From Phycisphaerales bacterium (GTDB lineage Bacteria > Planctomycetota > Phycisphaerae > Phycisphaerales > SM1A02): a stretch of 34,088 nucleotides of DNA. A program made the translations under genes and the position numbers. Below, one piece after another: positions 1 to 34,088 of the stretch; positions within the stretch are counted from its first letter, which is position 1, and the number at the start of each line of letters is the position of its first letter. Location: positions 1 to 34,088 of the forward strand of contig VEQS01000007.1 of assembly GCA_018883105.1 (NCBI GenBank). Reading direction: 5' to 3'. The notes beneath the pieces are model-generated. The model had not been told where the DNA came from and did not search any database. It worked only from the letters and a program-made list of their open reading frames with translations.

Positions 1-550
1 CACGCAGCGCGGAATCAAGAGTGTTGTCGGCGCCGGTCGAGTCCCCGGCTTCCCAGCTCCACGCCCATTCACGTTCTGCGAGGGCCGACGCGTCGTCCCA
101 CCAGCCGACCTCCACGAGCGCCGCGACCAAGATGTTGGCCGGCATCCGCCAGAGCTTGTTTCGCGATCGATCCGCCACCCATGTGCCGGTCAAGGCTCGG
201 GCCGCGGCGACGCCGCACAGCTCGAATCGGCCGAATCGGTCGCATCCGCATCCCTCCCAGCGCTGCGGGAGGCCGTTGGCCCACGCGACGCGGAAGCACG
301 GCAGGCCGTCGGCGCCGGAATCCGATCGTCGGTCGCGAATCTCGATGTCGCCGGGAACGAGGATGCCGTCGGCGCAGTAGGCGGTGACCTCGTCCCAGGC
401 GACCCCGTCCGGAAGCCGGAACACATCGACCGTGAGCACCACGCCTTCGGCGCGCGACAGCGTCACCACCGGCGGAGGGGGCGGCGGTGGCGGCGATGCG
501 CAGGCGGCGAGGGCAAACGCGAGGATGCAGGGGAGGCGAAGTCTCGTCAT
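1..550 (-). CDS. Proline-rich putative lipoprotein, 3' end beyond window
   Basis: The reading frame is open from the ATG at 548-550 to the left edge, so at least 183 codons are present and the C-terminus is missing. The start MTRLRLPCILAFALAAC is a short lipoprotein signal with the lipobox LAAC (Cys17). It is followed by Ala-Ser and eight prolines, a linker that would space the mature domain from the membrane. The mature part holds several cysteines, including a CGC cluster, which could form disulfides outside the cytoplasm. GAGG lies a few bases before the ATG, and the gene begins 22 bases after the stop of its upstream neighbour, so co-transcription is likely. I do not recognise the family. 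Export and lipidation are inferred from the signal only. Confidence 0.7.
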   Translation of the reverse strand, partial: MTRLRLPCILAFALAACASPPPPPPPPVVTLSRAEGVVLTVDVFRLPDGVAWDEVTAYCADGILVPGDIEIRDRRSDSGADGLPCFRVAWANGLPQRWEGCGCDRFGRFELCGVAAARALTGTWVADRSRNKLWRMPANILVAALVEVGWWDDASALAEREWAWSWEAGDSTGADNTLDSALR

Positions 551-572
551 GGGCCCTCGGACCTCTGCTGCA

Positions 573-2381
573 TCACGGGGACGCACCATGCGCCTCCGCG
601 TGAGCGGAGGCAGGCTCAACAACCGCTTCCCACCAGCCAGGAAGCGCCTCCAACGCGTCCACCTTCTGGCGCAGCATCGATCGCCCTTCGGCGGACTGTG
701 CCTCATGCGCCAGCGCGAGCGCCGCGGCACTCACCCGGTCAAGCGACATCGATCGACGCAACGACTCGGCCGCCGGCAGGCTCCAGCTCGCTTCCGTCCC
801 GTGGCGTTCCGCAAACCAAGCATCGGCGACGAGCGCCACGAACATCAGCTTGTCGTCAGAAGCTGCCTCAAGCCACGCTCCCGCGGCGCCTGACTCATCC
901 TCGCCCTCGATGAATGGCGCCGTGCACGACCGGGCTCCGGCCCGGAACTCGGGAGTCAGGCCAGGTGCCGGCGCAGGCAACCGTGAGCCAGCTTCGGGAA
1001 ACACGCCTTGCACCATGCGGGCGAGCCGCACCGAGGAAAACCACGCGGCCAGCGAAGTCTGGTCGCCTGCAATCCGCGACACCGCTCGGGCGCATGCCTC
1101 TCCCAGCCGCTCCCGCATCGCTGGCTCGACCGAAGTCGACTTGCGCGCGGCAAACCCGACAAGCCACTCCGCCACGCAGTTGATGTCGATCAGGTCGGGC
1201 CGCATGAATTGCGAGAAGCATGCGTTGCAACGTGATTTCGATGGGTCGTGGCGGCCGATCTCAGAAGCGGCGAGACAGGCGTCGAGCACCGCCGACTGGC
1301 TCTCTTCGTCGCCGGTTCCGATCGTTCGCACGAGATTCGCTGCGCGCCGGTACGCGTCAAGCGCATTCGCGTGACGGCGCCTGGCGGCCTCGTTGCGACT
1401 CGGGTCGGCCAATTCGGCAAGCATCGCATCGATCCGATCCGCCCGGTCATGGATCTGCGATGCCGCAGCCTGACCGCGTTCGAGGGCAGCGATGATCGAT
1501 TTCTTCCAGCCTGCGTCGCCTTCGCCGGTCTGGAGCAAGCGGATTTGTTCAGCTGCGGCGGCCATGACATCGCCGGTTTCCCGCGCCTTCTCCAGCGCCC
1601 TCCGTATCTCCGTCGCGTTCGCCGTCAACGCCCTCCAGGCGGCTGCATCGCCCAAGCCGAACGCCGGCAGGCCGGATTCGCCGGCGGCATCCGGATGCTG
1701 CCGCGCAAGCTCGACCCGCCGGAGAGCCTCCGAAGCCGCCTGCTCGAGCTGGAAGGTCGCGTCGGGCTTGAGGAGAGGCGAGAGCCCCGCCCTGAGTCGC
1801 TCGGCCTGCTCTGGAGTGAGGCCGCCGCCATCCACGAGGAGTTCGGAAAGACATGAAGCTGCCGCAGCGGCCTGTGGCGTGATTGCCATGGTCGCCCACG
1901 ACTTCGCCGCTCCTTGCTGGCAGCCGATGATCGCAAGGCTCGCAGCCGCGGCGATCGCATCGTCACTCGCACCCGCCTCAAGCCGCGCGATCGCGGCACC
2001 GCTCAGAATCCACAGGGCGTGCCGCGCGTCGGTTGCGATCGCCTGGAACCGCAGCGCCTGGTCGTTCGAGTCCGCCTGATCGAGGTTCCGGAACAGCGGC
2101 TGCCGCTCAAGCAACGATGCAACCCGCTTCGCCTGCCCGAACAGCCGCGCGACCTCGCGACCCTGCGGCCCCGCGGGCAGACCAGGACACTCGAGCATCC
2201 GTTGCAGATGCAGTTCCACGACCGGCCCCATCGACTCCCTGAGCCGCTCGACGCCGGCACGCAGACGGTCCGCTCGATCGTCGACCGCCTGCACCGATGC
2301 ATGCAATGCCGGCGATGCCAGGAGAGTGGCGATCGCAACGAGCGCGCGCACCCTGCAGCTCGGACGCGCACGGCCATTCAT
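573..2381 (-). CDS. Uncharacterised exported helical protein, 602 aa
   Basis: I chose the ATG at 2381 because it gives a clean signal peptide: NGRAR basic start, a hydrophobic stretch around ALVAIATLLASPA, then AxA-type cleavage sites near residue 32. The open frame extends much further upstream, but that part is arginine/proline-rich and overlaps the next gene. A GGAG lies about 9 bases upstream. The mature protein is Ala/Arg/Glu-rich and predicted to be almost all helical. It has a small cysteine cluster (CNACF) near the middle, with no heme CxxCH motif and no catalytic signature I can name. It lies between another exported helical protein (53-bp gap) and a lipoprotein (22-bp gap), so the three probably form one transcript. 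Confidence 0.65.
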   Translation of the reverse strand: MNGRARPSCRVRALVAIATLLASPALHASVQAVDDRADRLRAGVERLRESMGPVVELHLQRMLECPGLPAGPQGREVARLFGQAKRVASLLERQPLFRNLDQADSNDQALRFQAIATDARHALWILSGAAIARLEAGASDDAIAAAASLAIIGCQQGAAKSWATMAITPQAAAAASCLSELLVDGGGLTPEQAERLRAGLSPLLKPDATFQLEQAASEALRRVELARQHPDAAGESGLPAFGLGDAAAWRALTANATEIRRALEKARETGDVMAAAAEQIRLLQTGEGDAGWKKSIIAALERGQAAASQIHDRADRIDAMLAELADPSRNEAARRRHANALDAYRRAANLVRTIGTGDEESQSAVLDACLAASEIGRHDPSKSRCNACFSQFMRPDLIDINCVAEWLVGFAARKSTSVEPAMRERLGEACARAVSRIAGDQTSLAAWFSSVRLARMVQGVFPEAGSRLPAPAPGLTPEFRAGARSCTAPFIEGEDESGAAGAWLEAASDDKLMFVALVADAWFAERHGTEASWSLPAAESLRRSMSLDRVSAAALALAHEAQSAEGRSMLRQKVDALEALPGWWEAVVEPASAHAEAHGASP

Positions 2382-2434
2382 GGAGTGCGCTCCGCCTGGT
2401 CCGTCGGCCCATCGGTCTTCGTGACCACCCGGAA

Positions 2435-3760
2435 TCATGACCCACAGACCTCGCGGACGAGGTCTTCCATCTGCGGGGGACTGATCACGGACGACGCGAT
2501 GCCGGTCGTCGAGACCTCTTCCAGCCGGCGGCGTGATTCGGAAACCCACGCGTTCCGCGCCTCCTCGAACGCTCGCTCGCTCCATGACGGATGCGACCGC
2601 GCGAGGTCTGCGATCCTCCCGATCGCCTGCAACGCCTCGCTTCGCGAGGCGTGGAGGCCGTCGCGCAGCAGACGGATGAAGCGGTCGCAGGTCTCGCGGT
2701 CGCGGACGAGCCCGCCTTCGACGAACCGGCGTCGGGCGAGGTCGAACTCCCGCAGCATGCGGTCTCGCTGGGCGACGCGCCGGCGCGTCGATTCCATGCA
2801 CAGTTCCACGACGGCGGCACGATCCTGCTCGGGCACCATGCGCTCGATCATGGCCACCAAGGGTTCGAACGAGAAGAAGTCCGCCGCCAGTGCGCCATAG
2901 GTCAGCCGCAGCAGCCGGTCGTCGAGCTGCTTCGCGACCTCCGGCGGAAGGTCCGCCCGTGCCAAGGCTGCGAGTTCATGATTCGTCGCTGCCACCTGGG
3001 CGGACGCCGCGGCGACGGGCCGGAAGGCGCTCGTGCCAGGCCCCCCGCTGGTCTCGCCCGCATTGATCGCCCGCTGGAGCGCCTCGTATGCCCGGTAGCC
3101 GGACTTCACCGTGGCATCCATGACGAGGCGACGCTGCTCCGAGGCGCGCGGCAGGTGGTCGAGCGCCAGCTTCCTGACCGAGGTGGCCGACTCCGGACCG
3201 GTCCGCGGATCGGCGGCTGCGTCATGCAGCAGCCGCAGGATGTTCGCCGCCATCGGGGATGCGGTGAATGGATCCTGCACGAATGCGTCCCCGCACCGGG
3301 CGAGCATGACCCGCTCGGCCATCTCGCCCCGCACCGCCTCGGCGACGTCCGATGACGCAAGCGCGGCGTGCAGGGACGTGCGCTCACGCTCGAAGAGACG
3401 CGCGACGAGCTCGTCCCGGCGCCTCATCAGGTCCTTGAGCATCCGAGCCCGCTCGCCGTAGTCCTTGACTTCGAGCGATCTCGCGGCGTACTCGGATGCC
3501 GGCTGCCGGAGCGGGCCGAGCAGTTCCGTGCCCCACGCCGCATCGGCCGACGCGGTCGACCGCACCCAGCGCTCGACGAAACCCGCCTCCTTCGAGGAGC
3601 CGCCGCTGATCCAGCCAAGGTACGCCGCATCCTCCTCCGACATCGAGCGCGGCAGGTACAGCTCGACCTGCATGCTCCCGGGATAGGCCTGAGTCACGTC
3701 CTGGCAGTCGGCGACGGGCGCCATCGCCAGGAGCGCAAGCGATGCGACGAGGGCCTTCAT
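2435..3760 (-). CDS. Uncharacterised exported helical protein, 441 aa
   Basis: The chosen ATG at 3760 starts MKALVASLALLAMAPVADC, a typical Sec signal peptide. The open frame upstream is non-hydrophobic, basic and overlaps the ankyrin gene. The cysteine after VAD is not a good lipobox because Asp is at -1, so secretion by signal peptidase I is more likely. The mature chain is Arg/Glu/Ala-rich and helical, with many short helices rich in charged residues and no motif I recognise. It follows the ankyrin membrane protein gene by 71 bases and precedes another exported helical protein by 53 bases. The link to the upstream sigma/kinase genes is positional only. Confidence 0.65.
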   Translation of the reverse strand: MKALVASLALLAMAPVADCQDVTQAYPGSMQVELYLPRSMSEEDAAYLGWISGGSSKEAGFVERWVRSTASADAAWGTELLGPLRQPASEYAARSLEVKDYGERARMLKDLMRRRDELVARLFERERTSLHAALASSDVAEAVRGEMAERVMLARCGDAFVQDPFTASPMAANILRLLHDAAADPRTGPESATSVRKLALDHLPRASEQRRLVMDATVKSGYRAYEALQRAINAGETSGGPGTSAFRPVAAASAQVAATNHELAALARADLPPEVAKQLDDRLLRLTYGALAADFFSFEPLVAMIERMVPEQDRAAVVELCMESTRRRVAQRDRMLREFDLARRRFVEGGLVRDRETCDRFIRLLRDGLHASRSEALQAIGRIADLARSHPSWSERAFEEARNAWVSESRRRLEEVSTTGIASSVISPPQMEDLVREVCGS

Positions 3761-3831
3761 GCATGTGATGGACGCGCGTTCCCCCGGCGCGTGACGGCGT
3801 CGGGGGCATCGATACGCCTGGATTCTCGGCT

Positions 3832-4437
3832 TCACCTGCAGGTCGACAGATCCTCGTCCGGTGCCGCATGCGCGCGGACCAGCGCGGCGGTCGCCTCGTC
3901 GCCGTGACGCAGCGCGGCCGCGAGGGCCGCGCACCACGGGCGAACCGGGGCCGCGGTGCCGGTCGCCGCATTGCCGGTCGTGGGCGCTTCGGCAGGAGCA
4001 TCGCGGTAGAGCGCAGGAATCACCGCCGGCTGGCGGGCATCGATGGCGATTTCGAAGGCGGTCATCCCCTTGTAGTCGCGCACCGTGGGGATGTCGCCCG
4101 CCGCCACCAGCAGGCGGACGATCCGTGGGTTGCCCATGCGCGCGGCCAGGTGCAGCATCGTCAGGCAGTCGCCCTTGCGCTGCGGCAGCCGGAATCCCAG
4201 GCGGGCGTCGTAGTCGGCGAGGTGCGACTCGAGTGAATCGGGCATCCCTGCCTCGATGGCCGACATCATCACGATGGCCGTCGTGACCTGCCTGTCGTCG
4301 CGAGTCTGGTCCCAGTGGACGAGCAGGACGCTGACCACCATCAGCACGATCGTGGCAACGATCGCGAGGGGCTCGACCCACGCCCTGCCGGGCCTGGCGA
4401 TGCGTGCGTCCGGCGATGCGATGGAACCGTCAGCCAT
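3832..4437 (-). CDS. Single-pass membrane protein with ankyrin-type repeats, 201 aa
   Basis: A short N-terminal tail is followed by one strong membrane segment at about residues 23-42 (EPLAIVATIVLMVVSVLLVH). The C-terminal domain carries an ankyrin-like repeat: LTMLHLAARMGNPRIVRLL, then GDIPTVRDYKGMTAFEIAID. It ends with a further helical pair containing HGDEATAALVRAH. Ankyrin repeats are protein-protein interaction modules. The ATG at 4437 lies 3 bases after the stop of the ECF sigma factor gene, so the two are almost surely co-translated. A plausible role is a membrane partner or sensor of the sigma/kinase pair, which is an inference from order alone. Confidence 0.8.
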   Translation of the reverse strand: MADGSIASPDARIARPGRAWVEPLAIVATIVLMVVSVLLVHWDQTRDDRQVTTAIVMMSAIEAGMPDSLESHLADYDARLGFRLPQRKGDCLTMLHLAARMGNPRIVRLLVAAGDIPTVRDYKGMTAFEIAIDARQPAVIPALYRDAPAEAPTTGNAATGTAAPVRPWCAALAAALRHGDEATAALVRAHAAPDEDLSTCR

Positions 4438-4440
4438 GGC

Positions 4441-5004
4441 TCACTGCGCCTCCTGAAGGGCGGTGGTGCGTGCCTTGCGCCGCAGCGCCGCCCAGCGCTG
4501 GCGGGCGGCGTCCTCGGCGATGCCCAGCACCTCGCCGACCTGCTTCCAGCCGAGGCCGCGCATGCGAAGCTCCAGGAGCGCGCGTTCGTCATCGGTCAGC
4601 CCGAGCACCAGCCGCACCGCCGCCTCGCGCGACGCCACCACGGCGTCCGGGGCGGGATCCGCGTCCTCATGCCGGCCCGATTCGTCGCGCAAGCGTCGCA
4701 TCACGGCGCGGCGGACGCCCTTTCGGCGGAAGCGATCGATGAGCAGGTGGCGGACGATGGTCTCGACCAGGCCCCAGAAGTTGCGCGTGCCCATCCGTTC
4801 GTGGCCGCCCTCGGTGGCGATGAGCACGCGCCGCACCGTGGAGGACATCAGCTCGCTGGTGCGCATCGACCAGTCGGAGTCCTGCCGCCGCAGCGAGCGG
4901 ATGCGCCGGGCGATCGCGGGGATCGCGTCGGACAGCTGCTCATGCGCCGGACGTTCGCCCGCCGAGTCGGCGGGCGCGGGCCTGGGTTCGCGTCGGCTGG
5001 GCAA
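4441..5004 (-). CDS. ECF-type RNA polymerase sigma factor (X6/planctomycete-like), 187 aa
   Basis: The region-2 segment includes FWGLVETIVRHLLIDRFRRK (about residues 87-106), as in the Sig-70_X6 group that is expanded in planctomycetes. The region-4 helix-turn-helix is LTDDERALLELRMRGLGWKQ then VGEVLGIAEDAARQRWAALR (about residues 146-186). It should direct RNA polymerase to a small regulon. No ATG fits the N-terminus. The TTG at 5002-5004, just inside the end of the kinase gene, is my best start, and a CTG overlapping the kinase stop is an alternative. No anti-sigma factor gene is adjacent. Instead a kinase-like membrane protein gene lies immediately upstream, an arrangement known for STK-linked ECF groups. 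The family is fairly sure, the exact start is not. Confidence 0.85.
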   Translation of the reverse strand: MPSRREPRPAPADSAGERPAHEQLSDAIPAIARRIRSLRRQDSDWSMRTSELMSSTVRRVLIATEGGHERMGTRNFWGLVETIVRHLLIDRFRRKGVRRAVMRRLRDESGRHEDADPAPDAVVASREAAVRLVLGLTDDERALLELRMRGLGWKQVGEVLGIAEDAARQRWAALRRKARTTALQEAQ

Positions 5005-5009
5005 CGTCG

Positions 5010-6143
5010 TCAGAGGAAGAGGCGGGAGATCGCAGTGAACGCAACGAAGAGTACGCCCACGCCGGCACCGACCCCCCACGACACCACGCGCTCCCGCGAC
5101 CACTCGGCCCGCAGCAGGCGATCGGCGAGCCCGAGGGCGGTACCCGGGCGCTCGCGGCATTCCCACCCCACCTGCACCATCCTGCCCCGCCACCCGGGCA
5201 CGCGGTCGTTGCCCGGCCCCGGCCCGCGCGGCACGTGGCCGAGCATCAGCCACTGCAGCAGCGCGCCGGCACGGGCCACGTCGACGGCGGCCCGCTCGGG
5301 CGTGATCGGCTGCGCGAGCCCGTAGTCGACGAGGCGCAGCCTGCCGAACGAGTCGAGGATGACGTTCGCGGGCGAGAGGTCGCCATGCGCGAGGCCGGCG
5401 CGGTGCAGTTCCGCGATCGCGTCGCAGAGCTCGCCCATCGCCGAGATCGCCCGCGGAAGCGGCATTCGCTCCTCGGCGGCGGCCATTGCCACGAGCGACC
5501 GGCCGCGGATCCGCTCGAACACGACGTAGCCCATGCCCCCGCCGACCGACCCGTGCGCCCGCACCTCGATGCCGCATGGATGGGTGATCGCGGAGGCACG
5601 CCGCGACTCCTCGGCCCACGGCTGCTCGCCGGGCCCGCCGCGCACGAACTTGACGACCACGTCGCTCCGGCCGCCACCGTGGTCGGCCAGCATGCGGTCG
5701 AGCCCCTCGGCGATCACCCCGAACGCGCCGCGGGCGATGACGTCGCCGACGATGAACCGCGGCGCGCCGTCGGGCATCGGCTCGCCGACCGCCGCCGGCA
5801 GCGGGCCGGCGTCATCGTCGGAGCCAAGGAGGTCGAGCGCGAGGGCCGCTTCGCGCAGGAGCCGCGCCCACGCGGGATGGATGGACGAGAGGCGCTGCAG
5901 CACGTGGTCGCGGTCGGTGCGGGCGGCATGCACCACCTGGTGCGCCACCTCGCGCGCCGCGTCGGGGTCGGTTGCGGGGTCGACCAGCCCCAGGTAGCGG
6001 GCGATGGTCGGCACCAGTTCGTAGAGCTCGCCGCACCGGACGGCGTCCGATCGCACCAGCGCTGCAAGCGCGGCATCGCCGAGCGGTGCTGGCGCCCCGC
6101 CCACCACGTCGGCGAAGTCGGGGGGCGACGGGGACTCAGGCAC
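5010..6143 (-). CDS. Membrane-anchored protein kinase-like protein, 377 aa
   Basis: Kinase-fold elements appear in order: glycine loop ARGAFGVIAEG (about residue 137), VVVKF with the ATP lysine K165, catalytic loop HGDLSPANVILD (H253, D255, N260), and metal-binding VDYGLA (D273; DYG instead of DFG). The stretch between DYG and the helix DVARAGALLQWL is very short. There is no APE motif, and HGD replaces HRD. That is closer to atypical kinases (Kdo-kinase, RIO or APH-like) than to Hanks-type enzymes. Residues 1-125 are a helical region of unknown role, and residues 354-375 form a C-terminal membrane anchor. The GTG at 6141-6143 has a strong GGGAGGTGG site and overlaps the upstream gene by 8 bases. 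Gene order suggests it acts on the neighbouring ECF sigma factor. Confidence 0.82.
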   Translation of the reverse strand: MPESPSPPDFADVVGGAPAPLGDAALAALVRSDAVRCGELYELVPTIARYLGLVDPATDPDAAREVAHQVVHAARTDRDHVLQRLSSIHPAWARLLREAALALDLLGSDDDAGPLPAAVGEPMPDGAPRFIVGDVIARGAFGVIAEGLDRMLADHGGGRSDVVVKFVRGGPGEQPWAEESRRASAITHPCGIEVRAHGSVGGGMGYVVFERIRGRSLVAMAAAEERMPLPRAISAMGELCDAIAELHRAGLAHGDLSPANVILDSFGRLRLVDYGLAQPITPERAAVDVARAGALLQWLMLGHVPRGPGPGNDRVPGWRGRMVQVGWECRERPGTALGLADRLLRAEWSRERVVSWGVGAGVGVLFVAFTAISRLFL

Positions 6144-6969
6144 CAAGCCACCTCCCGAGCGCGCGGCTCGCCGCCATGCAGACCGTGGCCCAGGCGACGA
6201 ACGCACCGAGGCCCACGGCCAGCGGCACGCCTGACCCGAGCACCGCCACCGAAAGTCCGGCCACGACGGCGGTGGCCAGCTGGAGGCGGCGCCGGATCGG
6301 AAGCCGCACGGGCTCGCCGGGCGGGAGCCCCTGGGCGGCACGGCGATCCGCCTGGACCCACCGGTCCATCTGGCGGGTCACCTGCGTCAGCCGGAAGATC
6401 GAGAAGACGCACGCGGCCACCGCGATCGGGCCGATCAGCCGGCTGGGGCGGTCGATGTTCCAGTCGCCATTGACCTGCGCGACGACTCCCAGGACGACCA
6501 GCGTCGACGTCGGCAGCCGGTCGCCCCACCGGGTGGAGGCCAGGTTCCAGGTGGGCAGGCGGCGAAGGGCGCGGTCGAGCGCCACCGCGGACGCCAGCCA
6601 CGGGAGCAGCGCCACGAACACGACCGCGTAGCGCTCGATCTCGAGCTGCATGTCGGAGGGCCGCTGCAGGTGGACGGGGTGGGCGATGATCCACTTGTTC
6701 CGCCCCATCAGCCAGCCGCCGGCGAGGAACAGCCAGATCACGACGCTGAGGCCGAACCCGAGCACGAACCACGCCACCCGTCCGCGCAGCTGCCGGGCAA
6801 GCGCCTCCCACCGCGCGTCCGAGCGCCGCCGCAGACGCCGGCACTGCGACTCGCTCGCGCCGCAGCTTGGGCACTGGTCGATCCCCGCGGGGCGCGACGT
6901 GCCGCACACCCGGCAGATCGGGGCGTCCGTCGGCATCAATCCGGCAATCGCAGCGGATGCGTCGGCCAT
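6136..6969 (-). CDS. Zinc-ribbon polytopic membrane protein, 277 aa
   Basis: From the ATG at 6969 the protein opens with a zinc-ribbon pair, CRVCG and CPSCG, within the first 40 residues. A basic linker and about five to six hydrophobic segments follow, such as VAWFVLGFGLSVVIWLFLAG and YAVVFVALLPWLASAVAL. A second candidate start, 11 codons downstream (ATG at 6936), would still keep the zinc ribbon. I do not recognise a named family. The gene leads the sigma/kinase operon: its TGA overlaps the GTG of the kinase gene. It may supply a membrane platform or sensory input, but nothing in the sequence shows a ligand. The frame upstream of 6969 runs into the Fic gene and was not used. Confidence 0.72.
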   Translation of the reverse strand: MADASAAIAGLMPTDAPICRVCGTSRPAGIDQCPSCGASESQCRRLRRRSDARWEALARQLRGRVAWFVLGFGLSVVIWLFLAGGWLMGRNKWIIAHPVHLQRPSDMQLEIERYAVVFVALLPWLASAVALDRALRRLPTWNLASTRWGDRLPTSTLVVLGVVAQVNGDWNIDRPSRLIGPIAVAACVFSIFRLTQVTRQMDRWVQADRRAAQGLPPGEPVRLPIRRRLQLATAVVAGLSVAVLGSGVPLAVGLGAFVAWATVCMAASRALGRWLGA

Positions 6970-7051
6970 CGGGAGCGCGAAGTGTGCCACGGGATGCAAG
7001 GACGCACGAGGGAGGGCGGCGTGAGGGCTGCGTCCAAACGCGGATGACGGG

Positions 7052-7708
7052 TCAGCGGCCTGGAGTACCGCCAGGCCCGGACTGCGGCGGGTGCTGAGGG
7101 CGGGACGAAGGAACGTCCTCGAGGAAGCGGACGTGCATCGATTGGAGCGCGCCGATGTCGCCCCTGTCGGCCGCACGCAGCGCCTCGAGGTACTCAGCGC
7201 GAACCGGGCTCACCCCGCCGATCGCCGACTCCGGCCACATGACCACCCCGAGTCCATGGCGTCGAAGCCAGACGCTGGCGAGCATCCGCGACCACCGGCC
7301 GTTGCCGTTCGGGAACGGGTGGATCTGCACGGCTCGATGATGGAGCCGCGTCGCCTGCTCGGGGACAGGCATGCCGCCCTCCACCCATGCGTGCAGGTCC
7401 GCGACCAGTTCGTGCAGATCGACCGACACGCGGTGCGGCGGACTGCCGATGTTCGTCTCGTGCCGGCGGAACTCGCCGGCCCAGGACCACACGTCGCCGA
7501 ACATCTCGCGATGGAGCGCCCGGAACCACGCCGCGTCAAACGGTGCAAGCCGGCGCGAGGGGCGAGCCACCAGGTAGCGCACCGCGGCCCGGCGAATGTT
7601 CTCCGCTTCGCGCGCGTTGAGCACCGCGATCGTGCGGATGGATGCGTCCCGAAGCCCGGACAGATCCGTCAGCGGGGTCTGCCCCGGGATCTCTGGCTCT
7701 CCCAGCAT
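7052..7708 (-). CDS. Fic/Doc family protein, mobile mystery protein B type
   Basis: The Fic active-site motif HPFPNGNGRWSR (HPFxxGNGR) is intact, preceded by the family segment MFGDVWSWAGEFR. The N-terminal MLGEPEIPGQTPL and the overall length (218 aa) match the mobile mystery protein B family (TIGR02613). Fic enzymes transfer AMP or a related nucleotide moiety onto target proteins; many act as toxins. Its ATG shares one base with the stop of the upstream HTH gene (TGATG), giving tight translational coupling as in antitoxin-toxin operons. I did not identify a clear inhibitory (S/T)xxxE(G/N) motif. Toxicity and target are inferences. Confidence 0.9.
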   Translation of the reverse strand: MLGEPEIPGQTPLTDLSGLRDASIRTIAVLNAREAENIRRAAVRYLVARPSRRLAPFDAAWFRALHREMFGDVWSWAGEFRRHETNIGSPPHRVSVDLHELVADLHAWVEGGMPVPEQATRLHHRAVQIHPFPNGNGRWSRMLASVWLRRHGLGVVMWPESAIGGVSPVRAEYLEALRAADRGDIGALQSMHVRFLEDVPSSRPQHPPQSGPGGTPGR

Positions 7709-8091
7709 CAGTCGGACCAGAGCCTTCGACGCGGGCCGGCGAGCAGCTCGTGGTAGGTCCGCTCGACGAGGCGGCCGAACTCGACGTCATCGATCCCCTG
7801 TGCCTCAAGGGCGCTGGTTCCCTGCACGAGTCGCGCCACCATCGTCGCCTTCGCGCGGGCGCGGTCGCGGAGCATCTCGTCCACGTCCTGCTCGTGCGAC
7901 GTGAGAGGAGCGCCGACGGCGCGGGCGATTGCGACCACGTGCCCGAACGACGCCTCGGGCAGGCGACCGCGCAGGATCCGCTTGACGGTCGGCTCCGAGA
8001 CGCCGCTGCGCGCCGGAAGCGCCGCGAAGCTCAGGCCGAGATCCCGGCGGCGCCGATCGAGTTGCGCGTGATTGAGGGGAGATTCGTCCAT
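7708..8091 (-). CDS. XRE-like HTH regulator, putative antitoxin for the Fic protein
   Basis: A 127-aa protein from the ATG at 8091. The helix-turn-helix lies at about residues 18-60: LGLSFAALPARSGVSEPTVK, then RILRGRLPEASFGHVVAIA. A helical C-terminal part contains RLVQGTSALEAQGID and ends with a conserved-looking LLAGPRRRLW. Such proteins commonly bind their own promoter and neutralise a co-encoded toxin. It is not the usual mobile mystery protein A, which is longer and has a different opening, so this Fic may have a non-standard partner. A 10-bp inverted repeat starts 8 bp upstream of the ATG and may be its operator. The longer open frame upstream runs through the intergenic region and was rejected. 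Confidence 0.82.
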   Translation of the reverse strand: MDESPLNHAQLDRRRRDLGLSFAALPARSGVSEPTVKRILRGRLPEASFGHVVAIARAVGAPLTSHEQDVDEMLRDRARAKATMVARLVQGTSALEAQGIDDVEFGRLVERTYHELLAGPRRRLWSD

Positions 8092-8098
8092 TTTCAGA

Positions 8099-8138
8099 TC
8101 ACATATGAGCCGTTTTGCCCCTAATCGATCGTATGTGA
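8099..8138. promoter_or_regulatory. Inverted repeat upstream of the HTH-Fic operon, candidate operator
   Basis: The arms TCACATATGA (8099-8108) and TCGTATGTGA (8129-8138) match at 9 of 10 positions with a 20-bp spacer. The near arm ends 8 bp upstream of the HTH start codon, and the whole lies in a locally AT-richer stretch. Its spacing of about three helical turns centre-to-centre fits binding of two HTH dimers or one bridged complex. Autoregulation is inferred from antitoxin biology. Confidence 0.5.
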
Positions 8139-8199
8139 CTGTTTGGTCCCAGGATCGCCGAGGGTCGTGGCAACGAAGGGCCGCGGAAGGGATGCGTGG

Positions 8200-8249
8200 G
8201 TGTGATATTTTGTCGGTCCGTACGATTACGAGTCGACAATTCATCACAC
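8200..8249. promoter_or_regulatory. Inverted repeat upstream of abiEi, candidate AbiEi operator
   Basis: GTGTGAT (8200-8206) and ATCACAC (8243-8249) are perfect 7-bp inverted arms 36 bp apart. The second arm ends 2 bp before the abiEi ATG. Characterised AbiEi antitoxins repress their own operon by binding inverted repeats in the promoter, which makes this a reasonable candidate. No convincing -35/-10 pair could be assigned between the arms, so the promoter itself is not placed. Confidence 0.4.
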
Positions 8250-8251
8250 GC

Positions 8252-8857
8252 ATGGCCTCAAAGACCCAATCCGAACGAGTGCTCGACCTGGTCCGCCGCA
8301 AGGGGATCATCCGAGGGGTCGAACTCGACCATGTCGGCATCCACCGCATGACCCTCAAGCGGCTCGTTGACCGAGGCCTGCTTGTCCAGCGATCCCACGG
8401 CGTCTACGAAGCCGCCGAGCCGCGGATCACCGAGCACGGCAGCATCATCGAGGTCGTGACCCGCGCCCCGAAAGCGACGCTCTGCCTGCTCACCGCCCTG
8501 CGTCTGCATCGACTCACAACCCAGAACCCGTTCGAGATCTGGATCATGATCGACCGCAAGGCTCGGAAGCCGTCGATCGATGCCCCCGCCGTGCGAGTCG
8601 TCCGCGCATCGGGACCGTGCCTGACAAAGGGCGTGCAGACGCTGCGCATCGACGACGTCAACATCCGGGTCACGACGGTCGCCAAGACCGTCGCCGACTG
8701 CTTCCGCTACCGCAACACGGTCGGCACCGACGTCGCGCTCGAAGCCCTCAGGGATGCGTGGCGCCGGAAGGCTGCGAGCATGGACGAGCTCGTTGCGGCT
8801 GCGAGGACCGATCGTGTCGCCACCGTCATGCGCCCCTACCTGGAGTCGCTCGCGTGA
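8252..8857 (+). CDS. abiEi: AbiEi-type antitoxin (type IV TA), 201 aa
   Basis: The protein has the AbiEi layout: an N-terminal winged helix (SERVLDLVRRKGIIRGVEL, then a HRMTLKRLVDRGLLVQRSHG wing ending in VYE). The C-terminal domain holds the TLCLLTALRLHRLTTQNP segment and VTTVAKTVADCFRYRN, which is typical of the family. The ATG at 8252 is preferred because the upstream extension is basic and lies in the intergenic region with the inverted repeats. AbiEi represses its own operon and antagonises AbiEii. The stop overlaps the GTG of the next gene (GTGA), as usual for the pair. Regulation by the inverted repeat just upstream is likely but inferred. Confidence 0.88.
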   Translation: MASKTQSERVLDLVRRKGIIRGVELDHVGIHRMTLKRLVDRGLLVQRSHGVYEAAEPRITEHGSIIEVVTRAPKATLCLLTALRLHRLTTQNPFEIWIMIDRKARKPSIDAPAVRVVRASGPCLTKGVQTLRIDDVNIRVTTVAKTVADCFRYRNTVGTDVALEALRDAWRRKAASMDELVAAARTDRVATVMRPYLESLA

Positions 8858-9777
8858 CCCACGACACGGCACCACAAGACCCCGTCGCCGTGCATCGCGG
8901 CCTGCTCGCCATCGCGCGGGAACGCAAGGCCGACTTCAACGCAATCCTCGTGCAATACGCGATCGAACGCCTGATCGATCGACTCTCGAAGTCTGCCGAG
9001 GCCCGCCGATTCGTGCTCAAGGGCGCCATGCTCTTCCGCGCATGGACGGGCGACCTCCACCGGCCCACGACGGACGTCGACTTCCTGGGGCATGGCGACT
9101 CGACGCCCACTGCCCTCGCGGAGGCATTTCGGCGCATTGTCGCCGTCGAGGGCAACGACGGACTCCGATTCGATCTCGACCGCATCGAGGCGAGGGAAAT
9201 CCGCGAGGAGCAGGAGTACGGCGGCGTCCGAATCACCGCGATCGCATACCTGGCGCATGTTCCCATCACGGTCCGCATTGACGTCGGCTTCGGGGACGCG
9301 ATCACGCCGCAAGCAGCGAGGACGACCTTCCCCACCCTCCTCGGGCATGCCGCCGCAGAGATCCTGGCCTATCCGCCGGAATCCGCCGTCGCCGAGAAGA
9401 TCGAGGCGATGTGCAAGCTCGGGCTGATCAACAGCCGCATGAAGGACTACGCAGACGTGATTGCGATCAGCCGATGCTTCCAGTTCGAAGGCGTCGTGCT
9501 CGCTCGGGCACTCCGCGCCACTTTCGAGCGAAGAGGCACGCTCCTGCCGACGGGGGTTCCGGTCGGGATCTCCGGGGAGTTCGGCGCGGACGCCCAGAAG
9601 CAACGGCAATGGCGGGCGTTCTTGGGACGGATGCGGGCCAATGACATGCCCGCATCGCTCACCGATGCGATCACGATCGTCGGACAGTTCGCCTTGCCGG
9701 CGCTGCATGCCGCAGCGGGAGCACGGCCCGCACCCGGATCCTGGCTTCCCGCGTCTGGATGGAATCCAACGGCCTGA
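8854..9777 (+). CDS. abiEii: AbiEii-type nucleotidyltransferase toxin (type IV TA), 307 aa
   Basis: The GTG at 8854 overlaps the abiEi stop by 4 bases. The nucleotidyltransferase core is intact: VLKGAMLF (K56, G57), the metal-binding pair RPTTDVDFLG (D74, D76), a later acidic RIDVGFGD, and EKIEAMCKLG followed by NSRMKDYADV (K182, D198). These are the family's conserved motifs, so the toxin looks catalytically competent. AbiE systems act in abortive infection and plasmid or island stabilisation; related enzymes add nucleotides to tRNA. The protein runs to 307 aa with a Pro/Ala-rich tail that may be poorly conserved. It is convergent with polA, 100 bp away. Confidence 0.9.
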   Translation: MTHDTAPQDPVAVHRGLLAIARERKADFNAILVQYAIERLIDRLSKSAEARRFVLKGAMLFRAWTGDLHRPTTDVDFLGHGDSTPTALAEAFRRIVAVEGNDGLRFDLDRIEAREIREEQEYGGVRITAIAYLAHVPITVRIDVGFGDAITPQAARTTFPTLLGHAAAEILAYPPESAVAEKIEAMCKLGLINSRMKDYADVIAISRCFQFEGVVLARALRATFERRGTLLPTGVPVGISGEFGADAQKQRQWRAFLGRMRANDMPASLTDAITIVGQFALPALHAAAGARPAPGSWLPASGWNPTA

Positions 9778-9877
9778 CATCGGCCAGGTTGACAATCCGA
9801 GGTGATGACCCGGGAGACGGCATCGAGTCGAGGCATCCGATTGACGTCGGTTCGATCGTGGACCCCCACCCTCGCCG
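9778..9877. other. Convergent intergenic gap between abiEii and polA
   Basis: A 100-bp gap between two convergent stops. It contains a TTGACA at 9789-9794 but no matching -10, and I see no strong hairpin followed by a T-tract. No direct repeat or integrase site marking the edge of the TA island was found here by eye. Confidence 0.4.
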
Positions 9878-12781
9878 CTATGCATCCGCCCACGTCGCGC
9901 CCCAGGACGTGCCGACCTCGAGCGGGACGCGCAGGGCCATGGCCGCGGCCATCTCGCGGCGGACGAACGCGTCGAGGGCCGCCGCGCGCGGCTCGGCCAC
10001 CTCGAAGACCAGTTCGTCGTGGATCTGGAGCAGCATGCGTGCGCCCGGCACGGCGGCCGGGAGGCCAGCGTGGATGCGCAGCATGGCAAGCTTGATGAGG
10101 TCGGCCGCGCTGCCCTGCACCACGGTGTTGATGGCGATGCGCTCGCCGAGGGCGCGCTCGGCCGGGTTGCGGCTCTGCACCTGGGGCACGGCGCGCCGGC
10201 GGCCCAGGATGGTGGCCACGAACCCATGGTCGCGCGCATCCTGCACGCACTTGGCGAGGAACGCGTCGATCCCGGAGAAGCGGCGCTTGTAGTCCTCGAT
10301 GATGCGGCGGGCACGCTCGTTGCTGGTGCCGCCACCGAGCCGGCGCGCGAGGCCCCAGGGCGTGATGCCGTAGACGATGCCGAAGTTCACCATCTTCGCG
10401 GCGCTGCGCTGCTCGTCGGTGACCTCGGCCACGGGCACGCCGCAGACCTCGGCCGCCACGGCGCGGTGGATGTCGGTGCCGGACTCGAAGGCGGCGATCA
10501 GGTTGGGGTCCTGCGAGAGGTGCGCCAGGACGCGCAGCTCGATCTGCGAATAGTCGGCGGAGAGGAGGACGCTCCCGGGATCGGCGACGAACGCCCGCCG
10601 GATGGCGCGGCCCACCTCGGTGCGGATGGGGATGTTCTGGAGGTTCGGGTCGCTTGAGCTGAGCCGCCCCGTGGCGGTGACGGTCTGGTGGAAGCTCGCG
10701 TGGATGCGCCCGGTCGCCGGGTCGATGGCCTCGCGCAGCGCGACGAGGTACGTGCCCACCAGCTTCGAGAGCTGGCGGTACTCCAGGATCTTCGACGGGA
10801 TGGGCGAGTCGACGTCCGGGTCCTGCGCCAGGCGCTCGAGCACCTCGACGTCGGTCGACGCGCCGGTCTTCGTGCGCTTCACCACCTTGAGCCCAAGGCC
10901 CGGGCGCGCGGCGTCGGGCGCGTTGAAGAGCGCCTCGGCGAGCTGCTTCGGGCTGTCGACGTTGAAGGGGTGCGGGGCCGCGGTCTCGATCTCGGCCTTC
11001 AGCGACTCGATGCGCGCCTCCAGCCCGCGCCGCTGGCGCTCGAGTTCGTCCGGATCGACGCGGATGCCGTTGAACTCAAGCTCCGCCAGGACCTCGACGA
11101 GCGGCACCTCGGTCTTTCGGTAGAGCTCGCCGAGGCCGAGGTCGTCGACCTGGCGCTCGAGGGCCTGGGAGAGGCGAAGCGCGACGTCGGCATCCTCGGC
11201 CGCATAGGGCGCGGCGAGCGAGAGCGGCGCCTCGTCGAATCGGCGCTGGTGGCGGCCGGAACCGATGAGGTCGGTGATCGGGATGCAGCGGTGCCCGAGC
11301 ACCGCCTCCGCGAGCGCATCCATGCGGTGCGTGCTGCGCGTGGCATCCGCCACGTAGCTGGCGACCATGCTGTCGCCCGCCAACCCGCGTACCCGAATGC
11401 CCGCAGCGCGCAGCGCGACGAGGTCGAACTTCGCGTTGTGCGCGGTCTTGCGGATGGCGGCGTCCTCGAGGAGCGGCCCGACCCGCGCGAGCACGGCGGC
11501 CTCGTCGAGGTGCGCGGCGGGTTCCGGCGAGCGGATCGGGACGTAGACGCCCTTCCCCGCCTCGAACGACAGGCTGATGCCGCAGAGCTTCGCGGACACC
11601 GGACTGAGCGACGTGGTCTCGCAGTCGAAGGCGAGCATGGCGCCCGCGGCACCGGCGCGGCGCGCGGCGGCCACCACGGCATCGAGCTCGGCCGCGGTGG
11701 CGATCATCCGGTAGTCGCCGCGCGCAAAGGCCTGCATGGCCGGGCCGTCCGCCGCGGGGCCGTCGGACGACGACTCCGGCGGCGGGTTGAAGAGCCCGAA
11801 CTCCTCCGGGGCATCGGTCTTTGGCGCCGGGGGCTTCGCAGCGGCGGGCGTGGCGCGCGCCGGGCCGGCAGGCGATGCCGCCCCGCCCCTCGCGGGCGCG
11901 TGCGCCCCGAGCCAGGCGCGCATGTCCTGCTGGTGGCGGTTGAAGCCAAGACGGTGCAGTTCCTCGAGCACCTCGGCCGCCTGCGCGCGCGACGGATCCA
12001 CGCGCGAGGCCTCGAGCTCGAACGGCACGTCGACGTCGTCCTTCAAGACGACGAGCGAGCGCGAGAGCGGCAGCACGTCCTTCTGCGCGGCGATCGCCTC
12101 GCCGGTCTTTCCCTTCACCTGCGCGAGGTTCGCAAGCAGCGCGTCGAGCGAGCCGTGCTCGCCGATCAGCTTGGCGGCGGTCTTGATGCCGATCCCGCGC
12201 ACGCCCGGCACGTTGTCGACCGGGTCGCCCATGAGGGCAAGCATGTCGACCACCTGGTCGGGCCGGACGCCCTTGGACTCGAAGAGCTGCTCGACGCCGA
12301 GCACCGTGTCGGTCTGCGGGTCGAAGAGGTGCACCATCGGCTCGACGAGCTGCCCGAGGTCCTTGTCGCGGCTGACGATGCGCACCTCGACCTCGGGATG
12401 CTCGCGCCGAACGCGGCGCACCACGGTGGCGATGGTGTCGTCGGCCTCCACGCCCTCGACGGCGAGCACCGGGATGCCCATCTGGCCCATGAGCGACACG
12501 CAGCGGTCCACCTGCGGGTCCATGTCCTCGGGCGGGGGCTTGCGGTTGGCCTTGTAGGCGGGGTAGATCCGGGAGCGGAAGGTGCCTTGGTCGCCGGAGG
12601 CGTCGATCACCACCGCGAGGTAGTCGGGCCGGTCGTGCCGCAGCACCTTGAGCAGCATGCCCAGGAACCCGAACGTCATGTTGGTGGGCTCGTCGGTGAC
12701 CGGGCTCTTCATGCCGGGCCGGATGGCGTGGTACGCGCGGAAGAACTGCGCGTGGCCGTCGACGAGGTAGAGCGTGGGCAT
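9878..12781 (-). CDS. polA: DNA polymerase I, 967 aa
   Basis: All three domains are present. The N-terminal 5'-3' exonuclease opens with LYLVDGHAQFFRAYHAI, with GVEADDTIATV and GDPVDNVPGVRGIGIKTAAK. The 3'-5' proofreading domain looks active: FDCETTSL (Exo I, D386), NAKFDLVAL (Exo II) and YAAEDADVAL (Exo III). The polymerase domain has motif A SADYSQIELRVLAH (D743), the O-helix KMVNFGIVYG and motif C IHDELVFEV (about residue 920). A low-complexity Ala/Pro linker separates the first two domains. The enzyme fills gaps in repair and removes Okazaki primers. The ATG at 12781 lies 3 bp after the stop of the GlmU-like gene, so it sits at the end of the mre transcript unless it has an internal promoter. 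Confidence 0.98.
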   Translation of the reverse strand: MPTLYLVDGHAQFFRAYHAIRPGMKSPVTDEPTNMTFGFLGMLLKVLRHDRPDYLAVVIDASGDQGTFRSRIYPAYKANRKPPPEDMDPQVDRCVSLMGQMGIPVLAVEGVEADDTIATVVRRVRREHPEVEVRIVSRDKDLGQLVEPMVHLFDPQTDTVLGVEQLFESKGVRPDQVVDMLALMGDPVDNVPGVRGIGIKTAAKLIGEHGSLDALLANLAQVKGKTGEAIAAQKDVLPLSRSLVVLKDDVDVPFELEASRVDPSRAQAAEVLEELHRLGFNRHQQDMRAWLGAHAPARGGAASPAGPARATPAAAKPPAPKTDAPEEFGLFNPPPESSSDGPAADGPAMQAFARGDYRMIATAAELDAVVAAARRAGAAGAMLAFDCETTSLSPVSAKLCGISLSFEAGKGVYVPIRSPEPAAHLDEAAVLARVGPLLEDAAIRKTAHNAKFDLVALRAAGIRVRGLAGDSMVASYVADATRSTHRMDALAEAVLGHRCIPITDLIGSGRHQRRFDEAPLSLAAPYAAEDADVALRLSQALERQVDDLGLGELYRKTEVPLVEVLAELEFNGIRVDPDELERQRRGLEARIESLKAEIETAAPHPFNVDSPKQLAEALFNAPDAARPGLGLKVVKRTKTGASTDVEVLERLAQDPDVDSPIPSKILEYRQLSKLVGTYLVALREAIDPATGRIHASFHQTVTATGRLSSSDPNLQNIPIRTEVGRAIRRAFVADPGSVLLSADYSQIELRVLAHLSQDPNLIAAFESGTDIHRAVAAEVCGVPVAEVTDEQRSAAKMVNFGIVYGITPWGLARRLGGGTSNERARRIIEDYKRRFSGIDAFLAKCVQDARDHGFVATILGRRRAVPQVQSRNPAERALGERIAINTVVQGSAADLIKLAMLRIHAGLPAAVPGARMLLQIHDELVFEVAEPRAAALDAFVRREMAAAMALRVPLEVGTSWGATWADA

Positions 12782-12784
12782 CCG

Positions 12785-14014
12785 TCAGTCCGGCCCGTGC
12801 AGGCGCTCGAGGTGCGCGAGCGCGGCGGGGCCCGGCACGGCGCCGCGGCGGGCCATCACCGTGCGCGCCAAGTCGAGGAACTTGCGCAGGATGAAGCGGC
12901 GCTCGCCGTCGTCGGTGACCCACGCGAACGGGGCCACCGCGCCCGTCACCGGCGTCGACGCCGCCCACATGGCGCCGGTGCCGATCGAGGAACCGGTCAT
13001 GATGCGCGTGCCGATGGCGAGCTTCGCGTGGTCCCCGACGAGGCAGCCCATGAACTGCCGTCCGCTGCGCTCGAGCGGGCCGTCGGGGCGCAGGCGCATG
13101 ACCACCTCGCCGTAGGTGTTGAGGAGGTTCGAATTCACCGTGCCCGCGCCGAGGTTCACCCACTCGCCGAGCAGCGCGTCGCCGAGGTGGCCGTCGTGCG
13201 CCTTGTTGGTGCAGCCCTGGAACACCACCGATCCAACCTCGCCCGCCACGCGGCACTGCGGGCCGATGGCGGCGCGAGGCTTGACGAGCGCCCCTTCCGA
13301 GACGACCGACTTCGCGCCGATGAACGCCGGGCCGTTGATCACCGCGTGGTGGCGGACCTCGGCGCCGTCGTCGACGAGCACCGGCCCGGCCGAGCAGTCG
13401 AAGACCACGCCGACGCCGATGCGCGCGCGGGCGTGCAGGTGGAGCGCGTGCGGGCCCACGTGGTGGGCGTGCGCGGGGAGCGTGCCGGTGACCGAGGCGT
13501 CCCAGGCGTCCGACACCTGCGCGGCGTCGCCGGCGATCGCGGCGTCGAAGCGCGCGGCGTCGAGCACGTGCCAGGGGCGGGTCCAGAGCGCGCAGTCCAT
13601 GGTGCGCACGGCGCCGGGCGCCGCCGGGCGCGTGCCCGCGGCCACCGACTCGACGAACGCGCGCGCCGCCGCGGCACCGAGGCACGCGGCGACCACCGTG
13701 CCGTCGCCATCGACGATCGCCTCGCCGGCGGCGAGCGACCGCAGCGCCTCGCGCAGCGCACCCTCGACGGGCGACTGCAGGCGGCCGTTCACGAGGATCG
13801 CGCCGTCGACCGGGGCGTTCGCGGGCACGCCAGAGCGCTCGGCGGCGAGCGCCGCGCGCGCGGCCGGCACCGCGACGGCGGCCACCGAGCCCGCGAGCCG
13901 GCAGCGCTCGAGCACCGTGCATCCGCCCGTGCGCTGCTCGAACGACGCGCGCAGGTCCGAGAGCGGCCCGAGGTCTCCGAGCCCGTCGTCGAAGGGAACG
14001 AACGCGCGATCCAT
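12785..14014 (-). CDS. Alternative GlmU: UDP-GlcNAc diphosphorylase/GlcN-1-P acetyltransferase-like, 409 aa
   Basis: The N-terminal signature GPLSDLRASFEQRTGG and the C-terminal left-handed beta-helix match the alternative bacterial GlmU family (TIGR03991), not classical GlmU. Helix turns include ARIGVGVVFD, AEVRHHAVINGPAFIG and AIGPQCRVAGEV, followed by the hallmark EWVNLGAGTVNSNLLNTYGE. The family has no canonical GxGTRM loop, and none is seen here. The expected role is supplying UDP-GlcNAc for peptidoglycan or surface glycans. The ATG at 14014 follows mreD by 38 bp and leads directly into polA. Which of the two reactions it performs cannot be decided from sequence. Confidence 0.82.
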   Translation of the reverse strand: MDRAFVPFDDGLGDLGPLSDLRASFEQRTGGCTVLERCRLAGSVAAVAVPAARAALAAERSGVPANAPVDGAILVNGRLQSPVEGALREALRSLAAGEAIVDGDGTVVAACLGAAAARAFVESVAAGTRPAAPGAVRTMDCALWTRPWHVLDAARFDAAIAGDAAQVSDAWDASVTGTLPAHAHHVGPHALHLHARARIGVGVVFDCSAGPVLVDDGAEVRHHAVINGPAFIGAKSVVSEGALVKPRAAIGPQCRVAGEVGSVVFQGCTNKAHDGHLGDALLGEWVNLGAGTVNSNLLNTYGEVVMRLRPDGPLERSGRQFMGCLVGDHAKLAIGTRIMTGSSIGTGAMWAASTPVTGAVAPFAWVTDDGERRFILRKFLDLARTVMARRGAVPGPAALAHLERLHGPD

Positions 14015-14052
14015 GCCGGAAGCGTAACCCGCGCCCGTGGCCGCGTGCGCGG

Positions 14053-14655
14053 TCACGGATCCCTGCCGATGCGCACGCCGGGCGCAAAGCGCGGGCCGGC
14101 GGTCGCGAAGTCCCACGCCGCGAGCGTCTCGTGCAGGAGACGCGCAGGCAGCAGGCCGAGCACCGCGGTGTAGAGGGCGGAGCCAAGGTCGACGCCCACG
14201 GCCGCGGCCCCGGAGCCCGTGCCCCAGAGCGGCACCGTGTCGGCGTAGGCGGCGCGGATCCCGGCGATGGCGACGAAGGCAAGCGCCGAGAAGGCCGCGC
14301 AGGTGCCGGCCGCGAAGGCGATGGCGAGGACGTTCCGGCGGTAGAGCACGGCGCGCAGCTCGAGCACCGGCCACGCGCCCGCAAGGCACGCGAGGACATG
14401 CGGGCCGATGATCGGCACGGCCGACGGCACCGGGTCGGCGGCGTTCGCCACCACCGTGGCGTGCGCGGCATCGAGCCAGAGCCCGGTGACGAGCGCCGCC
14501 CAGAGCGTCGACTCGCGCGAGGCGTACATGGCGCAGAAGGCAAGCACCACCGGCCAGAGCCGCGGCTCGAACGGCCCAAGCGCAAGCACCGGCATGAACG
14601 CGACGTCAAGCGACAGCGCGATCGCCATCGCCGGCAGGAAGACCCACCACCTCAT
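14053..14655 (-). CDS. mreD: Rod-shape membrane protein MreD-like, 200 aa
   Basis: A small polytopic membrane protein with about five hydrophobic segments, opening MRWWVFLPAMAIALSLDVAF. Low sequence conservation is normal for MreD, so the call rests on size, topology and position. Its ATG overlaps the mreC stop (ATGA), and the order mreB-mreC-mreD is the classical one. It would bridge MreC and the elongation machinery in the inner membrane. The C-terminal 20 residues are hydrophilic. No alternative family suggested itself. Confidence 0.78.
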   Translation of the reverse strand: MRWWVFLPAMAIALSLDVAFMPVLALGPFEPRLWPVVLAFCAMYASRESTLWAALVTGLWLDAAHATVVANAADPVPSAVPIIGPHVLACLAGAWPVLELRAVLYRRNVLAIAFAAGTCAAFSALAFVAIAGIRAAYADTVPLWGTGSGAAAVGVDLGSALYTAVLGLLPARLLHETLAAWDFATAGPRFAPGVRIGRDP

Positions 14656-15554
14656 GGCCGGCCTCCCGCGGGGGCGCCGGCCGCGGACACCTTCACCACC
14701 ACGCGGCCGACGCGTGCGGGGTCGGCGTCCATGCGCACCTCAACGCGCCGGCGCAGCGGGTTGGCGTCCAGGACGCCCACCGCCTCGACGGTGCCGATCC
14801 GCATGCCCTGCGCGCCGGGCTTCCAGGTGGCGTCGCTCAGGATGACCGGGTCGCCGGGCTTCACCTCGCCGCTTGGATCGAACTCGCCGATCAGGCGGCC
14901 GTTGCCGGCAGGCAGCAGCTGGACCAGCACCGGGACGGCCGCCGGGGGCTTCGACGGCGGCTTCGCGCCCGCAGGCGGCGCCGGCGGCGGCGCCATCACG
15001 ACGGCGTCGATGCGGCCGGCCCGGCGGTCATCGAGCGGGATCACGAGCGACCGCCCCGCCCCCGCGGATCCCGCGGCCACCAGCCCGACGAGCCGGTTGC
15101 CGCCGACCACCACGGGGTCACCCTTGTCGACCCCGTGCTCGGGGCCCTGGTCGATCACGAAGAGCCCGGGCGGTCGGCCGGCCGAGCGCTGGACCACCGT
15201 CGCCAGGCGCGGACGCCACCCGTCCTCCCGGCCCGGGCGGTAGCCGGTCAGCTCGCCAAGCTCGGTCTCCACCTGGCGCAGGCGGAGGCTGGCGGCATCG
15301 AGTTCCCCCTGCAGGCGGTCGCGATCGGACATCGCGTCGCGCAGCGCCTCGGGCAGCCCTTCGTAGGGCGGGTCGGACGGGCGGATCGCGTTGCGCGCAA
15401 GCGAGAGGAGCGCGGTCGCCGGCCAGAGCGGTGCCCAGAGCGCCACGGACACCGCACCCGACCACGCCGCCTGCGAGCGCTCAGGGAGCGCCGCGCACAG
15501 GGCCGCGAGCGCGACCGCGCCGGTGAGCAGGCGTTGGCTCGTCGGGAAGCGCAT
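14652..15554 (-). CDS. mreC: Rod-shape protein MreC, 300 aa
   Basis: Layout typical of MreC: an N-terminal hydrophobic region (LLTGAVALAALCAAL and a second segment near residue 40) and a coiled coil at about residues 70-100 (DRDRLQGELDAASLRLRQVE). Two beta domains follow, with GPEHGVDKGDPVVVGGNRLVG in the first and GEVKPGDPVILSD in the second. A proline/alanine-rich insert (PPPAPPAGAKPPSKPPAAV) interrupts the beta region and is unusual. MreC links MreB filaments to the periplasmic wall-synthesis complex. It lies 40 bp after mreB and overlaps mreD. Confidence 0.93.
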   Translation of the reverse strand: MRFPTSQRLLTGAVALAALCAALPERSQAAWSGAVSVALWAPLWPATALLSLARNAIRPSDPPYEGLPEALRDAMSDRDRLQGELDAASLRLRQVETELGELTGYRPGREDGWRPRLATVVQRSAGRPPGLFVIDQGPEHGVDKGDPVVVGGNRLVGLVAAGSAGAGRSLVIPLDDRRAGRIDAVVMAPPPAPPAGAKPPSKPPAAVPVLVQLLPAGNGRLIGEFDPSGEVKPGDPVILSDATWKPGAQGMRIGTVEAVGVLDANPLRRRVEVRMDADPARVGRVVVKVSAAGAPAGGRP

Positions 15555-15594
15555 GGATCACCGCCGCGGGGCGCGGCGCCGGCGGGTGCGCGGC

Positions 15595-16656
15595 TCAGAC
15601 GGCGTCGGCGTCGGACTCGAGCGTGTCCTTGAACAGGTCGAGGTTCTCGAGGTAGTTGCTGGTGCCGCGCGCCACGCAGGAGAGCGGGTCGTCGGCGATC
15701 TTCACGTCGAGGCCGGTGGCCTTGTTGAAGACCTTGTCGATGCCGCGAAGCAGCGCGCCGCCGCCCGCGAGCGTGATGCCGTTGTCGACGAGGTCGGCGG
15801 CAAGCTCGGGCTTGGCGCGCTCGAGGACGCGCACCACGGCCTCGGCGATCATGCCGACGGGCTCGGAGAGGGCCTCGCGGATCTCCTGGCTGGTGACCTC
15901 CACCTTGCGGGGAAGGCCGGTCTTCAGGTCGCGGCCGCGCACGTCCATCTTCATCTCGGGGCCGGTGGGGGCGGCGGAGCCGATCTCGATCTTGATGCGC
16001 TCGGCGGTCAGCTCGCCGATCAGCAGGCCGTGCGCGCGCTTCATGTGGTTGACGATCGAGTCGTCGAAGTCGTCGCCGGCCACGCGCAGGCTCTCGCACT
16101 CGGCGATCGCGGCCAGCGAGATGATGGCGATCTCGCTGGTGCCGCCGCCGATGTCGACGATCATGCTCGCGGTGGGCTCCGCGACCGGCAGGCCCGCGCC
16201 GATCGCCGCGGCCATGGGCTCGGCGACCAGGAACACGCTGCGCGCGCCCGCGCGCTGGGCGCTCTCGAAGACCGCCTGCTTCTCGACGCTCGTGATGCCC
16301 GAGGGGATGGCGATGACCACGCGGGGGCCGAACATGCGCGTGCTCTTGCCGTTCACCTTCTTGATGAAGTAGCCGAGCATCGCCTCGGTGACGGCGAAGT
16401 CGCTGATGACGCCGTCCTTCAGCGGCCGGATGGCGCTGATGGAGCCGGGCGTCTTGCCGAGCATGTCCTTGGCGGCGAAGCCGACGGCGTCGCCGTCGTT
16501 GAGCACGATGTTGGTGCCCTTGCGCACGGCGACCACGGACGGCTCGTTCAGCACGATGCCCTCGCCCCGGACGCACACGAGGGTGTTGCACGTCCCGAGG
16601 TCGATCCCCATGTCGACGCTGAAGAGGCGTGAAAGCCAGTCGAACTCGAGAGCCAC
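15595..16656 (-). CDS. mreB: Rod-shape actin homologue MreB, 353 aa
   Basis: Actin-fold ATPase signatures are intact: phosphate-1 MGIDLGTCNTLVCVRGEGIV, phosphate-2 MIVDIGGGTSEIAIISL, and the adenosine motif ITLAGGGALLRGIDK. Start is the GTG at 16654-16656 with a strong GGAAGGAG six bases upstream. The N-terminal ALEFDWLSRLF is an amphipathic, membrane-binding type of helix as in Gram-negative MreB. It organises lateral wall synthesis. A stem-loop lies between it and the upstream small membrane gene, so transcription may be partly uncoupled from that gene. Confidence 0.97.
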   Translation of the reverse strand: MALEFDWLSRLFSVDMGIDLGTCNTLVCVRGEGIVLNEPSVVAVRKGTNIVLNDGDAVGFAAKDMLGKTPGSISAIRPLKDGVISDFAVTEAMLGYFIKKVNGKSTRMFGPRVVIAIPSGITSVEKQAVFESAQRAGARSVFLVAEPMAAAIGAGLPVAEPTASMIVDIGGGTSEIAIISLAAIAECESLRVAGDDFDDSIVNHMKRAHGLLIGELTAERIKIEIGSAAPTGPEMKMDVRGRDLKTGLPRKVEVTSQEIREALSEPVGMIAEAVVRVLERAKPELAADLVDNGITLAGGGALLRGIDKVFNKATGLDVKIADDPLSCVARGTSNYLENLDLFKDTLESDADAV

Positions 16657-16738
16657 GGTGCGCTCCTTCCTGAAGCCTGGTGCCGGGCGCGGACTCCGCC
16701 GCGCCGGGGGCCGCTGGGGCCCATCGCGGCGAAGGATA

Positions 16739-16766
16739 CCGCCCCCACGGGAACCCGTGAGGGCGG
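16739..16766 (-). terminator. Stem-loop between the small membrane gene and mreB
   Basis: Arms of 13 bases (16739-16751 and 16754-16766) pair with one mismatch around a two-base centre, effectively a 12-pair stem with a short loop. It lies 30 bp past the stop of the 57-aa gene and about 80 bp before mreB. There is no T-tract on either strand, so it may be an attenuator or RNA-stabilising hairpin rather than a strong intrinsic terminator. Confidence 0.45.
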
Positions 16767-16795
16767 CGGATGGCGTGCGGAATGCGGGGCCGCGT

Positions 16796-16969
16796 TCAGC
16801 GGCCGCTGGCGACGTCGAACGGGCCCTGGCCGGTGGCGTCCATGTTCATCAGCGAGACCACGGTGGTGCCGAGGATCGCGAGGAGGACGGCCACGAGCAG
16901 GAGGCTCGTGTAGACGTTCAGCTGCGGCTTGGCGCGCTTGACGTCGGTCTTGGCGGCTGCGTCGGCCAT
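16796..16969 (-). CDS. Small single-pass membrane protein, 57 aa
   Basis: A complete short frame from the ATG at 16967-16969 to the TGA at 16796-16798. It has a charged cytoplasmic N-terminus (ADAAAKTDVKRAKPQ), one membrane helix at about residues 19-41 (VYTSLLLVAVLLAILGTTVV) and a short polar tail. Positive charges before the helix predict N-in topology. It starts 4 bp after the stop of the coiled-coil MreC-like gene, so the two are surely co-expressed, and it precedes mreB. No family recognised; the position suggests a small partner of the shape or envelope machinery. Confidence 0.75.
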   Translation of the reverse strand: MADAAAKTDVKRAKPQLNVYTSLLLVAVLLAILGTTVVSLMNMDATGQGPFDVASGR

Positions 16970-16973
16970 GGGT

Positions 16974-17873
16974 TCACTCGCCCTTGCGCGCGATGGCGCG
17001 GTGGCCGGACTTGACCTCGCCGCGGGCCTCGACGTCCTCGAGCTCGACGACGCCGACGGCGCGGTTCACGTCCACCTGGACGATGCGCAGGTTGCCGACG
17101 AAATTGGATCCGTCGGCGATGGTCATGACCCAGCCTTCCTTGACCCCGTCGCGGCTGCCCGCGTTGATCTCGGCGAGGATGGCATCGGGCTCGCGCTTCA
17201 CGTCGATGACGGTGGCGCTGAGGGAGCGGTCGGCGACGATGGGAAGGCCCGCGTCGGACGTGGCGCCGGCGCGCGGGCTGGCGGAGCCGTGCAGGGCCGC
17301 GTAGCGCTGCACGTCGGCGAGGGCGCGCTCCTTCTCGTCGCTCACGCGCTGCAGCTGCTCCTGGAGCTGGCGGCGGGCGGCCGACTCGCTGTCGAGGTCG
17401 CCCTGCAGGCGGGCGAGCGAGTCCTGCAGCTCCATGCGCGCCTTCTCGGCGGCGAGGTACTGCGTGCGCGCGGACTCGATGTCCTGGCGCATGGCGTCGA
17501 TGAGCTTGGTCTGCAGCGTGTCGTTGGCGCTGGCGGCGTTCAGCTGGCCCTTGAGGTCGGCGACCTCGAGGCGGGCGCGCTCGGCCTCGCGCTCCTTGTC
17601 GGCGCGGATCTGGACTTCCTTGTCGCGCTCCATCGTGGCGGCGCGAAGCTGGGCCTCGAGGCTGGCGGACTTGGCCTGCAGGGCGGCCAGGCTCGCGTTG
17701 TAGGCGTCCTTGGCGACGGCGCTCTCGGCATCACGGGTCTTCATCGCGGCCTGCGCATCGGCAGCCTGCTTCTTGAAGACGGACTGGTTGGTCGAGCTGA
17801 CCGCCGCCAGCGGCACGAGCGCGGCCACGAGGAGCGAGACGACGACGACGAGGATCTTGGTCAGGATGTGCAC
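16974..17873 (-). CDS. MreC-like membrane-anchored coiled-coil protein, 299 aa
   Basis: A single N-terminal membrane anchor (LTKILVVVVSLLVAALVPLA) is followed by a long heptad-rich coiled coil over about residues 35-190 (for example RADKEREAERARLEVADLKG). The C-terminal 90 residues form a beta-type domain with INAGSRDGVKEGWVMTIADG and NFVGNLRIVQVD. That segment resembles the repeated GVxxGxxV...VGxV pattern of MreC beta domains. I chose the GTG at 17873, which has a GAGG nine bases upstream. An ATG at 17906 is possible but sits in a 5' hairpin just after a good promoter. It lies upstream of mreB with only a 57-aa membrane protein gene between. A second MreC-like scaffold is an inference. Confidence 0.78.
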   Translation of the reverse strand: MHILTKILVVVVSLLVAALVPLAAVSSTNQSVFKKQAADAQAAMKTRDAESAVAKDAYNASLAALQAKSASLEAQLRAATMERDKEVQIRADKEREAERARLEVADLKGQLNAASANDTLQTKLIDAMRQDIESARTQYLAAEKARMELQDSLARLQGDLDSESAARRQLQEQLQRVSDEKERALADVQRYAALHGSASPRAGATSDAGLPIVADRSLSATVIDVKREPDAILAEINAGSRDGVKEGWVMTIADGSNFVGNLRIVQVDVNRAVGVVELEDVEARGEVKSGHRAIARKGE

Positions 17874-17934
17874 GGTCGGATGCCTCGGTGGGCGACAAGC
17901 GAACATCGCGGGCGGGTGCCCGCGACGATTATCA

Positions 17935-17964
17935 GTAGTACACGGAACCCATACGGAATGTCAA
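17935..17964 (-). promoter_or_regulatory. Sigma-70-like promoter for the coiled-coil/small membrane/mre genes
   Basis: On the minus strand a perfect -35 TTGACA (17964-17959) is followed after 18 bases by TACTAC (17940-17935). The upstream gene's TGA stop is part of the -35 hexamer. A transcript starting near 17927 would open with a GC-rich hairpin at 17925-17906 (8-bp stem, 4-base loop) and reach the GTG at 17873 after about 54 bases. Confidence 0.55.
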
Positions 17965-20762
17965 CGGGGCGCGGTTGCGGCGAGGATTCCCTTTGCCGCG
18001 GCCAGCTGCACCGAGGGGGCCTGGTCGAAGAGGAGCGGCTCGATTTCCGGAACCACCGGGGGACCCCCGGCATAGGCCAGGGCCAGGGCGGCCTGGGCAC
18101 GCACGGACGCCTCGCGGTCCTTCAGGAGCGTGCGCGAGAACTTGACCACCGCCTGGGCGTCCTGCGGGCTGATCTGCGCCAGCGCCACCGCGCAGCAGAT
18201 GCGCACCTCGGTCGGTCGCGCGGAGATGCCGGTGCCGTCGATCAGGCGCATCAGGATGGCGCGCGAGCCGTCGTCCTTGAGCGAGCCGACCTGCTGCGCG
18301 GCAAGCGCCGTGAACTCGGCCTGCTCGCCGGGGGCGAAGAGCGCGGCGCGGATGGGCTCGATGCCGTCGGGCTCGCCGAGGCGCGCGAGGGCCTCGGCCG
18401 CCTGCAGCTCGACGATGCGCACGCGCGCGGGGTTCACCTGGCGCATGCCCTTGCCGAGCGAGTCGCGGATCATCGGGATGGCGCTCGCGTTGCGCATCTC
18501 GCCGAGGATGAGGTACGCGTTCGAGCGCACCTCGGGGTCGTCGGAGCGCACCATGGCCGCCAGCGGGCTCGGGTCGACCGGCTGGCCCATGCGCGTGAGC
18601 GCATAGATGGCCGCGGCGCGGACCGACTCGCTCTCGTCGACGAGCAGCGGTCGCACGCGATCGGCGAGGTCGGCGAGCTTCGCGCGGCCGACGGCCATCG
18701 CGGCCACGAAGCGGACGCCGCGATTCGGGTCGGAGAGGAGCGGGCCCGCGACGGCGCGCAGGTCGTCCGGGGAGGTGTCGAGCGCCTCGAGCGCGTTGGC
18801 GCGGAAGACCGGGACCTCGGAGGCGCACGCCTGGCGCAGCAGCTTGACCGCGGCCGCGTGGGCGTCGCCGTTGGACTCGACCGGCAGCGGCTCGGCCACC
18901 ACGCGGCCCGTGGCCGCCGAGATGGTGGGCTCGCCGGTGGGCTGCACGCTCTGCGAGCGGCTCGACCAGGGCTGGTCGGACACCGCCGGGTCGGGGCCGC
19001 AGCCGCCGGCCAGGATCGCCGTGCACGCGGCGATCACGAGCGCCGCGGCCGTGCGCACGGAGGCGGCCGGCGCGCGGTGCGGGCGGACGAGGCGCGCAAG
19101 GATGATGGATCCGCAGAGGGCCATGAGTGCGAGGGATCCTACTTCGCCCACGGAGGCGAAGGGCGCACGGCGCGCGTCGATCGGCGGCGACGCGTGCATC
19201 CACGACGCGGTGCGCGGTGCGGGCGGCGTGCCGAGGAGCCGGCCCGAGGAGTCGATCGACGCGCAGAGGCCGGTGTTGGCGCCGCGCACCATGGGCGTGC
19301 GGGTCTCGATGGCGCGGAAGCGGGAGATCTGCACGTGCTGCGCGCGGCCGGCGTCGAACCAGCCGTACCAGCCGTCGTTGGTGATGTTCACCAGGAGGTC
19401 CGCGCGGCGCTCACGGCCCGAGGACGCGGGGTACACGAGGTCGCGGCACACCCAGCTCATGGCGTCCTCGAAGCAGATCGGAACCGCGACGCGCACCGCC
19501 CCGCCCTTCCACGGCACCTCGAAGCGCACGGGCTCGCCGCCGCGGTCGAGGTCAAAGGTCATGCCCTGCGCGCCGACGGAGAGGAGCGCACGCTCGAGCC
19601 AGTCCCAGTTGGAGATGTAGGGCATGGTCTCGCCGAAGGGCGCGAGGAAGACCTTGTCGTAGCGCGGGTACGGCGGCGCGCCCGGGCCCACGAGGTAGGC
19701 GCTGTTGAACTGGCGTTCCCAGCGGAAGCGGTCGCCCTCGGGCGACAGGCCGATGAACGCGGGGCTGCCGACCAGGACGGGTGCGCCGAGGCGCTCGGAC
19801 AGCCCGGAGACCATCTTGCGGAAGATGTCGCCGGGAAACCAGCCGTTCGATTCCTGGAGCGCGATGGTCGCGGGCTCGAGGCCGAAGCCGCCGAGCATCG
19901 TCTCGGGCCACACGGCGAGCGCGACGGGCAGGCCCTTCGCCGCGCAGTCGGCCGCGCCGCGGGCCGTGAGCTCGACGAAGGACGGCACGTCGCGCATCTG
20001 GTCGCGGGCGGTCCAGGCGACCTTGTTGCTCGTGGCGAGGTTGGTCTGGACGAGGAGGATGCCGGGCCCCGGCGCGGTGGGCGCCTGCGAGAGGCGCCAC
20101 GCGCCGTAGCCGGCGGCGAAGGCGAGGAACGCACCCGCGACGGCGACGCCCGGCAGGCGGGCACGCCGGCGGTGCGCAAGCGGCTCGCCGCGCGACTGCA
20201 GCACGTCCACCGCGGCGCCCGCGATCGTGAGCGCAAGCAGCGAGGCGAAGAGCTCGCCCATGAGGTCGGCACCCTGCACCAGGACGGGCAGCTCGATGAG
20301 CGGGTGCCCCCACCGAAACCACGGGTAGCCGTCGAAGAGGACGAGCGTGCGGAAGACCTCCGCACCGCCGAGTGCCACCGGCAGGAGCACCGCCCACGGC
20401 ACGCGCGCCGGCAGCACGCGGGCGCACGAGACGAGCGCGAAGAGACCGATCAGCTCATGAAACGTGCAGTAGGCGGCCAGCCCCGGCGTGCCCGCGGGGG
20501 TCACCTGGAAGAGCCACCAGTGCAGGATGAGCCACTTCGCGACGCCGACCGCAGCCACCGCGCCCGCGACCCGCCACGGCAGCGCCGCGCGCAGGCCGTG
20601 CGCGGCGCCTGCCCCTGCCAGGATGAGCACCATCGGCACGGGTGCCGCGAGCACCAGCGGCCAGGCATCGACCGGCGGGTAGGCGCAGCCGAAGAGGCCC
20701 GCCGACACGGCCGCAAGGCCCGCGGCACGGCGTGCGGTCATCGGCGCGGCGGGTGCGGCCAC
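17961..20762 (-). CDS. lnt: Apolipoprotein N-acyltransferase fused to a HEAT-repeat domain, 933 aa
   Basis: Residues 1-560 are Lnt: N-terminal membrane helices, then a periplasmic nitrilase domain with the full Glu-Lys-Cys triad (WPETM E287, YDKVFLAPFGE K370, ICFEDAMSW C430), and a last helix around LALMALCGSIILARL. Lnt adds the third acyl chain to lipoproteins. Without any stop the frame continues through a basic loop and a second hydrophobic stretch, TAAALVIAACTAILAGGC, ending in a lipobox-like LAGG-Cys588. A 45-residue linker and about six HEAT-type repeats follow (RFVAAMAVGRAKLADLADRV, VRAAAIYALTRMG). Typical Lnt is about 500-550 aa. Start GTG at 20762 is 3 bp after accD. An internal GTG at 19058 could start a separate lipoprotein. 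Confidence 0.92.
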   Translation of the reverse strand: MAAPAAPMTARRAAGLAAVSAGLFGCAYPPVDAWPLVLAAPVPMVLILAGAGAAHGLRAALPWRVAGAVAAVGVAKWLILHWWLFQVTPAGTPGLAAYCTFHELIGLFALVSCARVLPARVPWAVLLPVALGGAEVFRTLVLFDGYPWFRWGHPLIELPVLVQGADLMGELFASLLALTIAGAAVDVLQSRGEPLAHRRRARLPGVAVAGAFLAFAAGYGAWRLSQAPTAPGPGILLVQTNLATSNKVAWTARDQMRDVPSFVELTARGAADCAAKGLPVALAVWPETMLGGFGLEPATIALQESNGWFPGDIFRKMVSGLSERLGAPVLVGSPAFIGLSPEGDRFRWERQFNSAYLVGPGAPPYPRYDKVFLAPFGETMPYISNWDWLERALLSVGAQGMTFDLDRGGEPVRFEVPWKGGAVRVAVPICFEDAMSWVCRDLVYPASSGRERRADLLVNITNDGWYGWFDAGRAQHVQISRFRAIETRTPMVRGANTGLCASIDSSGRLLGTPPAPRTASWMHASPPIDARRAPFASVGEVGSLALMALCGSIILARLVRPHRAPAASVRTAAALVIAACTAILAGGCGPDPAVSDQPWSSRSQSVQPTGEPTISAATGRVVAEPLPVESNGDAHAAAVKLLRQACASEVPVFRANALEALDTSPDDLRAVAGPLLSDPNRGVRFVAAMAVGRAKLADLADRVRPLLVDESESVRAAAIYALTRMGQPVDPSPLAAMVRSDDPEVRSNAYLILGEMRNASAIPMIRDSLGKGMRQVNPARVRIVELQAAEALARLGEPDGIEPIRAALFAPGEQAEFTALAAQQVGSLKDDGSRAILMRLIDGTGISARPTEVRICCAVALAQISPQDAQAVVKFSRTLLKDREASVRAQAALALAYAGGPPVVPEIEPLLFDQAPSVQLAAAKGILAATAPR
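18999..19058 (-). other. Internal signal-anchor with lipobox inside the Lnt-HEAT protein
   Basis: This segment encodes VRTAAALVIAAC then TAILAGGC, a hydrophobic helix ending in a lipobox-like LAGG-Cys (Cys codon 19001-18999), directly after an arginine-rich loop. It has all the parts of a lipoprotein signal but sits in frame inside a larger protein. The GTG at 19058 is the only nearby candidate for an independent start and has no ribosome-binding site I can see. Confidence 0.6.
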
Positions 20763-20765
20763 CCG

Positions 20766-21599
20766 TCACTTCCCGGCGTAGTCGATGACGCGGCTGATCT
20801 CGGTGCGCAGCGCGGAGCGGTGCACGATCCGGTCGACGAAGCCGGCCTTCAGCAGGAACTCCGCCGTCTGGAAGCCCTCGGGCAGCTCCTGGCGGATCGT
20901 CTGCGCGATGACGCGCGGGCCGGCGAAGCCGATGAGGGCGTGCGGCTCGGCGAAGATGACGTCGCCGAGCATGGCGTAGCTCGCGGTGACGCCGCCGGTG
21001 GTCGGGTCGGCGAGCACCGAGACGTAGAGCCCGCCCGCGTCGTCGAAGCGCGCGAGCGCGGCGCTGGTCTTGGCCATCTGCATCAGCGAGAACCCGGATT
21101 CCTGCATGCGCGCGCCGCCGGAGCAGCTGACGATGACGAGCGGCAGGTTGTGGTCGGTGGCGTGCTCGATGGCGCGGGTCAGGCGCTCGCCGACCACGCT
21201 TCCCATGGAACCGGCCATGAACGTGAAGTCCATGACGCCGACGACCACCTTTCGGCCCTTGATGAAGCCGGTGCCGGTCTGGACGCCGTCGATCTCGCCG
21301 CTCTTGCGCTGCATGTCGCGGAGGCGGTCGACGTAGGGCTTCTGGTCGACGAAGCCGAGCGGGTCCATCGGCGCCATGTCGGCATCGCGGGCCTCGAAGG
21401 TGCCGGGGTCGAGGAGCTGCTCGATGCGCCGCCGCGCCGAGATGCGCATGTGGTGGTCGCACTTCGGGCAGACCATGAGGTTCGCCTCGAGGCTCTTGCG
21501 GAAGATCGTCTCCGCGCACTCCGGGCACTGCGTCCAGAGGCCGTCGGGGACGGCGCGCTTGGTGACGACCTGCGTCTCGGTCCAGGTGGGTTCGGGCAC
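20766..21599 (-). CDS. accD: Acetyl-CoA carboxylase carboxyltransferase beta subunit, 277 aa
   Basis: The N-terminal zinc ribbon has all four cysteines (CPEC C25/C28 and CPKC C44/C47). The crotonase-type carboxyltransferase core includes KVVVGVMDFTFMAGSMGSVV, CSGGARMQESGFSLMQMAK and DPTTGGVTASYAMLGD, and the C-terminal part has FAGPRVIAQTIRQELPEGFQ. It transfers carboxyl from biotin to acetyl-CoA, the first step of fatty-acid synthesis, together with AccA, which is not in this window. Start is the GTG at 21597-21599, with AAGGAG seven bases upstream. It sits between the histidine-phosphatase-like gene and lnt in the same transcriptional direction. Confidence 0.97.
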   Translation of the reverse strand: MPEPTWTETQVVTKRAVPDGLWTQCPECAETIFRKSLEANLMVCPKCDHHMRISARRRIEQLLDPGTFEARDADMAPMDPLGFVDQKPYVDRLRDMQRKSGEIDGVQTGTGFIKGRKVVVGVMDFTFMAGSMGSVVGERLTRAIEHATDHNLPLVIVSCSGGARMQESGFSLMQMAKTSAALARFDDAGGLYVSVLADPTTGGVTASYAMLGDVIFAEPHALIGFAGPRVIAQTIRQELPEGFQTAEFLLKAGFVDRIVHRSALRTEISRVIDYAGK

Positions 21600-21640
21600 T
21601 CCGTTGCTCCTTGCGGGCGAAGTGTACCCCTGCGCCGCGC

Positions 21641-22231
21641 TCAGTCGCCGAGCGCGGCGGCGGCGCCCTCGGGAAGCACGTGGCGCGTGCACCATCCGCG
21701 GCCCTCGACACGCGACCAGAGCGCGCTGCCGTCGCCGCGGGCGAGCGCATCGCGCACGGTGGCGAGCGCGAAGTCGTGCACCACCAGGCCCAGCCGGCGG
21801 CCCTCGTGGCGGTCGAGCGCGGCCGCGAACGCATCGAGGATGCGCGCGCGGGCGTCGGAGAGCGGTTCGCCTTCCGGCGGAACGGCGGTGAGCGGCGACT
21901 CGATCCACTCGGCAAAGCGGCGCTCGAAGCGGCGCTCGAACTCGGCGATTCCCAGGCCCTCCAGGAGCCCGAGGTCCGGGTCGCGCAGCCCGCGGTCGGC
22001 GCGCACGCCGCAGGCGAAGCGGCTGGCGACGACGCGCGCGCTCTCGGCGGCGGCGTCGTCGGGGGCATGGATCAGGACGTCGGGGCCCTCGTCGAGCCGC
22101 GCGACGCGGTCGCGGAGCTCGCGCAGCGAGTCCTCCATCGCCGGCAGGTCGGTGGCGCCGCGCAGGCGGCGGTCGACGTCCCAGGCCGTGTCGGCCGGGC
22201 GCATGAGCCAGAGCGAGGTGGGACCGGGCAT
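21641..22231 (-). CDS. Histidine phosphatase-fold protein with degenerate RHG motif, 196 aa
   Basis: The protein follows the phosphoglycerate-mutase-like plan: an opening strand SLWLMRPADTAWDVDRRL, a middle segment with PDLGLLEGLGIAEFERRF, and LGLVVHDFALATVRDALARG near the C-terminus. Active members begin with RHG; here that reads RPA, so the phospho-accepting histidine is replaced by proline. Arg and the second catalytic histidine remain. It may be an inactive relative or a binding protein. The ATG at 22231 lies 5 bp after the rpe stop, so co-expression is likely. The fold assignment is fairly sure, activity is doubtful. Confidence 0.78.
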   Translation of the reverse strand: MPGPTSLWLMRPADTAWDVDRRLRGATDLPAMEDSLRELRDRVARLDEGPDVLIHAPDDAAAESARVVASRFACGVRADRGLRDPDLGLLEGLGIAEFERRFERRFAEWIESPLTAVPPEGEPLSDARARILDAFAAALDRHEGRRLGLVVHDFALATVRDALARGDGSALWSRVEGRGWCTRHVLPEGAAAALGD

Positions 22232-22236
22232 CGCGC

Positions 22237-22929
22237 TCAGCCGCGGAGGGCGCGCGCGACGGCGGCGCGGTCGGCGGCGCCGAAGAAGGCGCTGGCGCTG
22301 ATCAGGACGTCGCAGCCGGCGTCGCGGCAGGCCGCGGCCGTTGCGGGCGACACGCCGCCGTCGATCATCAGGCGCTGCGCAGGGGTCATGCGCGCGCGGA
22401 TCGCCGGGCCCTTCGAGAGCACCGACGGGATGAACGACTGCCCCGAGTAGCCCGGGTGCACGCCCATCAGCATGACGGTGTCCACGTGCGCCAGCGCGTC
22501 GAAGCACGCCTCGGCCGGCGTGTCCGGGTTGAGGACCACGCCGGGGGTCATGCCCGCGGCGCGGATCGAGGCGGCGAGCGAGCCGGGGTCGCGCACCACC
22601 TCGGCGTGGAACTGCAGGTGGTCGGCGCCGGCCTCCGCGAACGGGCGCACGAAGTGCGCCGGGTCGGTCACCATCAGGTGGACGTCGATGCACGTGTTGG
22701 GCACCGCGCGGCGGACCGCGGCGCATATGGCCGGCCCCATGGAGAGGTTCGGCACGAAGTGCCCGTCCATCACGTCGACGTGCAGCAGGTCGCCGCCGGC
22801 GGCGACGGCGGAGCGGCATTCCTCGCCGAGGCGCGTGAAGTCCGCGGAGAGGACCGATGGCGCCACCAGGACGCGCCGGTCGGTGCGCAGGAGTTCCTGC
22901 CGGCGATGCATCGCGGCGGGCGCGGTCAC
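22237..22929 (-). CDS. rpe: Ribulose-phosphate 3-epimerase, 230 aa
   Basis: The TIM-barrel motifs of Rpe are all present: VLVAPSVLSADFTRLGEE, HVDVMDGHFVPNLSMGP, DVHLMVTDP, VMLMGVHPGYSGQSFIP (catalytic and phosphate-binding) and MIDGGVS with ISASAFF. It interconverts ribulose-5-phosphate and xylulose-5-phosphate in the pentose phosphate or Calvin-type pathways. The chosen GTG at 22927-22929 overlaps the stop of the redoxin gene (GTGA). An ATG six codons downstream, at 22911, is an alternative with no ribosome-binding site seen. Confidence 0.95.
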   Translation of the reverse strand: MTAPAAMHRRQELLRTDRRVLVAPSVLSADFTRLGEECRSAVAAGGDLLHVDVMDGHFVPNLSMGPAICAAVRRAVPNTCIDVHLMVTDPAHFVRPFAEAGADHLQFHAEVVRDPGSLAASIRAAGMTPGVVLNPDTPAEACFDALAHVDTVMLMGVHPGYSGQSFIPSVLSKGPAIRARMTPAQRLMIDGGVSPATAAACRDAGCDVLISASAFFGAADRAAVARALRG

Positions 22930-23963
22930 TTGCCGCCCGACCGCCGCTCCTCGTAGGTGTCGAGCGCCTTCTTGAAGCCGTCCTTCACGCTCGGCGGCGC
23001 GGCCATCCACGCGTCGTACTGCATGTCGGCGGCCGCGGCCCAGTCCCCGCGCGCGGCGGCGACGGCGGCGATCGCCGACATCGCCTGCGGGTCGGAGGTG
23101 CCGGCGAGCGACTTCAGCTTGTCGGCGGCGTACTGCGCGGCGTCGAGGTCGCGCGACTTCACGTCGGTGGCGGTGGCGAGGTAGTTGGTCGCCTCGATCA
23201 GCGCGTACTTGTCCTTCGACACCTTGTCGACCAGGCCGCGGATCGAGGCCTCGGCGGCCTTCGGGTCGCCGGCCTGGTCCTTGAGCATGCGCCACAGCTC
23301 GAAGCCGTAGTCGAGCAGCGTGACCGGGTCCTCGTCGATCGCCTTCTCGTAGAGCGACTGCGCCTGGCGCCAGTCACGCATCTTGGCGACGCGGCGGGCC
23401 TCGGTGACGGTCTCGTCCACGCGCTTGAAGAGCTCGGGGTCGTAGCGGTTGGCCACGCTCAGGCGCGCGGCGCGCTCGAACTCGGGGTCCATCGGGTGGC
23501 CGATGAAGACCACCTTGCCCGCGCGGTTGACGACGAAGGCGCAGGGGATGCCGTTCTGCTCGGCGGCCTTCATCCACTTCTCCTTCATGAACTGGTCGTC
23601 CTTCTTCTGGACCACCACCGGGTACGACATGGTCGCGCCCATCTGCTTCACGAAGGGACGGACCTTCTCGGGGGTCTCGTCGCTGACGCCCACCACCACG
23701 AGGCCCTTGGGGGCGAGCTCGCGGTGGATCTTGTTGATGTGCGGGATCGACTGCTTGCACGGCCCGCACCAGGTGGCCCAGAACTCGACCACGTAGACGT
23801 TGTCGCGGCTGAAGGCGCCGAACGAGTCGCCCTGGATGAACTCGACGTGCTCGTTCATGCCCTCGGGGGCCTGCGAGCCCACCTTGAGCTTCTCGGGATC
23901 CTGGGCGAAGGCGGTGCCGGCGATGGCGAGCGCGGCGACGATGGTTCGGACGGTCATGCGCAT
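22926..23963 (-). CDS. Exported TlpA-like thioredoxin-fold protein, 345 aa
   Basis: A signal peptide (VRTIVAALAIAGTAFA, cleavage after Ala20) precedes a TlpA/ResA-type redoxin domain with the active site FWATWCGPCK (C66, C69), GLVVVGVSDE and the cis-proline region NGIPCAFVVNRAGKVVFIG. About 170 helical residues follow, with TPR-like spacing (RDWRQAQSLYEKAIDEDPVTLLDYG, given here as a region near residue 215). The likely job is disulfide reduction in the periplasm. The SD is GGAG nine bases before the ATG. It overlaps rpe by 4 bases, an odd partner for an envelope protein. Confidence 0.9.
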   Translation of the reverse strand: MRMTVRTIVAALAIAGTAFAQDPEKLKVGSQAPEGMNEHVEFIQGDSFGAFSRDNVYVVEFWATWCGPCKQSIPHINKIHRELAPKGLVVVGVSDETPEKVRPFVKQMGATMSYPVVVQKKDDQFMKEKWMKAAEQNGIPCAFVVNRAGKVVFIGHPMDPEFERAARLSVANRYDPELFKRVDETVTEARRVAKMRDWRQAQSLYEKAIDEDPVTLLDYGFELWRMLKDQAGDPKAAEASIRGLVDKVSKDKYALIEATNYLATATDVKSRDLDAAQYAADKLKSLAGTSDPQAMSAIAAVAAARGDWAAAADMQYDAWMAAPPSVKDGFKKALDTYEERRSGGK

Positions 23964-23984
23964 GGGGAGAGTCTCCGTGGAAAC

Positions 23985-23990
23985 ACTATA
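23985..23990 (-). promoter_or_regulatory. Candidate -10 element of the redoxin-rpe-accD-lnt run
   Basis: TATAGT (minus strand) stands 21 bases before the redoxin ATG in otherwise very GC-rich sequence, leaving a short leader with a GGAG site. No -35 match was found at the right distance. The same hexamer lies before pgk. Confidence 0.4.
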
Positions 23991-24035
23991 GACGCGCCGG
24001 GCGCGGGGCCGGACGGCGCGCGCCGGACGAGGGAT

Positions 24036-25289
24036 TCAGGCCGCGTCGAGCGCGTCGACCGACTCGAACCGCTTGCCCTCGAGCATCTCCAGGCTGGCGC
24101 CGCCGCCGGTCGAGACGTGGGTCAGGTCGCCGGCAAGGCCCGCGACGTCGAGGGCCGCCGCGGTGTCGCCACCGCCCGCGATGGTGACCGCGCCCGCACG
24201 CGTGGCATCGGCCACGGCACGCGCGACGGCCATGGTGCCGGCGTCGAAGGGCTTGGTCTCGAACGCGCCCATCGGGCCGTTCCAGACCACCTGCCCCGCC
24301 GCGCGCACCGCGTCGGCGAACTGCGACATGCTGCGCGGGCCGATGTCGAGGCCCATCCAGCCGTCGGGGATGCCGCCGACGACGACCTGCGTCTCGGTGC
24401 CCGCCTCGAGGGCGCGGCCGCAGACATGGTCGGTGGGCAGCATGATGGTGCGGCCGCGCGCGCGCGCGTCGTGCAGGATGGCGTGCGCCTTCTCCACCAT
24501 GTCAGGCTCGACGAGGCTCTTGCCGGTCGGCACGCCCTCGGCGCGCAGGAAGGTGTAGGCCATGGCGCCGCCGACGACGATGGTGTCCACCTTGTCGAGG
24601 AGGTTCGAGAGGGCCAGCAGCTTGTCGCTCACCTTCGCGCCGCCGACGATCGCGACGAACGGGCGCTTCGGCCGCTCGAGCGCCTCGCCGAGGAAGCGCA
24701 GCTCGCGCTCGAGCAGGCGGCCCGCGACGGCGGGCGCGCCCTTCGACTTCATGGCGAGCGGCAGCGCCACCATCGAGGCATCGGCGCGGTGCGAGGCGCC
24801 GAAGGCGTCGTTCACGTAGGCATCGGCGTAGGCGGCGAGCTTGGCGGCGAAGGCCGGGTCGCCCTTCTTCTCGCCCTTCTCGAAGCGGAGGTTCTCGAGG
24901 AGGAGCACCTGGCCGGGCTTGAGCGCCGCCACCGCGGCCTTGGCGGCATCGTCGGTGGGCACCTGGCCCGCGAAGAGCACCTCGGCCTTGCCGGCGAGCA
25001 GCTGCTTCAGGCGCTCGAAGACCGGACGAAGGCTCTCGCCGGCCTCGAAGCCGGTGCCGGCCGGGCGGCCGAAGTGGCTTGCGACGATGACGGACGCGCC
25101 GCGCGAGACGAGCGACTCGATCGTGGGGAGCGCGCCTCGGATGCGGCGGTCGTCGGTGATGGCGCCCGCGTCGTCGGTGGGGACGTTGAAGTCGGCACGG
25201 ACGAAGACGCGCTTGCCCTTGGGGTCGAGCGCGTCGACGGATCGGCGCGCGGACGCGCGCCCGGTCGCGGCGGCGGTGGAGTTCGTCAT
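24036..25289 (-). CDS. pgk: Phosphoglycerate kinase, 417 aa
   Basis: The protein has normal Pgk length and motifs: the substrate-binding KRVFVRADFNVPTDD, DDRRIRGALPTIESL, ASHFGRPAG, the hinge-region PFVAIVGGAKVSDK, and the nucleotide-binding VTIAGGGDTAAALDVAG with THVSTGGGASLEML at the end. It transfers phosphate between 1,3-bisphosphoglycerate and ADP in glycolysis. It is divergent from miaA with only 17 bp between the start codons. A TATAGT hexamer six bases before the ATG suggests a leaderless mRNA. Confidence 0.98.
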   Translation of the reverse strand: MTNSTAAATGRASARRSVDALDPKGKRVFVRADFNVPTDDAGAITDDRRIRGALPTIESLVSRGASVIVASHFGRPAGTGFEAGESLRPVFERLKQLLAGKAEVLFAGQVPTDDAAKAAVAALKPGQVLLLENLRFEKGEKKGDPAFAAKLAAYADAYVNDAFGASHRADASMVALPLAMKSKGAPAVAGRLLERELRFLGEALERPKRPFVAIVGGAKVSDKLLALSNLLDKVDTIVVGGAMAYTFLRAEGVPTGKSLVEPDMVEKAHAILHDARARGRTIMLPTDHVCGRALEAGTETQVVVGGIPDGWMGLDIGPRSMSQFADAVRAAGQVVWNGPMGAFETKPFDAGTMAVARAVADATRAGAVTIAGGGDTAAALDVAGLAGDLTHVSTGGGASLEMLEGKRFESVDALDAA

Positions 25290-25295
25290 ACTTCC

Positions 25296-25301
25296 ACTAT
25301 A
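25296..25301 (-). promoter_or_regulatory. Candidate -10 element of pgk (leaderless arrangement)
   Basis: TATAGT on the minus strand is separated from the pgk ATG by only six bases (GGAAGT). Initiation six to eight bases after this hexamer would place the transcript start at or next to the ATG. The miaA ATG is just 5 bp on the other side, so both genes are packed around one AT-rich spot. Confidence 0.45.
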
Positions 25302-25306
25302 CGAGG

Positions 25307-26272
25307 ATGGACGCGCACCACCCGCATCGCCCGACGCCCGCGCCGCGCACGGTGCTTGTCCTCGGCCCGACCGCCGGCGGCAAGTCGGCGCTGGCCACGG
25401 AACTTTCCCGGCGCATGCCCGGCGGCGGCGAGTGCGTCAGCGCCGACTCGATGCAGGTGTACGTGGGCATGGACATCGGCACCGCCAAGCCCACCGAGGA
25501 GGAGCGGCGCGGCGTGCCGCACCACATGATCGACGTGGCCGACCCGCACGGCGGCGCATTCACGCTGGCCGACTGGCTGGACGGCGCGCACGCGGCGATC
25601 GACGGGATCCACGCGCGCGGGCGGCATGCGGTCGTGGTCGGCGGCACGAATCTCTACGTGAAGTCGCTCATGGACGGCATGTTCGAGGGACCGCCGCCCG
25701 ACCCGGCGCTTCGCGCGCGGCTCGAGGCGCTGCCGACCGAGGCGCTGCGGCGAGACCTCGAGCGGCACGACCCGATCGCCGCGGCACGGATCCACCCAAA
25801 CGACCGGCGGCGCACCGTGCGGGCGCTCGAGGTGTGGACGGCGACCGGGCAGCCGATCAGCGCGCTGCAGCGGCAGTGGGAGGACGCGCCGCGCACCCTG
25901 CCCCGCGGCTGGCACGTGGTGGGGCTTGAGTGGCCGGTCGAGCTGATCAACCAGCGCATCAACGTGCGCGTGCGCGCGATGGTGGAGGCCGGGCTCGAGG
26001 CCGAGGTGATGCGGCTCCTGGCGAAGGGACCCCTCAACCGCCAGGCCGTCGAGGCGGTCGGCTACCGCGAGGTGCTGCGCCACTTCGCGCATGAGTGCTC
26101 GATGGACCAGGCCGAGGAAGACATCAAAGCCCGCACGCGGCGGTATGCGCGCCAGCAGCGCACGTGGCTTCGGCGCTTCAAGGCGATTCAGGGGGCGATC
26201 TGGGTGGACGCGCCGCGGGTCTCGACGGAGGATGCGGCGGCCGGCGTTATCGGGACGCTGTTTGGAGATTGA
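25307..26272 (+). CDS. miaA: tRNA dimethylallyltransferase, 321 aa
   Basis: The P-loop VLVLGPTAGGKSALATEL is followed by the family motifs ADSMQVYVGMDIGTAKPT, HHMIDVADP, VVVGGTNLYVKSLMDG and the tRNA-binding RRYARQQRTWLRRF. It adds the dimethylallyl group to A37 of tRNAs that read UNN codons, such as the tRNA-Ser(UGA) also encoded in this window. The start ATG is preceded directly by GAGG without spacing, so initiation may be leaderless or slightly further in. Its TGA lies inside the promoter of topA. Confidence 0.96.
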   Translation: MDAHHPHRPTPAPRTVLVLGPTAGGKSALATELSRRMPGGGECVSADSMQVYVGMDIGTAKPTEEERRGVPHHMIDVADPHGGAFTLADWLDGAHAAIDGIHARGRHAVVVGGTNLYVKSLMDGMFEGPPPDPALRARLEALPTEALRRDLERHDPIAAARIHPNDRRRTVRALEVWTATGQPISALQRQWEDAPRTLPRGWHVVGLEWPVELINQRINVRVRAMVEAGLEAEVMRLLAKGPLNRQAVEAVGYREVLRHFAHECSMDQAEEDIKARTRRYARQQRTWLRRFKAIQGAIWVDAPRVSTEDAAAGVIGTLFGD

Positions 26273-26290
26273 GGGAGTCCCTCATATAAG
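26262..26290 (+). promoter_or_regulatory. Sigma-70-like promoter for topA with a palindromic spacer
   Basis: TTGGAG (26262-26267), a 17-base spacer and TATAAG (26285-26290) make a good promoter overlapping the 3' end of miaA. The spacer holds a perfect 13-bp palindrome, GAGGGAGTCCCTC (26271-26283), centred between the two boxes, where a repressor or supercoiling-sensitive structure could act. The leader to the chosen topA start is about 60 bases. Confidence 0.55.
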
Positions 26291-26357
26291 TCTCGCCCCT
26301 CCGCCGATGGACCCCGGGCTGCCGGACCGTCCCCGGCGCCCGAATCCGCATCCCCCC

Positions 26358-29243
26358 ATGGCCAAGCGCAGCTCCAAGTCCGCCGCCGGTCCCGCCGACG
26401 CGGACGGTGCGCCCGAACCCTCCGCACCCAAGGGCAGCTACAAGCTGGTCATCGTCGAGAGCCCCGCGAAGGCGAAGACGATCACCAAGTACCTCGGCGC
26501 CGGGTTCAAGGTCGAGGCGTCGAAGGGCCACATCCGTGACCTGCCGAAGCGCGCCCAGAAGGGAAGCAAGCAGCCGGTGCCGGGGGTGGACCTCGAGCGC
26601 CGCTTCGAGCCCACCTACGAGGTGAGCGACGACCGCAAGGCGCAGGTCACCGCGCTGAAGAAGCTGGCCAAGGGCGCGAGCGAGATCTGGTTCGCCACCG
26701 ACCTCGACCGCGAGGGCGAGGCGATCGCGTGGCACCTGGCCGAGCTGCTGGGCGTCGACCCGCTCAAGGCCAAGCGCGTCGAGTTCGACGAGATCACCCG
26801 CAGCGCGATCCTGAAGGCGTTCCAGGAGCCGCGGGCCATCGACATCAACCGTGTGAACGCGCAGCAGGCGCGGCGCATCCTCGACCGCATCGTGGGCTAC
26901 CTGGTGAGCCCGGTGCTGTGGAAGAAGGTCGCCGGCGGCCTGAGCGCGGGACGCGTGCAGAGCGTCGCGCTCAAGCTGGTGGTCGACCGCGAGCGCGAGA
27001 TCCGCGCCTTCCAGCCCGACGAGTACTGGAAGGTGGAGGCCGCGATGACGCCGGATCCGGCGCGCGGCGCGGCGCTCGCGAAGGAATGGCAGTCGTTCAT
27101 GGGCCGGCGCGACGAGCGCGGCCGCGGACCGACGGTGAAGGAACAGGCGCACTGGCTGGCGGAGCGCGACGGCATCGAGTGCGAGCTGGTGTCGGTGGGC
27201 GGCAGGCCCGTCGACCTCGGCCGCGAGGTCCCGAAGTACGAGGACCTGAGGGACTTCGGGACCGCGAAGTGCGCGGTCGCGGTGCCGGACTGGGTGCTCC
27301 GCAAGAAGGAAGAGGACAAGAAGTCGAAGACCCCGATCCCCCAGGAGCCGGGCTGGTTCGACGCGGGCGACGCGCTGATGGCGCGGGTGCGCGCGGTGGC
27401 CGAGGCGGTGGGCCTCGAGGGGGTGACGGTCGCGGACGGGGCGCCGGCCGCGGGGCTCGACCTGCGCAAGGATGCCGAGCCGGTCGGCTTCGCGCGCTGG
27501 CAACGCACGCTGCGCGGGTCGATCGGCACGGGCGTGCGCTACCGGGTGAAGTCGGTCGAGCGCACCGCGACGTCGAGCCGCCCGAAGGCGCCGTTCATCA
27601 CGAGCACGCTGCAGTCGAGCGCGAGCTACGCGCTCGGCTTCGGCACCGACCGCACCATGCGCGTGGCGCAGGCCCTGTACCAGGGCGTGAACGTGCCCGG
27701 CGAGGGGCCGGTGGGCCTGATCACCTACATGCGAACCGACTCGACGAACCTGTCGGGCGAGGCGCTCGGCACGGTGCGCGCCTTCATTGGCGAGCAGTAC
27801 GGAGCGCGGTACCTGCCCGAGAAGGCACGGTTCTACGGCTCGAGCAACAAGAGCGCGCAGGAGGCCCACGAGGCCATTCGCCCCACCAACGTCCGCCGCA
27901 CGCCCGAGAGCCTGCGCGGCGTGCTCGAGGAGGAGCAGTGGCGGCTCTACTCGCTCATCTGGCAGCGGTTCGTGGCGTGCCAGATGACCGATGCCGAGTA
28001 CGACTCGACGAGCGTGCTGCTCGAACGGAGCGACAAGGCGACCGGCGCGGTCTTCAAGGCCACCGGGCGCGTGCAGACCTTCGACGGCTACACCGTCACC
28101 GGCATCCGCGGCGAGGGCGAGGACCAGGAGCTCCCCGCCATGAAGGAAGGCCAGGAGATGGCGCCCTTCTGGATCGACCCGCAGCAGAAGTTCACGTCGC
28201 CGCCGTCGCGCTTCAACGAGGCGAGCCTGGTGCGCGAGCTCGAGAAGCAGGGCATCGGCCGCCCATCCACCTACGCGTCGATCATCAACACGATCGAGGA
28301 GCGCAAGTACGTCGAGCAGGCGAGCCGTGCCTTCCACGCCACCGACATCGGGATGGCCGTCTGCCAGTTCCTGGAGGAGCCCTTCAAGGGCGGCTTCATG
28401 GACGTGGGCTACACCCGGCGCATCGAGGAGGAGTTCGACGAGATCGCCGAGGGCAAGCGCGAGTGGCACGACATGCTCGGGGAGTTCTATGCCCCGTTCA
28501 AGAGCGTGGTCGCGGGCCTGATGGAGCGCGACCACGTGAAGGCGGCGGCCGAGCCCGCCCCCTATGCGTGCCCACAGTGCGGGCGCCGGTGCGAGTACCG
28601 GCTCGGGAAGACCGGGCGGTTCCTCTCCTGCAGCGGCTTCAGCGAGAAGGTGAAGATCGCGCAGCCGCCCACCAAGGCCGGCAAGGCGCGCAAGCCGAAG
28701 GAAGGCCCCGCGTGCAGCTATGCGGCGCCGGTGAACCGACAGGGCAAGCCGCTGCTCCCGGAGAAGGTCGACATCCGCTGCCCGGTGGACGGCGCGCCCA
28801 TGGTGCTGCGCACGGGCCGGTTCGGCGACTTCCTGACGAGCATCAACCGCGAGACCGAGTTCGTCCTGAACATCGACCGCAAGGGCGGCATCAAGTTCCC
28901 GTCGCCGCCGCCCTACGTGACCGACCTGCCCTGCCCCAAGTGCGGCGCGCCGATGAACCTGCGCACCGGCAAGCGCGGGCCGTGGCTCGGCTGCTCGAAG
29001 TTCCCCAAGTGCCGCGGGCGCGAGAGCTGGGCGAAGGTGCCCGCCGAGAAGCAGCAGGAACTGGAGAAGGCGCTCGGCCTGCACGAGGCCAACCAGCCGA
29101 AGTTCGAGATCGCCGCGCTCGACGGCACGCCGCTCAAGGAGGGAACGCCGGTGGCGGCGCTCCTCATCCCGGGCGAGGAAGCGCAGCTCACGATCCACCC
29201 CGACGCCGAGCGCGAGCGCCGGGCGATGGGCAAGGCCGGGTGA
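26358..29243 (+). CDS. topA: DNA topoisomerase I, 961 aa
   Basis: Type IA enzyme. The toprim domain opens YKLVIVESPAKAKTITKYLG and has the metal site TDLDREGEAIAWHL. The catalytic tyrosine is in GLITYMRTDSTNLS (Y457). At least two C-terminal zinc-ribbon modules are seen (CPQC from C738, CPKC from C859), with a degenerate CPVDGAPM repeat between them. An insert of roughly 150 residues rich in Lys/Glu/Arg lies between VVDREREIRAF and SRPKAPFITSTLQ. It includes KKEEDKKSKTPIPQEP and is much longer than in E. coli. The enzyme relaxes negative supercoils. I chose MAKRSS at 26358; an ATG 17 codons upstream (26307) is in frame. Neither has a ribosome-binding site. Confidence 0.96.
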   Translation: MAKRSSKSAAGPADADGAPEPSAPKGSYKLVIVESPAKAKTITKYLGAGFKVEASKGHIRDLPKRAQKGSKQPVPGVDLERRFEPTYEVSDDRKAQVTALKKLAKGASEIWFATDLDREGEAIAWHLAELLGVDPLKAKRVEFDEITRSAILKAFQEPRAIDINRVNAQQARRILDRIVGYLVSPVLWKKVAGGLSAGRVQSVALKLVVDREREIRAFQPDEYWKVEAAMTPDPARGAALAKEWQSFMGRRDERGRGPTVKEQAHWLAERDGIECELVSVGGRPVDLGREVPKYEDLRDFGTAKCAVAVPDWVLRKKEEDKKSKTPIPQEPGWFDAGDALMARVRAVAEAVGLEGVTVADGAPAAGLDLRKDAEPVGFARWQRTLRGSIGTGVRYRVKSVERTATSSRPKAPFITSTLQSSASYALGFGTDRTMRVAQALYQGVNVPGEGPVGLITYMRTDSTNLSGEALGTVRAFIGEQYGARYLPEKARFYGSSNKSAQEAHEAIRPTNVRRTPESLRGVLEEEQWRLYSLIWQRFVACQMTDAEYDSTSVLLERSDKATGAVFKATGRVQTFDGYTVTGIRGEGEDQELPAMKEGQEMAPFWIDPQQKFTSPPSRFNEASLVRELEKQGIGRPSTYASIINTIEERKYVEQASRAFHATDIGMAVCQFLEEPFKGGFMDVGYTRRIEEEFDEIAEGKREWHDMLGEFYAPFKSVVAGLMERDHVKAAAEPAPYACPQCGRRCEYRLGKTGRFLSCSGFSEKVKIAQPPTKAGKARKPKEGPACSYAAPVNRQGKPLLPEKVDIRCPVDGAPMVLRTGRFGDFLTSINRETEFVLNIDRKGGIKFPSPPPYVTDLPCPKCGAPMNLRTGKRGPWLGCSKFPKCRGRESWAKVPAEKQQELEKALGLHEANQPKFEIAALDGTPLKEGTPVAALLIPGEEAQLTIHPDAERERRAMGKAG

Positions 29244-29247
29244 AAAT

Positions 29248-29308
29248 GGTGCCAGGAACCCCTGTCCCCGATTTCCTGCGGAAATCGGGGACAGGGGTTC
29301 CTGGCACC
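29248..29308. repeat. Perfect long palindrome between convergent topA and transporter gene
   Basis: Two 28-bp arms (29248-29275 and 29281-29308) are perfectly complementary around a 5-base loop, CTGCG. The outer end reads GGTGCCAGGAACC and the arm continues with a run ending CCCCGATTTC. AAA/TTT lies outside both ends, two mismatched bases away. It begins 4 bp after the topA stop and its last base is within the transporter's stop codon. It would act as a two-way terminator. Its sequence resembles dispersed REP-like palindromes linked to RAYT (TnpA-REP) transposases, which is an inference that needs a genome search. Confidence 0.9.
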
Positions 29309-30621
29309 TATTTCCGCGTCGGTGTGCCGCCGGGGTAGCCGACCGCCATCACCGCGAGGCAGCCCAGCGCCATCCACATCGGCACCGAGAAGAGCTTGGT
29401 GAAGTCCATGTCGCCGCCGGCCTTCGCCCACGGCGCGACGATCGATCCGGCGAACCAGCTGCCGACGATGATGCCGATGCCGACGATCACCAGGTTGAAG
29501 AGGTTCTGCGCGGTGGCACGGACGTCGGCGGTGGTGTTCTCGTCGACGATCATGAAGGCCACGAAGATGAAGCAGCCGAAGCACAGCCCGTGGAGCGCGA
29601 GGCCTGCCATCACGAGCGGCGCGCTGTCGCCCATGTAGGCGAAGATCGCCATGCGCAGGGCGTAGGCCGCGAGCCCGATGAGGAGGAGCGACTTCCGGCT
29701 CAGCGTCTTCGCGAGCACCGGCATCGCCGCGAGCACGGCGATCTCGGACATCTGGCCGATGGTCATCAGGCCGCCGCCGCCCACGCCGAGGATGCCGTTC
29801 ACCCACTTGACGAAGCCGTCCGCGGCCGGGTTCCCCTGCAGCTTCGACAGGAACCCCGCCGTGTGCACGAAGTGGAACTGGTGGATCATGCTCACCGGCA
29901 CCGCGATCGCGAACAGGAGGAGGAGCGGCTGCACCCGGATCTCGGCGAGCGCCTCCGACACGGCCGACGCCTGCCGCGGCTTCGGCGAGGGCGGCGTGTG
30001 CGGCAGCGTCAGGCAGTAGACGCCCATGGCGAGGCCAAGGATCGCGCTGACCTTGAACGCCACCGCACGGCCGGCATTCTGCGCCGCCTCGACCTCGGCG
30101 GCCGAGACGCCCTCCGGGGTGTGCCAGCGCAGCAGGATGTGGCCCACCAGGATGCCGACCACGATCCAGCCGATCGTGCCCCACAGGCGCACCGGGCCGA
30201 AGTCCTCGTCGCGGTTCGGGAGGTGCGCGAAGGCGAGCGAGTTCGTCAGCGCGAGGGTCGGCGCGTACACCAGTCCGTACACCGCGGACACCGCGACGAA
30301 CGGCCAGAACGACGCGCTCTCGGCAAGGAGCCACACGAGGAACGCGCCCACGAAGTGGCTGACGGCGAGCATGCGCTCGGTGGCGAAGCGGCGGTCGGCG
30401 AGCTGGCCCGCGACGAACGGCCCGAGGATCGCGCCGGCGGCACCGGCGGCGAACACGGCGCTGACCTCGCCGTCGGAGAATTTCCGGTGCCCGGAGATGA
30501 ACGGGTAGAGGATCGGCAGCCACGCGCCCCAGATCGCGTACTGCAGGAACATCATGAGAGAGAGGCGGGTTCGGACGTAGAGGGGGGTTCCGCCGGGGGC
30601 GGATGCGGTCACGGTCGCCAT
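29308..30621 (-). CDS. NHS-family (NupG-like) MFS transporter, 437 aa
   Basis: A twelve-helix major facilitator with the nucleoside:H+ symporter signature: RTRLSLMMFLQYAIWGAWLP at the start, DFGPVRLWGTIGWIVVGI in helix 5, and a conserved GFLSKLQGNPAADGFVKW loop segment. The central cytoplasmic loop holds LPHTPPSPKPRQASAVSEAL. E. coli NupG and XapB of this family import nucleosides; the substrate here is unknown. Start is the ATG at 30619-30621; the ORF upstream is in ispG antisense. The stop is TAG at the edge of the long palindrome. It diverges from ispG with 25 bp between the starts. Confidence 0.9.
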   Translation of the reverse strand: MATVTASAPGGTPLYVRTRLSLMMFLQYAIWGAWLPILYPFISGHRKFSDGEVSAVFAAGAAGAILGPFVAGQLADRRFATERMLAVSHFVGAFLVWLLAESASFWPFVAVSAVYGLVYAPTLALTNSLAFAHLPNRDEDFGPVRLWGTIGWIVVGILVGHILLRWHTPEGVSAAEVEAAQNAGRAVAFKVSAILGLAMGVYCLTLPHTPPSPKPRQASAVSEALAEIRVQPLLLLFAIAVPVSMIHQFHFVHTAGFLSKLQGNPAADGFVKWVNGILGVGGGGLMTIGQMSEIAVLAAMPVLAKTLSRKSLLLIGLAAYALRMAIFAYMGDSAPLVMAGLALHGLCFGCFIFVAFMIVDENTTADVRATAQNLFNLVIVGIGIIVGSWFAGSIVAPWAKAGGDMDFTKLFSVPMWMALGCLAVMAVGYPGGTPTRK

Positions 30622-30633
30622 GTCCGGGAAGAC

Positions 30634-30639
30634 TACACT
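30634..30639 (+). promoter_or_regulatory. Candidate -10 element of ispG (leaderless arrangement)
   Basis: TACACT lies seven bases before the ispG ATG at 30647, the spacing typical of leaderless bacterial genes. On the other strand TAGTCT lies eight bases before the transporter ATG, so the 25-bp gap may hold two back-to-back promoters. No -35 match is claimed. Confidence 0.4.
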
Positions 30640-30646
30640 TCTTCCC

Positions 30647-31900
<1,254 letters not shown>

Positions 31901-31945
31901 GCGCCCGGCGGGCCCCGGCGGCTCCCGCACGACTGCACAACAACG

Positions 31946-32032
31946 GGTGGGGTGGCTGAGCGGTTGAAGGCACTCGACTTGAAATCGAGCAGACCCGCAA
32001 GGGTCTCAGGGGTTCGAATCCTCTCCCCACCG
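31946..32032 (+). tRNA. tRNA-Ser (anticodon UGA)
   Basis: An 87-base cloverleaf. Acceptor GGTGGGG pairs with CCCCACC (32025-32031), with G as discriminator. The anticodon stem CTCGA/TCGAG flanks the loop CTTGAAA with TGA at 31980-31982. The long variable arm AGACCC-GCAA-GGGTCT is typical of serine tRNAs, and GGTTCGAATCC forms the T arm. CCA is not encoded. Adenines after the anticodon make it a substrate for the MiaA product. Confidence 0.97.
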
Positions 32033-32041
32033 CTTTCGTGA

Positions 32042-33103
32042 TCAGGGCGCCGGCCGGGCGGGTGCGTCGGCGGCGACAGGCGCCGATGGTGCGGGCGCCG
32101 CCTTCGCGAACACGCGCGCCGCCCACGTCCCCTCGACCAGCGTCGGCACGCTCCGCACCGTCGAGCGCGTCGTGATGAAGAGCGTCGTGCCGTCCTCGCC
32201 GCCGAAGCAGCAGTTGGACGGGCCGTCCGGGACGTCGAGGAATCCGCGTGGGCTGCCGTCGGCGGCGACGACCGCGATCCGGTCGTGGCCGGGGAGCGCG
32301 ATCCAGGCGTTGCCCTGCGCGTCGATCGCCAGGCCGTCTGCGCCGCCGGAGCCTTTGGGTGAGGCCGCAAAGGCGAGCGACACCTCGCCGCCGGGTCCGA
32401 GCTTGCCCGGGACGGCCGACACGCGGAACGCACGCGGGCGTGCGTAGTCGGCGACCCACAGCGTGCCACTGCCGCCGCCCTCGGGCGACCACCGGATGCC
32501 GTTTGGGCGCGTGGCGCCGACGGGCGAGTGGACGGGGTCGCCCGACGCCGGGATGCACCACACGCCTGTCCACTCCGGGTGCTTTCGGTCGCCCATGTTG
32601 GTGACCCAGAGGCGGCCGTCGCGGTCGAACGTCAGGTCGTTGAGGCCCGGCCGCGCGGCATCCGCCGAGAGCGCGCGCGGCGCGAGCGTCACCGCCCCGC
32701 CCTCGCCGGGGACGAGCGTGACCACCGAGCCGACGCGCATCTGGCAGCCGACGAGCGCGCCCTCCGCGGACCACGCAAGCCCGGAGAGGCCCTTCGTGCC
32801 GCCGGCGATCTTGGTACGCGCCCAGCCGCCCGGGCCCCTCTCAAGCCGGAAGACCTCGCTCGTGGCCAGGTCGCAGAATGTGATGTTCCCGCGTGCGTCG
32901 GCGGCAGGCCCCTCGGCGAAGCGAAGTCCGTCGACGAGCACCTCGATCCTCGCGTCGGGCGCGACGAGGCCCGGCACGCCGGCGGCCGGCGCGGGCGTCG
33001 TCGCGGCGACGATTGGCGCCTGCTCGACCGGCGGGTTCGGCTGCCCTGCCCCGTCCTGCGCGGCCGCCATGGTGGCCAGCACGCACGCGGCCACCGCGAT
33101 CAC
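32042..33103 (-). CDS. Exported SMP-30/gluconolactonase-like protein, 353 aa
   Basis: The GTG at 33101-33103 starts a signal peptide (IAVAACVLATMAAAQ) and overlaps the upstream gene's stop (GTGA). The mature part is a six-bladed propeller of the SMP-30/gluconolactonase/LRE type. The three metal-ligand regions are all present: LRFAEGPAADARG (Glu), GATRPNGIRWSPEG (Asn) and GGADGLAIDAQGNAW (Asp). Such enzymes open sugar lactones, though many paralogues have other or unknown lactone substrates. Pro/Ala-rich low-complexity stretches lie at both ends. The gene is convergent with tRNA-Ser, 9 bp from it. Confidence 0.88.
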   Translation of the reverse strand: MIAVAACVLATMAAAQDGAGQPNPPVEQAPIVAATTPAPAAGVPGLVAPDARIEVLVDGLRFAEGPAADARGNITFCDLATSEVFRLERGPGGWARTKIAGGTKGLSGLAWSAEGALVGCQMRVGSVVTLVPGEGGAVTLAPRALSADAARPGLNDLTFDRDGRLWVTNMGDRKHPEWTGVWCIPASGDPVHSPVGATRPNGIRWSPEGGGSGTLWVADYARPRAFRVSAVPGKLGPGGEVSLAFAASPKGSGGADGLAIDAQGNAWIALPGHDRIAVVAADGSPRGFLDVPDGPSNCCFGGEDGTTLFITTRSTVRSVPTLVEGTWAARVFAKAAPAPSAPVAADAPARPAP

Positions 33104-34088
33104 GGCGTCGCCCCCTCGATCGGCGGCTCGCCGCGCATCACGCGGTCCCACGCGTTCGACTCGATGAGCTCGCCGACGAACCGGTCATAGGCGCGCGCGA
33201 AGCCGTCGAAGTCCCGGTCGAGGTAGACGGTGACCATCCAGACGCCCTTGTTGGACGTGCGCGCAAGCCGCTTGCCGCGCGCGTCGAGCGCGTCGCAGCC
33301 GTCGATCGCGGCGGGGATGGCGCCAGTCACCGCATCGGCGAGCATGCGCTCGAGGCCCGCGCGGTAGCGGCCGCCCTCGCCGTCACGGAGGAAGTGGACG
33401 AACGCCCACACCTGCGCGTAGTAGGCCAGCTGCGAGTCGCGGCTTTCCTCCAGGAACGACTGCGGCGTGCCCTCGAGGAGCGCGCGCAGCTCGACCAGGC
33501 GACCCTTGCGCGCGGTGGAACGCAGCTCGGCGTAGCGCTCGGCGTTGCGCCACGGCAGGAAGGTGGGTTCCGGCGCGCCCTTCGGCTGGCGGAAGCCCTC
33601 CATGAAGCAGGCGATCCCTTCCTCGAGCCACACGGGGAGCGCGTAGCGGAAGGTGGTCTGCGAGTACTGGTGCCATCCCTCGTGCGCGGCGATCGCCAGC
33701 GTGTCGCGCGGGCCGATGTCGTAGAGCACGGCCTCGCCCGCGGTGGTGAAGCCGCCGCGGCCCATCTTGAGGTACGGCGCCGCGTCGGAACCGAGGCGAT
33801 GCTCGGTGTAGCGCGCCCATTCCTCGCGGGTGCCGAAGACGCAGGCCTCGAGGCGGCGCGGCGGTGCGGGCAGCGGCACGAGCCCCGTGCGGTAGTTGCG
33901 CAGGGCCGCCTCGTAGAAGGCCGGCAGGCCGCCCGTGAAGTTCGCGCTGCGCAGCGACGAGCGGATCACCCAGTGCTGCGTGGCGATCTCCAGGCCGCTC
34001 ACCGAGCGCCACTTCCACTCGCGCGTCGAGAGGACCGGGCTTGCGGTCAGGACCGCGGGCAGTGCGCCGCGCGCGGATCCGGGAGAGG
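33100..34088 (-). CDS. HExxH metallopeptidase-like protein (DUF1570-like), 5' end beyond window
   Basis: The frame stays open to the right edge, so the N-terminus and any signal peptide are missing; at least 328 residues are present. The zinc site is AIAAHEGWHQYSQTTF (HEGWH fits HExxH), followed about 20 residues later by LPVWLEEGIACFMEGF, whose Glu is the probable third ligand, as in gluzincins. The layout, with VFGTREEWARYTEHRL before the site, resembles DUF1570 proteins that are common in planctomycetes. It is translationally coupled to the gluconolactonase-like gene. No substrate can be named. Confidence 0.8.
   Translation of the reverse strand, partial: SPGSARGALPAVLTASPVLSTREWKWRSVSGLEIATQHWVIRSSLRSANFTGGLPAFYEAALRNYRTGLVPLPAPPRRLEACVFGTREEWARYTEHRLGSDAAPYLKMGRGGFTTAGEAVLYDIGPRDTLAIAAHEGWHQYSQTTFRYALPVWLEEGIACFMEGFRQPKGAPEPTFLPWRNAERYAELRSTARKGRLVELRALLEGTPQSFLEESRDSQLAYYAQVWAFVHFLRDGEGGRYRAGLERMLADAVTGAIPAAIDGCDALDARGKRLARTSNKGVWMVTVYLDRDFDGFARAYDRFVGELIESNAWDRVMRGEPPIEGATP

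Follow-up and report, generated by a model that had tools for sequence, protein, structure and literature searches.

One gene in the window, by which is meant the whole stretch of 34,088 nucleotides that was analysed, encodes a predicted apolipoprotein N-acyltransferase (Lnt) that runs through an internal type II signal peptide into a HEAT-repeat domain, and it probably encodes a prokaryotic polyprotein in which Lgt and LspA would process the internal lipobox and release the HEAT lipoprotein beside Lnt. The frame opens with GTG at 20762 on the minus strand and continues for 933 codons to a stop ending at 17961 (Table 1). A single Lnt and HEAT frame of this length had been claimed in a preliminary description of the window, and it is confirmed by its presence in 41 other genomes. 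That description is likewise borne out in its architecture, its candidate lipobox and its argument on topology, and E287, K370, C430 and C588 stand exactly where it had placed them. Two proteins that are separate in relatives share one open frame here and are joined via a signal peptide, which is the make-up of a polyprotein. The signal peptide lies at residues ~560-588 of the 933-aa frame, so it does not have the N-terminal position of a lipoprotein signal; the window protein would work like a lipoprotein precursor without being a standard bacterial lipoprotein. If the polyprotein reading is true, an enzyme of the lipoprotein pathway would be made attached to a substrate of the same pathway and would be freed only by the preceding enzymes, Lgt and LspA.

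Table 1. Features of the fused gene and its upstream neighbour, in window coordinates.
Feature	Residues	Position	Strand	Basis
Fused gene, Lnt + internal type II signal peptide + HEAT domain	933 aa	17961..20762	-	single open frame
Lnt part	1-560	19083..20762	-	TIGR00546, LNT_N, CN_hydrolase; fold match to solved Lnt
Catalytic triad, Glu	E287	19902..19904	-	invariant in 32 aligned fusions
Catalytic triad, Lys	K370	19653..19655	-	invariant in 32 aligned fusions
Catalytic nucleophile	C430	19473..19475	-	invariant in 32 aligned fusions
Last Lnt membrane helix	541-559	19086..19142	-	AlphaFold2 model
Arg-rich loop (former n-region), net charge +4	557-570	19053..19094	-	
Second hydrophobic segment (former h-region)	571-587	19002..19052	-	hydropathy; model helix 567-586
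Internal lipobox Cys, proposed LspA site	C588	18999..19001	-	42/42 fusions
Linker, conserved W-S motif at 599-600	589-633	18864..18998	-	
HEAT-repeat domain	634-930	17973..18863	-	HEAT_2 80 bits; tandem helices in model
accD (acetyl-CoA carboxylase beta subunit)		20766..21908	-	TIGR00515 394 bits

The Lnt half is a complete Lnt as judged from profiles and residue positions, which agrees with the claim made for it earlier. The equivalog profile TIGR00546 (lnt) matches residues 72-508 with 202.2 bits against a cut-off of 132.9, and both LNT_N (residues 20-182) and CN_hydrolase (residues 266-513) score above their Pfam cut-offs. The catalytic Glu-Lys-Cys triad, formed in E. coli Lnt by E267, K335 and C387 (PMC10313180), is present in the window protein as E287, K370 and C430. 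An AlphaFold2 model made from 32 fused proteins (mean pLDDT 87) has the membrane bundle and the nitrilase-like domain of the Lnt fold and matches solved Lnt with E-values down to 8e-19, the top structural matches being the enzymes of E. coli and P. aeruginosa (5N6H, 5VRG, 5N6M). In the window genome, the profile search gave no second LNT_N match.

The HEAT half is matched by HEAT_2 (PF13646) with 80 bits against a cut-off of 27.7, the best stretch being residues 675-748, and by PF02985 with 40.2 bits against 23.5; the window genome has no other copy of the family. The free relatives of this domain explain where the junction comes from. In the order, the free HEAT genes lie directly downstream of lnt on the same strand with ends that often overlap, either in another frame than lnt or behind a stop, and usually encode a lipoprotein with its own signal peptide. 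Across the family of the window genome they have their own start, n-region and lipobox, and hence the internal segment of the fusion had a true type II signal peptide as its ancestor. The linkage extends further: in 18 of 19 additional loci across the class, which were picked by their HEAT match alone (five belong to family f6, within the order of the window genome, and all others lie outside that order), lnt is immediately upstream on the same strand. Most of the HEAT proteins encoded next to lnt at these class-wide loci (L148-L167) carry a lipobox. The pairing was not seen outside the class in a sample of the phylum; the HEAT matches in those genomes were weak and lay on different contigs.

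The lipobox is not universal among these neighbours. HEAT proteins beside lnt whose signal peptide has no lipobox Cys, and otherwise looks ordinary, belong mostly to families f5 and f6 (loci L070, L071, L074, L075, L078-L080, L082, L083, L086, L087 and L163-L167); therefore lipidation has been lost in those members of the order and the place beside lnt has been kept. Within the genus of the window genome the HEAT part is more conserved than Lnt (0.18 vs 0.27 amino-acid differences per site). This conservation, together with the class-wide place beside lnt, argues that the HEAT protein is more than a passenger; at a best guess, it acts in the periplasm as a partner of Lnt or in the handling of lipoproteins.

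The distribution of the fusion was followed in 60 relatives and then in 150 genomes of the family, with the loci fetched and every frame recomputed from stop to stop. Both halves were present at 110 Phycisphaerales loci, fused in 42 and separate in 68, so that the two parts are not always separate genes in relatives, an outcome the preliminary description had named as fatal to its proposal. The fusions fall into nine genera: g1, to which the window genome belongs (11 genomes), g2 (1), g6 (3), g16 (1), g18 (6), g46 (1), g56 (9), g59 (9) and g60 (1). All 11 genomes of g1 with both halves on one contig have the in-frame fusion, as do 31 genomes elsewhere. A sequencing or assembly error hiding a stop between two normal genes, likewise named at the outset as a way for the proposal to fail, would be suggested by the fragmented state of the window assembly (255 contigs, 87% complete, 6% contaminated) and by G036, in which a single TGA parts the two genes in one frame. 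With the same open frame in 41 further genomes, this explanation is refuted for the genus of the window and its probability overall is negligible; such an error is possible only for the isolated second case described below, G065. Three long Lnt frames from other classes of the phylum (G393, G402 and G436) were set aside as not the same fusion, as their Lnt lies in the C-terminal half and no HEAT domain comes after it.

A tree of the 110 Lnt and HEAT pairs (863 columns) supports two origins as the best count, one old fusion now found in 8 genera and 41 genomes and one known from a single genome. The single case, G065, is placed with strong support beside genus g61, which is unfused, and a single origin for all 42 fusions was rejected by the AU test (p = 0.0003). 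When the other 41 fusions were held as one clade, the log-likelihood was 41 above that of the free search, with an AU p of 0.91; this better constrained tree supersedes a quick tree that had suggested up to four changes. The fusion is an ancestral pair of neighbouring genes that became one frame when lnt lost its stop, and it thus derives from a linkage that was already there. The junction of G036 (locus L045), with its lnt and HEAT genes in one frame, is one mutation away from fusion.

At the junction, the loop RLVRPHRAPAASVR holds four Arg and no acidic residue. Its charge and the identity of R560 in 11 of 11 genomes of the genus bear out the Arg-rich loop that had been noticed earlier, and the loop ahead of the helix is net positive in every fusion measured. 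In the window protein the +4 loop is followed by 17 uncharged residues that end in LAGG just ahead of C588, which is the n-region and h-region arrangement of a type II signal peptide. Within the genus, the segment from R560 to C588 differs between genomes in its sequence and, by whole codons, in its length, and both of these residues are conserved in all 11 genomes, with a small residue at position -1. Across 32 aligned fusions the invariant columns run from G539 to C588 to A638, so that Cys588 is the sole fixed residue between the two outer ones. The check for conservation of Cys588 in fusions of Lnt and HEAT thus gave a lipobox with an invariant Cys, kept in 42 of 42, and the residue before it is Gly in 34, Ala in 7 and Ser in 1.

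The motif itself must be read with care. The strict lipobox consensus is matched about equally often by the fusions (20 of 42) and by the free relatives tested (19 of 44), which is in line with the polyprotein reading. The window's own A-G-G-C misses it, which counts against that reading. A loose PROSITE-type lipobox pattern, run as a control, also matched the Lnt half of 22 of the 42 fusions. Such chance matches make a pattern match insufficient, and it was rejected as weak stand-alone evidence; the argument rests instead on the invariance of the Cys and on its setting. After the Cys, W599 and S600 are nearly invariant in the 32 aligned fusions, and the AlphaFold2 model has a pLDDT under 50 at residues 587-622. 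A disordered tether has been described for ordinary lipoproteins, and the predicted disorder after Cys588 fits it (PMC8689077).

These features bear on the choice, left undecided at first, between a tethered domain and a cleaved lipoprotein. If the second segment were a permanent ninth membrane helix, the HEAT part would stay attached to Lnt as a periplasmic domain for positioning substrates or partners. The frame is continuous, eight genera have retained the fusion with no reversal detected among them, the 17-residue segment of the window can form a helix almost as long as the membrane is thick, and a HEAT gene beside lnt throughout the class is what a functional partner would give. An uncleaved tether, however, leaves unexplained why nothing but the Cys and the small residue preceding it is fixed in a hypervariable segment. 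It also leaves unexplained the hydrophobic stretches of just 13-15 residues in G028, G075 and genus g18, which are more in keeping with a signal peptide than with a permanent anchor. With the Cys kept in 42 of 42 fusions, the cleaved lipoprotein is the favoured alternative and the tether is unlikely.

A further explanation is that the HEAT lipoprotein is made from its own start codon inside the frame, the read-through product being minor or unimportant. All six genomes of genus g18 (L047, L096-L099 and L102) have a GTG or ATG 19 codons ahead of the Cys, followed by RR and a short hydrophobic segment, and plausible start codons are found in several g56 genomes too; separate initiation is possible in g18. 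In the genus of the window, however, 5 of 10 genomes have no candidate even under a loose rule, nor is the position conserved. Genes this rich in GC contain many GTG codons, and chance starts are therefore expected. The junction, moreover, remains in frame through whole-codon insertions and deletions. As a general account of these loci, internal initiation is quite improbable.

The preferred reading, a polyprotein cut at the internal lipobox, could work as follows. The stop codon of lnt would have been lost, and lnt would run in frame into the adjacent gene of the HEAT lipoprotein. Membrane insertion of Lnt would follow its usual course and leave the end of the last Lnt helix in the cytoplasm. 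The Arg-rich loop would hold that end inside, and the old signal peptide would serve as the next, outgoing helix, carrying the HEAT domain to the periplasm. Cys588 would then receive diacylglycerol from Lgt, and a cut by LspA just ahead of this residue would give, next to Lnt, a HEAT lipoprotein whose N-terminal Cys is free. The used signal peptide would stay on Lnt as an additional helix at the C-terminus. Finally, Lnt could N-acylate the released HEAT Cys with a third acyl chain. The order of events is that of the established pathway of Lgt, LspA and then Lnt, which adds the third acyl chain (PMC8689077). The sequences show the fusion, its ancestry and conservation, and an invariant Cys within a hypervariable junction; cleavage, lipidation and acylation of the partner in cis are inferred, and a direct handover of the HEAT part to the attached acyltransferase is plausible. 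The window genome has two matches each to LspA (G000:C39, G000:C252) and Lgt (G000:C9, G000:C251), of which the second copies may not belong to the genome, as the assembly is 6% contaminated.

In 7 of the 11 genomes of the genus (L016-L021 and L023), Asp directly follows the lipobox Cys. In E. coli, Asp at this place causes retention in the inner membrane. A profile search of the window genome with Pfam LolA gave no match.

Several known systems resemble the fusion in part. In Ppm1 (Rv2051c) of M. tuberculosis, too, Lnt forms the N-terminal part of a fusion with a neighbouring gene's product, and relatives keep that gene separate (PMC3460810). The partner in Ppm1 is, however, a polyprenol-monophosphomannose synthase and no lipobox is described at the junction, whereas here a periplasmic lipoprotein stands behind an internal type II signal peptide. 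The Lnt of E. coli and P. aeruginosa share the fold and the Glu-Lys-Cys triad with the window Lnt. Unlike the window protein, the solved enzymes end after the last helix with a cytoplasmic C-terminus and have no further helix or HEAT domain (PMC10313180). Similarly, the separate lnt and HEAT pair of other Phycisphaerae has the same gene order and HEAT family, with a lipobox in most cases, but its HEAT protein, unlike the fusion, has its own start and an N-terminal signal peptide (one without lipobox in f5 and f6). Another example is FbcH of Bradyrhizobium japonicum, a precursor of cytochromes b and c1 in which an internal signal peptide is the cleavage site. Like the window fusion, it consists of a polytopic membrane protein followed by a signal peptide and the body of an exported protein. 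FbcH is cut by signal peptidase I with no lipidation, and its partners are respiratory subunits; they are not enzymes of the processing pathway, whereas the window fusion holds Lnt. Lnt fused to a neighbour (Ppm1) and a bacterial polyprotein with an internal signal peptide (FbcH) are already known. A literature search without most subscription journals gave no report of an Lnt-HEAT fusion, of an internal lipobox or of Lnt joined to a lipoprotein, and nothing usable on Lnt in Phycisphaerae or on FbcH.

If the polyprotein reading is right, the fusion is a natural test of whether Lgt and LspA accept an internal lipobox behind eight membrane helices. It also exposes an uncharacterised HEAT protein that adjoins lnt across a bacterial class. 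This suggests that the HEAT neighbour is a working partner of Lnt outside the E. coli model, and it may be a general Lnt partner in Phycisphaerae. A more specific version, to be held only tentatively and with the balance tilted against it, is a dedicated pair: LspA would cut the polyprotein, Lnt would acylate the HEAT part in cis, the signal peptide would be left as a permanent extra helix, and the HEAT protein would stay as the Phycisphaerae-wide periplasmic partner that aids Lnt or lipoprotein handling.

The surroundings of the gene are as follows. An open frame of 1790 codons (16929-22301, plus strand) is antisense to accD and the fused gene; it had no family match in the profile search and is probably an effect of the high GC content. 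Between the fused gene and mreB lies a 310-aa frame (16974-17906, minus strand) with a weak SMC-like match only, for which the profile search found no Pfam family. On the other side, accD ends 3 bases before the lnt start, and accD and the fused gene are probably co-transcribed.
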